Assembly: GCA_947631645.1 (NCBI GenBank)
Contig: CANRMD010000007.1
Location: forward strand, 1-62,781
DNA: 62,781 bases
Origin: Candidatus Gastranaerophilales bacterium
GTDB lineage: Bacteria; Cyanobacteriota; Vampirovibrionia; Gastranaerophilales; Gastranaerophilaceae
Direction: 5' to 3'
The number at the start of each line of letters is the position of its first letter. The stretch's first letter is position 1. The position numbers were made by a program, and so were the translations under genes. Below, in pieces: positions 1 to 62,781 of the stretch. The notes below the pieces were generated by a model that was given only the letters and a program-made list of their open reading frames with translations, did no database searches and was not told the DNA's origin.

Positions 1-4
1 AAAA

Positions 5-214
5 ATGAAAAACTTTTTTGCTAACTTTTTTGGCGGCAACAGTGATAATCTAGACACTGCTGCATCTTCTAATGCCATTACCCCCCCCCCGTCAGGGTCT
101 GACGTAAATCAACTTTATAACGATTTAGTCGATGATAACCTCTTCATTGACGGGACGTTTATTGCATGCGGTATTAATAATAGACAGACGTGTCTTACTC
201 GATTTGACAAATAA
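5..214 (+). CDS. Small peptide, copy 1: conserved leader-like N-terminus, variable Cys-containing C-terminus
   Basis: This 69-residue peptide is of unknown function. Residues 1-49 are almost identical to copy 2 (residues differ only at 25, 28 and 29), whereas the last 20 residues differ in sequence and length. Both tails keep F-I, then C-G, then C-L-T and a terminal D-K; here seven residues lie between the two Cys. There is no membrane segment or obvious Sec signal. A conserved front with a divergent Cys/Ser/Thr tail is the usual layout of ribosomally made, modified peptide (RiPP) precursors, but no modification or export enzyme is visible, because only four bases precede the start. A run of ten C (81-90) lies inside the gene. 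The coding status is supported by the duplicated reading frame; the precursor role is inference. Confidence 0.6.
   Translation: MKNFFANFFGGNSDNLDTAASSNAITPPPSGSDVNQLYNDLVDDNLFIDGTFIACGINNRQTCLTRFDK
81..90 (+). repeat. C10 homopolymer tract inside peptide copy 1
   Basis: Ten consecutive C residues encode part of a Pro-Pro-Pro stretch at residues 26-29. The equivalent site in copy 2 is interrupted by A and T. Such a tract is conspicuous in an AT-rich genome and prone to slipped-strand mispairing; a one-base change would frameshift the peptide before its C-terminal part. It could also be a sequencing length error. Confidence 0.8.
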
Positions 215-249
215 CAAGGAGAATTAAATAAATAGTTTATCTCCTTGTT
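213..249 (+). promoter_or_regulatory. Intercistronic stem-loop between the two peptide genes
   Basis: Bases 213-222 (AACAAGGAGA) pair perfectly with 240-249 (TCTCCTTGTT), giving a 10-bp stem with a 17-nt loop. The left arm overlaps the stop codon of copy 1 (212-214). No T-run follows, so it is not a typical intrinsic terminator. The right-hand segment 237-246 is also complementary over 10 bases to 271-280, which contains the ribosome-binding site of copy 2. The two pairings exclude each other. Confidence 0.6.
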
Positions 250-270
250 GGATAAAAAAAATTAACTAAT

Positions 271-276
271 AAGGAG
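271..276 (+). promoter_or_regulatory. Ribosome-binding site of peptide copy 2
   Basis: AAGGAG lies nine bases before the ATG at 286. It falls inside the 10-base segment 271-280 that can pair with 237-246, so its accessibility probably depends on the upstream stem-loop. Confidence 0.7.
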
Positions 277-285
277 ATAATAAAA

Positions 286-501
286 ATGAAAAACTTTTTT
301 GCTAACTTTTTTGGCGGCAACAGTGATAATCTAGACACTGCTGCATCTTCTAATGCCACTACCCCATCCCTGTCAGGGTCTGACGTAAATCAACTTTATA
401 ACGATTTAGTCGATGATAACCTCTTCATTGACGAAACTTTTATTGGTGCAATGGGTACAGGTTGCGGAGCACATTTTTGCCTTACCAGCATGGATAAATA
501 G
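286..501 (+). CDS. Small peptide, copy 2: same leader-like N-terminus, different Cys-containing C-terminus
   Basis: This 71-residue peptide is the tandem paralogue of copy 1. The first 49 residues match copy 1 at 46 positions, with near-identical DNA, pointing to a recent duplication; the tail after T-F-I is different and longer, with a Gly/Ala-rich stretch and only four residues between its two Cys. The shared tail anchors (C-G, C-L-T, D-K) suggest the tails are homologous but fast evolving. It has a good ribosome-binding site at 271. Downstream lies the unrelated gene uvrB, so any partner genes should be to the left of the window. A bacteriocin or signal-peptide precursor is a hypothesis only. 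Confidence 0.65.
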   Translation: MKNFFANFFGGNSDNLDTAASSNATTPSLSGSDVNQLYNDLVDDNLFIDETFIGAMGTGCGAHFCLTSMDK

Positions 502-606
502 ACAAAAAAAATATCCGGCTTAAAAATATAAAATCATCCGACACGTATTTATTGGCGGGTCAGATATTTATGTACAAAATATTAAATTTTAATATAAAAT
601 ATTGAT

Positions 607-2586
607 ATGGGAAAAAAATTTGAAATTTGTTCAAAATACAAGCCGTCAGGCGACCAGCCAAAAGCAATACAAGAGCTCACAGAAGGGCTCAAAAAGGGTT
701 ATGATGCCCAAACTCTGCTTGGGATAACAGGTTCGGGGAAAACTTTTACTATCGCAAATGTAATTGAAAATATTCAAAAACAGACCCTTGTTATAGCTCA
801 TAATAAAACCCTTGCCGCTCAGCTTTACAACGAATTTAAAGAGCTTTTTCCTAATAATGCCGTTGAATATTTTATAAGTTACTATGATTATTACCAACCT
901 GAAGCTTATATTCCGAGAAGCGATACATATATTGAGAAATCAGCAACTATTAATGATGAAATCGACAGATTAAGACACAATACAACAAGAAGCTTGTATG
1001 AGCGTGATGATGTTATTGTTGTTGCTTCCGTCAGTTGTATTTACGGCTTAGGACTTCCGGAACAATATCTTTCTAACGCATTAAAAATAGAAGTCGGCGA
1101 CCAAATCGACCGAAACGCCTTTTTACGAGAGCTGGTTAAAATTCAATATTCCCGTAATGACCTTGAATTAACACGTTCTACTTTCCGCCCGCGTGGTGAT
1201 ATTATCGAAATCATGCCCGCTTATGAAAAAATGGTTACAAGAATAAGCCTTTTCGGTGATGAAGTTGAAAAAATAACCAGAATTAATCCTGTTTCGGGAG
1301 AAATAGCAGAAATTTGCGACTCGACAGTTATATTCCCCGCTGTTCACTACCTTTCCGGTGAAGATGACAAAGAAGAAACCATACATTTAATTAAACAAGA
1401 ATTGGCTTCTCAAGTTAAAAAATTTGAATTTGAAAATAAACTTATTGAAGCACAAAGAATATATCAGCGTACTAACTATGATATTGAAATGATAAAAGAA
1501 ATGGGATACTGCAGCGGTATAGAAAATTATTCGAGAATAATAGAACGAAGACCCGAGGGAAGTGCACCCGCAACTCTTTTAGACTACTTTAACGATGATT
1601 TTTTAGTGGTTATTGATGAATCTCACGTATCAATCCCTCAATTAAAAGCAATGTACAACGGCGATCAGGCAAGAAAAAATGTACTCGTTGATTACGGGTT
1701 CAGGCTCCCGAGTGCAAAAGATAATCGGCCTTTAAAATTTGACGAGTTTTGGGCTAAAATCGGACAAAAAATATTTGTATCCGCAACACCTTCCGATTTT
1801 GAAAAATCCGTATCTTCTAATCTCGTGGAACAGATTATCCGACCGACAGGCCTTGTTGACCCTGAAATATTTGTAAGACCTACAACTAATCAAGTTGATG
1901 ATTTAATCGCTGAAATTAAAGCAACCGCCGATAAAAATGAAAGAATTTTAGTAACCACTCTTACTAAAAAAATGGCAGAGGATCTTTGCGATTATTTAAA
2001 CGGCTTGGGTATAAAAGTTCGATATCTCCACAGTGAAATAACTTCGCTTGAACGTGTTGAAATTCTGAGAGATTTAAGACTGGGTACGTTCGATTGCTTA
2101 ATAGGTGTTAACCTTTTAAGAGAAGGCTTAGATATCCCCGAAGTATCACTCGTTGCCATTATGGACGCAGATAAAGAAGGTTTTCTTCGCTCAGAAACAA
2201 GTTTAATTCAGACTATAGGCAGAGCCGCAAGAAACGTTTGTTCTAAGGTTATTATGTACGCTGATAAAATTACCGACAGCATGGATAAAGCCATTAAAGA
2301 AACTCAACGACGCAGAGAAATTCAGCTTGAATACAACAAAGTCCATAATATTACACCTAAAACCATCAAAAAACCGATTGAAAACAATCTTCTGCAACTT
2401 GTTGCCAGCTACAGAACAATTGAAGACATTGTTGCCGAAGAAATGGTTGATAATAATATTTCTAAAGAAGATTTGCCTAAACTGCTCGATAAACTCGAAA
2501 AAGATATGAAAAAAGCAGCCTCTATTCTTGATTTTGAAAGGGCTGCCGAAATTCGTGACCAAATTAAAAAACTGAGAAATCTATAG
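607..2586 (+). CDS. uvrB: Excinuclease ABC subunit B (UvrB)
   Basis: This is the DNA-damage verification helicase of nucleotide excision repair, which is loaded by UvrA and recruits UvrC. The 659-residue length is standard. Walker A GITGSGKT lies at residues 39-46, the DNA-clamping beta-hairpin motif [11 protein letters not shown] near 95-105, the DESH box near 338, and helicase motif V/VI around [13 protein letters not shown] and QTIGRAAR. The C-terminal UVR helix pair ([15 protein letters not shown]) that binds UvrC spans about 623-655. The start is the first in-frame ATG; I see no clear Shine-Dalgarno. The 3' end overlaps the convergent membrane protein gene by six bases. Function is certain by homology. 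Confidence 0.97.
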
Positions 2587-3300
2587 TCTTTTCTTCTTTT
2601 TTTCTTCTTTTATTTCTACAATTACATCACCGTATAAGTCTGAACAATATGAAAAGAATGAAAAAATTGTTACTGCTGCCGATATTGAAACCAATATCTC
2701 TAATACTAATCCGTACCCAAGCATCTCTGTTATTACTTTGTATATTAAAAATGTCATTAAAAATATACTAAATATATATTGTATTAAATATGATAAAAAT
2801 TGAACTATAAAATTTCCCGAACTTTCAAATATATTTTTTAAATTAAAAGCATCTTTTATTCTGCTCTTAACCGAGAATAAAACTAACGGCACAACCATAA
2901 ACGGAATAAAAATCAGAACAACTATTGTATTTATGGTTCCAATTACAAACGGTTCCGCATGAATATTTGTTTTTATAAAACTTAATGCTACAAACATTAA
3001 TATATATGCCGGTAAAGCAAAAATTACTGACATTATTCCGCGATATATTATCTCGGGCAAACTTTGAAAATTCGGCATTATCGGCGACTTATTATTTATG
3101 TTTCTGTTCATAAATAATGAACCTGAGCCTAAATATAAAACAAGAAATACACTGAGAATTATAAAATTATTTGGATTATTTTGAAAAATAATATCATTAT
3201 TAATCAATATAAAAAATGGTACGTATGCAAATACTATAAGCTTAACCGCCCACCAGTTATCACTTGTAATATTTCTCAATGAATTAACCAAAGAAGCCAT
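2581..3300 (-). CDS. Polytopic membrane protein, DUF4013-like
   Basis: This 239-residue protein has six or so hydrophobic helices: about residues 18-34, 46-62, 88-108, 120-142, 165-188 and 196-216. Its tail is strongly charged and Lys-rich (E-E-K-K-K-K). The helix-rich, loop-poor pattern recalls the DUF4013 family of unknown function; this is a weak resemblance, not a firm assignment. The ATG has a strong GGAGG six bases upstream. It lies 14 bases downstream of ftsH on the same strand and is probably cotranscribed with it, so a membrane quality-control link is possible but unproven. The stop overlaps the end of uvrB. Confidence 0.75.
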
Positions 3301-3314
3301 TTGTATCCTCCAAC

Positions 3315-5180
3315 TTAAACTTTTTCAAGAAATTCTTCACCCTTAATTTTTGTAATAATTTCCGTAACTTCATCATCATCAAGAGTCTCTCGTTCAAGTA
3401 GCTCTTTTGCTATTGCATCAAGCAAATCTCTGTTTTCACTTAATATATTTTTTGCTACTTCATATCTTGAATCAATAATCCTCTTAACTTCTCTGTCAAG
3501 GTCAGCAGCAAATTCTTCCGAGAAATCTCTTGTTGTACCGAAATCTCGTCCCATAAATACATGTTCTTGAGATTTTCCGTATGTCATAGCACCCATTTTC
3601 TCGGACATTCCCCATTGAGAAACCATTTTCTTTGCTACTTCCGTAACTTTTTGTAAGTCACTTGAAGCTCCCGTTGATATTTTATCTTCTCCGTAAACAA
3701 TTTCCTCCGCGACTCTGCCGCCTAATGTCATTGTTATTTGGTCTAACAATTTTGATTTGCTTACGTGTACTTTATTATCTTCGGGCTTTGTCCAAGTTAT
3801 ACCCAATGCATAACCTCGCGGAATAATTGTAACTTTATGAAGTTCATCACAGTCCTTTAAAAGCTTTGCTAACAAAGCATGACCTACTTCATGGTAAGAT
3901 GTAATTTCTTTATCTTCATCAGTCATAACTTTGCTTTTCTTTTCAATACCGGCTATAACTCTATCAATAGCATCATCAATTTCAGACATATTAATAACTG
4001 TTTTATTTCTTCTTGCAGCTAAAAGTGCAGACTCATTCAAAAGACTTTGCAAATCGGCACCCGTAAAACCCGGGGTGCGTTTTGCAAGTACTTTTAAATC
4101 AACATCTTTATCTAAAGGTTTACCTTTTGCGTGAACATTCAAAATCTGCTCTCTGCCTTTAACATCAGGCAAGCTTACCATAATTTGTCTGTCAAAACGA
4201 CCGGGACGAAGAAGTGCATTATCTAAAATATCAGGTCTGTTTGTTGCGGCAAGAATTATAATATTTGTATTACCGTCAAAACCATCCATTTCAACAAGTA
4301 ATTGGTTAAGAGTCTGCTCTCTTTCATCATGCCCGCCGCCGAGCCCTGCTCCTCTTTGACGCCCTACAGCATCAATTTCATCTATAAATACAATACAAGG
4401 CTGATGCTTTTTTGCCTGTTCAAACAAATCACGAACTCTTGATGCACCTACACCTACGAACATTTCAACAAAATCAGAACCGCTTATTGAGAAAAAGGGA
4501 ACACCGGCTTCTCCCGCTACAGCTTTTGCCATAAGTGTTTTACCGGTACCGGGAGCACCGACCAAAAGAACTCCTTTTGGAATTTTTGCACCGAGTTTTA
4601 AATATTTTTCCCCGTTTTTCAAAAAGTCTACTATTTCTTCCAATTCCTGACGTTCTTCGTCAATACCCGCTACATCTTTGAATGTAACTTTAACTTTACT
4701 GTCAAGCATCATTTTTGCTTTACTTTTCCCGAAAGATAATGCCTGAGAACCGCCTGTCTGAATAATTTTTGCAAGTATAATAAAAAATGCGATTATTAAC
4801 AATATAGGCAAAGCCGTACCCATTAAGCCCATCATTGATGAATCATTGACTTTTTTTATTTCTACGCCGACATTATTATCTTCTAAAACTTTATATAAAG
4901 AATTATCATTTTGAGGAATTGTTACTTTATATCTTAATGACGCAGTAACGGTTTCTTTTCCTTGTATATTTGAAGTAACCCCATCATTTACGGGTTTTGC
5001 CGTCAATATATCATTTGAAATAACTACTTCTTTTATTTCTGCATTTTTAACCTTTGTTAAAAACTCCGTATATGTAAGTTCTTTTGTAGATGTTGTAGGC
5101 CCCGCAAACATCATAGATGCCAATGCAAGCACCAATATAACTACTACCAGCCATATACCCATTGATTGATTTTTATTCAT
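3315..5180 (-). CDS. ftsH: ATP-dependent zinc metalloprotease FtsH
   Basis: This is a membrane-anchored AAA+ protease that extracts and degrades misfolded membrane and regulatory proteins. The 621 residues show the full layout: a transmembrane helix at 7-27, a periplasmic domain, a second helix at about 120-141, Walker A GAPGTGKT at 208-215, Walker B VFIDEID at 264-270, the second region of homology with ATNRPD and RPGRFDR, and the zinc site HEVGH at 430-434. The start ATG follows AAGGA. It lies 45 bases after manC and 14 before the DUF4013-like gene. Confidence 0.97.
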
Positions 5181-5207
5181 ATATTATTCCTTATATAATT
5201 CAATAAA

Positions 5208-5213
5208 ATTATA
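5208..5213 (-). promoter_or_regulatory. Candidate extended -10 element for ftsH
   Basis: Read on the minus strand, TATAAT is preceded by TG plus one base (TGGTATAAT), 27 bases upstream of the ftsH ATG. No good -35 is seen, which is acceptable for an extended -10 promoter. It would let ftsH be expressed independently of manC. Confidence 0.4.
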
Positions 5214-5225
5214 CCATTAATTTTT

Positions 5226-6611
5226 TTATTTTACTCTGCCGTACATATCTTCATAACGTATTATGTCATCTTCGCTTATAATATCGCCTCTTTGTACTTC
5301 TAAAATTTTTAAAGGCAATTTTGTATGATTTTGAAGCGAATGTTTTGCTCCTACAGGTATGTCAATACTTTGCCCCTTATTTAAAGTATGTTTTTCATCC
5401 TCTAAAATAACTGTAGCATTACCTTCTAAAACTACCCAATGTTCAGAACGGTGATTATGTGATTGAAGTGACAATTTATGCCCCGCAGATACGGTTATAA
5501 TCTTTGTAAGCCAACCGTCAGAACCGTTTAAACACGTATAAAAGCCCCAAGGGCGATATACTGTCTTTCTTATCATTGCGGTATTATCATTTTGATTTTT
5601 TAGTTTTTTATAAATTTTTCCGATTTCACTGACCCTTGATTTATCACAAACCAATACCGCATCTTCTGTTTCAACAACCACTGTATCTTTTATATCAGAT
5701 AGTGCTACAAGCTCTTTTGAAGAATATATAAACGAATTTTTTACTCTGTCTGCAATTACATTTCCTTGAATTACATTCCCTTTTGAATCTTTTTCACTTG
5801 TATTATATAATGCAGCCCAAGAACCGTAATCCTGCCATTTTGTATTTAATTCTACAAATGCTAAGTTATCAATTTTTTCAATAACTGCATAATCTATTGA
5901 AACTGACGGTATATTTTCATAATATTCATATTTTATTTTATTATTTTCATCAAACATGTCTTTTGAAAAATCTTTACATACATCAGGTGAGTATTTTTCA
6001 ATCGCATTAAGAAATGTAGAAATTTTACCCGCATAAATGCCTGAATTCCAATAATAATCATTTTCTTTTGTATACTTAGCCGCATCATTTATATCGGGTT
6101 TTTCAACAAACTTATCCACTTTAAACCCGTATTTGAGTTTTTCTTTAACATGAACATAGCCAAAGCCTGTTTCAGGATACAAGGGTTTTACTCCTAATGA
6201 TACAATATAGCCTTGTTTTGCAAGTGCTGCCGCATTTTCAATTGCTGTTGAAAACGCTTTTGCATTTTCTATATGAAAATCAACAGGCAGTATTACAACA
6301 ACTTCATCTCTTTTGCCTTTTAAAAAGTTTAATGCCGCACTAATCGCGGGGGCTGAATTTTTACTCATCGGCTCTGCTATTACAAGCGGCTTTGAATATA
6401 ATTTCTTTAACTGAAATAATGTATCATCAAACTGCCTTATGTTTGTTATCGTTAATATGTTGTTTGGCTTTACAACACCTTGAGCCAGCTCAAATATATT
6501 TTGTAATAAACTTTTATTTCCCCTCAAACTTAACAAAGACTTAGGGTATAATTCTCTTGCTATAGGCCATAATCTTTCTCCCGACCCGGTTGATGTTATT
6601 ATAAATTTCAT
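5226..6611 (-). CDS. manC: Mannose-1-phosphate guanylyltransferase / mannose-6-phosphate isomerase (type II, bifunctional)
   Basis: The protein makes GDP-mannose for surface glycans. The N-terminal nucleotidyltransferase domain (about 1-290) starts with T-G-S-G-E-R-L-W-P, a variant of the usual GGSGTRLWP signature with Glu in place of Thr. The C-terminal cupin isomerase domain (about 345-461) shows RPWGFY, the His-rich Q-S-H-N-H-R-S-E-H metal site and the closing ILEVQ-G motif. The 461-residue length fits the bifunctional family. There is no other mannose gene next to it. It is divergent from the MerR-like gene. Confidence 0.92.
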   Translation of the reverse strand: MKFIITSTGSGERLWPIARELYPKSLLSLRGNKSLLQNIFELAQGVVKPNNILTITNIRQFDDTLFQLKKLYSKPLVIAEPMSKNSAPAISAALNFLKGKRDEVVVILPVDFHIENAKAFSTAIENAAALAKQGYIVSLGVKPLYPETGFGYVHVKEKLKYGFKVDKFVEKPDINDAAKYTKENDYYWNSGIYAGKISTFLNAIEKYSPDVCKDFSKDMFDENNKIKYEYYENIPSVSIDYAVIEKIDNLAFVELNTKWQDYGSWAALYNTSEKDSKGNVIQGNVIADRVKNSFIYSSKELVALSDIKDTVVVETEDAVLVCDKSRVSEIGKIYKKLKNQNDNTAMIRKTVYRPWGFYTCLNGSDGWLTKIITVSAGHKLSLQSHNHRSEHWVVLEGNATVILEDEKHTLNKGQSIDIPVGAKHSLQNHTKLPLKILEVQRGDIISEDDIIRYEDMYGRVK

Positions 6612-6689
6612 TAGTTTACACTCCGTAGTCTCTTTATATTAACAAATTTTAGACGAATTGAAAAGTTATGTAAAGATAGATTTATTTCT

Positions 6690-6718
6690 TAGACAAATTT
6701 TTTAAAAGCATATATAAT
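6690..6718 (+). promoter_or_regulatory. Sigma-70-type promoter for the MerR-like gene
   Basis: TAGACA (6690-6695), a 17-base spacer and a perfect TATAAT (6713-6718) lie 45 bases upstream of the ATG at 6764. Confidence 0.6.
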
Positions 6719-6763
6719 TAAAAAAGAAGATGGCATGTTTTTAAATCTAAAGGGGATTGTTTC

Positions 6764-7297
6764 ATGGGAATATCTACAGCGGAAAAAATAGAGAACAAAG
6801 AATTTTCACCTAAAGAAATTAGGGAAATGCTTGGTATTGATAATACTCAAATTCAAGAACTTTGTAAAATCGCGGATATTAAACTTAAAAAGAACCAAAG
6901 AGGGCTTACTTATTTTACTAAAGACGATGCGGATATGCTTAAAGATGTTTCCCTTAAAAATAAAATGAAATATATTACTCCGGTTCCAACTAAAAGTTTA
7001 GTATTTAAAGGGACTAACTCAATTTCGGGAGCTTCAATTGTTAAGCTTGTTGAAACTTTAAAAGGTATCGAAAAGTCCATGACCGATAAAATGACTTCTA
7101 TTCTTGATGAAAAACTTGACGGTATGGACGATGTTGTTATGGAATTAATCAGAGTAAAAACCGAAAATGAAACAATGCGTTACAAAATTAATGAATTAAA
7201 TAAAGAAAACTATAAATTGAAAAAAGAAATTAATTCATTTAAAAAAGTTCCGTTCGGCTTCTACGCTAAAACATCAACAGATTCAACAACTTTTTAA
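6764..7297 (+). CDS. MerR-like helix-turn-helix protein with coiled-coil tail
   Basis: This is a 177-residue putative DNA-binding regulator. Residues 14-65 fit a winged-helix MerR-type fold: F-S-P-K-E-I-R-E-M-L-G-I, a second helix, and a Y-F-T-K-D-D-A wing. After a linker, residues 95-165 are heptad-like and Lys/Glu-rich, consistent with a coiled coil for dimerisation. No effector-binding Cys pair of metal- or redox-sensing MerR proteins is present. Target genes are unknown; it has its own promoter and is divergent from manC. It overlaps the convergent nagA by four bases. Confidence 0.75.
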   Translation: MGISTAEKIENKEFSPKEIREMLGIDNTQIQELCKIADIKLKKNQRGLTYFTKDDADMLKDVSLKNKMKYITPVPTKSLVFKGTNSISGASIVKLVETLKGIEKSMTDKMTSILDEKLDGMDDVVMELIRVKTENETMRYKINELNKENYKLKKEINSFKKVPFGFYAKTSTDSTTF

Positions 7298-8223
7298 ATA
7301 AATTCAACTTTATTTATTGTGTTGTCATTATTCCAATGAACTATTATATTACTGTTTAATTGGTGGTACTTAAGCTGATTTGTTGATGAAGCAATTATGG
7401 CATTATCAAATGTTAAAATCTCTTTATCCGCAAGATTTTTAACAATATCACATAAGAGCATGGAGCTCCCGGCAATAGTTCCGTCTGCATTAACCAATTT
7501 ATTTTCACAATTGTATATCTTTTGTCCGGCAAATATATGCTCTTTTTTATCACTGTGTGCTAAAGGCAGTGCATCACTTATTAACAATACTTTTTCTATA
7601 TCTTTTTGTTTAAAAGTTATTTTCAAAACATCATCTGATACGTGCATTGAATCTGCAATTATTTCAACATACACTCCGTCATCACAAAGTGCACTTATCA
7701 CTGACGAGTTTCCTCTCGTAACAAATGAGCCCATTGCATTATACAGATGAGTTACCTGCGACATATTTTTCAAATCACTGCCTAACGAATGTCCGAGAGA
7801 TAATTTTATATTTTTTGCTTTCAAATAGTTTATAAGTTCACCCGTTTTATCAAGTTCAGGTGCAAGAGTTACTATTTTAATAATTTCATCATCTATTTTT
7901 TTATAAAGTTCAAGGTCTAAGGGCAGAATATATTTTTTATCATGAATACCTGATTTTTCAGGGTTTATAAAAGGACCTTCCAAATGTATACCGGCAATTT
8001 GTGCAGTATTTGAAGGTTGATTTTTTTGTACCTCTTTTATAAGAGCTATTCTGTCTTTAATCAAATTTATATCATCGGTCATAACGGTAGGAAAATATGC
8101 ACACACTCCGCTTTGTGCCAACAGTTGTGAGGCTGTTTTCATTTCTTCAATGGTTGCATTCATAAAATCAATCCCGAATGCACCGTGAATATGTTGTTCT
8201 ACCAGACCAAACGTTACTTTCAT
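7294..8223 (-). CDS. nagA: N-acetylglucosamine-6-phosphate deacetylase, N-terminally short form
   Basis: The enzyme removes acetate from GlcNAc-6-phosphate in amino-sugar recycling. Metal and catalytic motifs are present in order: H-I-H-G near residue 11, HLEGPF near 80, the SLGHS His, THLYNAM and the catalytic Asp in ISDAL. At 309 residues it is about 70 shorter than typical NagA: the N-terminal beta-sandwich strands that normally precede the first His motif are absent, and the C-terminal strands are reduced. Only three bases separate it from rpe, so the missing part is not hidden upstream. The gene is the last in the pyrH-to-nagA run. Confidence 0.85.
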   Translation of the reverse strand: MKVTFGLVEQHIHGAFGIDFMNATIEEMKTASQLLAQSGVCAYFPTVMTDDINLIKDRIALIKEVQKNQPSNTAQIAGIHLEGPFINPEKSGIHDKKYILPLDLELYKKIDDEIIKIVTLAPELDKTGELINYLKAKNIKLSLGHSLGSDLKNMSQVTHLYNAMGSFVTRGNSSVISALCDDGVYVEIIADSMHVSDDVLKITFKQKDIEKVLLISDALPLAHSDKKEHIFAGQKIYNCENKLVNADGTIAGSSMLLCDIVKNLADKEILTFDNAIIASSTNQLKYHQLNSNIIVHWNNDNTINKVEFI

Positions 8224-8226
8224 AAT

Positions 8227-8868
8227 TTACCTCAGTGAATTAATTGCTTTTTTCATATCTGACATTGAATATACATAATGACCGGCGACAAGAGCATTTG
8301 CACCGAGTGCTTTACAATATTTGGCGGTTTCTTCGTTTATACCGCCGTCTACTTCTATAATTAAGTTTTTTTGTATGATTTTTTTTATTTGACTTATTTT
8401 TTCGGCACAATCATTCATAAATTTTTGACCGCCAAACCCCGGTTCTACCGTCATTACCAAAACCATATCAACTTTATCAATATATTTTGCAATTTCGTTA
8501 ACGGTTGTTTTTGGCTTTATTGATATGCCTGCTTTAATATTATAAGACTTTATAAGCTCAATAACTTCTTCAACATTATCTTTTACAGCTTCATAATGGA
8601 AAGTAATATAATCTGACCCCGCCAATGCAAAATCTTTAATGTATTTTTGCGGATTATCTATCATTAAATGAACATCTAAAGGCAATTTTGTAACCTTTCT
8701 CAAAGCCTTAACAACCGGAGCTCCAATGGTTAAATTCGGTACAAAATGCCCGTCCATAACATCTATATGAACCCAATCCGCCCCGTTTTGTTCAAGTTTT
8801 TTTAATTCCGTTTCAAGATTTGCAAAGTCACTTGATAAAATTGAAGGAGCTATTATTATATTACTCAT
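8227..8868 (-). CDS. rpe: Ribulose-phosphate 3-epimerase
   Basis: This TIM-barrel enzyme interconverts ribulose-5-phosphate and xylulose-5-phosphate in the pentose phosphate pathway. The 213-residue length is typical. Visible motifs are APSILSSDFANL, the metal-binding H-I-D-V-M-D-G-H-F-V-P-N, H-L-M-I, MTVEPGFGGQ and the second metal Asp in EVDGGI. The start overlaps the end of rnc by eight bases, implying translational coupling. Confidence 0.96.
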   Translation of the reverse strand: MSNIIIAPSILSSDFANLETELKKLEQNGADWVHIDVMDGHFVPNLTIGAPVVKALRKVTKLPLDVHLMIDNPQKYIKDFALAGSDYITFHYEAVKDNVEEVIELIKSYNIKAGISIKPKTTVNEIAKYIDKVDMVLVMTVEPGFGGQKFMNDCAEKISQIKKIIQKNLIIEVDGGINEETAKYCKALGANALVAGHYVYSMSDMKKAINSLR

Positions 8869-9589
8869 TTTGCTCTCCTTGTAAAAGATTTAAACGCTTT
8901 ATTGCTTCAAAAGCAGCTGTTTTTTCCGCATCTTTTTTTGTTGTTGCAATACCTCTGCCCAGTTCCTCGCCTCTGTATTTTACGACAATTTCATAGGTTT
9001 TTTTATGAGCTTTTCCTGTTTCTTTTATAATTTCATATTCGGGTAAATCTTTATTTTTACCTTGAGTGTACTGCTGTAATATTTCTTTTGAATTGTACGA
9101 ATAGAGTATTTCATCCGTATTAATATTTTTTAATTCATATATTTTACAAATAAATTCTTTGGCAAATTCAAACCCCAAAGTTTTATAGATTGCACCGAAC
9201 AAAGCTTCCATCGCACAGGCTAGTATGGACTCTTTACTTCTTCCGCCGTCCTTTTCTTCATGCGGGCCTATATTTATTATCTCATTCAAATTATAATCAA
9301 GTGCAATACTATGTAAAAAACGATCACTTACCAGATAACTTCTTATCTTGGTTAATTTCCCCTCATCATAATTTTTATATTTATCAAAAAGAATTTCACT
9401 TATAGAAAGCCTTAAAACGGAATCGCCCAAAAACTCTAAACGTTCGTAATCCGAAGCATTTTCTCTGTTTTCTTCAAAATTATACGAAGAATGTGTTAGT
9501 GCTTCATCAAATATCTCTAAATTATTTGATGCAATATTTAAAGTTTTTAAAAAATTTTTCAGCTGTTTTTTTCTAAGAGCCGATAACAT
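8861..9589 (-). CDS. rnc: Ribonuclease III
   Basis: This is a double-strand-specific endoribonuclease for rRNA and mRNA processing. The catalytic domain (about 1-155) has the signature ERLEFLGDSVL and the downstream E-A-L-F-G-A-I-Y acidic motif; a double-stranded RNA-binding domain follows (about 165-232, ending K-K-D-A-E-K-T-A-A). It has 242 residues. The start lies 17 bases inside the end of cdsA and the end overlaps rpe. Confidence 0.96.
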   Translation of the reverse strand: MLSALRKKQLKNFLKTLNIASNNLEIFDEALTHSSYNFEENRENASDYERLEFLGDSVLRLSISEILFDKYKNYDEGKLTKIRSYLVSDRFLHSIALDYNLNEIINIGPHEEKDGGRSKESILACAMEALFGAIYKTLGFEFAKEFICKIYELKNINTDEILYSYNSKEILQQYTQGKNKDLPEYEIIKETGKAHKKTYEIVVKYRGEELGRGIATTKKDAEKTAAFEAIKRLNLLQGEQNE

Positions 9590-10469
9590 ATAAAACTTTC
9601 TTTATAAAATCAGTAATCATAGGTATAGATAGACCTGCGAGAATAAAGTATTTAATATAATAATATGCGACAGGAACCGAAAATAAATAACTGTCTGCCC
9701 TATCTAAAAACCCGCCATGTCCGGGGAGTGAATTGCCTGAATCTTTTACACCAGCATCTCTTTTAATCAAAGACTCGGATAAATCTCCTAATTGTGCCAT
9801 TACAGTAATTATCAAAGATAAATTAAATGCATGTAAAAGAGATATCCCCATTAGTTTACCTAAAATCAGACCGGAAATAACCGCACACAGCGTTCCCGCA
9901 ACTGAGCCTTCTATTGTTTTTTTAGGGCTTATAACAGGAGAAAGCTTATGTTTACCAAACTTTACGCCGAAATAATAAGCTGCAATATCCGTAAACATTA
10001 TTACAAAGAATATAAATAAAAGAAAATACAATCCCTGTTTAAATGTAATACCAAATAAAGAAACCTCAGGGCCTAATTGTCTTATAAGACAAATATGACA
10101 AGGCATCCAGCCTATTAAAAAACCTAATATTGTGGTTGCAACATTTGCAATATACGGTTGCCGACCTCTAAATAATACTGCCAAAAATGAACCTATAGTT
10201 CCTGCAAGCAATATTAACGGAACCAAATTATTATACCCTGAAGCCGTTGCCAAAATCATTGAAACCGCTACTATAAATATAACTTTAAAAAACGGCAAAA
10301 AACCCTTATTTCTTAATATATTTGTGTATTCTCTTGTAGCAAATATAACAAATACAAACAATAAAAGCAAAAGCCATTTTCCGCCGAATATAATGCAGGA
10401 AAATACCATAGCTCCCATAAGAAAGCCCGTAATTATTCTGTTTTTTGTAAGCGTATCTAATACAGCCAC
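9573..10469 (-). CDS. cdsA: Phosphatidate cytidylyltransferase
   Basis: This membrane enzyme makes CDP-diacylglycerol from phosphatidic acid and CTP. The 298 residues hold about eight hydrophobic helices and the family signature near the C-terminus: S-L-I-K-R-D-A-G-V-K-D-S-G, then LPGHGGFLDRADS. The frr-cdsA order is a common arrangement with pyrH. Its start codon overlaps the frr stop by one base. Confidence 0.95.
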   Translation of the reverse strand: MAVLDTLTKNRIITGFLMGAMVFSCIIFGGKWLLLLLFVFVIFATREYTNILRNKGFLPFFKVIFIVAVSMILATASGYNNLVPLILLAGTIGSFLAVLFRGRQPYIANVATTILGFLIGWMPCHICLIRQLGPEVSLFGITFKQGLYFLLFIFFVIMFTDIAAYYFGVKFGKHKLSPVISPKKTIEGSVAGTLCAVISGLILGKLMGISLLHAFNLSLIITVMAQLGDLSESLIKRDAGVKDSGNSLPGHGGFLDRADSYLFSVPVAYYYIKYFILAGLSIPMITDFIKKVLYVIGS

Positions 10470-11029
10470 TATACCGTCAGAACCTCTTTTTCTTTTTCTT
10501 GAGAGTTTTCATCTGCTATTTTTATATATTTATCCGTTAATTTTTGAATTTTATCCTGATTATCTTTGACCATGTCTTCAGAAAGATTTTCTGATTTTTC
10601 AAGTTTTTTAAGTTCATCTGTCATATCGCGTCTTATGTTACGGATAGCAACTTTGGTATCTTCGCAAACTTTTTTTACATCTTTACAAATTTCTTTTCTT
10701 TTATCTTGAGTTAAAGGAGGAAAAACAAGTCTTATAACGATACCGTCAGAGTTTGGAGTAATGCCTAAATCTGCTTTAATAAGTGCTTTTTCAACTTCCT
10801 TTAAAATTGTTTTATCATATGGAGCAATTACAAGTGTTGTTCCATCCTGAACACTTACTTGTGACAGTTGTCTTAACGGAGTCGGAGCACCGTAGTACTC
10901 AACAATAACTTTATCTAAAATCATGGGATTAGCTCTGCCTGTTCTTATCGATGAAAATTCTTTTTTCATCTGGCTTATTGCCTTTTCCATTTTATCTGTA
11001 CCCGTATTATACATTTGCTCAACCGTCAT
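10469..11029 (-). CDS. frr: Ribosome recycling factor
   Basis: With EF-G, the protein splits post-termination ribosomes. The length of 186 residues matches the family (about 185). Recognisable segments are SIRTGRANP near the N-terminus, YYGAPTPL, and the R-N-I-R-R-D helix of the three-helix bundle. It follows pyrH by one base, the conserved pyrH-frr pair. Confidence 0.97.
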   Translation of the reverse strand: MTVEQMYNTGTDKMEKAISQMKKEFSSIRTGRANPMILDKVIVEYYGAPTPLRQLSQVSVQDGTTLVIAPYDKTILKEVEKALIKADLGITPNSDGIVIRLVFPPLTQDKRKEICKDVKKVCEDTKVAIRNIRRDMTDELKKLEKSENLSEDMVKDNQDKIQKLTDKYIKIADENSQEKEKEVLTV

Positions 11030-11030
11030 T

Positions 11031-11756
11031 TTAACCTCCTACGTATGTTCCTATATTTTCACCTTTTAATATTTTAATAATGCTTCCCTTAGCCGCAAAA
11101 TCAAATACCACAATGGGTATAGAATTTTGTTTACATAAAGCACATGATGCAGTATCCATAACTTTAAGTCCTTTAATAATAATATCATCATATGTAATAT
11201 TATTATATTTTTTTGCATTCGGATTAACTCTGGGGTCATCCGAATATACTCCGTCTACACCGTTTTTAGCCATTAACATAGCTTGTGCACCAAGTTCGGA
11301 AGCTCTTAAAGCAGCTGCCGTATCTGTCGTAAAGAAAGGATTACCCGTACCCGCAGCGAATATTACAACTCTTGATTTTTCCAAGTGCCTTATAGCCTTA
11401 AATCTTATATATGGCTCTGCAATCTTATTCATATCTATTGCACTTTGAACTCGACAAGGCACATCTATTTTTCTGAGTGCACTTTGGAGTGCTATTGCAT
11501 TCATAACGGTTGCAAGCATTCCGATATAATCACCCGTAGCTTGGTCCATACCGTATTTTGCGGAATTTTTTACTCCTCTGAATATATTTCCTCCGCCGAC
11601 TACTACAGCTACTTGTGCTCCCGCATCATAAGCGGTTTTTATTTCCTGTGCAATCATCTCTAAAGGATGATGATCAATACCAAATTCTTGATCACCTAAA
11701 AGTGCTTCCCCAGAAAGTTTCAGTAAAATTCTCTTATATTTCAATTTTTCTTCCAT
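11031..11756 (-). CDS. pyrH: UMP kinase
   Basis: The enzyme phosphorylates UMP to UDP and belongs to the amino-acid kinase fold. The 241 residues contain LLKLSGEAL at the N-terminus, [10 protein letters not shown], the [17 protein letters not shown] phosphate/UMP loop and K-x-x-V-D-G-V-Y-x-x-D-P. It heads the pyrH-frr-cdsA-rnc-rpe-nagA run, in which every junction is an overlap or a gap of at most four bases. Confidence 0.97.
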
Positions 11757-11822
11757 AATAACCTGTTCAAAAAACTAATAAAACAATAATTTTATTATAA
11801 CTTACGTAGTCAAAATTGTATA

Positions 11823-13142
11823 TTATTTATTTATTTTGTTAAACTTATATCTTGCACAAGCCGCTTGAACAAAGCCCATAGTGCACAATGATATTGCAAG
11901 AGCAATCCAATAACCTCTTAATGATAAATGGAATTTGCCAACAAGTAATATTGCTGTCGGCATGCCGACAAGCCAATATCCGGTCAAAACAGCAGCTGAA
12001 ACAAATTTTGTCATTTTAAACCCTTTCAGAATACCTCCCGATACAACCTGAAAACCGTCAAACACCTGATACATAGCTGCTATACTAACTAACGGTACTG
12101 CTATTTTCATAACTTCACTGTCTGTTGTAAATAAACTTATTAACTGTTTAGGGAAAAGTGCCAAAATTATACCCGCAAAAGCCATAAAGCCGACACCTGT
12201 TATTAACCCTGCGTATGAATATTTTTTTATTTCACAAGGTTTTTCCGCACCGAAAAAGTACGATACTTTAACCGCAACTGCCGTTGATACGGCTAAAGGC
12301 ACCATAAATGAAGCTGAAGATATAGTTACAAGTATATTATGAACTGCAGCTAATATTCCTGCTTCTCTGCCTACAAGTATTGTTATAATATTAAACGCCA
12401 GAAATTCCAATAAAAATGCAGCACCTATAGGAGAACCCACCTTTACAAGCTGTTTCATATACTTAAAATCTAAAGGTGATTTAAAGTTTATAAATCTGAA
12501 AACATATATTAACATTACGATTCCTGTTAACATTCTGACAAGTAACGTAGCAATAGCCGCACCTTTAACCCCCATAGCCGGAATAAAACCAAACCCGAAT
12601 ACAAAAACAATATCAAATATTAAGTTAATTACGACTGTTATCAAAAGCAAAATATTAGGGAATTTAACTATTTCATACGCCTGCAAAAACTGTTTTATTC
12701 CGTCAAATAAATACAATCCGAATATAGAAAATGATACAATAGATATATATTGCTGAATATAAGGTACTAATTTATCTTCAAACCCCATATACGGCACAAA
12801 ATATTTTGTCATATAACATAAAAACGTAAATAATAATGCTAAAAATAAAGAAAATACCAAACTTGAGAACAAGTATTTTTTTATACCCAGTTTAGCACCA
12901 CGCATATTTGACAATATTATTGAAATGGCAGTAGTAATTCCGAGTCCGAAAAAGAAAACCGTAAAAAGTATGGAATTAGCTATACTGATAGCAGCCAATG
13001 CATCAATGCCGTATTTTGCGACAACTAAAATATCGGTCGCACCAATTAAAGTGTATCCTAAATGCCCGATTAAAATAGGAAAAGCAAGTATAACAAGTTC
13101 TGAAAAGTAATGTTTATATTGATTATACAGATTTGTCAGCAT
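11823..13142 (-). CDS. MATE-family multidrug/cation efflux transporter
   Basis: This 439-residue membrane protein has about twelve hydrophobic helices in two homologous halves (residues 1-220 and 230-439), as in MATE (MatE) exporters that use Na+ or H+ gradients. The N-terminal half begins with FPILIGHLGYTLIGATDILVV, typical of the NorM/DinF branch. It overlaps the radical SAM gene by 20 bases and is the last gene of the serS-to-MATE run; it might export a product related to the neighbouring glycan genes, but the substrate cannot be read from the sequence. Confidence 0.88.
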   Translation of the reverse strand: MLTNLYNQYKHYFSELVILAFPILIGHLGYTLIGATDILVVAKYGIDALAAISIANSILFTVFFFGLGITTAISIILSNMRGAKLGIKKYLFSSLVFSLFLALLFTFLCYMTKYFVPYMGFEDKLVPYIQQYISIVSFSIFGLYLFDGIKQFLQAYEIVKFPNILLLITVVINLIFDIVFVFGFGFIPAMGVKGAAIATLLVRMLTGIVMLIYVFRFINFKSPLDFKYMKQLVKVGSPIGAAFLLEFLAFNIITILVGREAGILAAVHNILVTISSASFMVPLAVSTAVAVKVSYFFGAEKPCEIKKYSYAGLITGVGFMAFAGIILALFPKQLISLFTTDSEVMKIAVPLVSIAAMYQVFDGFQVVSGGILKGFKMTKFVSAAVLTGYWLVGMPTAILLVGKFHLSLRGYWIALAISLCTMGFVQAACARYKFNKINK

Positions 13143-14172
13143 TATTTCTCAATTTTTGATACTCTTCTTTATGAATACGCATATCATTAGCTCTATCGTA
13201 AAATTCTACAAATTTCATATCAAGCTCTTTTGTTTTATTATCGGCATAATCTAATAATTCATATAAATAATCGGGAATATTAAATTTATTAGTTATATAC
13301 CAGCCACCCTCAACATCAAGAACAACACTTTTAATTCCTGCTTTGACCGTATAATCAAAGAACTTGTCAACTTCTTCTTTATTATCATTAAACCCCGGAT
13401 AAATAATATATTTTGTTTTAACTTTATATTTATTTTCTGTTTGAGCTTGTGCATATTTTGCAAGATTTTCCCAAACTTTATTAAAATGATTTACCCGCTT
13501 AATATTTTCATATGTTTCAGGACACCCTGAGTCCACCGAAACAACAACCGTTAATTTTCCCTCACTAACCCCGCGTTCTATTGCTTGTGAATACTTTACT
13601 CCCGAAGAATGTACTCTGATATTGTCGCATCCGCAATCTAAAAGCATATTAACCATCGGTTCAAATTCGGGTAATAAAGCGGGTTCTCCGCCCCCAAAAC
13701 CTATTTCGCCTCCGCCTCTGATTTTACCCATATCCGCAAGCTTTTTTATAACAGGATACATATTATAATTTTTTCTTGTATTAAAATAATCCGATTGTTC
13801 ATTTGTAAAACAGTACTTACACTTGCAGTTGCACTGTGTCCAATGATTAAAGACCATATAATTTATATAATCTTCGTCATCCCATTCTCTTTCTTTCAAG
13901 AAAAAACACCCTTTACATCTGTCTAAAGTAATGCCTTTTTTATTCATTTCACGCATTTTGCGTTTTTCTTTGAAAAACTTATTCCAATCAATCATTTCAC
14001 CTTTATAATTATCAATCAGAATTTGTCTGCCTCCGCCTTCGTGGCAATTAAAACAACACATCTTTATGTCTTCATAATCAACATTAAACCCATGCTGAAT
14101 ATACTCACAGCTCAAATACTTTTGCGGTTTATTTTCTTTTTTATTAAACATTGATTTTAATTTATCAAACAC
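13123..14172 (-). CDS. Radical SAM protein with N-terminal extra cysteine cluster
   Basis: This 349-residue protein has the radical SAM motif CxxxCxxC at C114, C118 and C121, followed by a glycine-rich SAM-binding GGGEP. Upstream of the core, C22, C39, C40, C43, C86 and C89 could bind an auxiliary iron-sulfur cluster, a mirror of the C-terminal SPASM arrangement. The substrate is unknown. It sits between a family 2 glycosyltransferase (stop and start share one base) and a MATE exporter, so a role in modifying a surface glycan or its carrier is plausible. It lies 13 kb from the tandem peptides, so it is not an obvious partner for them. Confidence 0.8.
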   Translation of the reverse strand: MFDKLKSMFNKKENKPQKYLSCEYIQHGFNVDYEDIKMCCFNCHEGGGRQILIDNYKGEMIDWNKFFKEKRKMREMNKKGITLDRCKGCFFLKEREWDDEDYINYMVFNHWTQCNCKCKYCFTNEQSDYFNTRKNYNMYPVIKKLADMGKIRGGGEIGFGGGEPALLPEFEPMVNMLLDCGCDNIRVHSSGVKYSQAIERGVSEGKLTVVVSVDSGCPETYENIKRVNHFNKVWENLAKYAQAQTENKYKVKTKYIIYPGFNDNKEEVDKFFDYTVKAGIKSVVLDVEGGWYITNKFNIPDYLYELLDYADNKTKELDMKFVEFYDRANDMRIHKEEYQKLRNNADKSV

Positions 14173-14945
14173 TATTTATTTTCCTTTAATTTATATTCCC
14201 ACCACTTGCAGCCTACAACAAATTTATAAAGTCCAAACATCAGAACACAAATAATAAAACCTCTGATGCCGTTCTTATATCCGCCTTTTAAAAAGAATTT
14301 TTCAAATATTATCCATAAACTTTTCCAAGTATGATATGCAAAACTTATGTCTTTATTTTTTTCTTTTAATTTTTCAATTTCATAATTGGTATAAGTATCA
14401 ATTATTTTCAGCCATCCTGAAACTGTTCTGTTTTGCATATGAATAATAGCAAGTTTACGTTCTTTGGGCAACAGTTTCAAAATTTCGCCTTCTTTAAGAC
14501 AAGGGGCAGCATGAATTTTAGGAGGATAAATTACAAGATCGCGTTTAAAAAATCTTGTAATTATATCAGGATATAAAACCTCCAACGGTTCATCCCATCC
14601 GTAAGTTATTCTTGGCATTGCAATAGCCGTATAATTTTTTGGATTTTTGATAAATTCATACAAATAATCTTTCAATTCTTTACTTGCCATTTCATCAGAG
14701 TCTATAACCAAAACCCATTCATTTGAGGCATTAGATATAGCAAAATTCCTTGCCGGTTCAACAAAATCTATTTTTTCATGCATTACTATTTTACAATTGT
14801 ACTCTCTTGCCAATTCAAGCGTTTTATCCGTCGAATACATATCACATACGACTATTTCATCAAAATCTTTAACAGATTCAAGACACTCTTTAAATGTTTT
14901 TTCACAATTGTATGTATTTATTACAACAGAAATTTTATCTTCCAT
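14172..14945 (-). CDS. Family 2 glycosyltransferase, WaaE-like
   Basis: This 257-residue GT-A enzyme opens with SVVINTYNCEKTF, has the D-x-D-type motif VIDSDEM near residue 85, and a hydrophobic helix near the C-terminus (about 225-245), as in lipopolysaccharide-core beta-1,4-glucosyltransferases of the WaaE/KdtX type. Donor and acceptor cannot be told. It overlaps hisH by 11 bases and abuts the radical SAM gene. Confidence 0.85.
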   Translation of the reverse strand: MEDKISVVINTYNCEKTFKECLESVKDFDEIVVCDMYSTDKTLELAREYNCKIVMHEKIDFVEPARNFAISNASNEWVLVIDSDEMASKELKDYLYEFIKNPKNYTAIAMPRITYGWDEPLEVLYPDIITRFFKRDLVIYPPKIHAAPCLKEGEILKLLPKERKLAIIHMQNRTVSGWLKIIDTYTNYEIEKLKEKNKDISFAYHTWKSLWIIFEKFFLKGGYKNGIRGFIICVLMFGLYKFVVGCKWWEYKLKENK

Positions 14946-15534
14946 AGTTATACCCCAGCCAATTTTTAAAAAATTTCAGCCCCGCTAAAGAACTTTTTTC
15001 CGGATGAAATTGAACAGCCGTAATATTGTTTTTTCTAACGGAAGAACAGAATTTTCCGTTATAATCACAATATGAACTTATAATATTTTCATCCTGAGGT
15101 TCAACATAATAAGAATTTACAAAATAAAAGTAATCTTCATTAACATTGGAATTTTTAGCCGGAATAACTTTATTCCAGCCGACTTGAGGAATTTTACCCG
15201 ACTTAAAACGTTTAACTTCACCTTTAAAAATACCTAAGCCTGATACACTCGGAGCTTCTTCGCTTTTTTCAAATAATATTTGAAGTCCTATACAAATACC
15301 TAAAAATGGAATATTTTTATTACAGCACTCTTTTATAACTTCAATGAGCCCTTTTTTTTGAAGATTTTCCATAGCTTGAGCAAAATGTCCTTGCCCCGGG
15401 AATATAATTCTATCAGCCTGAAGAATTTTATTTTTATCTGAAGTTATTTCAAAAGGAACATTCAGAAACGTCAGCATATTAGCAACACTTCTTATATTTC
15501 CCGCCTCATAATCTACAATTACAGTTTTATTCAA
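14935..15534 (-). CDS. hisH: Glutamine amidotransferase HisH (imidazole glycerol phosphate synthase subunit)
   Basis: The class I glutaminase delivers ammonia to HisF in histidine synthesis. The 199-residue protein has the nucleophile Cys in GICIGLQ, the PGQGHF oxyanion region and the His-Glu pair in QFHPEKS. No other his gene is in the window. Because glycosyltransferase and radical SAM genes follow directly, an alternative is a HisH homologue used in amidino-sugar synthesis for O-antigen, although its partner amidotransferase is not seen. It overlaps the aminotransferase gene by eight bases. Confidence 0.88.
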   Translation of the reverse strand: MNKTVIVDYEAGNIRSVANMLTFLNVPFEITSDKNKILQADRIIFPGQGHFAQAMENLQKKGLIEVIKECCNKNIPFLGICIGLQILFEKSEEAPSVSGLGIFKGEVKRFKSGKIPQVGWNKVIPAKNSNVNEDYFYFVNSYYVEPQDENIISSYCDYNGKFCSSVRKNNITAVQFHPEKSSLAGLKFFKNWLGYNYGR

Positions 15535-16771
15535 AATAAAAACCGTCCTCTTTTAATCTTCTTATAACTTCGTGCATTTCATCTTCCGAAGCAACAATAG
15601 ACATCCTAAACCAACCCTCGCCGTTATTACCGAAGCCGTTACCCGGAACCAGTACAACACCTGAAGTTTTTAAAACAGCATCAGTAAATTCTTTTGAAGT
15701 TTTATATTTTGGCGGAATCGGAAGCCATAAATAAAAAGTAGCTTTTGGCGGATTAATTTTATCCATTGGCCAGCCAAGGTCTTTGAAACCGTCTGTTACT
15801 ACTTTTTGCTTTCTTTCAAATCTTTTGTTTGCTTCAACTATATATTCATTGCCCTCTTTAGAATTTAATATATCCGAAGCTGCCTTTTGAATGGGTTTAT
15901 ATATACCCGTATCAATGGTAGATTTAAGTTTTCCCAATATACCTACAGCATCCGAATTACCGCAAACCCAGCCTATTCTCCAGCCTGTCATAGAGTATGG
16001 TTTTGAGAAGCTGAAAAATTCAACCGCAACATCTTTTGCACCTTCTATTTCAAACACACTATGTGCTTTAGGTGCACCTTCAAATGTTAAATCAATATAT
16101 GCAGCATCTGATATTAAAAGCATATGATGCTTTTTACAAAATTCTACCGCTTTTTGCAGATATTCTTTAGTACAAATTGCCCCCAAAGGGTTATTCGGGT
16201 AGTTAATAATCAATGCTTTAACTTTATTCTTATCAAAACCGTCTTTTTCAAGATTATTCATAGCTTCTTCTAAGTCAGGCATATAGTTATTTTCGGGAGT
16301 TAAAGGAATACCGTAGCTTAACCCGCCTGAAACTTTTACCATTTCTTTATATGAAGCATACCCGGGGTCGGGAATTAAAACAATATCTCTTTCTTTCATA
16401 TCGGTTTTTGGGTTAATCAAAGCTCTTATTAAGTTTGCAATACCTTCTTTTGACCCGATTAAAGCACATATTTCAGATTTTGCATCAAAATCAACACCCG
16501 TACGTTTTTTCATATTCTTTGCAATTGCTTCAAGCAAATATGATTCACCTTTTACAAGGGTGTATGTATGCATACCGTCTGTTGAAGCATATTCTTTGAT
16601 TTTATCCGTAACCAATTGAGGAGGTTTTTCAACAGGAGCACCCATAGCCAAAGATATAGGAGCTCTGCCTTTTGCTGTTAATTCGGGAGCTAATCTTGCA
16701 GTTTCCATCTTTATTTGTATCATTATATATGTTTCTAATGACTGTACATAATCGTTAAATAGTTCTTTCAT
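15527..16771 (-). CDS. Class I/II PLP aminotransferase, LL-diaminopimelate aminotransferase-like
   Basis: This 414-residue fold-type I aminotransferase has the PLP Lys in F-S-F-S-K-P-Y-S-M-T-G-W-R, the N-Y-P-N-N-P-x-G motif, DAAYIDL for the PLP-pyridine Asp, and the C-terminal substrate-binding Arg in GWFRMS. Sequence style is closest to DapL/aspartate aminotransferases of cyanobacteria-type bacteria, where DapL makes LL-diaminopimelate for lysine and peptidoglycan. Substrate assignment needs a tree. It begins 17 bases after folE2. Confidence 0.8.
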   Translation of the reverse strand: MKELFNDYVQSLETYIMIQIKMETARLAPELTAKGRAPISLAMGAPVEKPPQLVTDKIKEYASTDGMHTYTLVKGESYLLEAIAKNMKKRTGVDFDAKSEICALIGSKEGIANLIRALINPKTDMKERDIVLIPDPGYASYKEMVKVSGGLSYGIPLTPENNYMPDLEEAMNNLEKDGFDKNKVKALIINYPNNPLGAICTKEYLQKAVEFCKKHHMLLISDAAYIDLTFEGAPKAHSVFEIEGAKDVAVEFFSFSKPYSMTGWRIGWVCGNSDAVGILGKLKSTIDTGIYKPIQKAASDILNSKEGNEYIVEANKRFERKQKVVTDGFKDLGWPMDKINPPKATFYLWLPIPPKYKTSKEFTDAVLKTSGVVLVPGNGFGNNGEGWFRMSIVASEDEMHEVIRRLKEDGFYFE

Positions 16772-16788
16772 GTTTTTTCTCCGTTATC

Positions 16789-17580
16789 TTACTTTGTTTC
16801 AGCTTGCCATGCCCACGCATTATGGTTGTGTATACTTTCTTGTGCTTCGACTTCTACTTCATAGAATGTAACTTTATCATCCTCTTTTAAAAGGCATATA
16901 ATATCTCTTAAAACATCTTCAACAAATTTTGGGTTTTCGTATGCCGTTTCGGTAACATACTTTTCATCACATCGTTTTAAAATCGAATAAACCTGACTTG
17001 AACCGCAGCTTTCTACTTTTTCTATCAAGTCTTCAATCCATATTATATCATTTTCTCTGTAACTTACTTTAACTTTAACCATTGTTCTTTGGTTATGAGC
17101 GGAGTATTTGGAAATTTCTTTTGAACAAGGGCATAATGTTGTAATAGGAACTTTTACTCCCAATATAAATTTATAATCATCACCGTTTAAATCACCTTGA
17201 AAAGAACAATCATATCCTACGGGAAATTCCATTTCACTGACAGGTGCTTTTTTATTTATAAAATATTTAAACTCAAATTTTACGTGAGCACACTCAGATT
17301 CAAGTTTATTTTTTACATCATATAAAAGCCCTTTAATATCAACGCCCAAAAGATTTTTTCTTGAATAATCGCTTAAAACCTCAATAAATCTTGACATATG
17401 AGTACCGCGATAATTATGAGGCAGAGTAACACTTAACCTTGCTTTTGCCGATACAACCTGATTATCGGCATTTTTACGCTCAATTAAAAGAGGTACTTCA
17501 ACACCGTTAACTCCGACTTTTTGTATGTCTATACCTCTTTTATCAACTTGATTTTGAATATCTTTTAACTGATTATTCAT
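16789..17580 (-). CDS. folE2: GTP cyclohydrolase FolE2 (type IB)
   Basis: The enzyme converts GTP to 7,8-dihydroneopterin triphosphate for folate and queuosine precursors. The 263-residue protein has the FolE2 active-site Cys in T-L-C-P-C-S-K-E-I-S, and E and H residues of the tunnelling fold, including the C-terminal Q-E-S-I-H-N-H-N-A. FolE2 works with Mn/Zn and is typical of organisms facing zinc limitation. QueE, the next-but-one enzyme of the deazaguanine pathway, is encoded at 39.6 kb. It overlaps the upstream hypothetical by eight bases. Confidence 0.93.
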   Translation of the reverse strand: MNNQLKDIQNQVDKRGIDIQKVGVNGVEVPLLIERKNADNQVVSAKARLSVTLPHNYRGTHMSRFIEVLSDYSRKNLLGVDIKGLLYDVKNKLESECAHVKFEFKYFINKKAPVSEMEFPVGYDCSFQGDLNGDDYKFILGVKVPITTLCPCSKEISKYSAHNQRTMVKVKVSYRENDIIWIEDLIEKVESCGSSQVYSILKRCDEKYVTETAYENPKFVEDVLRDIICLLKEDDKVTFYEVEVEAQESIHNHNAWAWQAETK

Positions 17581-17917
17581 GTTCGTCTGCTTCTAATGAA
17601 TCCATATCGTTTTTTTCAATAGCAAGCAAAAGCTTTAAAGCTGCAACTCTTTGTGTTTTTGGAGGTGCTTCTCTTAAAAGTTCAATTGCTTTAATCATAA
17701 CCGGATCAGAATCGTACCAACGATTGCCTCTGCCTGTAAACTCTTTTGTTATTGCATAAATTCTTTCAATTACATCTTGAGCTACCTGTTCTTGCAATGA
17801 AATAATATAATCGGCTGCTGCCGTCTTTGTTTCATCTGTTTGTAAGCTCAATAATTCCAAAGCTTCTTTTAAAATAGGGTCATTATCATACCAACGTCTT
17901 AATTTTTTTTCAGGCAT
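17573..17917 (-). CDS. Hypothetical protein with duplicated RWYDxDP motif
   Basis: This 114-residue soluble protein is of unknown function. Two related segments, K-L-R-R-W-Y-D-N-D-P-I-L-K-E-A-L-E-L-L near residues 4-22 and R-W-Y-D-S-D-P-V-M-I-K-A-I-E-L-L near 67-82, are each followed by a helical stretch, so it is an internal duplication. It has no Cys and no membrane segment. It is tightly placed between tmk (9-base gap) and folE2 (8-base overlap), which supports it being a real, translated gene. Confidence 0.75.
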   Translation of the reverse strand: MPEKKLRRWYDNDPILKEALELLSLQTDETKTAAADYIISLQEQVAQDVIERIYAITKEFTGRGNRWYDSDPVMIKAIELLREAPPKTQRVAALKLLLAIEKNDMDSLEADEHE

Positions 17918-17926
17918 GTGTTCTCC

Positions 17927-18547
17927 TTACTTCTCTTGTATTAAATTCATTATAATATTTTTTGTGTCTTCAAAAACAGTTTCTATAGAATTATTTGCAT
18001 TTATTAACTTAATTCTTTTTGGGTTTTCTTTTTGAAGTTCTAAATAACCGTTTCTGACCTTTTTATGGAATTCCATTCCGGCTGATTCCATTCTGTCTTT
18101 TTCAGAGCCGACTCTTAATTGTGCTATTTCCGTCGAAACATCATATAATAATGTTAAATCAGGTTCTATTCCGTTAACTGCAATTTTATTTAAATTTTTT
18201 AAAAGCTCAATATCCTGATTACGTCCGTAGCCTTGATAAGCTATAGTAGAATCGGTATGGCGGTCGCATAAAACTATTTTACCTTGTTTTAATGCAGGTT
18301 TTATGTATGTTTCAACATGCTGAGCCCTATCTGCAAGAAACAAAAACATTTCACACCTGTCCGCAACAATTTCTTTTGCATGGAGCAGAATTTCTCTTAT
18401 TTTTTTACCGATATCCAAAGAACCGGGTTCTCTTGTTACAACGACATCAAAGCCTTTTTCAATTAAAAAATCTTTTACCATATTTAATTGAGTTGTTTTA
18501 CCCGAGCCATCTGCCCCCTCAAAAGTAATAAATAAGCCTTTTTCCAT
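17927..18547 (-). CDS. tmk: Thymidylate kinase
   Basis: The enzyme phosphorylates dTMP to dTDP. The 206-residue protein shows P-loop F-E-G-A-D-G-S-G-K-T-T, the DR(H/Y) motif in C-D-R-H-T-D-S-T-I-A-Y-Q-G and T-R-E-P-G near residue 40. It starts one base after the serS stop. Confidence 0.96.
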   Translation of the reverse strand: MEKGLFITFEGADGSGKTTQLNMVKDFLIEKGFDVVVTREPGSLDIGKKIREILLHAKEIVADRCEMFLFLADRAQHVETYIKPALKQGKIVLCDRHTDSTIAYQGYGRNQDIELLKNLNKIAVNGIEPDLTLLYDVSTEIAQLRVGSEKDRMESAGMEFHKKVRNGYLELQKENPKRIKLINANNSIETVFEDTKNIIMNLIQEK

Positions 18548-18548
18548 T

Positions 18549-19814
18549 TTATAAAATATCCCAGCCCGTATATTTTCTCAAAACTTTCGGAATAGTTACA
18601 GAGCCGTCTTCATTTTGGAAATTTTCCAAGATTGCTGCGAATGTTCTGCCTACTGCCAGCCCTGAACCGTTCAATGTATGAACAAATACCGGTTTGCCTG
18701 TTTCTTTTGAACGATAACGGATATTTGCTCTGCGGGCTTGGAAATCACCAAAGTTAGAGCAGCTTGATATTTCTTTATAAGTTCCGTAAGAGGGGAGCCA
18801 AACTTCTAAGTCATAGCATTTTCTGGCTGAAAATCCTATATCTCCCGTTGATAAAGCTACACGTCTGTATGGCAATTCTAAAAGTTCAAGCACTCTTTCG
18901 GCATTTCTTGTAAGTTTTTCATGTTCTTCAACACTGGTTTCGGGTGTGGTAAGTTTAACAAGTTCAACTTTATTAAACTGATGCTGACGGATTAAACCTC
19001 TTGTGTCTTTGCCTGCACTGCCCGCTTCACGTCTGAAGCATGGAGTATATGCCGTCATGTATTTAGGTAAATCTTCCTCATTTAAAATTTCACCTGAATA
19101 AATATTGGTAACAGGTACTTCTGCCGTAGGAATTAAGTATAAATCTTCATCTTCACATTTATACATATCCTGTGCAAATTTTGGTAATTGTCCCGTACCT
19201 GTCATAGCTGCGGCATTAACCATTACGGGAGGAAGTATTTCTTCATAACCGTGTTCTTGAGTATGAGTATCAAGAAAGAAATTTATAATTGCACGTTCTA
19301 ATTGTGCTCCTTTCCCTCTATAGAGTGAAAACCTTGACTGTGCAAGCTTAACACCGCGTTCAAAATCTACTATATTTTTATCGGTACATATATCCCAATG
19401 AGCTTTTTGTTCAAAATTAACTTTTCTTGGTTCTCCGACTCTTTTTATCTCTACATTATCGGCATCAGATAAACCTATCGGTGTTGTTTCATCGGGAATA
19501 TTCGGTGTTGCAAGAAGTAAGTTCCTTTGGTCTTCATCAAGATGTTGTTCTTGTTCTTCAAGAACTTTTATTTCTTCTCCCATTTCTTTAACTTGAGCTT
19601 GAATTTCATCAGTATTTTGACCTTGTTTTTTCATTATGCCGATTTCCTGCGACATATTTTTTCTTTTTGCTCTCAATTCATCTGCTTGAGCCTGTACTTT
19701 TCTTCTTTTTGCGTCTATCTCCAAAATTCCGTCTATTGAAAGTTCAGGGTTTCTTCTTTTTAACAATTCGTTAACTTTATCGGGGTTCTCCCTAATCATT
19801 CTTATATCTAACAT
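18549..19814 (-). CDS. serS: Serine-tRNA ligase
   Basis: This class II synthetase has an N-terminal antiparallel coiled-coil arm (about 30-105) that reads tRNA-Ser, then motif 2 ([14 protein letters not shown]) and motif 3 (G-L-A-V-G-R-T near the C-terminus). The 421-residue length is normal. It is the first gene of the run that continues through tmk and folE2 to the MATE transporter. Confidence 0.97.
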
Positions 19815-19881
19815 ATTTACACCTCGTATTCCGCTTTTTATTTTATTAAAAAAACATTTAAAATAAAAGTAATTTTTTTGA

Positions 19882-19887
19882 TATAAT
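19882..19887 (+). promoter_or_regulatory. -10 element before the formyltransferase paralogue
   Basis: TATAAT sits 17 bases upstream of the ATG within a string TTTTTTGATATAATAAA that recurs exactly upstream of the CooC-like gene (25832-25848). No convincing -35 is visible; a T-tract replaces it. Confidence 0.45.
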
Positions 19888-19904
19888 AAAAGTCAGGGAA
19901 AAAT

Positions 19905-20852
19905 ATGTCAGAAAAAAAATATACAAAGAGAATATTATTTGTAGGAATGCCTGATATGGCAATTGTTTGCTTACGCAAACTTGTAACTAACGGCATTAAT
20001 GTAGTGGGAGTAATTCCTCCGGCAAAAGACGAACCTACAAACAAAACAATGGTAGAAACAGCTCAGGCTCTAGGAGTTGATGTTATTGATTACAATATAA
20101 GTCTTAGCGACAAAGGTTTTTTGCAAAGAGTAAAAAACCTTGAAGCAGATTTAGGTGTTGTTGCTTCTTTTAACAAAAAACTTCCAAAAGAACTTTTACA
20201 GCTGACAAAAGACGGGTTTATTAATTTGCACCCTTCTAAACTGCCTGATTATAGAGGTGCAAACCCATACTCTCACGTTATTATTAACGGAGAGGAAGAA
20301 TCAGCAATCACTCTTCACTATATGGATGAAAATTTTGATACGGGAGATATTATTTCTCAATACAGATTCGGTATAGACCTTAATGAAACAATGGGAACTC
20401 TGTTTTATCGTACAAATCAAATGTGTGCTTCAATGTTATATGAAGCTTTGGATTATTATGAAACTCATGAATTTCCCAGAAGCTCTCAACCAAAAGGAGG
20501 GGCATACAGAAAAGCAGAAGCACTTTCCTATGAAAAGAAAAATATATTTATAGATTGGAATAAATCTGCGGAAGAAATAGAAAGATTTATCAGAGCCCTT
20601 AACCCTTTTATCGGAGCTTTAACCATATATAAAGGCGTTATTATGAGAGTTAATTCGGCTTATGTTATTTCAAAAGACCATAATATGACCCCCGGAAGCA
20701 TTTACGATACTAAAAATTCATTAAAAGTAGCTTGCGGTAAAGATGTTTTAGAAATTGATTCACTTCAATACGGCGGTTTCTTTATATCTTCGGGCAGAGA
20801 TTTCGTTGAAAGAATGAACCCTAAAAAAGGAGAAGTTTTATACAGTGAATAA
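19905..20852 (+). CDS. Formyltransferase-family protein (Fmt/ArnA-like paralogue)
   Basis: This 315-residue protein has the formyltransferase N-terminal fold. The catalytic Asn-His-Asp set appears as I-N-L-H-P-S-K-L-P-D-Y-R-G-A-N-P and F-D-T-G-D-I, and a C-terminal OB-like domain follows from about 215. A second, canonical fmt is at 44.3 kb, so this copy probably has another acceptor, for example an amino sugar or another 10-formyl-THF-dependent reaction; folD supplies the cofactor. It carries a TATAAT at 19882-19887. The next gene overlaps its end by eight bases. Confidence 0.8.
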   Translation: MSEKKYTKRILFVGMPDMAIVCLRKLVTNGINVVGVIPPAKDEPTNKTMVETAQALGVDVIDYNISLSDKGFLQRVKNLEADLGVVASFNKKLPKELLQLTKDGFINLHPSKLPDYRGANPYSHVIINGEEESAITLHYMDENFDTGDIISQYRFGIDLNETMGTLFYRTNQMCASMLYEALDYYETHEFPRSSQPKGGAYRKAEALSYEKKNIFIDWNKSAEEIERFIRALNPFIGALTIYKGVIMRVNSAYVISKDHNMTPGSIYDTKNSLKVACGKDVLEIDSLQYGGFFISSGRDFVERMNPKKGEVLYSE

Positions 20853-21669
20853 ACTTCATTTCGTAACGGCGGGTCTGCCTTTGGCTTCAGAAAATAAAGG
20901 ATACAAACAAGGGCTTGATATTATTAAGAGTATGAATTTGGACGGACTTGAAGTTGAATTCGTTCATGGCGTCAGAATGACGGAAGCTAACCAAAATTTA
21001 GTTAAAGATTTCGCTAAAACTAACGCAGTAACTTGCCACGGACCTTATTATATAAACTTAAATTCTCAGGAAACGGAAAAAATAGAAGCAAGCATATCAA
21101 GAATTCTTGAAACTGCAAGAATGGGGAAACTTATAAATGCATACAGCATAACATTTCACGCTGCTTTTTATATGAAACAAGATGTTGATGACGTTTACAA
21201 AACTGTTTTTTCATCTATGGAAAAAATTTGTTCAACACTTGAAGAAGAAAATAATAATATTTGGATAAGGCCCGAAACTACCGGAAAAGGAACCCAATGG
21301 GGTACATTAGAAGAAATTGTTAAACTGTCTAAAGAATTTAAACAAGTTTTACCTTGTATAGATTTTGCACATATCCATGCCCGTTCTAACGGTGATTTCA
21401 ATACATACGATGATTTTTGTAAAATGCTTGAATATACTGCAAAAGAACTGGGCAATGAAGTATTAAACAATATGCACATGCACGCAGCCGGCATAGAATA
21501 CAGCCAAAAAGGCGAAAAAAATCACCTCATTTTTGAAGAAAGTGATATGAATTATAAAGACCTTTTAAAAGCGTTTAAAAATTTTGATGTTAAAGGTGTA
21601 TTGGTTTGCGAAAGTCCGAATATTGAAGATGATACAAAACTTTTAAAAGATTATTATTTGAGTTTATAA
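20845..21669 (+). CDS. Endonuclease IV / sugar isomerase-like TIM-barrel protein
   Basis: This 274-residue protein has the metal-ligand pattern of the endonuclease IV (Nfo) superfamily in order: C-H-G-P-Y, F-H-A-A-F, R-P-E-T-T-G-K-G, C-I-D-F-A-H-I-H-A-R and M-H-M-H-A-A-G. Nfo cleaves abasic DNA; related isomerases share the barrel, so the reaction is not certain. The start is GTG at 20845, within the end of the formyltransferase gene, giving translational coupling and suggesting the two act together. It ends at a strong bidirectional terminator. Confidence 0.8.
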   Translation: MNKLHFVTAGLPLASENKGYKQGLDIIKSMNLDGLEVEFVHGVRMTEANQNLVKDFAKTNAVTCHGPYYINLNSQETEKIEASISRILETARMGKLINAYSITFHAAFYMKQDVDDVYKTVFSSMEKICSTLEEENNNIWIRPETTGKGTQWGTLEEIVKLSKEFKQVLPCIDFAHIHARSNGDFNTYDDFCKMLEYTAKELGNEVLNNMHMHAAGIEYSQKGEKNHLIFEESDMNYKDLLKAFKNFDVKGVLVCESPNIEDDTKLLKDYYLSL

Positions 21670-21672
21670 AAA

Positions 21673-21708
21673 AAAGCGGGCGGTTTAAAACCGCCCGCTT
21701 TCAGAAAA
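21673..21708 (+). terminator. Bidirectional intrinsic terminator
   Basis: A perfect 14-bp palindromic stem (21673-21686 with 21688-21701) of G/C-rich core GCGGGCGG is flanked by A-runs on the left and T-rich sequence on the right. It serves the plus-strand gene ending at 21669 and, on the minus strand with a run of T, the parvulin gene ending at 21711. Confidence 0.92.
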
Positions 21709-21710
21709 TT

Positions 21711-22100
21711 TTATTTTTTACCTATAACATAAATCAAGTGCCAGCCGAATTGAGTTTTAACAGGCTCTGAAACTTGTCCGTTAGGAAGTTCAAAAGCAGC
21801 TTTTTCAAATTCCGGAACCATATCTCCTCTTGAGAACCAGCCTAAAATACCACCGTCCTTACCTGACGGGCATTTTGAATATTTTTTGGCAGCTTCCGTA
21901 AAGTTTTTAAATATCTGAGCTCTATCTGCACCTTCTGTTACTATTTCTTTTCTGATGCTAACAGCTTCTTGTTCCGTAGGAACCAAAATATGAGCCGCAT
22001 TTACCTGAGTATAGTTTGCAGCTTGTGCTTTACCTATAAAAGCAACGGCACCGATTAATAAAACTGCCGTAAAAAGTAATAATGAAAATATTTTCTTCAT
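21711..22100 (-). CDS. Secreted parvulin-type peptidyl-prolyl isomerase
   Basis: This 129-residue protein has an N-terminal signal peptide (about 1-24, M-K-K then a hydrophobic core ending A-Q-A) and one PpiC/rotamase domain: A-A-H-I-L-V, S-K-C-P-S-G-K-D-G-G-I-L-G-W-F-S, M-V-P-E-F-E-K-A-A-F and F-G-W-H-L-I. It is far shorter than SurA/PrsA, being a single-domain foldase. The start at 22100 is chosen over an upstream in-frame start (22136) because the ATG has AAGGAG eight bases before it and gives a proper signal peptide. Confidence 0.88.
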   Translation of the reverse strand: MKKIFSLLLFTAVLLIGAVAFIGKAQAANYTQVNAAHILVPTEQEAVSIRKEIVTEGADRAQIFKNFTEAAKKYSKCPSGKDGGILGWFSRGDMVPEFEKAAFELPNGQVSEPVKTQFGWHLIYVIGKK

Positions 22101-22155
22101 AAAAAACTCCTTTTTTCTACAAGAAAATATAAACATAAAAATATAATAATAACAA

Positions 22156-22659
22156 TTATTTATGCAGGTTAATAAACTGATTTTCTCTAGTTATTGCTAC
22201 CATACCCGAACGGACAATTTCTTTTATACCCAAAGGTTTTAATAATGCAATCAAAGCCATGACCTGCCTGTTATCTCCCGAATATTCCAACGTATATATA
22301 TCGGGAGAAACATCAATAATTTTTGCCCCGAATATTTCCGATATTCTTAATATTTCGCTTCTTGCATCATCTTTTGCGGTAACTTTACATAATATTAATT
22401 CCCTGTCAATGCACTTATCCGCAGATTTAGGGAGTTCAACAACTTTTATTGTATTTATCAACCTGTTTAACTGTTTGCAAATTTGTTCAATAACAACATC
22501 ATCACCCGTTGTAACTATTGTTATTCTTGAAAATACGTTATCAATAGTAGATGCAACCGTCAAACTTTCGATATTAAAACCTCTTGAAGAAAACAGATCG
22601 CACACACAAGATAAAATTCCGGGTTCATTTTTAACAAGTACAGATATTGTATGCTTCAT
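22156..22659 (-). CDS. ilvN: Acetolactate synthase small (regulatory) subunit
   Basis: This 167-residue protein has two ACT-type domains: K-H-T-I-S-V-L-V-K-N-E-P-G-I-L at the start, then a second domain from about 77. It activates the catalytic subunit and confers valine inhibition. It follows ilvB with a two-base gap, so the two form one operon. Confidence 0.95.
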   Translation of the reverse strand: MKHTISVLVKNEPGILSCVCDLFSSRGFNIESLTVASTIDNVFSRITIVTTGDDVVIEQICKQLNRLINTIKVVELPKSADKCIDRELILCKVTAKDDARSEILRISEIFGAKIIDVSPDIYTLEYSGDNRQVMALIALLKPLGIKEIVRSGMVAITRENQFINLHK

Positions 22660-22661
22660 AA

Positions 22662-24407
22662 TTAATCTCCCATACCGAATTCAGGTGCATTGTTAGAAAG
22701 GATAACCTCATTTAAAGGTTTACCCGCTAATACCCAAGGATAAACCATTTCAAACGGTTCAACAACAAAGTCCATAATAACAGGCCCGTCATAGGCAATG
22801 GCCTTATCAAGTGCTTCGTCAATTTGCGACTCTTCCGTTATTCTTAAACCTAAAATGCCGTATGCATCTGCAAGTTTAACGTAATCAGGCGAGGTAATAT
22901 GTGTTTGAGAATAATGTTTATCAAACAATTTTTCCTGCCATTGTCTTACCATACCGAGGTATCCGTTATTAATAACAGCTATTTTAACGGGAATTTTATA
23001 ATCAACACACGTCATAAGCTCTTGAATATTCATTTGAATACTGCCGTCTCCCGCGATATTAAATACAAGCTTATCCGGCACAGCTATTTGAGCCCCCATT
23101 GCTGCGGGGAAGCCAAACCCCATTGTACCTAATCCGCCTGAAGTTATAAGCTGACGCGGTTTTGTAAATTTATACAATTGTGCTGTCCACATTTGATGCT
23201 GACCGACTTCTGTCGCAATTATTGTATCTTTGTCTTTTGTTTTTTGATATATATGTTCTATTACTGTTTGAGGACTCATTATCCCGTTTTCAACAGCCCT
23301 TAGTGCACGTTTTTCTTTCCAAGTCTGAATTTCTTTAATCCATGCTCTTCTTATTGTTTCATTATATGAATATTTTTCTGTTTGATATTCTTTAAGCATA
23401 AGGTTAAGAACATTTTTTGCATCTCCGACTATAGGGATATCAACGTGAACATTCTTACTGATTGAGCACGGGTCAATATCAACATGAATAACTTTTGCAT
23501 TTTTACAAAAGCTCTTTAAATAACCTGTAATTCTGTCATTAAACCTTGTACCCACTGCAAAAAGCACGTCGCAGTTGCTGACGGCCAAATTTGCCCAATA
23601 GTTTCCATGCATACCCAACATGCCAAGAGATAATTCATTATCTTGAGGATATGTACCAATCCCCATAAGCGTTGTAGCAACAGGGATATTTAACTTTTTA
23701 GCAAGTTCGGTTATTTCAAGACTTGCATCGGAGTGTATAACACCACCACCTGAAATAATAACAGGTCGTTGTGCTTCACAAAGTAACTTTAAAGCACGTC
23801 TGCACTGAATCGGGTGTCCCTCGTATGTGGGGTTATACCCCGGAAGATTAAGTTTCTCGGGATATTCAAAATCCGTTTTTGCCGTTAATACATCTTTTGG
23901 AAGTGATACGACAACAGGTCCGGGTTTTCCTGTTCTTGCTATATGAAAAGATTCTTTTATAACCCTTGGCAAATCACTTATATTTTTTACAAGATAATTA
24001 TGTTTACAACAAGTACGGGTAATTCCTACAATATCCGCCTCTTGAAACGCATCATTTCCTATTAATTTTGAATCAACTTGTCCCGTAAATACAACCAGCG
24101 GGTAGCTATCATAATATGCATTAGCAATACCGGTAACAGTATTACAAGCCCCGGGCCCCGAAGTTACAAGAACAACGCCGGGTTTCCCCGTAACTCTTGC
24201 ATAACCTTCTGCAGCATGAACCGCTGCTTGCTCGTGCCTTACCAAATAATGTTTAATGTAATCACAACTGTATAATTCATCATAAATATGAAGAATTACA
24301 CCGCCGGGGTAGCCGAATATTGTCTCAACACCTTCTTTTCTAAGGCATTCCAAAAACATTCTGGCTCCGTTCATCTTCTCGGTTTTGTTAACTTGTTCGG
24401 TAGTCAT
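22662..24407 (-). CDS. ilvB: Acetolactate synthase large (catalytic) subunit
   Basis: This thiamine-diphosphate enzyme condenses two pyruvates, or pyruvate and 2-ketobutyrate, in valine/isoleucine synthesis. The 581-residue protein has the N-terminal ThDP glutamate motif G-Y-P-G-G, the FAD-binding middle domain and the C-terminal metal/ThDP motif G-D-G-S-I-Q-M-N. It is divergent from ilvC across a 123-base gap with a candidate operator. Confidence 0.96.
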   Translation of the reverse strand: MTTEQVNKTEKMNGARMFLECLRKEGVETIFGYPGGVILHIYDELYSCDYIKHYLVRHEQAAVHAAEGYARVTGKPGVVLVTSGPGACNTVTGIANAYYDSYPLVVFTGQVDSKLIGNDAFQEADIVGITRTCCKHNYLVKNISDLPRVIKESFHIARTGKPGPVVVSLPKDVLTAKTDFEYPEKLNLPGYNPTYEGHPIQCRRALKLLCEAQRPVIISGGGVIHSDASLEITELAKKLNIPVATTLMGIGTYPQDNELSLGMLGMHGNYWANLAVSNCDVLFAVGTRFNDRITGYLKSFCKNAKVIHVDIDPCSISKNVHVDIPIVGDAKNVLNLMLKEYQTEKYSYNETIRRAWIKEIQTWKEKRALRAVENGIMSPQTVIEHIYQKTKDKDTIIATEVGQHQMWTAQLYKFTKPRQLITSGGLGTMGFGFPAAMGAQIAVPDKLVFNIAGDGSIQMNIQELMTCVDYKIPVKIAVINNGYLGMVRQWQEKLFDKHYSQTHITSPDYVKLADAYGILGLRITEESQIDEALDKAIAYDGPVIMDFVVEPFEMVYPWVLAGKPLNEVILSNNAPEFGMGD

Positions 24408-24440
24408 AAACTGCTCCCAGTTTTAATAAAAAATTACTTA

Positions 24441-24453
24441 GTTAAATTTTAAC
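24441..24453. promoter_or_regulatory. Candidate operator in the ilvB-ilvC divergent gap
   Basis: GTTAAA-T-TTTAAC is a perfect 6+1+6 palindrome. On the minus strand it contains TTAAAAT preceded by TG, a possible extended -10 for ilvB, so a bound repressor could block that promoter. No T-box or long leader peptide is visible in this gap. Confidence 0.35.
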
Positions 24454-24466
24454 ACAAATTTAATTA

Positions 24467-24495
24467 TTGACTAAGGTATTTTTAAGTTTTACACT
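24467..24495 (+). promoter_or_regulatory. Candidate sigma-70 promoter for ilvC
   Basis: TTGACT (24467-24472) and TACACT (24490-24495) are 17 bases apart and 36 bases upstream of the ilvC ATG. Confidence 0.45.
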
Positions 24496-24503
24496 AAAAA
24501 TGA

Positions 24504-25529
<1,026 letters not shown>

Positions 25530-25544
25530 TTTTTATTCTATTCA

Positions 25545-25590
25545 AAAGAACAGTGCGGTTAAAATACTGCACTGTTCTTTTATTTTATTA
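25545..25590 (+). terminator. Intrinsic terminator of ilvC
   Basis: The 12-bp stem AAAGAACAGTGC (25545-25556) pairs with 25569-25580 around a 12-base loop and is followed by TATTTTATTA. It begins 15 bases after the ilvC stop. Confidence 0.88.
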
Positions 25591-25594
25591 TAAT

Positions 25595-25767
25595 GTGCAA
25601 ATAATATTAAAATTGCGTCCTAATGCTTCGTATATATAACTTCTAAGCTCAGTCCAAGTCCCGTAATTCGCCGATTTCTCGGCTCAAACAGACGGAACTT
25701 TGCTGTTTCTTCGCTAAGAATTTAAGCTATACTACGCAAGGGACTTTAATTTTAATATTATTTGCAC
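25595..25767. repeat. 173-bp palindromic element (MITE-like or structured RNA) in the only long gene-free stretch
   Basis: Perfect 20-bp inverted repeats, 25595-25614 and 25748-25767, bound 133 internal bases. Imperfect complementarity continues inward: GTCC, TGC, GTA-TATA and TTCT-AGC blocks line up for about 40 more bases per side. A small central hairpin, CCGA-TTTC-TCGG, lies near 25672. No open reading frame is inside. A non-autonomous miniature transposable element, a REP-like repeat or a folded RNA are all possible. No second copy was noticed in the window. From 25768 to 25858 only a promoter is seen. Confidence 0.65.
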
Positions 25768-25815
25768 TGTTTTTATATATTCTTTAAAATAAAAAAATTA
25801 AACTGATTTAAATAA

Positions 25816-25843
25816 TTTACTCACTAAAATTTTTTGATATAAT
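25816..25843 (+). promoter_or_regulatory. Sigma-70-type promoter for the CooC-like gene
   Basis: TTTACT (25816-25821), a 16-base spacer and TATAAT (25838-25843) lie 27 bases upstream of the ATG. The -10 is inside the 17-base string shared with the formyltransferase-paralogue promoter. Confidence 0.55.
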
Positions 25844-25870
25844 AAAGAAAAGGGATTATTGGAGATTTTA

Positions 25871-26626
25871 ATGACGGTATCAATCGCAGTTACAGGCAAA
25901 AGCGGAAGCGGCAAAACCACTATAACAAAAGCACTATGGCATGTAATAAGAAAAAAACATCCCGAAAAAACAGTTTTATTATTTGATAATGATTTAACAA
26001 CAGAATTAGGACACAGTTTCGGTAAGGATATCAGACAAACCATATACGGGATAAGAAGCGGGAAACATGAATACAAAACAGGTATTCCCGAGAATATGAC
26101 AAAACAGGAATACATTGACTGGGCACTTGAAGACATAGTTGAACCACTGGATGATTATACCGATATTATTGTTTCATGGCTTATCGGTTCAAAGGATTGC
26201 AGATGCCCTATCACTAAGCAAATAAATGATGCTCTTGTCAAATTTATTTCAAGATATGATTATGTTATATTTGACTGCGAATTTGACCTTAAATACTTAT
26301 ATCAGCTTGTTGATATACCGATTGACGTAACCTTAGTAATTGCAAGACCCAACGAAGCTTCCATTCATTTGGCAAAAAGAATAGAAGAATACAGTGCAAA
26401 ATATGCGGCAGGAGCTCAACTTGGAGTCATATTAAATAAAGTTAACAAACAGGAAATTGAACCTCTAATGGAGTTATTAAATAAATATGATTTAACTACT
26501 TTAGGTACAATTCCAAAAGATGATACTTTAAAGCAAAACAGAATTTCAAAAGAATCCGAAATTGTTCAGGAAGCCTTGGAACAATTATACTTCAGGTTGA
26601 ATATACCTCAGCAAGAGGAAGCATAA
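25871..26626 (+). CDS. CooC-like P-loop ATPase
   Basis: This 251-residue SIMIBI/MinD-like ATPase has a deviant Walker A G-K-S-G-S-G-K-T-T at residues 9-17 that keeps the signature Lys (K10), a D-N-D motif near 39-41, and a C-x-C pair at C110 and C112. CooC, the nickel-insertion ATPase for carbon monoxide dehydrogenase, has a CxC at the same region and binds metal through it. No CODH gene is in the window, so the client is unknown. The ATG at 25871 is chosen over an upstream TTG because GGAG lies six bases before it. The stop overlaps the folD start. Confidence 0.78.
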   Translation: MTVSIAVTGKSGSGKTTITKALWHVIRKKHPEKTVLLFDNDLTTELGHSFGKDIRQTIYGIRSGKHEYKTGIPENMTKQEYIDWALEDIVEPLDDYTDIIVSWLIGSKDCRCPITKQINDALVKFISRYDYVIFDCEFDLKYLYQLVDIPIDVTLVIARPNEASIHLAKRIEEYSAKYAAGAQLGVILNKVNKQEIEPLMELLNKYDLTTLGTIPKDDTLKQNRISKESEIVQEALEQLYFRLNIPQQEEA

Positions 26627-27474
26627 TGGCTATTATACTTGACGGGAAAAAACTTGCGGATAAACTTACTGCAGAATTAAAAACTGCTGTTAGCACTCTT
26701 GAAAAAAAACCAAAACTTGCCGTAATTATAGCGAATGACAATCCGGCAAGTCAAATCTACGTTAAAAACAAAAAGAAAAAAGCGGAAGAAATAGGTTTTG
26801 AATCGGTTGTCATTCCTTTAAAATCTGACGTTACGGAAGAAATGATATTAGAACACATATATATTCTTAACGAAGATAAAGATATTAATGCAATACTTGT
26901 ACAATTGCCGCTGCCTGAAGGACTTAATAAAAAACGCATTATCGAAGCTATTGACCCGATAAAAGATGTTGATGGGTTTACATCATACAACTTTGGCAGA
27001 CTTGCATTAGGATATAATCCCTATGCATACCCTTGCACTCCAAAAGGAATTATAAGACTTTTAAACGAATATAACATTAATATTGAAGGCAAAAATGCAC
27101 TTGTCATCGGGCGTTCCAACATTGTAGGCAAGCCTGTTGCCTTAATGCTTCAACAAAAAAATGCAACAGTCACAATGGCTAACAGCTATACTAAAAATCT
27201 AAAAGAGTTAGCAATAAATGCCGATATTATTATTAGTGCCATGGGTAAACCGAATTTTATTGATTCTTCTTACGTTAAAGATGGGGCTGTCATTGTTGAT
27301 GTAGGTATTAACAGAATAAATGATAAAATAACAGGCGATGTACTTTTTGAAGAAGTAAAAAATAAAGCATCATTTATTACGCCGGTTCCAAAAGGAATAG
27401 GGCCAATGACCATTGCTATGCTTATGCAAAATACCTACGAACTTTATAAAATTCAAGAAAATTTCATTTTATAA
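26626..27474 (+). CDS. folD: Bifunctional methylenetetrahydrofolate dehydrogenase / methenyl-THF cyclohydrolase
   Basis: The protein interconverts 5,10-methylene- and 10-formyl-THF, providing one-carbon units for fmt, purines and the formyltransferase paralogue. The 282-residue protein has the Y-V-K-N-K-K-K-K-A active-site segment with catalytic Lys, the Q-L-P-L-P motif, D-V-D-G-F, the Rossmann G-R-S-N-I-V-G-K-P and the C-terminal P-V-P-K-G-I-G-P-M-T. Its ATG overlaps the CooC-like stop (A-TAATG). Confidence 0.96.
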   Translation: MAIILDGKKLADKLTAELKTAVSTLEKKPKLAVIIANDNPASQIYVKNKKKKAEEIGFESVVIPLKSDVTEEMILEHIYILNEDKDINAILVQLPLPEGLNKKRIIEAIDPIKDVDGFTSYNFGRLALGYNPYAYPCTPKGIIRLLNEYNINIEGKNALVIGRSNIVGKPVALMLQQKNATVTMANSYTKNLKELAINADIIISAMGKPNFIDSSYVKDGAVIVDVGINRINDKITGDVLFEEVKNKASFITPVPKGIGPMTIAMLMQNTYELYKIQENFIL

Positions 27475-27584
27475 TTGTTAAGAATTTTTATTATTTTGTA
27501 AACTACATGTTTAGAAACTTTGTATTTTCGGCATATATATAAGTAGTTATGTGAGTGTGTCTCGTTTAAAAAGTCAGGAAAGCT

Positions 27585-27857
27585 ATGATATTAGAGTACA
27601 AAGTTAATGATTTAAATGTGCAGGCCGCTTGGCTCAAGACATTGTATGATTTAGTAGAAGAACTGAATTGTAAGTGTCAAACATTCATTGACGAATCATA
27701 TAACAGAAGTAATAAAAATTTTGACCGCATGAGGACAATCAAGATTTACGGCTCTGACACGATGTTAGGATGGTTCAAACTCCGTATGGAGAGATATTCA
27801 CATTTTATCTTCAATTTTAATGAACAACCCGACATCAAGAGCGGTTTTGTAGAATAG
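27585..27857 (+). CDS. Hypothetical protein, 90 residues
   Basis: I do not recognise this family. It is soluble and mixed-charge, with aromatic residues in the second half (G-W-F-K-L-R-M-E-R-Y-S-H-F-I-F-N-F). AGGAAA precedes the ATG at a normal distance, and a clear terminator follows 26 bases after the stop, both of which support a real single-gene transcript. Confidence 0.6.
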   Translation: MILEYKVNDLNVQAAWLKTLYDLVEELNCKCQTFIDESYNRSNKNFDRMRTIKIYGSDTMLGWFKLRMERYSHFIFNFNEQPDIKSGFVE

Positions 27858-27882
27858 TTGTATGGTATATTCATTGGAGAAG

Positions 27883-27914
27883 AGCACCAAATGTTTATGG
27901 TGCTTTATTTTTTT
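27883..27914 (+). terminator. Intrinsic terminator after the 90-residue hypothetical
   Basis: AGCACCA (27883-27889) pairs with TGGTGCT (27898-27904) around an eight-base loop and is followed by TTATTTTTTTA. It runs up to the end of the convergent Cys-rich gene. Confidence 0.85.
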
Positions 27915-28155
27915 ATTCTTGTACAGCCTCAAATGCAATTATATGATCATCACAAATACATAAACTTTCCCTGTGGTCTACATCAGTGCATCCGTCAGTA
28001 AAAACCACATCAACATTTTCAAGACACACTATATCTTCATCTTCAAAGTTATCAACAAGACATCCTGTTGCACAAAATTTTATAGTACATAATCTTACTT
28101 TTTTTGTACATTTTTTCTTTAGCACATTCAATAAAGATTTTTTCTTATTCCGCAT
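27913..28155 (-). CDS. Small cysteine-rich protein
   Basis: This 80-residue protein is of unknown function, with nine Cys. After a Lys-rich N-terminus (residues 3-19), Cys occur as single, C-x-x-x-C and C-x-C patterns (T-K-K-V-R-L-C, F-C-A-T-G-C, V-C-L, D-G-C, L-C-I-C). The C-terminal half is acidic. There is no signal peptide. Metal binding or a small disulfide/iron-sulfur scaffold is possible. AAGGAG lies nine bases before the ATG, and it is upstream of nothing on its strand, so it appears to be a stand-alone gene. Confidence 0.65.
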   Translation of the reverse strand: MRNKKKSLLNVLKKKCTKKVRLCTIKFCATGCLVDNFEDEDIVCLENVDVVFTDGCTDVDHRESLCICDDHIIAFEAVQE

Positions 28156-28217
28156 AATTTACTCCTTTATTTTCAATGTATAAAGCTAAATTATGCAAAA
28201 AACATTATATAAAAGGG

Positions 28218-29090
28218 CTAATCCTTAATATTTAAAATATATTGATAATAAGGATTTTTAGGGAATTTATCACCTAAAGTTTGCAGCTGCTCTTTTGAAA
28301 TATATCCCATTCTGTAAGCTACTTCTTCAAGACAAGCTATTTTTAAACCTTGATTATCTTCAATGGTTTTAATAAACTGTGATGCCTGTAATAAAGACTC
28401 ATGTGTTCCTGTATCAAGCCAAGCGAAACCTCTTCCTAAAAGTTCAACGGTAACAGTGTTTTTTTCAAGATAAATATTATTTAAATCGGTAATCTCAAGT
28501 TCGCCTCTTTGAGAGGGTTTTTGATTTTTTACATACTCTACAACATTGTTATCATAAAAATAAAGACCTGTTACGGCATATTTTGATTTTGGAGATTTTG
28601 GCTTTTCTTCAATGGATAAAACATTATTATCTTCATCAAATTCAACCACTCCAAATCTTTGAGGGTCTTTAACTTCATATGCAAACAATGTGGCACCGCC
28701 AAGAGCTTCGGTTCTTTCAACTGCATTTTTTAACATTTGAGAAAAAGACGGACCATAAAAAATATTATCACCTAAAATCAAAGCACAAGCATCGTTGCCT
28801 ATAAAATCTTTACCGATAGTAAAAGCTTGGGCTAATCCGTCAGGACTAGGTTGTTCTTTATATTCAAATTTCACTCCGAATTGACTTCCGTCACCTAATA
28901 ACATTTTAAACGACGGCAAATCTTTAGGAGTAGAAATTATTAATATTTCTCTAATTCCAGCAAGCATTAACACTGAAATAGGGTGATAAATCATAGGTTT
29001 ATCGTAAACGGGCAATAACTGTTTTGAAGTCGCAATTGTTGACGGGTAAAGCCTTGTTCCCGAGCCGCCAGCTAATACTATACCTTTCAT
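28218..29090 (-). CDS. rfbA: Glucose-1-phosphate thymidylyltransferase
   Basis: The first enzyme of dTDP-L-rhamnose synthesis. The 290-residue protein has the nucleotide-binding [11 protein letters not shown], the D-K-P-M-I-Y-H-P loop, L-G-D-N-I-F-Y and the E-I-T-D-L-N motif. It is the last gene of rfbC-rfbB-rfbD-rfbA, overlapping rfbD by four bases. Confidence 0.97.
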
Positions 29091-29908
29091 TCACACCTCA
29101 ATTCCATATATTCTTTAAGTGCCGTTTCCCAGTTTCTGCATATTTTATTATTTTCCATAACGCTATTTGCAGGTCTTTTTGCAGGTCTTGGAAATTCAGG
29201 CGTAGTACATGGTTTTAAGTTAACATTATACCCGCCGAGTTCAAATATTTTTTTTGCGAACCCGTACCAGCTTGTTTTACCGCTGCCGCAAACATGATAA
29301 ATACCATAGGGCATTTTCTCGGTTATTATTTTTATTATTCCGTTTGCAAGTTCAACCGTCCAAGTAGGGCATCCCACCTGATCATCAACAACTTTTAATT
29401 CTTCTTTATCTTTTAAACTTATCATTATTTCAACAAAGTTTTTTCCATGATGTCCATATAACCAACTTGTTCTGGTTATATAATATTTTTCGCATATTTG
29501 GACAGCTTTTTCTCCGCCCAGTTTTGTATTTCCGTATACACTCTGAGGGTTTGGTTTATCATTTGTCTCGTATTTACCCTGTTTTGTTCCGTCAAAAACA
29601 TAATCAGTAGATATATAAACCAAAGTTATATCAAGTTTTTTACAAATATCTGCAATATTTTTTGTTCCGTTAACATTAATTTTAAAAGCATTTTCCGAAT
29701 CTTCTTCCGCCTTATCGACATTTGTATATGCGGCACAGTGAATTACATAATCAGGTTTTTCTTTGGTTAAAACATTTTCAACATTTTTTATATCCGTAAT
29801 ATCAAGATTATGAATATCTGTTTCAACAACATCAAAACCCTCATCCTCAAGCATAGGGCACAAATCTTGCCCGAGCATTCCGTTAGCACCCGTAACAAGT
29901 ACTTTCAT
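29087..29908 (-). CDS. rfbD: dTDP-4-dehydrorhamnose reductase
   Basis: The NADPH-dependent last step of dTDP-L-rhamnose synthesis. This 273-residue short-chain dehydrogenase has [18 protein letters not shown] and the catalytic Tyr-Lys as Y-G-N-T-K, and ends in R-P-A-N-S-V-M. Its stop overlaps the rfbA start, and its own start shares one base with the rfbB stop. Confidence 0.96.
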
Positions 29909-30891
29909 TATATAACTCCCGCTTTTTTATTTTCTATACTTTTTATCCACTCTTGATTATTTAAATACCAATCAATAGTAATTTTTATACCCTCTTCAAA
30001 AGTCAAAGAAGGACTCCAGCCAAGTTCTGATTGAATTTTATCATTACTTATTGCATAGCGTCTGTCATGCCCGAGCCTGTCTTGAACATACTCAACAGAA
30101 CTTTCATCTTTTCCCATTGCATTAAGTATCAGTTTGGTTATTTCAAGATTTGTCTTTTCATTATGACCGCCGATATTATATACTTCGCCGACTCTGCCTT
30201 TATGAAGAACCGTATCAATTGCACTGCAATGGTCATAAACATAAAGCCAATCACGAACATTAAGTCCGTCGCCATATACAGGCACTTTTTCTCCTTTCAA
30301 AAGTTTTGAAATAAAGAAAGGAATTAATTTTTCGGGATATTGGTATGGCCCGTAATTATTAGAGCATCTTGTAGTTAAAACGGGCATCTTATATGTTTCA
30401 TGATAAGCTCTTACAAGCATATCGGCACTTGCTTTTGATGCGGAATAGGGACTGTTTGGAGATATAGGTGTTGTTTCGTAAAAATAACCTGTTTTTCCTA
30501 GTGAACCGTACACTTCATCAGTTGAAACCTGTAAGTATCTTTGAACTCCTATTTCTTTTGAAGCCTGCAATAAATTTAAAGTACCCTGAACATTAGTTTC
30601 TATAAAAATCTCAGGACCTGTTATAGAACGGTCTACATGACTTTCCGCAGCAAAATTTACGACACAGTCAACTCCTGAGGATATTATTTCTCTTACTAAT
30701 TTTTTATCGCAAATATTACCGTGAACAAACTTATAATTAGGGTTATCTTTTATATCATCAAGATTTTCAATATTACCCGCATAAGTTAAAGCATCTAAGT
30801 TAATAATTTTATAATCTTTATATTTTTTTAAAATATGATGAACAAAACAGCTTCCGATAAAGCCCGCTCCGCCCGTAACAAGTATATTCAT
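29908..30891 (-). CDS. rfbB: dTDP-glucose 4,6-dehydratase
   Basis: The second step of the pathway. The 327-residue extended short-chain dehydrogenase has T-G-G-A-G-F-I-G-S, N-F-A-A-E-S-H-V-D-R-S-I, S-T-D-E-V-Y-G and the Y-S-A-S-K active-site pair. It overlaps rfbC by four bases. Confidence 0.97.
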   Translation of the reverse strand: MNILVTGGAGFIGSCFVHHILKKYKDYKIINLDALTYAGNIENLDDIKDNPNYKFVHGNICDKKLVREIISSGVDCVVNFAAESHVDRSITGPEIFIETNVQGTLNLLQASKEIGVQRYLQVSTDEVYGSLGKTGYFYETTPISPNSPYSASKASADMLVRAYHETYKMPVLTTRCSNNYGPYQYPEKLIPFFISKLLKGEKVPVYGDGLNVRDWLYVYDHCSAIDTVLHKGRVGEVYNIGGHNEKTNLEITKLILNAMGKDESSVEYVQDRLGHDRRYAISNDKIQSELGWSPSLTFEEGIKITIDWYLNNQEWIKSIENKKAGVI

Positions 30892-31439
30892 TTAAGTTCC
30901 TCTGTATCTTTTAAAAACGGTTGATTTTTATCCTTTTCACTTAATATGGGAGTAAAATCTATATTCCAATTTACATTAATATCAGGGTCATTCCATCTAA
31001 TGCCTCTGTCGTGTTCTTTAGAATATTCATTTGAAGCCTTATAGAGAATTTCAGCTATATCACTTAAAACAACAAAACCATGAGCAAACCCCTCAGGGAT
31101 ATAGAGCATATGTTTATTATCTTCCGACAAAATTTCTCCAATCCACTGCTTATATGTCGGAGAATTTTTTCTTAAATCAACAGCAACATCTAATATTTTG
31201 CCTCTTATGCATCTTACTATTTTTGCCTGAGCTTTTGGAGCGAGCTGATAATGAAGCCCTCTTAATACTCCTTTTGTTGACCTTGAATGGTTATCCTGAT
31301 TAAATTCATCTTTTATACCGTTATTTATGAAATCAGACTTTTTAAACCCCTCAAGGAAAAAACCTCTTTCATCTTCAAAGACTTTCGGGACGATTAGCTG
31401 AACATCTTTTACTTTTAATTTAATAAATTCAAACGGCAT
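30888..31439 (-). CDS. rfbC: dTDP-4-dehydrorhamnose 3,5-epimerase
   Basis: This 183-residue cupin epimerase is the third enzyme of the pathway. It has D-E-R-G-F-F, the catalytic-His region Q-D-N-H-S-R-S-x-K-G-V-L-R-G-L-H-Y-Q, P-E-G-F-A-H-G-F and the C-terminal I-R-W-N-D-P. It is the first gene of the rfbCBDA operon, behind a good promoter. Confidence 0.97.
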   Translation of the reverse strand: MPFEFIKLKVKDVQLIVPKVFEDERGFFLEGFKKSDFINNGIKDEFNQDNHSRSTKGVLRGLHYQLAPKAQAKIVRCIRGKILDVAVDLRKNSPTYKQWIGEILSEDNKHMLYIPEGFAHGFVVLSDIAEILYKASNEYSKEHDRGIRWNDPDINVNWNIDFTPILSEKDKNQPFLKDTEELK

Positions 31440-31459
31440 TTAATTTACCTCTTTGAAAT

Positions 31460-31488
31460 ATTATATTAAAAATATTTACCTATATCAA
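31460..31488 (-). promoter_or_regulatory. Sigma-70 promoter of rfbCBDA
   Basis: On the minus strand TTGATA (31483-31488) and TATAAT (31460-31465) are separated by exactly 17 bases, ending 20 bases before the rfbC ATG; AGAGG follows as the ribosome-binding site. Confidence 0.72.
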
Positions 31489-31498
31489 GGAAGTTATA

Positions 31499-32266
31499 TT
31501 ATTTAATTTCAAGCATTAAGTTTGTAAATTCAATATCATCATAGTCAACCGAATTAACTTTATGCATATTATGTCCCGTTTTAATGGTAACGTTATTATT
31601 TTGTTTAATAAGTCCTTTTGGGATATTTATTTTTTGCCCGTCAGCATTAATTTTTATTTCCGCTATTTTATTTCCGTTAAAAAACACTTCAGGAGGGCTG
31701 GAATATGCCGTTAATACTTTTGATTGTCCCATTTTTTGAGCTTCTAAAGTATCTATACCTATAATTGAACCAATTACAAGAAATAATTCTTCATTTTCTT
31801 TTAAAGGATTAACATTAAAATCTTTTGTATAAAAATACCCGACCGAATTTAAGCTGAATTCTCCCGCATTAGCACTTCTTTCAGAATAAGAATCATCACC
31901 TACATGTATCATATCCGTTTCAACAATTATATCTTTAGGGGTAGTTTTTTCTATTCCTACCTGAATGGGATTTTTTCTTGATTGATTTAACGTCACCGAA
32001 TACGGCTTATAACCTGATTTTGCAATCGACATAATTGTAGGAGCATCAATTTTAGTTCCGAGTTTAAACGACCCGTCTTTTTTTGTTCTTGTTTCATAGT
32101 TTTTAGAGGGTATCTTTATTATAACTCCCTCTAAAGGCACATTTGTATTAGAATCATAAATTTGATTAATATTACGTCTTGTTTCTTTTTTTATTTCGCC
32201 CGAAATAACTTCTGAAATTGCGGGCATTCCAATCAATAATATAATTAAGCATAAGAGTTTTTTCAT
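31499..32266 (-). CDS. Secreted protein with carboxypeptidase-regulatory-like domain
   Basis: This 255-residue protein has a signal peptide (about 1-20, hydrophobic L-L-C-L-I-I-L-L core) and a beta-rich domain at about 40-105 with the pattern P-L-E-G-V-I-I-K-I and K-K-D-G-S-F-K-L-G, typical of carboxypeptidase regulatory-like folds. The C-terminal 150 residues are unassigned. A surface-exposed or periplasmic role is likely. The start at 32266 (ATG) is preferred to an in-frame TTG three codons upstream because it fits the ribosome-binding site GAGG and the signal peptide. Start codon and ribosome-binding site lie in the 3' arm of an inverted repeat. Confidence 0.7.
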   Translation of the reverse strand: MKKLLCLIILLIGMPAISEVISGEIKKETRRNINQIYDSNTNVPLEGVIIKIPSKNYETRTKKDGSFKLGTKIDAPTIMSIAKSGYKPYSVTLNQSRKNPIQVGIEKTTPKDIIVETDMIHVGDDSYSERSANAGEFSLNSVGYFYTKDFNVNPLKENEELFLVIGSIIGIDTLEAQKMGQSKVLTAYSSPPEVFFNGNKIAEIKINADGQKINIPKGLIKQNNNVTIKTGHNMHKVNSVDYDDIEFTNLMLEIK

Positions 32267-32306
32267 TATCCTCAAACCTTTTTTAAAAGTTTAAGGATAA
32301 TGAAAA
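32260..32306 (-). promoter_or_regulatory. Inverted repeat that would bury a ribosome-binding site and start codon
   Basis: A 13-bp perfect repeat: TTTTCATTATCCT at 32260-32272 pairs with 32294-32306, leaving a 21-base loop. In the mRNA (minus strand) the 3' arm contains GAGG, the ATG of the secreted-protein gene and the next two codons, so folding would hinder initiation. Confidence 0.45.
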
Positions 32307-32313
32307 CAAAATA

Positions 32314-32333
32314 CTATAGATAACAGGCTATAG
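32314..32333 (-). terminator. Weak intrinsic terminator after the transglycosylase gene
   Basis: CTATAG (32328-32333) pairs with CTATAG (32314-32319) on the minus strand, followed by TATTTTGTTTTC. The stem has only six mainly A/T pairs; the position, just after the stop at 32339, is the main support. Confidence 0.35.
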
Positions 32334-32338
32334 ACTGT

Positions 32339-34366
32339 TTACGGAATAAGACCTATTTTCTTTTGAATACGTTCATAGTAGCCTTCGCCAATAGACATAT
32401 TCCTGGTATTTCCTGAAGCATACTTAGTATACATTCCTATTGTGGAATTTCCGGTTGAAGTATAATCGTATCTAAGTAATAAAGCCATCATTTCAAGTGC
32501 TTTTACAGGGTCTTTTCTGTCTTCATAAGTATAGTGGGTGCCAAATTGATTATTAACTTCATCAACGGCACATTCGTGGAATTGACCTAAGCCGACAGCA
32601 GCTCCGTTATCACCGACAGCATCTATATCACATCCTGATTCATTACAGATTTGAGCAAACAATAATTCCGGAGTTACACACCCGTTACCCCATTTTTCCG
32701 ATGTACTCATTTCGGTTAAAAGGTCTGTAACTTCTTTTTCATCCATGCCCATTTGTTCACACAATCTGTCAAAGAATGTAGTAGCAGGATAACCTAAATT
32801 TTTAATAGTATCAAGCAATTCTTGTCCGTCATATTCGGAATCGGAAACTTTTGTATCTTTTTTTAGCTGCTCTGCTTTTTTTTCATTTAAAACACCTGTA
32901 ATATTATCAAGATCTGTTTGTAAACTGTCAAGATCTTTTTGCTTATTAGCTAATTGGGCATCTTGAACTTTTCCGACATTTTCTTTTGCCGTATCATAGG
33001 CTTGTGAGGCTTGTTCAATATTATTTTTATTATCGGTAGAACAAGTTTCTAAAATTTGTTTATCTAAACCTTCTTTTTCTTGTTCTAAACTTTTCAGTTC
33101 TTCTTCAGCAGCAGGCAAATCTTCGTTTTTAATATTATCTCTTGCCGGAATAAGTTCTTCATCTAAAACTCTTTGATCTTCATCACGTTTTGCTTCAGCT
33201 TTTGCTTTTTGATCTTCAAGTTCTGCTTTTTGTGCATCAATTTGACTTTGCACCTCAGGATCATCTGAAGATTCCGGCAATGCGGCAATCGCTGCCTCTA
33301 TAGAACTTATATTAGCCTCATCGTCAGCAATTACTGCTTGTTGATCAGAAACAGCATTTTCAGCTTCTTGTAATGATTGTTTTAAATCATTTACTACACC
33401 TTCCTGTTTTGTTATTGCATCAAGATTTTCTTTTAAATCATCTTTTAATTCTTGAGAAATTTTTTCATCATTTTCTACGGCTTCTAGATAAGCTTCTTTT
33501 GTTTCTTCTTCTTTATCCATTGCAGATTTAACTTCTTCATTTTCGCCCGAATATATTTTTCCCATTTCTTCACGGATGTCACCAATTTCGGATTGTTTAG
33601 AGGATTGTTCATTTTCAAGTTCTTCAATACTCATATTTTTATAATCTTTATTTTCTTTAACGGGGGCAGTTTCTTGTTGGTTTGTAACAGGGGTTACATT
33701 TGCATTAGGGCTTGATCCTCCTGACATTTGCTGTGCACTTTGAACCTGCTGCGGCTGCTGAGCTTGCTGCGACTGCTGAGTTTGCTGCGGTTCCGGAGTC
33801 TGTTCTTCAACTTCAGGCTCTGTCGGTTTTTCTGCTTCTTCAGTTTCCGGCTTAGTTTCTTCTTCAGTATTTATTTTTGAAGCTTCTTCCGAACTTTTAA
33901 CAATATCGTCCAACGATAAATTTTCCGCATTTCCGTCTAAGTTTTTCGCAGACTCTTGGAATGAAATAAATTCATCCTGATTGATTTCTCCGTTACCGTC
34001 GCTGTCATATTGAGCCTGGAAACCTTTATCCTGCATTAATAAATTCATTACATCCATCATTGTAGGAGTTTCTTGTTTTTCTGAAGCATTTTCGGAGTCT
34101 TCAATATTTTCTTGCTCTTTTTCTTCAGGGTCAACAAGTTTACCGTTTACGACTTCCAATTTTAATATATCACTTACATTCATTGAAATAACGTCAGGAG
34201 ATACATTATATTCGTCACTTATGAAATCTTTAAATTCTTTTGCATGAGTGAAAATACTAACTTCGGAATAATCACTATATGATGTATCTTCCTGACTTGT
34301 TCCGCTATTTTTTTCAAGTTCCTGAAGATAACTGATAAAACCCGCTTTTAATGATTGTATATCCAT
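32339..34366 (-). CDS. EF-hand / coiled-coil protein with C-terminal lytic-transglycosylase-like domain
   Basis: This 675-residue protein has four parts. Residues 1-80 are a domain shared with the next gene (52 of 80 identical without gaps) and not otherwise known to me. A single EF-hand loop follows at 121-132 (D-S-D-G-N-G-E-I-N-Q-D-E). Then comes a Pro/Gln/Glu-rich linker and a long coiled coil (about 240-530) rich in Glu, Lys, Gln and Ala. The C-terminal domain (about 550-675) resembles SLT/lysozyme-fold transglycosylases: C-N-E-S-G with likely catalytic E576, then A-A-V-G-L-G-Q-F-H. There is no signal peptide or membrane helix. It lies 22 bases after its paralogue, in the same operon. Confidence 0.75.
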   Translation of the reverse strand: MDIQSLKAGFISYLQELEKNSGTSQEDTSYSDYSEVSIFTHAKEFKDFISDEYNVSPDVISMNVSDILKLEVVNGKLVDPEEKEQENIEDSENASEKQETPTMMDVMNLLMQDKGFQAQYDSDGNGEINQDEFISFQESAKNLDGNAENLSLDDIVKSSEEASKINTEEETKPETEEAEKPTEPEVEEQTPEPQQTQQSQQAQQPQQVQSAQQMSGGSSPNANVTPVTNQQETAPVKENKDYKNMSIEELENEQSSKQSEIGDIREEMGKIYSGENEEVKSAMDKEEETKEAYLEAVENDEKISQELKDDLKENLDAITKQEGVVNDLKQSLQEAENAVSDQQAVIADDEANISSIEAAIAALPESSDDPEVQSQIDAQKAELEDQKAKAEAKRDEDQRVLDEELIPARDNIKNEDLPAAEEELKSLEQEKEGLDKQILETCSTDNKNNIEQASQAYDTAKENVGKVQDAQLANKQKDLDSLQTDLDNITGVLNEKKAEQLKKDTKVSDSEYDGQELLDTIKNLGYPATTFFDRLCEQMGMDEKEVTDLLTEMSTSEKWGNGCVTPELLFAQICNESGCDIDAVGDNGAAVGLGQFHECAVDEVNNQFGTHYTYEDRKDPVKALEMMALLLRYDYTSTGNSTIGMYTKYASGNTRNMSIGEGYYERIQKKIGLIP

Positions 34367-34388
34367 TTTACCACCTTTATATTATAAA

Positions 34389-36494
34389 TTAACTAACTTC
34401 TGTAGGAATAAATACTCTGAATGTTGCATGCCAACTAGCATAAGAAATAGATACAGTTGACTTAAAGTCACTTATTTCATTACCTTTGCCGTCAGCAATA
34501 AATGTATGTCCATACTGACCGTTGCTTTTTGTATGACCTGCATCATATTGACTCCAAACAACAATTGCCCCCGGTGGGAGTCCACCATCTTCATATGCCT
34601 TTTGAAGATCTTCTACGGCAAAAGAATCAGTAACTTCCGCCCATCCGTCGGCATTTGCGAGCACATCCGCCAATTGATAAGCATGTCCGTAGAAAACCTG
34701 ACCTAAACCTTTTTCAATAGCATCTTCAACACCTCCTGCACAATGACCGCCGGAGTATGGATTGTCTCCGTGCAAAGATTCGGCTGCATCAACCAAACTT
34801 TGACCTCGTTGAGGGTCATAAGCCCCTAATTTAGAATTCTTTGTTGAATACAATTTATTATTTTCAACTTTTTTTACTTCCTCAAGTTTTGTACTGACTT
34901 GTACTGTATAGTCCTGTTGTTTGGCTATATCTTCTTTTGCGGAAGTAATTGCATCTTCACGTGTTGTCGTATAATTATCTTTTGCTTCGATGTATGAATC
35001 TTTTAAATTCTTTAATTCCGGATTTTGTTCAAATACAACACCTTCGAGTTCTTCTTGCTCTTTTTTAAGTGCTTCAAGATTTTCATCGTTTTGTTCAACA
35101 CTTGCATTTAAACCGTCCAGTTCTTCTTGAGCATCATCTAACCTTTGTTGAGCACTTTCCATATTCGCTTTTGCTTCATCGGCTTGAGCTTGCATTGCTT
35201 CTCTTTCTTGCTGAGCGGCTTGAATTTGAGCATCTATTGCAGCTTCTTGCTGTGCTTTTGCCTCGGGGTGTTCAGGGTCATCAGGGATTGATGATTTTGA
35301 TGTTTCCAATTCCGATATATGAGCATCTAAATCAGCTACAATGCTCAAACAATTTTCCATTACCTGATTATATGTATCAACATTTTTATTTTCAATTTCA
35401 ATTTTATCTTCACAGGATTGTTTTTTCTCTTCCGTTTCACGCTGCTCAGCTTCCGCCAGTTCTATTTGCTGAGTAACTTCGGATAATCTGCTTGCTTCTT
35501 CGGTATTCTCTTTTTCTAAAGCATCCGTATAGTTTTCAAGTGATTCTTGCATTGCTTCTTTTAAAGGAGCAACAACATCATCTGTTCCGTTTTGTATTGC
35601 AGACAAGTTTTCTTGTTTTTCTGTCAAATCTTTGTTTGCAGTATCAAGTTCGGTTTTTAATTCCGAAGCAGACATGTTATCTAAATTAGATTTTTGGACA
35701 TCAGAATTATTAATTTGAGGAGCAACATTATTTGACGGAGAATATGATGCTTGAGGACTGCTGAAATTACCGGTACCACCCCCACTCGAAGGCGACGATG
35801 CATTTTGAGTCATCGGTTGAGTTTGAGGTTCCGATAGATTAGTTTCGGGAGTTTGAGTTTCGTTCGATTGAACAATTTCTGTTTCCTCATCAGGAACAAT
35901 TTCCGTTTCTTCAAATTGAGATGCTAAAAAGGCTGTTATATCATCAATTGAAATGTTTTCACTATTATTGTCTAATCCGCTTATAGAGTTTATAAAATCG
36001 GCATACTCATTTGTATCAAGCTGGCCGCTTCCGTCCGTATCAAGTTTTCCCATAAATTCTTTATTTTGCAGCAAAACATTTAAAACATCTGCTACAGAAC
36101 CTTGGTCAGAGTTTTGTACATCTTGTTCGGCTGCTGCAGATTGCGGGACTTCAGCCGAAACGGCATCTGAATTTTCTTCGGTACCTACATTTACATCTTC
36201 TTCAATTATTTCTGTTTCTTCATCATCGACTGTTTGAGTATCTGATTGTGTTTCAGGATCTACCAATTGCCCGTTTTTTATTTCAAGATTCAATATATCC
36301 GTAACATTCATTGACTTTATATTTAATGTTGACTGAAATTCATCGCTTATATAATCTTTAAATTCTTTGGCGTGTGTAAATATGCTAATATCGGAAAAAT
36401 CACTATAATCAGTCTCCTGATTAGTATTTCCCCTATTTTTTTCTAATTCTTGTAAATATGATATAAACCCAAATTTTATAGAATCAAGATCCAT
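34389..36494 (-). CDS. EF-hand / coiled-coil protein with C-terminal CHAP/NlpC-P60-like domain
   Basis: This 701-residue protein is the paralogue of the following gene. Residues 1-80 are the shared N-terminal domain, the EF-hand loop is at 152-163 (D-T-D-G-S-G-Q-L-D-T-N-E), a Ser/Thr/Pro/Gln linker follows, then a coiled coil (about 270-540). The C-terminal domain (about 565-701) has a Cys in G-G-H-C-A-G-G (C585) and a His in Q-Y-G-H-T-F (H663), the order expected of CHAP or NlpC/P60 cysteine amidases that cut peptidoglycan stem peptides. No signal peptide is seen. Upstream is a sigma-28-type promoter. Confidence 0.75.
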   Translation of the reverse strand: MDLDSIKFGFISYLQELEKNRGNTNQETDYSDFSDISIFTHAKEFKDYISDEFQSTLNIKSMNVTDILNLEIKNGQLVDPETQSDTQTVDDEETEIIEEDVNVGTEENSDAVSAEVPQSAAAEQDVQNSDQGSVADVLNVLLQNKEFMGKLDTDGSGQLDTNEYADFINSISGLDNNSENISIDDITAFLASQFEETEIVPDEETEIVQSNETQTPETNLSEPQTQPMTQNASSPSSGGGTGNFSSPQASYSPSNNVAPQINNSDVQKSNLDNMSASELKTELDTANKDLTEKQENLSAIQNGTDDVVAPLKEAMQESLENYTDALEKENTEEASRLSEVTQQIELAEAEQRETEEKKQSCEDKIEIENKNVDTYNQVMENCLSIVADLDAHISELETSKSSIPDDPEHPEAKAQQEAAIDAQIQAAQQEREAMQAQADEAKANMESAQQRLDDAQEELDGLNASVEQNDENLEALKKEQEELEGVVFEQNPELKNLKDSYIEAKDNYTTTREDAITSAKEDIAKQQDYTVQVSTKLEEVKKVENNKLYSTKNSKLGAYDPQRGQSLVDAAESLHGDNPYSGGHCAGGVEDAIEKGLGQVFYGHAYQLADVLANADGWAEVTDSFAVEDLQKAYEDGGLPPGAIVVWSQYDAGHTKSNGQYGHTFIADGKGNEISDFKSTVSISYASWHATFRVFIPTEVS

Positions 36495-36516
36495 TTTTCA
36501 CAGCCTTTCTCATGTA

Positions 36517-36544
36517 ATATCGGCAATTGGGTTGAATAAGTTTA
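36517..36544 (-). promoter_or_regulatory. Sigma-28 (FliA/SigD)-type promoter upstream of the twin hydrolase genes
   Basis: On the minus strand TAAA (36541-36544), a 16-base spacer and GCCGATAT (36517-36524) match the sigma-28 consensus TAAA-N15-GCCGATAA; the -10 octamer ending in TAT is the form common for Bacillus SigD. The -10 ends 23 bases before the ATG, leaving a short leader that includes GAAAGG. Confidence 0.6.
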
Positions 36545-36567
36545 ATTATTTTTACAAAAATTAACAA

Positions 36568-36596
36568 TTGATAAGTTTTAAATGAAATGCTATCCT
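36568..36596 (+). promoter_or_regulatory. Sigma-70 promoter of the rubredoxin-fprA-ilvD operon
   Basis: TTGATA (36568-36573), 17 bases, then TATCCT (36591-36596) with a TG one base upstream (extended -10), 29 bases before the rubredoxin ATG. Confidence 0.55.
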
Positions 36597-36625
36597 TATT
36601 CATGACAATTTATAAGGAGGTTAAT

Positions 36626-36763
36626 ATGGATAATTACATTTGTACTGTTTGTCATTACATTTATGAACCCGCAGAAAACGGTAATGTTGCGTTTGAAGAT
36701 TTACCGGATGATTATGTTTGCCCTCTTTGCGGTGTTGGTAAAGACATGTTTGAAAAACAATAA
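36626..36763 (+). CDS. Rubredoxin
   Basis: This 45-residue iron protein has C6 and C9 in [11 protein letters not shown] and C32 and C35 in [10 protein letters not shown], the four ligands of an Fe(Cys)4 site, plus the conserved F-E-D-L-P. It is slightly shorter than usual rubredoxins (about 52). AAGGAGG sits seven bases before the ATG. The flavodiiron gene starts 34 bases downstream; rubredoxin is the normal electron donor of that enzyme. Confidence 0.93.
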
Positions 36764-36797
36764 TTTTGATTTGTAAACTTGGGAAAGGAGTGTTTTA

Positions 36798-37979
36798 ATG
36801 TTTCAAAAAATAAAAGAAAATATATTATATGCCGGTATGAATGATAAAGACAGAATAATATTTGATGAGTTAATACCGTTAGATAACGGCACCAGCTACA
36901 ATTCATACATAGTTATAGGAAACGAGAAAACAGCCGTAATTGATACAATGTATCCCAAGTTTACAAAAGAATATATAAAATCTTTTGATGAAAACGGAAT
37001 AACAAAAGTAGATTACATAATAGCTAATCACGGAGAACAAGACCACTCGGGAAGTATACCCGCATTACTTGAAAAATTTCCCCAAGCGAAAGTAGTTACA
37101 AATGCCGTATGTGCAAAAAATATACAGGAAATGCTCCTTGTTCCTGCAGAAAAAATTCAAATAATAACCAATAATGAGGAACTTTCTTTAGGAGATAAAA
37201 CATTAAAATTTATGATATCTCCCGGAGTTCATTGGCCTGATACAATGTTTACTTACATTAAAGAAGATAATATAATTTGCACTTGCGACTTTTTAGGTGC
37301 TCATTATATTTTTGATGATGTTTTTGCAGTTCCGTCAAAAGAATTGGAAAAAAGTGCAAAAAAATATTTTGCTGAAATTATGATGCCGTTCTCAACAGTT
37401 TGCAGAAAGTATGTTCAAACGATAAAAGATTTAAAGGTTGATATGGTTCTGCCAAGCCACGGGCCTGTTCATAAAAATCCCGATTACATTTTGGACTTAT
37501 ACGCAGACTGGGCCGGTGAAAAAGGCAAAAACTTAGTTTTACTGCCTTATGTATCTATGTATCATTCAACAGCAGAGATGATTGATTATTTAGCTAAAAA
37601 GCTCGAAGAAAAAGGCATACCATCAATTAAATATGATATGGTAGACGGCAATTTAGGCGATCTGGCAATGGCACTTGTAGACGGAACAACAATAGTTCTG
37701 GGCACTTCAATGGTGTTAGCTGGCCCGCATCCTGCAGCGTTTAATACTGTATATCTTGCAAGTGTTTTAAGACCAAAAGCAAAAATAGCATCTTTCATAG
37801 GTTCTTTCGGCTGGGGCGGTGATTTATTCGGCAAAATGGCAAAAATGCTCGAACCTTTAAAACTTGATATTATTGAACCTATTTTGGTAAAAGGTAAAGC
37901 TAAAGAAGAAGATTACAAAAAACTCGATAATATGGCAGAAATAATTTACGAAAAACATAAGGCGTTAGGATTAGTATAA
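36798..37979 (+). CDS. fprA: Flavodiiron protein FprA (rubredoxin:oxygen/NO oxidoreductase)
   Basis: The protein reduces O2 to water (or NO to N2O) and protects anaerobes. The 393-residue protein has a metallo-beta-lactamase-like domain with the diiron motif H-G-E-Q-D-H near residue 80, further ligands in H-W-P-D and P-S-H-G-P-V, and a C-terminal flavodoxin domain from about 250 ([10 protein letters not shown]). It is preceded by rubredoxin and overlaps the ilvD start by one base. Confidence 0.94.
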
Positions 37980-39643
37980 TGAGAAGCGACGAAATTAAAC
38001 AAGGGCTTGAAAGAACCCCGCATCGTTCACTTTTATACGGAACCGGTATGAGTGAACAACAAATGAATAAAAGATTTATAGGTATAGCAAGCAGTTTTAG
38101 CGATTTAGTTCCGGGACACTCGGGAATGCGTGACTTGGAACGTCAAATCGAAAAAGGTATACACACAGGAGGCGGTCAGGCATTTATATTCGGTGTCCCC
38201 GCTATTTGTGACGGAATTGCAATGGGACATAGCGGAATGAATTATTCTCTGCCGTCACGCGACCTTATCGCCGATTGTATAGAATCAGTTGCTAATGCCC
38301 ATAAATTAGACGGATTAGTACTTTTAACAAATTGCGATAAAATTACTCCCGGTATGATTATGGCGGCTGTAAGACTTGATATACCTTGCATTGTTGTAAC
38401 AGCAGGTCCGATGCTTGACGGAAAATGCCATAACAATACTTTAACTATGATTAGAGGAACTTTTGAAGCAGTAGGCAAATTCTCCAACGGAGAAATTGAT
38501 GAAAAATTATTAAAAGAAATGGAAATCACTTCATGCCCTTCTGCGGGTGCATGTCAAGGCTTATATACTGCAAATACAATGGCATGCCTTACGGAAGTTA
38601 TGGGAATGAGTCTGCCTTATTGTGCAACAGCATCGGCAGTAAGTGCAAAGACAAAACGTATTGCATTTGATTCAGGTGTTATCATCAATGAATTGATTGA
38701 AAAAGAGATACGTCCGTCATCAATTATAACAAAAGACTCAATTAGAAATGCAATAATAGCGGACTTAGCAATGGGCGGTTCAACAAATTCCATATTACAT
38801 TTGCTGGCTATAGCAAATGAAGCCGGAGTTGATATAACATTAAAAGACTTTGAAGAATTAAGTTTTAAAGTACCGCAAATAATAAAGCTTGACCCGTCTG
38901 CCGCAAAAACAATGACAGATTTAGATAATGCAGGAGGAATTCCCGCTGTTTTAAAAACGTTATGGGGTAATATAAAAGAATTAACTGATACAAAAGGTGT
39001 ATCGGGCATAAAATTATCACAAATAGCACAGGCTGATATATGGTGTGATAATGAAGTAATCCGTCCCGTATCAGATCCTATCACATCAAACCCGGGGTTG
39101 GCTGTTTTACATGGCAATCTTGCTCCTGATGGTGCCGTTGTAAAAATTTCGGGTGTAGCAAATGAATGCCTTGAATTTACGGGAAAAGCAAAGACTTTTG
39201 ATTCCGAAGAAGATGCAATGAAAGCCATTATGGATGATAAAATAAAAGCGGGAGATGTTGTTGTCATTCGCTATGAAGGGCCTAAAGGCGGACCGGGGAT
39301 GAGAGAAATGCTTTCTCCGACTTCCGCTATCGTCGGAAAGGGATTAGGAAGCAAAGTTGCATTAATTACTGACGGAAGATTTTCAGGCGGAACAAGAGGA
39401 CTTTGTATCGGACATATATGTCCTGAAGCTCCGGCAGGTGGTGTAATCGGCGTTATAAAAGACGGTGATGAAATTTATATAAACATATTAAGACGTGAGT
39501 TGACTTTAAAAGTCGATGAAACAGAAATACAAGAAAGACTTAAATCATTCACACCTCAACCGTCTAAGGTTAAAAAAGGATACTTAAAACGTTACCAATC
39601 GGTTGTTTCTTCTTCTGATAAAGGAGCAATTACAAGTATTTAG
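37979..39643 (+). CDS. ilvD: Dihydroxy-acid dehydratase
   Basis: This Fe-S enzyme makes 2-ketoisovalerate and 2-keto-3-methylvalerate. The 554-residue protein has the N-C-D-K-I-T-P-G-M signature, the Cys motif [17 protein letters not shown] and [11 protein letters not shown]. Iron-sulfur dehydratases of this family are oxygen-sensitive, so its fusion into an operon with an oxygen-scavenging flavodiiron protein is logical. It ends immediately at the convergent queE stop. Confidence 0.96.
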
Positions 39644-40318
39644 TTATTTTACGTTTAAAAATTTATGTACTTGCGGAATTAATCTCACATTTTCATATTG
39701 TGAGATTAATTTATAATATATTTTATTTATAAATTCCGAATTTACTGAGAGTTTATTTTTGTCCGTTTTAGGTTGAAGTACAATTACAAGATTATACTTT
39801 TTTGCAATATTTATAAATTGATTAATTTCATATCGGGTAATATTTTCATCAAAAACTACTTTTAAAAATATTTCTTTTTTGTGATTTACTGCAATATCAA
39901 TAAATTTCTGATGTTCTTTAAATGTATTTTTATTGCCCGTTGCAGACGGCAATTTTATATCCGTTGAAACAATATCAACTAAATCAACAATTTCGGATAA
40001 ATTTTCATAAAGAGTACCGTTTGTTTCAAGATATATTCTTTTGTTTACTTTAGGTAACAGTTCTTTCAAGAAATCAACGTTTAATAAAGGTTCTCCTCCT
40101 GTTAAACTTACAGAATGTATATTTTTTGAAGTATTTATAATATCTTGAAGTTCAGAAACGCTGTATTCTCTAGAATTTGTTTTAAAATCAGTATCACAAT
40201 ATTTGCACTTTAAATTGCATGAAGAAAAACGGACAAATAATTGATTAACTCCGATATAAGGACCTTCGCCCTGTATAGATTCAAAGATTTCATTAATATA
40301 TGCTTTATTTTTCATCAT
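39644..40318 (-). CDS. queE: 7-carboxy-7-deazaguanine synthase
   Basis: This radical SAM enzyme of queuosine synthesis converts 6-carboxytetrahydropterin to 7-carboxy-7-deazaguanine. The 224-residue protein begins with E-S-I-Q-G-E-G-P-Y-I-G and has the cluster motif C-N-L-K-C-K-Y-C-D-T-D-F near residue 35 and S-L-T-G-G-E-P-L-L. It overlaps the dnaJ-like gene by 14 bases. Other que genes are not in the window. Confidence 0.93.
   Translation of the reverse strand: MMKNKAYINEIFESIQGEGPYIGVNQLFVRFSSCNLKCKYCDTDFKTNSREYSVSELQDIINTSKNIHSVSLTGGEPLLNVDFLKELLPKVNKRIYLETNGTLYENLSEIVDLVDIVSTDIKLPSATGNKNTFKEHQKFIDIAVNHKKEIFLKVVFDENITRYEINQFINIAKKYNLVIVLQPKTDKNKLSVNSEFINKIYYKLISQYENVRLIPQVHKFLNVK
39677..39711 (+). 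terminator. Terminator-like hairpin for ilvD, embedded in queE
   Basis: AATTAATCTCACA (39677-39689) pairs perfectly with 39699-39711 (13 bp, nine-base loop), 34 bases after the ilvD stop and inside the 3' coding part of queE. The tract after it is A/T-rich rather than a clean T-run. Confidence 0.5.
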
Positions 40319-41348
40319 TCATATCACTTCTAATGTCATTATTTGCGATATCTTTAAGTTGGGAATACAACTCTTTTTCCTTATCTGAGAGTATTTGAGG
40401 CAGTTTTATATAAACCGTAATTATAATGTCGCCTCTTCTTGTTTTTGATTTATTATAAAGCCCCAGCCCTGAGAGCTTCAATTTTTGACCTGAAGAAGTC
40501 ATTGGAGGAATTTTAACCGTAATCGTTTCATCCATAATTTTAATCGGAATATCTGCTCCAAGAGCTGCTTCATACGGAGTAACGGGCAAATTACAATATA
40601 TATCAGACATGACTATTTCAAAATATTGATTTTTTTCAATATTAACTATTAAATATAAATCTCCGTCTTTTCCTCCGTTTAAGCCTTTATTTCCCTCATT
40701 TTTTATTCTTACTTTAGACCCTTGTTTGACTCCTTTTGGAATTTTTACGTTAATTTTTTTCTGAATGGAAATTTGTCCCGTACCGTTGCACATAGGACAT
40801 ACAGAGGCATTAATGAACATTCTTCCGCCGCAATTTGGACAAGGCTCCGTATGTAATATATTAACTTTTCTGTTTGTACCCTTTAGTGCTTCAAAACATG
40901 ATAAATTAATATCAAGCTTAATATCTTCACCGTTAACGGGCGTTTTATGTTCATTTTTTACTTTTTGTTGTTTGGATGAATGAAACAGACTATCAAGAGC
41001 CTCATTTATAGAATGAGAAAATGATTCAGCCTTTTCTGAATTCTTTTTTGCTCTCAATATTGCTTCTTCATATAAATTTCTGTCAGTTTGTTTATTTTCG
41101 AATTCTTTTTTAATTTTTTCTTTGAAAAATCCGTTAATTGCGTCATATTTTCTGCGTTTTGATTCACTGGATAATATTTCATAAGCTTCTTGAATTTCTT
41201 TAAATTTTTCTACATCCGCTTTGTTCCCCGTAACATCAGGGTGACATGTTCTTACAAGTTTGCGGTAAGAAACTTTAATTTCTTCCTGAGAAGCATCAAT
41301 TTTCACATTTAATATGTTATATAAATTTTTATTATAATAATTTACCAA
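40305..41348 (-). CDS. DnaJ-family co-chaperone with half zinc finger
   Basis: This 347-residue J-domain protein has H-P-D at about residues 36-38 and a substrate-binding beta region from about 145. Only two of the four CxxCxG repeats of canonical DnaJ are present (C-P-N-C-G-G and C-P-M-C-N-G-T-G, about 175-195). Its G/F-rich linker is replaced by a Lys/Glu/Ser stretch. It thus lies between DnaJ type A and CbpA type B. No dnaK or grpE is nearby. queE overlaps its end. Confidence 0.88.
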   Translation of the reverse strand: MVNYYNKNLYNILNVKIDASQEEIKVSYRKLVRTCHPDVTGNKADVEKFKEIQEAYEILSSESKRRKYDAINGFFKEKIKKEFENKQTDRNLYEEAILRAKKNSEKAESFSHSINEALDSLFHSSKQQKVKNEHKTPVNGEDIKLDINLSCFEALKGTNRKVNILHTEPCPNCGGRMFINASVCPMCNGTGQISIQKKINVKIPKGVKQGSKVRIKNEGNKGLNGGKDGDLYLIVNIEKNQYFEIVMSDIYCNLPVTPYEAALGADIPIKIMDETITVKIPPMTSSGQKLKLSGLGLYNKSKTRRGDIIITVYIKLPQILSDKEKELYSQLKDIANNDIRSDMNDEK

Positions 41349-41443
41349 TGTTGCTCTCCTTATTTAATTTTACGGAAGAGTTAAAAAATATCAAATATTT
41401 TTTATCTATTATATAATTATTTTAAAAAGATTGGGGGATAATC

Positions 41444-42691
41444 ATGGAACTCGACGTAATAAGCCAAACTGATAAAGAAGTAGCAGAACTGATTAAAGAA
41501 GAATTAAAAAGACAGCAAAACACAATAGAATTAATTGCAAGCGAAAATTTTACATCAAAAGCGGTTATGGCGGCTTGCGGGAGTGTGTTAACAAATAAAT
41601 ATGCAGAGGGAAAACCTTATAAAAGATATTATAACGGTTGTGAAAATGTTGATAAAATTGAAGAATTAGCCCAAGAACGTGCTAAAAAATTGTTTAATGC
41701 AGAGCATGCCAATGTACAACCGCACAGTGGTGCTCAAGCTAATATGGCAGTATTTTTATATGCACTAAAACCCGGTGATACAGTAATGGGTATGGATTTA
41801 TCTAACGGCGGACACTTGACCCACGGTTCGCCGGTGAATTTTTCAGGATTATATTTTAATGCCGTTTCGTATGGGATAAACGCAAACGGGGATATTGATT
41901 ATGAAAATGTAAGAGAACTTGCACTTAAACACAGACCTAAATTAATAATATGCGGAGCAAGTAATTATTCAAAAATAATAGATTTCAAAAAATTCAGAGA
42001 AATAGCCGATGAAGTAGGGGCCCTTTTGATGGCGGATATAGCACATATTGCGGCACTTGTAGCAACGGGTTTACATCCAAGTCCTTTTCCTTATGCAGAT
42101 TTTGTAACTACAACTACCCATAAAACCCTACGAGGCCCAAGAGGCGGGATAATTATGTGTAAAGAAAAACACGCTCAAGGTATTGATAAAGCGGTATTCC
42201 CCGGAATTCAAGGCGGACCTTTAGAACACATAATTGCAGGTAAAGCAGTTGCTCTTAAAGAAGCTCTTTCTGATGAATTTAAAACGTACGCTAAACAAGT
42301 AGTCTTAAATGCAAAAGCATTGGCTAAATCTCTTATGGATGAAGGTCTTGATATTGTCGGAAACGGAACCGACAATCACTTAATGACGTTAGATTTAAGA
42401 AAAGTCAACAAAACAGGTAAAGATATAGCAAATATTTTAGAATTGGTAGGTATAACCGCAAACAAAAATACGGTTCCTAATGACCCTCAAAGCCCGTTTG
42501 TAACCAGCGGAGTAAGACTCGGTTCTCCCGCAGTTACTACAAGAGGTTTTAAAGAAGCCGATATGACAGAAGTAGGTAAAATTATTGCTGAAGCAGTTAA
42601 AATCTCCGATACAAAAGATGAGGCAAAAATTAAAGAACTTCGTGAACGCTCTTTAAAACTTTGTGAAAAGTATCCCTTATATAAGGACTAG
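41444..42691 (+). CDS. glyA: Serine hydroxymethyltransferase
   Basis: This PLP enzyme transfers the serine hydroxymethyl group to THF. The 415-residue protein has E-L-I-A-S-E-N-F, the PLP Lys in [14 protein letters not shown] and the [10 protein letters not shown] near the C-terminus. A TATAAT at 41412-41417 is a plausible -10. It opens a plus-strand run that reaches the gerM-like gene at 52.5 kb. Confidence 0.96.
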
Positions 42692-42693
42692 TT

Positions 42694-43755
42694 ATGACAT
42701 TTTTTCAATTAAATATTATAGGAGCAGTAATAGCATTTATCTTAGGCGTATTTTTAGTACCGATAGTTATTGCTTATTCGGAAAAAAAAGGATTACTTGA
42801 TGAACCTAATGAACGAAAAATTCATTCTCATCCTATTCCGAGATTAGGTGGAATTGCCATCTGGGTTAGTTCCATACTTGCATTTTTATCTGTTATAATG
42901 CTTAGTTATTATCCGCACAGGTCTTTGTTATCAGGTTTATTCTTAGGCAGTTCTTTAATATTTTTATTGGGTCTGATTGATGATATATACGGACTTGAGG
43001 CAAAATTTAAATTTACAATTCAAATAACAATAGCTTCTATTGTATTTTTCCTCGGAGTAAAAATAACAAGCATATTTATTCCGTTTATAGGATTAGTGGA
43101 ACTCCCCGCCATATTATCTTTTTTGGGAACAATAGCGTGGATTGTCGGAATTAGTAATGCAGTAAACTTTATTGATGGTGTTGACGGTTTAGCGGGAAGC
43201 GTTATAACCGTAAGTTCAGTTACTTTGGCATTAATTGCCGTTGCTCCGTCAGATTTTGTAAGTTCATTAATAGCTTTTATTCTCGCTGGTTCAATGCTCG
43301 GGTTTTTAACTTATAATTTTCATCCCGCAAAGATTTTTATGGGAGATTCCGGAGCACTTTTCGGAGGTTTTTTACTTGCAACCTTGTCAATACTATATCA
43401 AATGAAAACTCCGGATATTAAAATGTATGTTCCGCTTTTGATATTAGCTGTTCCTATAATTGATATAACTTTTTCATCGCTAAGACGTATATTAAAAGGG
43501 ACTTCACCTTTTGTTGCCGATTCTGAGCATATACATCATAAACTTTTACACTTGGGCTTATCACAAAATAAAGCAGTTTTAATATTGGTGATTTTTTCTA
43601 TAATAATGGGTGGACTTGCTACATTTATTGCCGATTCAGATACAACTAAATATTTTTTATTTGCCATAATTATCTCATCTGTTATGATAATATTAAACAG
43701 ACTTGCAAAAACAGGTGAAGGGAAAGAAACCAATGACAGTAAAGAAAATAGTTAA
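42694..43755 (+). CDS. wecA: Undecaprenyl-phosphate GlcNAc-1-phosphate transferase (WecA/TagO family)
   Basis: This polytopic enzyme loads the first sugar on the lipid carrier for O-antigen or teichoic-type glycans. The 353-residue protein has about ten hydrophobic helices, the D-D-I-Y-G-L motif near residue 90, N-F-I-D-G-V-D-G-L-A-G and H-I-H-H-K-L-L-H-L-G-L-S. Two bases after glyA. The real def start lies inside its 3' end. Confidence 0.9.
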   Translation: MTFFQLNIIGAVIAFILGVFLVPIVIAYSEKKGLLDEPNERKIHSHPIPRLGGIAIWVSSILAFLSVIMLSYYPHRSLLSGLFLGSSLIFLLGLIDDIYGLEAKFKFTIQITIASIVFFLGVKITSIFIPFIGLVELPAILSFLGTIAWIVGISNAVNFIDGVDGLAGSVITVSSVTLALIAVAPSDFVSSLIAFILAGSMLGFLTYNFHPAKIFMGDSGALFGGFLLATLSILYQMKTPDIKMYVPLLILAVPIIDITFSSLRRILKGTSPFVADSEHIHHKLLHLGLSQNKAVLILVIFSIIMGGLATFIADSDTTKYFLFAIIISSVMIILNRLAKTGEGKETNDSKENS

Positions 43756-44323
43756 ATACGGCACAGCTTCTTTAAGAGAAAAGTCAAAAGAAGTACATAA
43801 AATATCAAAAAAAATACAAATATTGGTTGAAGACCTTTATGATACACTATATGCTTTAAACGGAGTAGGTCTTGCCGCCCCTCAAATCGGAGAAAATTTA
43901 AGAGTTTTTGTTATCGATGTAGGAACAGATCCAAAAACAATGAACCCGATTACATTCATTAACCCTAAAATATTAAAAAAAGAGGGAGCTGTAAATTCAT
44001 ACGAGGGCTGTTTAAGTTTTCCCGAAGCATATACAAACGTCAGAAGATACAAGTATGTAAAAGTTAAAGCCCTTGATATAAAAGGCAGACCGTTTATTAT
44101 GGAAGCTAAAGACGGCTCACTTCTTGCAAGAGCAATTCAGCATGAATTTGACCACCTTGACGGTATTTTATTTATAGATCATTGCAGAAATCGTTTTGAA
44201 GCGGATAAAATTTTAAATGAAAAGGGGCTAAATCCTGTAGATGCTAATTATTTACTCGATGAAAAAGAACTAGAAGATGAAATTTTAAAAAATCCCGCTC
44301 CGGAGGAAAAACAGGTTGATTAA
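43733..44323 (+). CDS. def: Peptide deformylase
   Basis: The enzyme removes the N-formyl group from nascent proteins. The 196-residue protein has G-V-G-L-A-A-P-Q-I-G, E-G-C-L-S-F-P and the metal-binding Q-H-E-F-D-H-L-D-G. The ATG at 43733 is preferred to a longer in-frame start at 43703 because GGGAAAG precedes it and it gives the standard N-terminus. It overlaps wecA by 23 bases and fmt by eight. Confidence 0.95.
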   Translation: MTVKKIVKYGTASLREKSKEVHKISKKIQILVEDLYDTLYALNGVGLAAPQIGENLRVFVIDVGTDPKTMNPITFINPKILKKEGAVNSYEGCLSFPEAYTNVRRYKYVKVKALDIKGRPFIMEAKDGSLLARAIQHEFDHLDGILFIDHCRNRFEADKILNEKGLNPVDANYLLDEKELEDEILKNPAPEEKQVD

Positions 44324-45281
44324 AGTTATATTTATGGCAACTCCCGATATTGCCGTTAAAAGTCTTGATGAATTACACAAAAATAAAGATATTGAGCTCT
44401 TGGCAGTTGTAACTCAGCCTGACAGACCAAAAGGAAGAGGCAATAAAATTACCCCTCCTCCCGTTAAAGAATTTGCAATTAATCATAATATCAAATGTTT
44501 TCAAACGGAAAAAATCAGTAAAGATAATGAATTAATTAAGGAACTAAAAACTTTAGAACCCGATTTTTTTGTAACATTTGCTTTCGGGCAGATACTATCT
44601 CAGCAAGTTTTAGATATTCCGAAAATAGCAACGGTAAATCTCCATGCATCTTTATTACCTAAATACAGAGGGGCTAATCCCATTCAAAGATGTATTTATA
44701 ACGGCGATATAAAAACGGGAATTACCACAATGCTTACCGTACTTGAGCTTGATGCGGGTGATATTTGTGAAACTCAAGAAATTAATATATCCGAGAATAT
44801 GACAAATATTGAACTTGAAAATATTATAAGTGAAAAATCACCTAAATTAATATGTTCAACGTTAAACGGGCTGTATACAAATACTCTTAAACCAAAAAAA
44901 CAAGATATTAACGGAGTCAGCATTGCACAAAAATTTATTAAACACGACGGGCTAATAAACTGGAATAATTCTGCAAAATCTATTCACAACCAAGTAAGAG
45001 CAATGGTAGATTTTCCATGTGCTTACACATATTTAAACGGTAAAATGATTAAAATAATGGAAACAAGACTGCTTTCGGTTAAATCAAATTTTTCGGAAGG
45101 AGAAATAGTCTGTGTATCAAAAGAGGGAATACAAACTGCTTGCAAAGACGGTTCTTGTATTTTAATTACAAAGGTTAAACCCGAAAGTAAAGGACTTATG
45201 AATGCTTATGATTATGCAAACGGTGCAAAAATAAAGCCTAATACAAAATTTGGAGAACAACAATGCAGCAAAGAGGTATAA
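44316..45281 (+). CDS. fmt: Methionyl-tRNA formyltransferase
   Basis: The enzyme formylates initiator Met-tRNA. The 321-residue protein starts M-I-K-V-I-F-M-A-T-P-D-I-A-V, and the catalytic set is V-N-L-H-A-S-L-L-P-K-Y-R-G-A-N-P and L-D-A-G-D-I. The start codon is TTG, with GGAGG nine bases upstream in the end of def. The def-fmt pair is the classical arrangement and identifies this as the true fmt, distinct from the paralogue at 19.9 kb. Confidence 0.95.
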   Translation: MIKVIFMATPDIAVKSLDELHKNKDIELLAVVTQPDRPKGRGNKITPPPVKEFAINHNIKCFQTEKISKDNELIKELKTLEPDFFVTFAFGQILSQQVLDIPKIATVNLHASLLPKYRGANPIQRCIYNGDIKTGITTMLTVLELDAGDICETQEINISENMTNIELENIISEKSPKLICSTLNGLYTNTLKPKKQDINGVSIAQKFIKHDGLINWNNSAKSIHNQVRAMVDFPCAYTYLNGKMIKIMETRLLSVKSNFSEGEIVCVSKEGIQTACKDGSCILITKVKPESKGLMNAYDYANGAKIKPNTKFGEQQCSKEV

Positions 45282-45631
45282 GAGGTGCTATAACAGTAAA
45301 TTCTAATAATATTGAAGAGATAAAAAACGCTGTTATTGAACTTATAAACAAAATAAAAGAACAAAATAATTTCAAAGAGGAAGATATTTCTCACGTTATT
45401 TTTACTATGACCGATGATTTAAATTGTGTATATCCCGCTAAAATTGCCCGCGAAAACTTCCCGAAATGGAAATATGTTCCGATGGTATGTTTTAATGAGA
45501 TGAAAATAGAAAATTCGCTTGAAAAATGTTTAAGAATATTAATCGTTATAAATACCGAACTTGCTCAAAACTGCATAAATCATGTATATTTAAAAGGTGC
45601 TGAAGTTTTAAGAAAAGATTTAAAAAAATAA
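45263..45631 (+). CDS. aroH: Chorismate mutase (AroH class)
   Basis: The enzyme converts chorismate to prephenate. The 122-residue trimeric AroH-type protein opens with R-G-I-R-G-A-I-T-V, has T-x-D-L-x-x-x-Y-P-A and the R in C-L-R-I-L-I-V, and ends in Y-L-K-G-A-E-V-L-R-K-D. It overlaps fmt by 19 bases and the next gene by one. Confidence 0.93.
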   Translation: MQQRGIRGAITVNSNNIEEIKNAVIELINKIKEQNNFKEEDISHVIFTMTDDLNCVYPAKIARENFPKWKYVPMVCFNEMKIENSLEKCLRILIVINTELAQNCINHVYLKGAEVLRKDLKK

Positions 45632-46791
45632 TGAAAATACTGATAACAGGCTCAAATATTAATGCTTTTTTAACCGCAAAATTTATTAAAACACAAAACC
45701 CTCAATACGATATTTACGTTACAACGGAAGAAGTATGCCCCGATAAATCGTATACAGCTATAAATATATCCGAAAATGACATTAATGAAATACGAAATTT
45801 TATAAAATACAATCAAATAGATTTTACAATATCAATGTCAGGATACTCAATAATAAACGGGCTTGCGGACGTATTAAAAAAAGAACAGTTCCCTGTTTTC
45901 GCACCTATGGCGGAAGCTGCAAGGGTAACTTTTTTTAACAGTATTGCAAAAAAAATAATGTATAAACTTAAAATAAACACACCAAGATTTGGTATATTTG
46001 ACAGAGAAAATACCGCTCTTGATTATGTCAGGCGTTCAACCTTTCCCATTGATATTTTAAATGATTTTACTTTAATTGAAAAAATAAGAACAACTTGTAA
46101 ATCTTTTCCAAAAGCAAAAGAGGCATTACAAAAAATATACGAAAATTCAAACGAAAAAATAATAATTGAAAATTATATTAATTCTAATCCTATAAACATA
46201 TATTTTGTAACTGACGGCTTCAATGCCTTACCGTTAATATATCTTGAAAGGAAAGAAAATAATTATTGCACACAAATAACAGCTCCGGATAAAAATATAA
46301 GTGAAGAAATCCTTATACATATTATGAGAAATGTCATCTATCCTTTAATTGATGATATTGCAAAGTATACAAACAGTTACTCCGGTATTATCGGGCTAAA
46401 ACTAAAGCTTGAAAACAATAATTATCAAATACTTGAGTTTTATAATAATTTTGATAATTATGATTATCAGGCATTTTTATCTGTGCTAAATGAGAATTTA
46501 TGCTCGATTTTTTACGATACCGCAAACGGTTCGTTAGTAGATAATTACAATTATATTAAGCTTTCAGACTGTTTTTCATATACCGTTGCAATAAATAAAG
46601 AAAAAATAAATATTCAAAATGAACTATATGAAGAGGATGAATTTTTTATAAGCGAAGATAAAAATAACATTATTATAACAAGCAATGCCTTAACAATAAA
46701 TAAGGCAAAGGAAAAAATATTAAATCTTATCGAGCCTATCTGCAGTAAAGAAATAATAAAAACTATACAAAAAGAGGAAATTAAAATTTGA
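45631..46791 (+). CDS. PurD-like ATP-grasp protein, divergent
   Basis: This 386-residue protein resembles phosphoribosylamine-glycine ligase: an N-terminal Rossmann-like start K-I-L-I-T-G-S-N and the segment F-A-P-M-A-E-A-A with N-S-I-A-K-K-I-M and I-N-T-P-R-F at about 90-120, equivalent to the PurD F-G-P-x-x-x-A-A and A-K-x-x-M motifs. The ATP-grasp loops are poorly conserved (for example E-F-Y-N-N-F-D-N-Y-D near residue 270 instead of E-x-N-x-R-F-G-D-P-E). It may be a ligase with altered substrate or a dead paralogue. It sits between aroH and ylxR with one- and four-base overlaps. Confidence 0.65.
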   Translation: MKILITGSNINAFLTAKFIKTQNPQYDIYVTTEEVCPDKSYTAINISENDINEIRNFIKYNQIDFTISMSGYSIINGLADVLKKEQFPVFAPMAEAARVTFFNSIAKKIMYKLKINTPRFGIFDRENTALDYVRRSTFPIDILNDFTLIEKIRTTCKSFPKAKEALQKIYENSNEKIIIENYINSNPINIYFVTDGFNALPLIYLERKENNYCTQITAPDKNISEEILIHIMRNVIYPLIDDIAKYTNSYSGIIGLKLKLENNNYQILEFYNNFDNYDYQAFLSVLNENLCSIFYDTANGSLVDNYNYIKLSDCFSYTVAINKEKINIQNELYEEDEFFISEDKNNIIITSNALTINKAKEKILNLIEPICSKEIIKTIQKEEIKI

Positions 46792-47054
46792 AACCGGACA
46801 GAAAATTTTTAAGACAATGTGCATGCTGTAAAGAATACAAAGATAAAAACGAATTAATAAGAATTACAAAATATAATAAAACAGGCGAGATTATATTAAA
46901 TAATAATAACGATGTAACGGGACGCTCTTGTTACATATGCAAAAATGCACAATGTATAGAAACCGCTTTAAAAAAGAAGAAAATAGAATTATGCCTAAAG
47001 GCAAAAACCGAAGAAAAATTAAAAGAAGCTTTATACACTGTACTTAAAAAGTAA
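46788..47054 (+). CDS. ylxR: YlxR/RnpM family RNA-binding protein
   Basis: This 88-residue protein carries the family features: R-Q-C-A-C-C-K near residue 10, L-I-R-I-T-K, and G-R-S-C-Y-I-C at about 45-51. Its location just before infB is the classical position. YlxR/RnpM binds RNase P RNA in Bacillus. The start is TTG at 46788 with GAGGAAA upstream, overlapping the PurD-like gene by four bases. Confidence 0.9.
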   Translation: MKPDRKFLRQCACCKEYKDKNELIRITKYNKTGEIILNNNNDVTGRSCYICKNAQCIETALKKKKIELCLKAKTEEKLKEALYTVLKK

Positions 47055-47101
47055 ATTGTGTTACAACTATATTATGGTTGTTTTTAAAATAGGGAAAAAT
47101 A

Positions 47102-49789
47102 ATGTCAATTGATAATAAAAGAGTATACGAATTAGCAAAAGAATACGGAATGACAAATAAAGATTTCATCGAGTATTTGGATACAAAACTTGATATAAAA
47201 GTGAAATCTCACTCAAGTAATTTATCTCCGACTCAGATAGATAAAATTAAAGCATCATTTTCAAAAAATCAAGAGTCTGATACGGCAAAAAAACCAAAAG
47301 CTTTTATAATTAAAAAAGCAAAACCCGTTACGGAAGAAATAAAAAAAGAGCCCGCAGATAAAAAAGAAATATCTGAACCTCAAAAAGTTGAAGAAATAAA
47401 AAAAGAGAAAATTCAATCAAACAAAGCAGCAATTACGGAACAACCAGAAAAAAAAGCTGAATTAAATAAAGAAAAACCAACTCAAGAAACAAAAAAAGAA
47501 GAAGAACCTAAACAAGAAATACCGCAAATTCGTTCTCTATTAGAATATAACAACAGAAACAGCCAAAAAAGACGTCAGGAAATAATGGCGTCAAAACAAA
47601 AAGAACTTGAAAAAAACAACCAAAGAAAAGAAATTCAAAAACCGGCGTCAAAATTTCCGCCAAAACAAGGAGATAAATCATTCAGACCCGACAGACGTCC
47701 TCCTTTTGACAGAAATAAAACGGAAGATAAAAGTTCCGATATGTCAAAAGAAAGAAGAGAACGTACGGAACAACGTCCTTCTTTACCCAAAAAGCCTTTA
47801 CAGCATCATATAATTTCACCTGAAATTTATGACGGAAAATCTCCAAACAATGCACCATATAAGAAAAAAGGCCCTAAAGACAAGAAAAAACAATATAAAA
47901 ATAAAGAAGAAGAACAAGAATTAATAAGTCTTGAAAAAACTATTTCGCAAAAACACAAAAAGAAATCAAGAGATGAAAATGAACAAGAAGCAGTTAAACA
48001 GGTGGTAATAAATCATCCTTTAACCGTGGGAGAACTTGCGGAAAAAATCAAAAAATCACCTGCAGAAATTGTTAAATTTTTAATGATGCAAGGTGTTTTG
48101 ACTACGGTTAATGAAGTTATTTCCGTTGAAACACAAAAGAAAATATGCGAAAATTTCGAGCTTGAAATATTAGAGGAAGATTTAAACGAATATATAGAAC
48201 AAGAGCTTGAAAAAGAAGAGAAAGAAAAAGCTATAAAGAATGTAGATGAATCTCTGCTTGAAAACAGAGCTCCCGTAATAAGTATTATGGGACACGTTGA
48301 CCATGGTAAAACAACACTGTTAGATTCAATCAGAGCTTCAAAACACAAAATCGTAGCAACCGAAGTCGGAGGTATAACTCAATCAATAGGTGCATATACC
48401 GTATATCTTGAAGATGATAAAAACAAAAAAATCGTATTTATAGATACTCCGGGGCACGAAGCTTTTACGGAAATGAGAGCAAGAGGAGCGAAAGCAACAG
48501 ATATAGCAATACTTGTTGTTGCGGCTGATGACGGTATAATGCCTCAAACAATAGAAGCTATTAACCACGCAAGAGCAGCAGAAGTTCCTATAATTGTTGC
48601 AGTAAATAAAATAGATAAACCATCTGCCGACCCCGATAAAATAATGCAACAGTTAACAGAATACGGACTTGTTCCGGAAGAATGGGGCGGTGATACAATA
48701 TGCGTTAAAGTAAGTGCACTACAAGGTAAAGGTATTGATGAACTTCTTGAATACATATTGTTATTAGCTGAAGTTCAAAATTTAAGAGCAAATAAATCAG
48801 CTTTAGCATCAGGTGTTATTATTGAAGCAAAACTGGATAAAGGTAAAGGCCCTGTCGCTACATTATTGGTTCAAAACGGAACTCTTCATACAGGCGACTG
48901 TTTTGTCGTAGGGAATGTTTGCGGTCGAGTCAGAGCATTACTTTCTGATTCGGGAGAAAGAATAAAAGAAGCAGGCCCTTCTACACCTGTTGAAATTCTT
49001 GGATTAACAGAAGTTCCGCAAGCCGGTGATATGTTTGAAGCCGTCGAAAATGAAAAAGTTATGAGAACGATTTGGCAAGAACGTAAAGAGAAAGAAAGAA
49101 ATACAAAACTAGACAGCATGAAACCCGCTCATATCAGAAATGAACAAGTAGGAGACGGTGAAGACAATATCAAACACTTAAATATAATCATTAAAGCTAA
49201 TACCCATGGTGCAGCAGAAGCTGTTTCTCAAGGTGTATCTCAGCTCGAATCAAAAGAAATTATTACAAAAATTGTTCACGTGGGTGTGGGTGATATATCT
49301 GAAGCCGATGTTATGCTTGCAAGTGCAAGTAATGCAATAATTCTCGGCTTTACCGTTAAAGAAGATGCAAATGCTCAAGCCGCTGCTGAAAAAGAAGGAG
49401 TAACGATTAAAAAATACAATATCATCTATCAGGTATTGGAAGACCTTGAAAAAACAATGTTGAGCTTGCTTCAACCTGAAATTAAAGAAATTGTTTTAGG
49501 TCAAGCTGAAGTAAGACAAGTATTTACTGTAGGTAAAACAACTAAAATTGCCGGCTGTTATATTACAGAGGGTAAAATTATCAGAAATAAAACTGCAATT
49601 GTTATTCGCGACGGCATAGAAATATTTAAAGGTCAAATTGACCAGCTCAAAAGATTTAAAGATGACGTTAAAGAAGTTGCTCAAGGCTTTGAATGCGGTA
49701 TATCTTTTGATAAATTTAACGATATAAAAGAAGGCGATATTATTAAAGTTACCACAACTGAAGAAATTGAAAGACAAGTTTTGGTATAG
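47102..49789 (+). CDS. infB: Translation initiation factor IF-2
   Basis: This GTPase places fMet-tRNA in the ribosomal P site. The 895-residue protein has a long Lys/Glu-rich N-terminal extension (about 60-290), an IF-2N module (about 300-360), G1 G-H-V-D-H-G-K-T-T, G3 D-T-P-G-H-E, G4 N-K-I-D, and domains II to IV. Typical bacterial size. It sits in the conserved ylxR-infB-rbfA-truB order; nusA is missing from its usual place. Confidence 0.97.
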   Translation: MSIDNKRVYELAKEYGMTNKDFIEYLDTKLDIKVKSHSSNLSPTQIDKIKASFSKNQESDTAKKPKAFIIKKAKPVTEEIKKEPADKKEISEPQKVEEIKKEKIQSNKAAITEQPEKKAELNKEKPTQETKKEEEPKQEIPQIRSLLEYNNRNSQKRRQEIMASKQKELEKNNQRKEIQKPASKFPPKQGDKSFRPDRRPPFDRNKTEDKSSDMSKERRERTEQRPSLPKKPLQHHIISPEIYDGKSPNNAPYKKKGPKDKKKQYKNKEEEQELISLEKTISQKHKKKSRDENEQEAVKQVVINHPLTVGELAEKIKKSPAEIVKFLMMQGVLTTVNEVISVETQKKICENFELEILEEDLNEYIEQELEKEEKEKAIKNVDESLLENRAPVISIMGHVDHGKTTLLDSIRASKHKIVATEVGGITQSIGAYTVYLEDDKNKKIVFIDTPGHEAFTEMRARGAKATDIAILVVAADDGIMPQTIEAINHARAAEVPIIVAVNKIDKPSADPDKIMQQLTEYGLVPEEWGGDTICVKVSALQGKGIDELLEYILLLAEVQNLRANKSALASGVIIEAKLDKGKGPVATLLVQNGTLHTGDCFVVGNVCGRVRALLSDSGERIKEAGPSTPVEILGLTEVPQAGDMFEAVENEKVMRTIWQERKEKERNTKLDSMKPAHIRNEQVGDGEDNIKHLNIIIKANTHGAAEAVSQGVSQLESKEIITKIVHVGVGDISEADVMLASASNAIILGFTVKEDANAQAAAEKEGVTIKKYNIIYQVLEDLEKTMLSLLQPEIKEIVLGQAEVRQVFTVGKTTKIAGCYITEGKIIRNKTAIVIRDGIEIFKGQIDQLKRFKDDVKEVAQGFECGISFDKFNDIKEGDIIKVTTTEEIERQVLV

Positions 49790-49800
49790 TAAGGATTATT

Positions 49801-50151
49801 ATGTCTTTAAGAAATGAACGTGTCAGAAAAACTTTAATGAAAGAAATAGCTGATATCATTCAAAAGGAATTAAAAGATTCCAGAATTCATGGTGTAGTTT
49901 CAATTACGGATATTGAAATTTCTCACGACAATTCATACGCAAAAGTATATTATTCGGTATTTGCATCAGAAGAAGAAAAAAAGACAACAATACAAGCTAT
50001 AACGGACAATACTTCAAAAATAAGATATGAGGTAGGGAAAAGAATAAGACTAAGATTAACACCCGAGTTAAGATTTATTCCCGATGATTCCTTAGAACGC
50101 GGTTCTAATGTTACTCAAATAATAAATAAAATATCAAGAGGCGAAATTTAA
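49801..50151 (+). CDS. rbfA: Ribosome-binding factor A
   Basis: This KH-fold assembly factor for the 30S subunit has 116 residues, including the R-x-x-R-V-x-x-x-I-x-x-x-I-x-x-I-I N-terminus (R-V-R-K-T-L-M-K-E-I-A-D-I-I), the central V-S-I-T-D-I-E-I-S and R-L-R-L-T-P-E-L-R-F. It begins 11 bases after infB. Confidence 0.95.
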   Translation: MSLRNERVRKTLMKEIADIIQKELKDSRIHGVVSITDIEISHDNSYAKVYYSVFASEEEKKTTIQAITDNTSKIRYEVGKRIRLRLTPELRFIPDDSLERGSNVTQIINKISRGEI

Positions 50152-50156
50152 CATTC

Positions 50157-51014
50157 ATGTTTGGTTTTTTAAACATAAACAAGCCCTCGGGTATAACTTC
50201 TCATAAAGTTATATCTGTTTTGCGTAAAATAACAGGGATAAAACAAATCGGGCACTCGGGAACATTAGACCCTTTAGCTCAGGGGGTTTTACCCGTTGCT
50301 ATAGGTAAAGCGTCAAGACTTATTGAATATTTAAACGAAGATAAATGTTATATCGTTACAATGAAACTCGGCTTTGTTTCAAATACTTATGATATTGAAG
50401 GTGATATAGAAAATACAGGCTCAAAAAAAGCAACTTTAGAACAAGTAAAAGAAGTCATAAAAAAATTTCAAGGAAGTCAAACTCAAATTCCTCCAGTGTT
50501 TTCAGCCGTTCATTATAACGGCAAACGTTTATATGAGCTTGCAAGAAACGGTATAATTCCTGATGATATACCCTCAAGAAAAATAATTATTTATAAAAAC
50601 AAACTGATTAATTTTGATTATGAAAATCAAATTTTAGAACTTGAAATATCCTGTTCAAAAGGAACTTATATTCGTTCTATAGTTAATGATACAGGTATTG
50701 AATTAAAAACAGGTGCTATAATGAGTAAGCTGATAAGAACGGTTTCTTCAGGAATGAAATTATCCGACTCCTTAATATTAACTGAAAACCTTACAAAAGA
50801 AGATATAAGCAATAACTTAATAAATCCTAAAAATTTGTTAAACTTAAATTGCATTGAAATTAATGAAAATGATTACAAAAAAGTTATTAACGGGAATAAG
50901 TTTACAAATAAAACGGATTATTCGGGTGATATCTTATTGACAAAAGAAAACAAAATAATAGCCCTTGCTTCAGCCGATAGTGAATATATTCAGCCTAAGA
51001 AAGTTTTAACATGA
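50157..51014 (+). CDS. truB: tRNA pseudouridine-55 synthase TruB
   Basis: The enzyme makes pseudouridine 55 in tRNA. The 285-residue protein has the catalytic Asp in H-S-G-T-L-D-P-L-A-Q-G-V-L-P-V, the S-A-V-H-Y-N-G-K-R-L-Y segment and G-T-Y-I-R-S. Five bases after rbfA; its stop overlaps the next start by four bases. Confidence 0.95.
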   Translation: MFGFLNINKPSGITSHKVISVLRKITGIKQIGHSGTLDPLAQGVLPVAIGKASRLIEYLNEDKCYIVTMKLGFVSNTYDIEGDIENTGSKKATLEQVKEVIKKFQGSQTQIPPVFSAVHYNGKRLYELARNGIIPDDIPSRKIIIYKNKLINFDYENQILELEISCSKGTYIRSIVNDTGIELKTGAIMSKLIRTVSSGMKLSDSLILTENLTKEDISNNLINPKNLLNLNCIEINENDYKKVINGNKFTNKTDYSGDILLTKENKIIALASADSEYIQPKKVLT

Positions 51015-51847
51015 AAAAGACAATATTATTATTTTTAATTTTACTATTATTTACAAGTCCTTTAACTGCTTGTGAAATTGTTTGCCCGATAAAATCACAA
51101 ACAAGTTCTGACAAAGAAAATATTTTTCTTAATATATCAGGCATAGATTTTCTTTCTAAAAAGATAATTGAAACATTAATACAAAAAGAACTTAAAGAAG
51201 AATTAAATTCCGATATAAAAGCAGATTTAGACATTTTTAACCTGAAAAGTTTAAAACAAGGTGAATTTAAAACTCTGGAGTTAACAAGCAAAAATATAAA
51301 ATACAGGGCCTTGAGTTTATCCGATTTTAAAGCAAAAACAGCATGTGAGTATAATAAAATAGCTTATATAAATAACAAAATCAAATATCCCTATGCTATC
51401 CCGTTTAAATTCAATGCATCTATAACAAATGAAGATATACAAAATATAATAAATTCCGAAGAATTTCAAAAAGAACTTAAACGCAATGAGAAAGATTTAT
51501 TTCAAATAAAAACACCCTCTATAGAAATACAGGAAGGACAAATTCGCTTTACAATACCCGTAAAAACATTGATTGGAACAATAAAAATTAAGCACAAAAC
51601 TTCTCTGAAAGTTGAGAACAATAAATTAGCCTTAACAAATACCACAATAAAGACAAAAAGTAATATAATTAATGATAGCATGCTTAATGAACTTATAGAT
51701 TTGTATAATCCCATGAAATATATAACAAGTGCAATAAACGGGAAATATTATCAAATATATATAGAAAATGCTCAAACAGAAGCAGACAGAATAAATATAG
51801 AGGGAATATTTACAATAAATAAAAACTACGGCGAGGGAAATGAGTAA
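51011..51847 (+). CDS. LmeA/DUF2993-like secreted protein
   Basis: This 278-residue protein has a signal peptide (about 1-21; M-K-K-T-I-L-L-F-L-I-L-L-L). The body is beta-rich with the DUF2993-like cadence of repeated I-x-A-x-L-x-I and K-x-L-x-x-G-E-F-K-T-L-E-L. DUF2993/LmeA proteins bind phospholipid in the periplasm and are common in cyanobacteria and actinobacteria. The family assignment is by pattern only. It overlaps truB by four bases and the GerM-like gene by eight. Confidence 0.6.
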   Translation: MKKTILLFLILLLFTSPLTACEIVCPIKSQTSSDKENIFLNISGIDFLSKKIIETLIQKELKEELNSDIKADLDIFNLKSLKQGEFKTLELTSKNIKYRALSLSDFKAKTACEYNKIAYINNKIKYPYAIPFKFNASITNEDIQNIINSEEFQKELKRNEKDLFQIKTPSIEIQEGQIRFTIPVKTLIGTIKIKHKTSLKVENNKLALTNTTIKTKSNIINDSMLNELIDLYNPMKYITSAINGKYYQIYIENAQTEADRINIEGIFTINKNYGEGNE

Positions 51848-52478
51848 TTTTGCAAAAATAGTAATAATAATACTTTTAGTGTTGTCATTCTTTTTCATAA
51901 GAGAAAAATACGGACAGCAAATAAGTAATTTTATATCCGATACTCATATTCCTGACAAAATAGAATTACCTAAATTTGAGTTTTTCAAATTTAAAAAAGA
52001 TAAAAAAGAACCCGTAAAAAAACCTACCGAAATCATAAAACCCCAAACTACCGAAAAAGAAACTGTAGTTATATACTTCCTTGCATTAGATTCCGAGTCT
52101 AACGGAATTTATAAAAAGGTACAAAGAGAAGTACCTCAGGGAGAAAATAAACTTGAATATGCTATTAATGAATTATTAAAAGGTCCTAATATAGTTGAAA
52201 AATCAACGGGGGCATATTCGGAAATTCCGAAAACAACAAAATTAATCAGTTTAAAACAAAACGGAAACAAAGTAATTATAAATTTCAACTCCGATTTTCA
52301 ATACGGAGGCGGAACAGACAGTATTTATTCAAGAATGATGCAATTAATTAAAACCTCTTTAGCAAATACAAAAAATAAAAAAATATATTTATATTTAGAC
52401 GGCAAACAAGTTAATATACTTGGAGGCGAAGGCATTATGATAAGTCAGCCTCTTACGGAAAAATCTTTAGAAATTTAA
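51840..52478 (+). CDS. GerMN-domain protein
   Basis: This 212-residue protein has an N-terminal hydrophobic anchor (about 5-22), a Lys/Pro-rich linker and a GerMN domain from about 75: V-V-I-Y-F-L-A-L-D, L-E-Y-A-I-N-E-L-L-K-G-P, V-I-I-N-F-N-S-D-F and N-K-K-I-Y-L-Y-L-D-G-K-Q-V. GerMN domains occur in spore-germination proteins and in cell-division/envelope proteins of non-sporulating bacteria such as cyanobacteria. It ends the glyA-to-gerM run. Confidence 0.78.
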   Translation: MSNFAKIVIIILLVLSFFFIREKYGQQISNFISDTHIPDKIELPKFEFFKFKKDKKEPVKKPTEIIKPQTTEKETVVIYFLALDSESNGIYKKVQREVPQGENKLEYAINELLKGPNIVEKSTGAYSEIPKTTKLISLKQNGNKVIINFNSDFQYGGGTDSIYSRMMQLIKTSLANTKNKKIYLYLDGKQVNILGGEGIMISQPLTEKSLEI

Positions 52479-52549
52479 TATTGGAAAATATGTTAGTTTA
52501 ATTCCCGACCCTCGTGGAAAAATAATATTAAGAGGTAAAGGATAAAAAT

Positions 52550-52765
52550 ATGAATCAAAACAAAAATATTAAACTGACACAAAGAGAAATTGAAGTACTA
52601 AAATTAATTCAATACGGAAAAACAAATTCCGAAATTGCAAAAGAAATTAACGTAAGTACTCACACAATTAAAGCAAATGTAACGCAAATACTAAACAAAT
52701 TAAATGTAAGGCATAGAGTGCAAGCGGTAGTTAAAGCTATGCGGGAAAACATAATTGATATTTGA
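52550..52765 (+). CDS. Stand-alone LuxR-type helix-turn-helix protein
   Basis: This 71-residue protein consists only of a GerE/LuxR HTH: L-T-Q-R-E-I-E-V-L-K-L-I, G-K-T-N-S-E-I-A-K-E-I-N-V-S-T-H-T-I-K-A-N-V-T-Q-I-L-N-K-L-N-V-R. There is no receiver or sensor domain, so its activity would be set by abundance or by a partner. AAAGGATAAAA precedes the ATG. Confidence 0.82.
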   Translation: MNQNKNIKLTQREIEVLKLIQYGKTNSEIAKEINVSTHTIKANVTQILNKLNVRHRVQAVVKAMRENIIDI

Positions 52766-52817
52766 TTACAAATTCTTATGTGGTAAAATTTTTTTATAAA
52801 GAATAAGGAAATATATC

Positions 52818-54188
52818 TTGTTTGAAAAATTTACCGAAAAAGCAATAGATATAGTAAAAACGGCACAAATATACGCTGTTGAATATAATCATGAAAAAAT
52901 CTATCCCGAACACTTGCTTTTAGCATTGTTAAATGATAACAGCAGTATAATTGTTAAAACTTTTTCAATATATAAAATTGAAACAGAAGAAATAAAAAAA
53001 GAAGTGGAAAATATCCTAAAAAAACGGGCTGTTATTAAACCGATTGAAGTTGTAAGTTTTTCGGAATCTTCAAGAGATATATTTATCAGAACATTAGAAA
53101 TTGCAAGAATTCTCGGTAATTTGTATGTTAAACCCGAACACCTTTTCCTCGCTATATGGGATTATCCTAAATTAGAGCTTACAAATGTATTAAAAGAAAA
53201 AGGTGTTGACATAGATAAAATTAAAACAATGTTTTATAATGTCTTATCCGCAAATAAACCTAAAAAAGTTAAACACCCTGAAAGTATTGAAAAAAGAAGA
53301 AGAATTGATAAAAACGAAAGCATATTTTCTTTAATAGAAAGTTCTGACAGTTCAAAAATATTTGATAGAGCAATAGCAAAACTTTCCACTTCAAATTATG
53401 AAATATTAGGTACCGAACAAATAATGCAGTCAATACTTGAAGATGAAAACTCCGAACTTGTAAAAACATTGGAAAGTTTTGGAGTTACCGCAGAAACATT
53501 TTCTGCAAAATTAAAAGAACTCTCTTCAAGAAAAGCAGAATTTGAAGATAAACAAATAATCTTCACCCCAAATGCTCTGAAAACAATAATGAATGCGATT
53601 GATATTGTAAGAGAAGAGGGAAATGCTTCCATACTGCCGGAGCATATTATTTTAGGTATATTAAAATCAAAAAAAGGCATAGCATATAATATTCTAAAAG
53701 AATTAAACGTTAATGAATTTCTGCTTGAAGAAAAAATAATGCAGCCGATAGAACGACAAGTAAACGAAACTCTGTATATAATGCGTTTGGCAAAACAGGA
53801 AGCAAGAAGAATAGGTAACAATACCGTAGGCAGCGAATTAATATTACTCGGAATAGTTCTTGAAGCAAACAGTATAGCAGCAAGTGTATTAAGAGATTTA
53901 GGCGTAATTGTTAAAGATGCAAGAGAAGTTATAGAAGATTTAATCGGTGTAAATGAAGATTACACTGCAAGCGAAATAACATTCAGCCAAAGGGCAAAAC
54001 TTATACTTGAAGATGCTTGGAATATAGCAAAAAGCCAAAATAAAACAAAAACAACAGCTGATGACTTATTAATAGCAATATGTAATCAGCCCGATTCGGT
54101 TGCTATGAAAGCATTAAGCAAATTAGGGGTAGACGCTCTTGAAATCAGACAAGGGATTAAAAACAGAATTGCACAATATACAATTTGA
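52818..54188 (+). CDS. Clp N-domain-only protein (six repeats, no AAA+ module)
   Basis: This 456-residue protein is made of six related Clp_N-type helical repeats of about 65-75 residues (starting near residues 1, 78, 180, 250, 320 and 390), each with the cadence A-x-x-x-A-x-x-x-x-x-x-x-I-x-P-E-H-L-L-L-A-L/I-L. Walker motifs and ClpP-binding loops are absent. ClpA/B/C N-domains dock adaptors and substrates, so this may be an adaptor or decoy. The start is TTG at 52818, with AAGGA eight bases upstream. The U32 gene begins inside its end. Confidence 0.8.
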   Translation: MFEKFTEKAIDIVKTAQIYAVEYNHEKIYPEHLLLALLNDNSSIIVKTFSIYKIETEEIKKEVENILKKRAVIKPIEVVSFSESSRDIFIRTLEIARILGNLYVKPEHLFLAIWDYPKLELTNVLKEKGVDIDKIKTMFYNVLSANKPKKVKHPESIEKRRRIDKNESIFSLIESSDSSKIFDRAIAKLSTSNYEILGTEQIMQSILEDENSELVKTLESFGVTAETFSAKLKELSSRKAEFEDKQIIFTPNALKTIMNAIDIVREEGNASILPEHIILGILKSKKGIAYNILKELNVNEFLLEEKIMQPIERQVNETLYIMRLAKQEARRIGNNTVGSELILLGIVLEANSIAASVLRDLGVIVKDAREVIEDLIGVNEDYTASEITFSQRAKLILEDAWNIAKSQNKTKTTADDLLIAICNQPDSVAMKALSKLGVDALEIRQGIKNRIAQYTI

Positions 54189-55989
54189 ACTTTTAGTGCC
54201 TGCTAATAATAAACAAACTGCAATATCGGCAATAAAAGCCGGTGCGGATGCGGTTTATATCGGATATTCCAAGTTCGGGGCAAGAGCTCAAGCGGGAAAT
54301 TCCATTCAAGATATTATTGAAGTTATCGAATTTGCTCATATTTTCAATGCAAAAGTTTATATAACAATAAATACGATTTTAAAAGATAACGAACTTGATG
54401 ATGTTCAAAAACTCATATGGAAATTATATGAACTAAAAGCCGACGGAATTATTATACAAGACATGGGAATTTTAGAATTAAATCTTCCGCCTATACCGAT
54501 AATAGCTAGTACTCAATGCCACAATAACACTTTAGAAAAAATAAAATTCCTTGAGAAAACAGGCTTTAAGCGTGTAATACTCCCGAGGGAAATTACCTTG
54601 AACGAAATTAAAGAAATATCGAAGAATACAAATATAGAGCTTGAATGTTTTATTCATGGAGCTCTATGTATGTCATACAGCGGTCAATGTTATATGAGCT
54701 GTTACATCGGCGGAAGAAGTGCAAACAGAGGCGAATGTGCACAGCCTTGCAGAAAAAAATACTCTCTTAAAAGTGCTGACGGCAAATATATTATTAAAGA
54801 TAAATATATTTTGAGCCTTAAAGACCTTAACTTGTCTGATAAGTTAGAAGAACTAATTTTAAACGGTATAACATCTTTTAAAATTGAAGGCAGACTTAAA
54901 AATGAAACCTACGTTATCAATACAACCGCTTTTTACAGAAAAAAAATTGATGAAATATTAAAAAAATACAATTTAAAACGCTCCTCTACAGGCAAAAGCG
55001 AATATGATTTTGAACCGAATATCAATAAAACCTTTAACCGCGGGTATACTGATTTTTATATAACAGGCAAAAAAGAAAACCTTGCAACAGTTGATTATAC
55101 TGCTTCAATCGGAGAATATATCGGAAAAGTTAAACAAATAACAAATAATTCTTTTTATATTTCAAATGCCAATTTTAATAACGGCGACGGAATTTGCTTT
55201 TTTACCACCGATAACAAACTTATAGGCACTTATATAAATAAAAGCAATGATAAACAGGTTTTTCCGCTTTCAATGAACGGCATTAAAGTCGGAACAAAGA
55301 TATACAGAAATTTTGATAAAAATTTTGAAGATAAACTCCAAAATGCAAAATTATCAAGAAAACTTAATCTTTCATTAAAAATAAGACAAAATGATTTGGG
55401 TATAATTTTCTTTTTATCTGATGAAGATAACAACACTTCATGCCTGATAACACAATATGAAAAAGCCCAAAATAAAGATAAAGCTTTAAAAACACTAGAA
55501 ACGCAATTAACAAAAACAGGCACAACAGAGTTTTCAATAATAAAAACCGATATAAAATTAGAAAATGCACCATTTTTCAAAGTTTCAAAAATAAATGAAA
55601 TAAGAAGAACACTCATAGAAACTTTAAGGAAAATACGAAAGAAAAATTATAAATATTCAAAACGAAATACATCTGTATGTAAAACCAATTATCCGATAAA
55701 GACATTAGACTACAGAGCAAACATATATAATAAAAATGCTGAAAATTTTTATATACAACGCGGATGTAAAATAAAAGAATACGCATTTGAAATCAATCCA
55801 AAAACTCATAAAAATGCAGTTTTAATGACTTCAAAATACTGTATAAAAAACCAATTAGGTTTATGCCCAAAACAAACAAAAGAACAAAAATACAAAGAAC
55901 CATATACACTTATAGACGAAAGCAACAAGAATGAATTTCTTGTTGCCTTTTGTTGTTCCGACTGTGTTATGAATATAATTGCAAATTAA
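54169..55989 (+). CDS. U32-family peptidase / RNA-hydroxylation-type protein
   Basis: The protein is about 606 residues. The U32 signature is clear: E-C-F-I-H-G-A-L-C-M-S-Y-S-G-Q-C-Y-M-S near residue 165, followed by N-R-G-E-C-A-Q-P-C-R. Related TrhP/RlhA proteins hydroxylate tRNA or 23S rRNA and use an iron-sulfur cluster. The C-terminal domain is Cys-containing too. No ATG fits; TTG at 54169 (M-H-N-I-Q-F-E-L-L) is chosen over TTG at 54139 because the domain starts right there. It overlaps the Clp_N gene by 20 bases and the convergent zincin by four. Confidence 0.85.
   Translation: MHNIQFELLVPANNKQTAISAIKAGADAVYIGYSKFGARAQAGNSIQDIIEVIEFAHIFNAKVYITINTILKDNELDDVQKLIWKLYELKADGIIIQDMGILELNLPPIPIIASTQCHNNTLEKIKFLEKTGFKRVILPREITLNEIKEISKNTNIELECFIHGALCMSYSGQCYMSCYIGGRSANRGECAQPCRKKYSLKSADGKYIIKDKYILSLKDLNLSDKLEELILNGITSFKIEGRLKNETYVINTTAFYRKKIDEILKKYNLKRSSTGKSEYDFEPNINKTFNRGYTDFYITGKKENLATVDYTASIGEYIGKVKQITNNSFYISNANFNNGDGICFFTTDNKLIGTYINKSNDKQVFPLSMNGIKVGTKIYRNFDKNFEDKLQNAKLSRKLNLSLKIRQNDLGIIFFLSDEDNNTSCLITQYEKAQNKDKALKTLETQLTKTGTTEFSIIKTDIKLENAPFFKVSKINEIRRTLIETLRKIRKKNYKYSKRNTSVCKTNYPIKTLDYRANIYNKNAENFYIQRGCKIKEYAFEINPKTHKNAVLMTSKYCIKNQLGLCPKQTKEQKYKEPYTLIDESNKNEFLVAFCCSDCVMNIIAN
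55922..55952. terminator. Hairpin near the converging ends of the U32 and zincin genes
   Basis: GCAACAAGAA (55922-55931) pairs with TTCTTGTTGC (55937-55946), a 10-bp stem with a five-base loop, inside the last codons of the U32 gene and 40 bases beyond the zincin stop read on the minus strand. T-tracts on either side are weak (CTTTTG on plus). Confidence 0.45.
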
Positions 55990-56570
55990 GCTCTTTTTAA
56001 TGAAGCATATGCGGGTTGATTAGCTATTATGTTAGCGATAGAAGTCATTTGATTACCGTCTTTAACATATAATTTAGATAAGTAGTTTAATCTTTTAACC
56101 AATTTAGAGTCGCTAACTTTTAATGAAGGATTGTTTTGTGTGAATGCAACCCATGTTTGAACTTCAGCAGTCCAAGCTCTAACTTCTTCTTCATAAGTTT
56201 TTGTATTTTCATGGTGAACACTTTCGTGAGCTATTAAGCAAGCGATAGCTTCAACGGGGGCTGTTTTGTAATTTGAACTTATTAATATAACAAGAGAACC
56301 GTCAGCTGTTTTAGCAGTAACTGCTTCACAAGTACCGTAACCCATAACTGACATATCTCTAAACATAATTCTTATAGGTTTACCTGTAGAATTTTGACCT
56401 TGAATAACGTTAAGCACTTTTGAATTATGCATTGCTTCCAATCTGTTTAACGCTTCTAACAATACAGGCTGCTTAGTATTAGCCGAGAAGTCACCGGCAA
56501 AAGCAACATTATAAACGCTCATCAAAATTAATGCGCTAAAAAGCACAACTATCTTACTCAATAATTTCAT
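55986..56570 (-). CDS. Secreted zincin-like putative metalloprotease
   Basis: This 194-residue protein has a signal peptide (about 1-25, cleaved near A-F-A) and the zinc-site motif H-E-S-V-H-H at 115-120, with a downstream acidic E-E-E-V-R-A-W (about 127-133) that could supply the third ligand. It has no recognisable larger domain. The start at 56570 (ATG, AAGGA upstream) is chosen over an in-frame TTG seven codons upstream because it gives a canonical signal peptide. It is expressed from a sigma-28-type promoter 69 bases upstream. Catalytic activity is inference. Confidence 0.7.
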   Translation of the reverse strand: MKLLSKIVVLFSALILMSVYNVAFAGDFSANTKQPVLLEALNRLEAMHNSKVLNVIQGQNSTGKPIRIMFRDMSVMGYGTCEAVTAKTADGSLVILISSNYKTAPVEAIACLIAHESVHHENTKTYEEEVRAWTAEVQTWVAFTQNNPSLKVSDSKLVKRLNYLSKLYVKDGNQMTSIANIIANQPAYASLKRA

Positions 56571-56638
56571 AACAGGGAATCCTTTGAACAACTATCTTTT
56601 ACATTCTTATGAGGTTTTCATCATCCTCACAAATTTAC

Positions 56639-56665
56639 TTATCGGCATCTAAAAAAAATACTTTA
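56639..56665 (-). promoter_or_regulatory. Sigma-28 (FliA/SigD)-type promoter upstream of the secreted zincin
   Basis: On the minus strand TAAA (56662-56665), exactly 15 bases, then GCCGATAA (56639-56646): a full match to the sigma-28 consensus, including TAAAGT at the -35. It leaves an untranslated leader of about 60 bases. Confidence 0.72.
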
Positions 56666-56773
56666 GTTTTAAGTTCAATTTTTTGGGTTTTTTGTAACAT
56701 TTTTTAATATATTAATTTTTAGTATAGCTAAAAGCCTTTAAAATTAAGGTTTTTTATTTTTAATATTTTAAGG

Positions 56774-56779
56774 TATAAT
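56774..56779 (+). promoter_or_regulatory. -10 element of lpdA
   Basis: TATAAT lies 19 bases before the lpdA ATG. No convincing -35 is visible; GAGGG at 56790 is the ribosome-binding site. Confidence 0.4.
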
Positions 56780-56798
56780 CTAAAAAAAGAGGGATAGT

Positions 56799-58139
56799 AT
56801 GTTTGATATAGGAATTATAGGAGCAGGTCCCGCAGGATATAGTGCGGCAATAAGGGCAGCTCAAAAAGGATTAAGTGTTATTTTATTTGAAAAAGAATTT
56901 ATAGGAGGTACCTGCTTAAATAAAGGCTGCATACCGACAAAAACAATTCTGCACTCTTGTAAACTTTATTCCGAGATGAAAAATGCAGAAAAATTCGGAA
57001 TAAACACAGAAAATATTACTTTTGACTTTGAAAAAATTCAACAACGCCAAAAAATGATTTCCGAAAAAATCAGAAAATCACTCACAAACCTAATAAAAAA
57101 CTATGGTATTGTTATTGTTGAAGATACAGCCGATATTGAAAATGAGCATGTAATAAAAACTTCTGATGAACGATATGAAGTAAAGAATATAATCATAGCA
57201 ACGGGTTCAAAACCTAATAAAATCAAATTTAAAGGTAATTACGGCGAAAATTTTTTATTAACTTCAGATGATATATTAAACATTACAAAATTACCCAAAA
57301 GTATATTAATTGTCGGTTCGGGAGCAATCGGTCTTGAATGGGCAAGAATACTTTCAACATTGAATGTTAAAGTTACAATAGTTGAAATGATGGATAAAAT
57401 CATTCCTAACGCCGATTTTGAAGTATCTGAAAGAACAGTAAGACTTCTTAAAAAAAGCAGAATTGATTTTTATACTTCAACAACAATAGAAGAAATTCAA
57501 AATAAAACAATAATTTTATCAAACGGAAAAACCGTTGAAGCAGATAACATACTTGTTGCTGCGGGAAGAAAACCGGTAGAAGATTTAAGTATTTTTTCAA
57601 CGGAATTAAAATTAGAAATAAAAGAAAACTTTAAAACAAATAAAGATAATATATATATAATAGGTGATGTAAACCGAGAAAGCATGCTCGCACATAGTGC
57701 CGCAAAACAAGCAGAAGAAGTTGTAGAACACATATTAAACGGAACAAAAATAACTTTTGATAAAAATCTGGTACCCTCTATAATTTACGGCACACCGGAA
57801 ATAGCACAAATAGGCAAAACAGAACAGGATCTTCAAAAAGAAAATATACAGTATAAAAAATCTTTCTTCCCGATTTCGGCTTTGGGTAAAGCATACGCAG
57901 AAGACAAAATAGAAGGTTTTATTAAAATTCTTGCAACCGATAAAGAAATTTTAGGAGCTCACATAATATCGGAAGAAGCAAGTGCAATGATAGCACAAAT
58001 TGCAATAGCAATGACAAATAAACTTAGCCCGAAAGATATTCAAAAGGTAATATTTGCTCATCCCACTTATTCTGAGGGTATTCTGGAAAGCTTCTTGGCT
58101 CTTGATAATTTAGCAATTAATATACCGCAAAACAAATAG
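56799..58139 (+). CDS. lpdA: Dihydrolipoamide dehydrogenase
   Basis: This flavoprotein reoxidises dihydrolipoyl groups of 2-oxoacid dehydrogenase or glycine-cleavage complexes. The 446-residue protein has the FAD motif G-A-G-P-A-G-Y-S-A, the redox disulfide G-G-T-C-L-N-K-G-C-I-P-T-K at residues 38-50, the NAD motif G-S-G-A-I-G-L-E-W and the C-terminal H-P-T-Y-S-E active-site His. No partner complex is in the window. It runs alone between the two zincin genes. Confidence 0.94.
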   Translation: MFDIGIIGAGPAGYSAAIRAAQKGLSVILFEKEFIGGTCLNKGCIPTKTILHSCKLYSEMKNAEKFGINTENITFDFEKIQQRQKMISEKIRKSLTNLIKNYGIVIVEDTADIENEHVIKTSDERYEVKNIIIATGSKPNKIKFKGNYGENFLLTSDDILNITKLPKSILIVGSGAIGLEWARILSTLNVKVTIVEMMDKIIPNADFEVSERTVRLLKKSRIDFYTSTTIEEIQNKTIILSNGKTVEADNILVAAGRKPVEDLSIFSTELKLEIKENFKTNKDNIYIIGDVNRESMLAHSAAKQAEEVVEHILNGTKITFDKNLVPSIIYGTPEIAQIGKTEQDLQKENIQYKKSFFPISALGKAYAEDKIEGFIKILATDKEILGAHIISEEASAMIAQIAIAMTNKLSPKDIQKVIFAHPTYSEGILESFLALDNLAINIPQNK

Positions 58140-58157
58140 TGATAACTTATAAAAACG

Positions 58158-58222
58158 AAATTTATTCAATACTAAGTTCATCTGTGCAGATTTATACAAC
58201 GGTGTATGCGGGGAATAAATTT
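58158..58222. repeat. Inverted repeat in the lpdA-zincin convergent gap
   Basis: AAATTTATTC (58158-58167) pairs with GAATAAATTT (58213-58222), and an inner hairpin ATACA-ACGG-TGTAT lies between. It is a possible shared transcription end; no T-run is clear. Confidence 0.3.
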
Positions 58223-58240
58223 ACTTTAAGCGATTTCAAC

Positions 58241-59182
58241 CTAATTTTGGGAATTATTTTTAAGATTATCAAGTTTTGAGTTAATTTTTTCCTGATGTTT
58301 TTTACCAAGAGAATCTTTAATTTTTACGGCACTAAAAGCAGCAATACCAAGACTTATAGCAGCACCCAAATAAGAACAATATGCACCGATATTAGATTTT
58401 AATACTTTTTTGGCAAGATCTTTTGGTAAATTAGCATTAGCCCATTTACAGCCTCTAATAGAAGCCATTCCTTCTTCTAAAAGCATAGGAACCATAGATG
58501 CAAAAGCTATTTTACCGGCATTATTTCTTACCGTATTTTTTACTTTTTGACCTGTTGTAAGTTCCTTACCGTCTTTTGGTTGTGCATTATTTGAAAAAGC
58601 ACAATATATTGCCAATCCGGAAGCAATTAACATTCCCGGCACTCTTAAACCTTGCATTGCTCTCCAAAACTTTGAGTTATTATAATTAATAGCGTGTCCG
58701 ATTTCATGGAAAACCGCCGTTGACAGTTTATCTTGATTTATAAGAATAGTATTTTTATCATATAAAACACCGCCAAATATACCTTTCACCGGTTTATTTA
58801 AAAACCCTGCATTTTTTCCTGCTGCAATACTAGTCATTGAATCTGTATATTCTTTTAGTTTATCTAATAAACTTGTAGCAACACTAGAGGACGATTCAAT
58901 ATTTTCAATAACAACACCTTTTTTTACAAGTCCTTTAGCTGCAAGAAATACATCAGCAGAATGCATAATGGAACTAATTTGTTCTTGGGACAAATTTTTA
59001 TTTTGAGAAGTTAAAGATTTCATTGCTATAATACTTCCGGGTAATGAAGCAGCTGTTTGTATAGCAGTTGAACCTAACAATGATGCAGTTGCGGCAAGAG
59101 CACCGCCTTTTGTTTTCTTCTTTTCAAGTTTTTTAATTTGTTTATCAGTAGCTGCATTATTTACTTTAAGTTCAACACTCAT
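58241..59182 (-). CDS. Membrane protein with HEIGH zinc-protease motif
   Basis: This 313-residue protein is of unknown family. H-E-I-G-H at residues 159-163 with a downstream E-E-G-M-A at about 236-240 looks like a gluzincin-type site. Hydrophobic or Ala/Gly-rich segments lie near 27-56, 182-197, 222-235 and 267-285. The N-terminus is Lys-rich with no Sec signal. It is flanked by the convergent lpdA gene and the small secreted protein. It is reminiscent of phage- or effector-type membrane proteases, but homology is not established. Confidence 0.65.
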   Translation of the reverse strand: MSVELKVNNAATDKQIKKLEKKKTKGGALAATASLLGSTAIQTAASLPGSIIAMKSLTSQNKNLSQEQISSIMHSADVFLAAKGLVKKGVVIENIESSSSVATSLLDKLKEYTDSMTSIAAGKNAGFLNKPVKGIFGGVLYDKNTILINQDKLSTAVFHEIGHAINYNNSKFWRAMQGLRVPGMLIASGLAIYCAFSNNAQPKDGKELTTGQKVKNTVRNNAGKIAFASMVPMLLEEGMASIRGCKWANANLPKDLAKKVLKSNIGAYCSYLGAAISLGIAAFSAVKIKDSLGKKHQEKINSKLDNLKNNSQN

Positions 59183-59278
59183 TTCCTTATTTCCTTTTAA
59201 TGTAACCCACAGCTAACATAAAACGACTGATAAATCTAAATTGCTTATATCTTTAAATATTTTAAGTTTTGTAACATA

Positions 59279-59689
59279 TTATAATACTTTTTGAAAACTT
59301 ATTGTATTGTTCAGTTCTATATAATTATGTAATTTTTGTAAAAGTGAAGGCGAAAAATTATAGTTATTATCGGCAGGAATAATTTTAATAAATGAGTTAT
59401 ACCCGTCTTTAGATGATACCGATGCAATAAATTCCTTAGAATAAGCTTTAAATAGGACACTTCCTGTTTTAAACTGAATTTCTTCAATAGAATAATTATA
59501 TTCGTTAATTGCAGCAAGTAAAAGATATAAAAGATTTTCGGAAGTGGTTTTATAAGTTTTTGCAAAATCAAGGCTTGAAGGTACCGATTTAACAACCGAA
59601 GCACTAGGAATAATATTTTCTGCAAAAGCAAAATTTTGCACCCCAAAAATTAAAGAAAATAAAACCAAAACTGTTAATAAATACCTCAT
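59279..59689 (-). CDS. Small secreted protein
   Basis: This 136-residue protein has a signal peptide (about 1-24, M-R-Y-L-L-T-V-L-V-L-F then A-F-A). The mature part has no Cys and no known motif; it contains a helical E-N-L-L-Y-L-L-L-A-A-I and alternating beta strands. The ATG at 59689 overlaps the polA stop by one base and has GGAG just upstream, so it is coupled to polA translation. Confidence 0.7.
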   Translation of the reverse strand: MRYLLTVLVLFSLIFGVQNFAFAENIIPSASVVKSVPSSLDFAKTYKTTSENLLYLLLAAINEYNYSIEEIQFKTGSVLFKAYSKEFIASVSSKDGYNSFIKIIPADNNYNFSPSLLQKLHNYIELNNTISFQKVL

Positions 59690-62556
59690 TATATCTCCAT
59701 CCAAGATTGTCCTTGATACATATCGACCTTTAAGGGTACTAAAAATGGCTGGTCGAGTTCCATTGCTTTTTGAACAAGTAATTTTACCGTTTCAATTTCA
59801 GTATTAACTGTTTCAATTACAAGTTCATCATGCACTTGTATGATTATTTTAGATTTAATGTTATTTTTTGTAAAGTCATCATATAACCTAACCATAGCAA
59901 GTTTCATAACATCAGCGGCCGTTCCTTGAATAGGGGCATTAATAGCTGCCCTTTGAGCGGCTTCTTGAATTTTACCGTTAGTAGAGAGAAGCCCCGAGCT
60001 TAAATAACGTTTTCTTCCCCAAAGTGTTTCCACATAACCGTGAGCATAAGCAAATTTAATCGTTTCATCCATATATTTTTTAACATCCGGATATGTTTTA
60101 AAGTATCTGTCTATAAATTCTTGTGCTTCCAACGGGGATATTCCGAGGCTTGAAGCCAATCCATAACGTGATTGTCCGTATACAATACCGAAGTTAACCG
60201 CTTTTGCTTTAGAACGCATTTCTTTTGTAACTTCTTCTATCGGAACCCCGAAAACTTTGCTCGCTGTTGAACTATGAACATCCTCATCAGAACAAAATGC
60301 TTCAATCAAATTATCATCTCTTGAAATATGAGCCAATAATCTTAATTCTATTTGCGAATAATCCGCCGATATTATAACATTTTCCCTATTTTCAGCGGTA
60401 AAAGCACCTCTTATTCTGTTCCCGAGTTCAGTTCTTGTCGGGATATTTTGTAAATTAGGATTAGAAGATGATAATCTTCCCGTTGTTGTTATTGTTTGAT
60501 TAAAATTTGTATGAATTCTGTTATCGTTAGGGCTTCTTAACTCAGGAAGAGTTTCAACATAAGTGCTTTTTAACTTGGCAAGATGTCTTTGCTCCAATAT
60601 ATCTTTGGCGATTTTGTGTTCTTCCGCTAATGTTTCCAATACTTTAGCACTTGTAGAAAATCCCGTTCTTGATTTCATCCCTTTTGCTTTTAAGTTCAAT
60701 TTGCCGAAAAGAATATCTCCTACTTGCTTTGGCGAATTAATATTAAATCTTTCGCCCGCCGCTTCATATATTTTAGCTTCTACAATATTTAATTTTTCGT
60801 TTATTTCAGCATCTATGGCACTCAAACAATTAATATCAATATGAGCCCCGTTTTCTTCCATATTAGCTAATACAAGAGTTAAAGGAACTTCAATATTATA
60901 TAAAAGATCAAGTTCTTTTTCATCAAGGTTTTTAGCCCAATACTTGGTTAAAAGCAATGTTGCAAATGCATCATCACAAGCATAAGAAGCAGCATCTTCA
61001 ATCGGAACGGTTTCAATAGTGAAAGAAGCTGAACTGTTTTTTAAAAGCAACTCATATTCAACCATCATATAATCAAGATAATCGCTTGCCTGTTGTTTAA
61101 GCCCGTGTTTACGGGAAGAATCTTTAATATAGCTTGCAAGCATTGTGTCAAAAATAATATTTCTTATCGGCATTGAGTGATGACATAAAACATGGTAGTC
61201 AAATTTTGCATTTTGTAATGTCTTAGCAATTTGTTCATCCGCCAAAACAGGGGCTAATGCTTTTATAACCGTTTCCAATTCCAATTGCTGACCTACCAAA
61301 TGAAAAACAGGAATATAATATGACTTAACCAAATCACTTTTTGTTTCATCAATTTTCACTCTGGCATTTTTTGCTTTTATTTGCTCGCAATATGCAATGG
61401 AAATACCTACTAAATCACATTCCAGCGGATTAATTCCCGTTGTCTCAACATCTATTGAAAAAATTGTTTGTTTTTTTAAATCATTAACAAGATTGTCCAA
61501 TTTTTCAACAGTATCAACTATATTTTTTTCGTGATTATATTCTTTATGAGAAGATTGAACAAGCATTTCGCCAAGCCCTAAACCCAATTGCATTTGACCT
61601 TGCATTATAGCCGGTTCTTGAGACGAACAATTTCCCGCAATTTTCGGCTCCATTGCCCCTACTTTAAAAGGTTTTAAAATATTTTCGGAATTTTTTAAGA
61701 AATTATAAAATTGATTTTTCTTAAAGAACTCAATTACTGCATCATAATTAGGCATTTCAAGCTTTGCACAGTCAAAATCAAATTCAATATCTAAATTTCT
61801 TTGAATAGTAGCAAGCTCTTTACTTAAAAATGCAATATCTTTTCCCTCTGTTAATTTTTTATTTAATGCTTTTTCCGTAACTTCATCAATATGCTCATAT
61901 ATTTGCTCAAGTTTATCAAACCTTGAAAGAAGTTTACAAGCCGATTTTTCACCAATTCCTTTTATCCCCGGAATGTTATCCGAAGTATCCCCCGATAAAC
62001 CTTTATAATCCGTTATTTGATAAGGATAAACCCCCATTTTATCATATACTTTGTACCAATCAAATTCAATAAGTTCACCTTTTGAGGGCATTATTACTCT
62101 TATAAAACCATCTCTGTCAACAAGTTGAAAAGAATCTCTGTCTCCCGTCAAAATATAAGTCTTATGTTGTTTTTGCTTAGCTTTAGCTGCAATTGTACCT
62201 ATAACGTCATCAGCTTCATAGCCTTCTTTTGTTAAAATGGGAATATTTAATGCCTGTAACCCTTCCACTATCAAAGAGAGCTGTGAACGCAAGGTATCAG
62301 GCATGCTTTCTCGATTTGCTTTGTAATCAGAATACATTTCCGTTCTGTATGTATGTCTTGAAACATCAAAAGCAACTGCAATAGCATCAGGTTTTATTGT
62401 TTTATTCTGCAATAAATCAAAAAGTGCCTTAAAAAAACCGAATACAGCCCAAGTAGGTTGATTATCACTTGTTTTCATTGCCGTTCGTTCAAGTGCAAAA
62501 AAGTACCTGTATGCCAGTGCATGCCCGTCTATTAATAAAAAATTCTTATCCTGCAT
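59689..62556 (-). CDS. polA: DNA polymerase I
   Basis: The enzyme fills gaps and removes RNA primers. The 955-residue protein has three complete domains: a 5'-3' exonuclease (about 1-290, with G-D-R-D-S-F-Q-L-V), a 3'-5' proofreading exonuclease (D-V-E-T-T-G-I-N-P near 365 and A-C-D-D-A-F) and a family A polymerase with motif A D-Y-S-Q-I-E-L-R, motif B R-S-K-A-K-A-V-N-F-G-I-V-Y-G and motif C V-H-D-E-L. The proofreading acidic residues appear intact. It is followed by the small secreted protein. Confidence 0.97.
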   Translation of the reverse strand: MQDKNFLLIDGHALAYRYFFALERTAMKTSDNQPTWAVFGFFKALFDLLQNKTIKPDAIAVAFDVSRHTYRTEMYSDYKANRESMPDTLRSQLSLIVEGLQALNIPILTKEGYEADDVIGTIAAKAKQKQHKTYILTGDRDSFQLVDRDGFIRVIMPSKGELIEFDWYKVYDKMGVYPYQITDYKGLSGDTSDNIPGIKGIGEKSACKLLSRFDKLEQIYEHIDEVTEKALNKKLTEGKDIAFLSKELATIQRNLDIEFDFDCAKLEMPNYDAVIEFFKKNQFYNFLKNSENILKPFKVGAMEPKIAGNCSSQEPAIMQGQMQLGLGLGEMLVQSSHKEYNHEKNIVDTVEKLDNLVNDLKKQTIFSIDVETTGINPLECDLVGISIAYCEQIKAKNARVKIDETKSDLVKSYYIPVFHLVGQQLELETVIKALAPVLADEQIAKTLQNAKFDYHVLCHHSMPIRNIIFDTMLASYIKDSSRKHGLKQQASDYLDYMMVEYELLLKNSSASFTIETVPIEDAASYACDDAFATLLLTKYWAKNLDEKELDLLYNIEVPLTLVLANMEENGAHIDINCLSAIDAEINEKLNIVEAKIYEAAGERFNINSPKQVGDILFGKLNLKAKGMKSRTGFSTSAKVLETLAEEHKIAKDILEQRHLAKLKSTYVETLPELRSPNDNRIHTNFNQTITTTGRLSSSNPNLQNIPTRTELGNRIRGAFTAENRENVIISADYSQIELRLLAHISRDDNLIEAFCSDEDVHSSTASKVFGVPIEEVTKEMRSKAKAVNFGIVYGQSRYGLASSLGISPLEAQEFIDRYFKTYPDVKKYMDETIKFAYAHGYVETLWGRKRYLSSGLLSTNGKIQEAAQRAAINAPIQGTAADVMKLAMVRLYDDFTKNNIKSKIIIQVHDELVIETVNTEIETVKLLVQKAMELDQPFLVPLKVDMYQGQSWMEI

Positions 62557-62580
62557 AAAATCCCCAATCGATATATTAAT

Positions 62581-62609
62581 ATTTTATTGAAATTAAGGTT
62601 TTTTCTCAA
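62581..62609 (-). promoter_or_regulatory. Sigma-70 promoter of polA
   Basis: On the minus strand TTGAGA (62604-62609) and TAAAAT (62581-62586) are 17 bases apart and 24 bases upstream of the polA ATG. Confidence 0.5.
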
Positions 62610-62634
62610 TAAATTATAAATTTACATTTCAAAA

Positions 62635-62781
62635 TTAATCTAATTTAAACTGCTTTTGATATTCTTCTTTCCCCGTCAAGGAGTTTTGCTCGGTTTTTAA
62701 GAGCACAAAGTTTTCCAGCACCAATACGTCTAAATCCGTATACATAAAGCATTTATAGGCATTTTCGGGAGTGTTTACAAT
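62635..62781 (-). CDS. Carbamoyltransferase (NodU/CmcH family), C-terminal fragment
   Basis: Forty-eight codons enter from the right edge and end at a TAA. The peptide includes N-T-P-E-N-A-Y-K-C-F-M-Y-T-D-L-D-V-L-V-L-E-N-F, close to the C-terminal segment of NodU/CmcH-type O-carbamoyltransferases, which use carbamoyl phosphate to modify sugars and other products. Only the C-terminus is visible, so the function is a family-level guess. polA starts 78 bases downstream. Confidence 0.6.
   Translation of the reverse strand: MVNTPENAYKCFMYTDLDVLVLENFVLLKTEQNSLTGKEEYQKQFKLD

Follow-up and report, generated by a model that had tools for sequence, protein, structure and literature searches.

Two neighbouring genes in the analysed window (the whole stretch of 62,781 nucleotides from contig CANRMD010000007.1 of a Candidatus Gastranaerophilales bacterium) raise the question of how enzymes that are predicted to cut cell walls reach their substrate, when they start with the same N-terminal domain and show no Sec signal. 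The host group consists of non-photosynthetic gut relatives of cyanobacteria.

The tandem pair

The open reading frames of genes 1 and 2 are adjacent on the minus strand with 22 bases between them (Table 1). The sequence-only reading had described two neighbouring paralogues with 52 of 80 N-terminal residues identical, one EF-hand loop each and different catalytic ends, and this description was confirmed residue for residue. The canonical EF-hand loops, one per protein, are DSDGNGEINQDE in gene 1 and DTDGSGQLDTNE in gene 2. Both score below the Pfam cut-offs, and a canonical loop within residues 71-330 is present in 86 of the 110 members of the family described below, compared to 0.007 per sequence in shuffles. 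A calcium role for these proteins is plausible. The middle region of gene 2 matches SMC (1.2e-9) and ATG16 (4e-5), while the middle of gene 1 matched no coiled-coil-type model and its stalk was assigned from the sequence and from alignment to paralogues. Any functional tie between the pair and the neighbouring CarboxypepD_reg gene is putative.

Table 1. Coordinates of the tandem pair, its domains and the retained neighbour (window positions).
Feature	Positions	Strand	Basis
Gene 1, 675 aa: N-domain, EF-hand loop, linker, coiled-coil-like stalk, SLT lytic-transglycosylase domain	32339..34366	-	
Gene 2, 701 aa: N-domain, EF-hand loop, linker, coiled coil, divergent CHAP-type Cys/His domain	34389..36494	-	
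Gene 1 N-domain, residues 1-81; FISYL at 10-14, FKDFI at 45-49	34124..34366	-	
Gene 2 N-domain, residues 1-81; FISYL at 10-14, FKDYI at 45-49	36252..36494	-	
Gene 1 EF-hand loop, residues 121-132	33971..34006	-	
Gene 2 EF-hand loop, residues 152-163	36006..36041	-	
Gene 1 coiled-coil-like stalk, approximately residues 244-500, boundaries approximate	32867..33637	-	sequence and alignment
Gene 2 coiled coil, approximately residues 274-546, boundaries approximate	34857..35675	-	SMC match, residues 275-546
Gene 1 SLT domain, residues 564-666; catalytic E576 at 32639-32641	32369..32677	-	
Gene 2 CHAP-type domain, approximately residues 570-701; C585 at 34740-34742, H663 at 34506-34508	34392..34787	-	
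CarboxypepD_reg-domain protein with Sec-like start; neighbour retained in several genus genomes	31499..32275	-	

The catalytic residues picked out from the letters alone turned out to be conserved in homologues. All six aligned SLT members have Glu at the position of E576, and none of the 21 aligned members of the gene 2 subfamily departs from C585 and H663. The SLT domain of gene 1 (PF01464) scored 36.2 bits, above the curated cut-off of 21.3, and with domain and catalytic Glu both in place gene 1 qualifies as an SLT lytic transglycosylase of predicted activity. The Cys/His end of gene 2 gave no match in a Pfam search of the protein itself; CHAP (PF05257) matched 10 of the 21 members of its subfamily (best 4.6e-6), and hhalign of this subfamily against the CHAP-positive class gave 41% probability with the Cys and His aligned. 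A structure model of this end reached a mean pLDDT of 71.6. Searches of PDB sequences with each catalytic end and with the CHAP-type profile returned nothing useful, the best E with the latter being 0.051.

The N-domain and its exchangeable enzymes

Five clear N-domain genes were found in this genome, and the domain occurs at 91 places across 35 of 35 genus genomes (E up to 0.01). Wider sampling found it in 29 genomes out of 192 of the order and in 18 out of 292 of the phylum, these 18 all from one family. With such a genus-wide presence a chance likeness of just two genes is ruled out, and confinement of the domain to the pair, named beforehand as what would speak against the sequence-only reading, was not observed. 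The family set comprised 110 proteins, namely 89 of 90 ORFs and 21 from 12 further genomes, and a single genome may have as many as seven of these enzymes. One match in an amidohydrolase (L111, residues 304-374) was removed from the set as chance, a further place in this genome (C27, E 0.053) was not a member in the local profile, and the two weakest genus places (L114 and L116) as well as L183 and L184 had no ORF passing that profile.

No convincing relative of the N-domain was found in Pfam, NCBIfam or PDB. Its profile reached a best E of 0.12 against PDB sequences; of 85 N-domain rows compared with NCBIfam, four matched HpnM (best 2.4e-4) and three other weak matches occurred once each, all judged as chance; and Foldseek of the N-domain/EF model returned three matches, the best (E 1.2) being a calcium-binding allergen. 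The model shows a small domain of helices plus a hairpin, which appears folded (pLDDT of the eight blocks 53-84), a point against the export proposed below. Also against it, the tag was absent from leaderless CHAP proteins of N-domain-negative genera, in a sample of 12 CHAP loci, six of them with a pattern-bearing ORF and five of these with a readable start. Sequence comparison shows this previously undescribed front-end domain of about 80 residues to lie at or near the protein start.

At least seven catalytic types are recognised by Pfam behind this domain (CHAP, SLT, glucosaminidase, VanY, YkuD, GH108 and esterase). A class was given to 100 of the 110 proteins: two CHAP classes (31 and 21), CHAP-like (2), unidentified lysozyme-like (14), esterase (8), phage-lysozyme-2-like (7), SLT (6), glucosaminidase (5), C39-like (3), and VanY, YkuD and GH108 with one each; these three singletons and both CHAP-like proteins were assigned by hand. 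The 14 lysozyme-like proteins are without Pfam support and were named from weak hhalign scores (glucosaminidase 72%, SLT 31%) and our own impression. At a single locus 17 proteins fall into six classes: lysozyme-like (7), SLT (6), and VanY, phage-lysozyme-2-like and both CHAP classes with one each. The expectation that the N-domain would head many different effector domains was thus borne out across the genus.

The N-domain of gene 1 shares 85% identity with its counterpart in a CHAP-class paralogue of this genome (C20), compared to 29-35% with five SLT orthologues, the SLT domains of which are 42-75% identical. Over the family, N-domains of the same genome but of different class had a mean identity of 0.389 (89 pairs), against 0.349 (sd 0.008) when genome labels were shuffled within class; the observed value was reached in 0 of 2000 permutations, calculated on 106 of the 110 rows. 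The observed mean drops to 0.371 (80 pairs; observed mean only) when this genome is left out, and 21 of 90 have their nearest N-domain within their own genome. These figures show a within-genome likeness of N-domains beyond chance, with modest homogenisation; such likeness would also follow from recent duplications in which the end was swapped. The N-domain is shared by unrelated enzymes and, in gene 1, behaves as a genome-specific address tag. Two findings, the many catalytic domains behind the N-domain and a gene 1 tag that tracks the genome and not the enzyme, support the earlier proposal of a targeting or secretion module in the shared 80 residues; secretion itself is inferred.

A possible route out of the cell

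The lack of a Sec signal, already seen in the pair, holds for the family as judged by hydropathy. The best 11-residue hydropathy within the first 45 residues had a median of 0.75 over the 110 members, compared to 2.48-3.68 in six signal-bearing proteins of this genome chosen by eye. The highest values inspected (up to 2.99) came mostly from ORFs whose assigned start lies upstream of the domain. A TM-like 19-residue segment was absent in 108 of 110 proteins, and no other export signal was noticed. Ordinary Sec-exported autolysins were ruled out, as no Sec-like start was seen.

In 25 of 25 family genomes there was an FlhA of the second type together with a soluble FlhA-C protein, a copy of which lies at L152:8973-10433; FliP and FlhB were each present in 17 of 17. 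This genome encodes FliQ, FliR, FliO, FliM/N, FliH and an SLT protein; the export ATPase was scored on the copy of another genome (G140), since the contig end truncates the copy of this genome. FlgB, FlgC, FlgF/G-like, FliE and FliF were best NCBIfam matches, with FlgC, FlgF/G, FliF and FlhA under the curated cut-offs, and FlhB carries NPTH. The parts identified do not include FliG, hook or motor genes. Rod-type genes and the SLT protein, of 227 aa, lie within the export locus; the best match of the latter was the BB0259 model, below cut-off. The second-type FlhA and the flagellar FlhA fall into two deeply separated groups, one genome (G145) having members in both, and the second type is conserved across the order. 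Flagellar wall opening, suggested from the sequence, has to be modified: flagellin gave a match in 0 of seven genus genomes tested, while a second flagellar-type export gate is present. Against export by this apparatus, it is order-wide, whereas the N-domain is confined to 29 of the 192 order genomes, and the two do not co-vary. In the loci read, no linkage of N-domain genes to export genes was seen apart from one genome (G130), in which both lie on one contig about 11-15 kb apart, and which was treated as chance.

The published place of the gate-recognition motif is residues 30-50, according to the available part of the source (PMC6123715). Both window proteins have FxxxPhi at F45, and 95 of the 110 family members show [EDQ]FxxY/F-Phi at domain position 36-52. 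Elsewhere in this genome, 17 out of 149 ORFs also have FxxxPhi with F at 41-52, the range being derived from the six rod/FliE/SLT proteins themselves, so that their 6/6 is no independent test, and two of the six (51 and 52) fall just beyond residues 30-50. Small non-polar residues are expected at the extreme N-terminus of an early substrate; the columns of the alignment there are mostly I/F/L and L/I, not small residues. FxxxPhi is a weak motif, and the family counts as a single evolutionary event. Of the features expected of an early flagellar T3SS substrate, the lack of a Sec signal (by hydropathy), FxxxPhi in residues 30-50 and an encoded gate were found here.

Proposed role and alternatives

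Genes 1 and 2 are part of a modular family of predicted wall hydrolases with several copies per genome and no Sec signal; with a chance that we put a little short of even, its N-domain would be the tag for a second, filament-less flagellar-type exporter. The domain would serve as a common address tag read by one machine per species, and the reader would be a second type III apparatus built of FlhA2, FlhB, FliPQR, FliH, FliI, FliF-FliE and rod proteins. The FxxxPhi near residue 41-45 may dock at FlhB in the manner of the gate-recognition motif of early flagellar substrates; the chain would leave the cell unfolded, and Ca2+ would then fold the EF-hand outside. The coiled coil may form a stalk which keeps the enzyme domain at the peptidoglycan, and the tandem pair would combine a glycan-strand cutter (SLT) with a peptide/amide cutter (CHAP-type). 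The enzymes may act on the wall of their own cell or on the walls of neighbouring cells. An outward, competitive or nutritional use is slightly favoured, because catalytic ends are swapped at one locus; predatory or epibiotic attack on other cells, raised earlier, found no support.

Release by lysis is unlikely, though it deserves the most weight among the alternatives: the enzymes would be cytosolic, freed in a holin-like or phage-like manner as programmed autolysins, and the N-domain would keep them inactive or clustered. The lack of a Sec signal agrees with it, as do several ends of phage-endolysin type (CHAP, GH108, phage-lysozyme-2-like). However, EF-hand loops usually require more calcium than the cytosol contains, the recurrent neighbours look metabolic by inspection (they resemble leu, oad, rml, FprA and ilvD genes), and no relative was found in two viral-contig scans, limited to six peptide patterns each, on which grounds a phage origin was rejected. 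Export with the N-domain as signal for another Sec-independent machine (contractile injection, type VII, type I or a machine not known) is somewhat less probable still. Its receptor could be novel, since the domain has no convincing known relative, and one copy of this genome (C35) adjoins EmrAB/TolC-like efflux genes, by inspection; against it, a contractile sheath scored over cut-off in 0 of 17 genomes, with one weak match (G182), and contractile-system effectors were rejected.

About equally improbable is an assembly or localisation domain, e.g., at a division or envelope complex, with export set elsewhere in the chain. A small helical domain with a hairpin would suit such a role, and a shared partner protein would likewise give within-genome likeness, but the rest of the chain offers no export signal that we noticed, and nearly all members are without a TM-like segment. 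We find it very improbable that the enzymes only open the wall for a basal body, like FlgJ. The export locus does hold rod-type genes and an SLT protein, but the latter may already open the wall, and up to seven enzymes per genome, some of them esterase-type, seem excessive for one channel.

Against this background, a tag read by the filament-less exporter can be compared with known systems. Leaderless flagellar T3SS cargo such as MakA likewise lacks a Sec signal, carries a hydrophobic motif within the first 30-50 residues and has a flagellar-type gate available, and export of MakA is unaffected by loss of the hook protein, as far as the available part of PMC6123715 goes. The window family differs from MakA-type cargo by a conserved, folded-looking tag on many enzymes and by the lack of flagellin, and its export is inferred. 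The wall-cutting domain of FlgJ is delivered via the flagellar gate. Hydrolases of FlgJ/BB0259 type have a wall-cutting domain, as does the window family, for which delivery by the gate is our proposal, but the latter is multi-copy, with EF-hand, stalk and many catalytic classes, and its genes lie away from the export locus. Polymorphic toxin and effector families have a common N-terminal trafficking domain and a variable C-terminal enzyme, and the common N-domain with ends exchanged at one locus resembles them. Unlike in these toxins, the ends are predicted to act on walls and esters, and no immunity-type small gene recurred beside family genes among ORFs of at least 70 aa.

The data fit a conserved secretion machine and a candidate cargo family in little-studied gut bacteria. 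More tentatively than for the pair, we suggest that in Gastranaerophilales the second filament-less flagellar machine may be a dedicated exporter separate from their flagellum, the N-domain a new cargo tag that makes a cytosolic enzyme its substrate, and the swappable wall-degrading enzymes the arsenal of one family. If true, a portable tag and 110 candidate cargo proteins would show how a flagellum-derived exporter finds non-flagellar cargo. Compared to the filament-less flagellar basal bodies of Buchnera, as described in the available part of PMC8109811, the present system has a separate FlhA paralogue, which coexists with flagellar FlhA in some relatives, as well as a candidate cargo family and the soluble FlhA-C protein.

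The twin genes and the spread of their N-terminal domain

Gene 1 and gene 2 of the window, paralogues at their N-termini, are separated by 22 bases. As the sequence-only reading had described, they are identical at 52 of their first 80 residues, carry one canonical EF-hand loop each and end in different catalytic domains, and no Sec-like start was found in either, as judged by hydropathy only. In both an acidic, polar linker is followed by a coiled-coil-like middle, with a model match in gene 2 only.

The genome of the window (1.87 Mb, 77 contigs, 94% complete) contained five clear copies of the conserved N-terminal domain (N-domain): two of them in the window, two in tandem on contig C20 and one on contig C35; a sixth place reached E 0.05. 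The domain was present in 35/35 genomes of the genus, at 91 places (E up to 0.01). A match in one of 23 relatives outside the genus was taken as chance. With the 85-row profile 29 of 192 genomes of the order were positive, distributed over genome groups g1 (10), g34 (11), g35 (4), g38 (2), g18 (1) and g23 (1), while all 18 positives among 292 genomes of the phylum came from the same family. The window row had no match in Pfam, where two families matched one row each of the 85 (best 0.0037). In NCBIfam, HpnM matched 4/85 rows (best 2.4e-4), beside three isolated weak matches, and the best PDB match had E 0.12. None of the matches in the three databases looks convincing.

Features of the window and of related genomes
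Feature	Position	Strand	Description
Gene 1	window 32339-34366	minus	ends in SLT with E576
Gene 2	window 34389-36494	minus	ends in divergent CHAP-type domain with C585 and H663
CarboxypepD_reg-domain protein	window 31499-32275		Sec-like start
Export locus	own genome, C5		FlgF/G-like, FlgB, FlgC, SLT protein, FliE, FliF, unassigned 331-aa protein, FliH, FlhA, ATPase start
Gate components	own genome, C6		FliM/N, FliO, FliP, FliQ, FliR
FlhB	own genome, C18		NPTH motif (cleavage site)
Soluble protein	own genome, C34, L152:8973-10433		487 aa, FlhA cytosolic half only
First gene of Lapin-020 pair	L118:459-2015		stops after coiled coil, without catalytic end
Large N-domain protein	G140, L166:186-5543		1786 aa, one TM-like segment, no recognised catalytic end
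Flagellin-type match	G130:C1:201268-201672

Catalytic ends and their exchange

The 110 N-domain proteins extracted comprised 89 ORFs of the genus, L111 being excluded, and 21 ORFs of another 12 genomes, among which one also belongs to the genus. In 110/110 the domain match started no later than residue 43 of the ORF as called. Most of the larger offsets that were inspected arose because the ORF had been called from a point upstream of a Met where the domain begins. A catalytic class was given to 100 proteins: two CHAP classes (31 and 21), an unidentified lysozyme-like class (14), esterase (8), phage-lysozyme-2-like (7), SLT (6), glucosaminidase (5), C39-like (3), CHAP-like (2), and VanY, YkuD_2 and GH108 (one each). 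Among the remaining ten, four were cut by contig ends, one was 121 aa long and five had no recognised end. Representatives of CHAP, SLT, glucosaminidase, VanY, YkuD_2, esterase and GH108 were above the Pfam cut-offs, and the C39-like and phage-lysozyme-2-like matches below. E576 was kept in 6/6 and C585 with H663 in 21/21 proteins. Restriction of the domain to these two genes and loss of the catalytic residues in homologues, either of which would refute the earlier proposal, are thereby both excluded. The observation itself is solid and reaches further than first described: exchangeable enzymes, most of them wall-cutting, share one tag domain that had not been described. Isolate Lapin-020, a Candidatus Gastranaerophilales bacterium MAG found by a scan with six peptide patterns of one protein, has two tandem genes with this architecture, of which the first stops after the coiled coil and is either a broken gene or a stalk-only form.

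N-domain genes recurred at two genomic positions, with flanking genes named by inspection. Position A, between leuB/C/D-like and oadB/A-like genes, held 35 proteins (CHAP classes 31, YkuD 1, no class 3); position B, that of the window, between rml-like and FprA/ilvD-like genes, held 17 proteins of six classes. The CarboxypepD_reg-domain protein belongs to a group of 11 in the loci read, mostly adjoining an N-domain gene and rml-like genes. The N-domain of gene 1 is 85% identical to that of a CHAP-class protein on C20, with unrelated ends (28%), and 29-35% identical to those of five SLT orthologues, with which it shares 42-75% in the SLT domain and 36-43% in the middle. Over 106 of the 110 rows, N-domains from the same genome but of different class had a mean identity of 0.389 (89 pairs), versus 0.349 (sd 0.008) when genome labels were permuted within class, the observed value being reached in 0/2000 permutations. 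Without the window's genome the mean was 0.371 (80 pairs), the permutation figures being those of the full set. The nearest N-domain came from the same genome in 21/90 cases. Such likeness would be expected of a tag with a genome-specific receptor, and recent duplication with exchange of the catalytic end produces the same pattern. We consider the N-domain to be probably an address tag.

A flagellar-type gate as candidate address

FlhA-type proteins were found in 25/25 family genomes tested, in two forms throughout: a second-type FlhA of about 700 aa and a shorter, soluble protein (about 490 aa) that consists of the cytosolic half of FlhA alone. The flagellar type occurred in 4/25. All 22 genomes from other families of the order had FlhA-type matches (by our own count, the second type in 19, the flagellar type in 19 and the soluble protein in 21, with scores used to distinguish the types), and the one genome outside the order had none. 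In a tree of 11 rows second-type and flagellar FlhA formed two deep groups (support 100/100), with genome G145 in both. Second-type proteins of four genomes shared 76-92% identity with each other and about 38% with the flagellar protein, which speaks against decay. In the own C5 locus FlgC, FlgF/G, FliF and FlhA were best matches below the NCBIfam cut-offs, and the ATPase gene is cut by the contig end.

Early flagellar substrates require FxxxPhi at residues 30-50 (excerpt of PMC6123715) and an N-terminal hydrophobic signal (excerpt of PMC8983047). In the own export locus the rod, FliE and SLT proteins, six in all, have FxxxPhi with F at 41-52, a range derived from those same six. Both window proteins have the motif at 45 in the N-domain. 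Of the N-domain members, 95/110 have [EDQ]FxxY/F-Phi at domain position 36-52. Since 17/149 other ORFs of the genome share FxxxPhi with F at 41-52, the motif is compatible with a substrate role and no proof of it. FxxYPhi occurred near residue 10 in 101/110 members (3.6% in shuffles) and in the remaining domain in 100/110 (10.4% in shuffles). The structure model has helices at 3-21, 35-40 and 42-52 and a hairpin at 71-78, and both motifs may form faces of amphipathic helices.

N-domain and export machine showed neither co-variation nor gene linkage. Genera that lack the N-domain encode short CHAP proteins which are leaderless and begin with low-complexity sequence (starts readable at 5 of 12 loci; L186-L189 and L191, best hydropathy 0.22-1.39, not Sec-like). 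This suggests that non-Sec export is more widespread, though not through this tag. No title or abstract among the matches listed in the open-licence literature joined Gastranaerophilales or Melainabacteria to such enzymes or to type III cargo export. No contractile sheath was over the cut-off in 17 genomes. The earlier suggestion of predation found no support. The filament-less flagellar gate is tentatively proposed as the tag's address, with odds slightly below even.

Flagellin was found in 5/25 genomes and in 0/7 of the genus; comparable gene sets are termed incomplete flagella in the excerpts of PMC4040986, PMC5877343 and PMC9029806. Genome G130 has a flagellin-type match and second-type FlhA, with no flagellar-type FlhA match. 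The soluble protein on C34, with counterparts in 25/25 family genomes and 21/22 other genomes of the order, is perhaps a cargo-sorting platform or adaptor.
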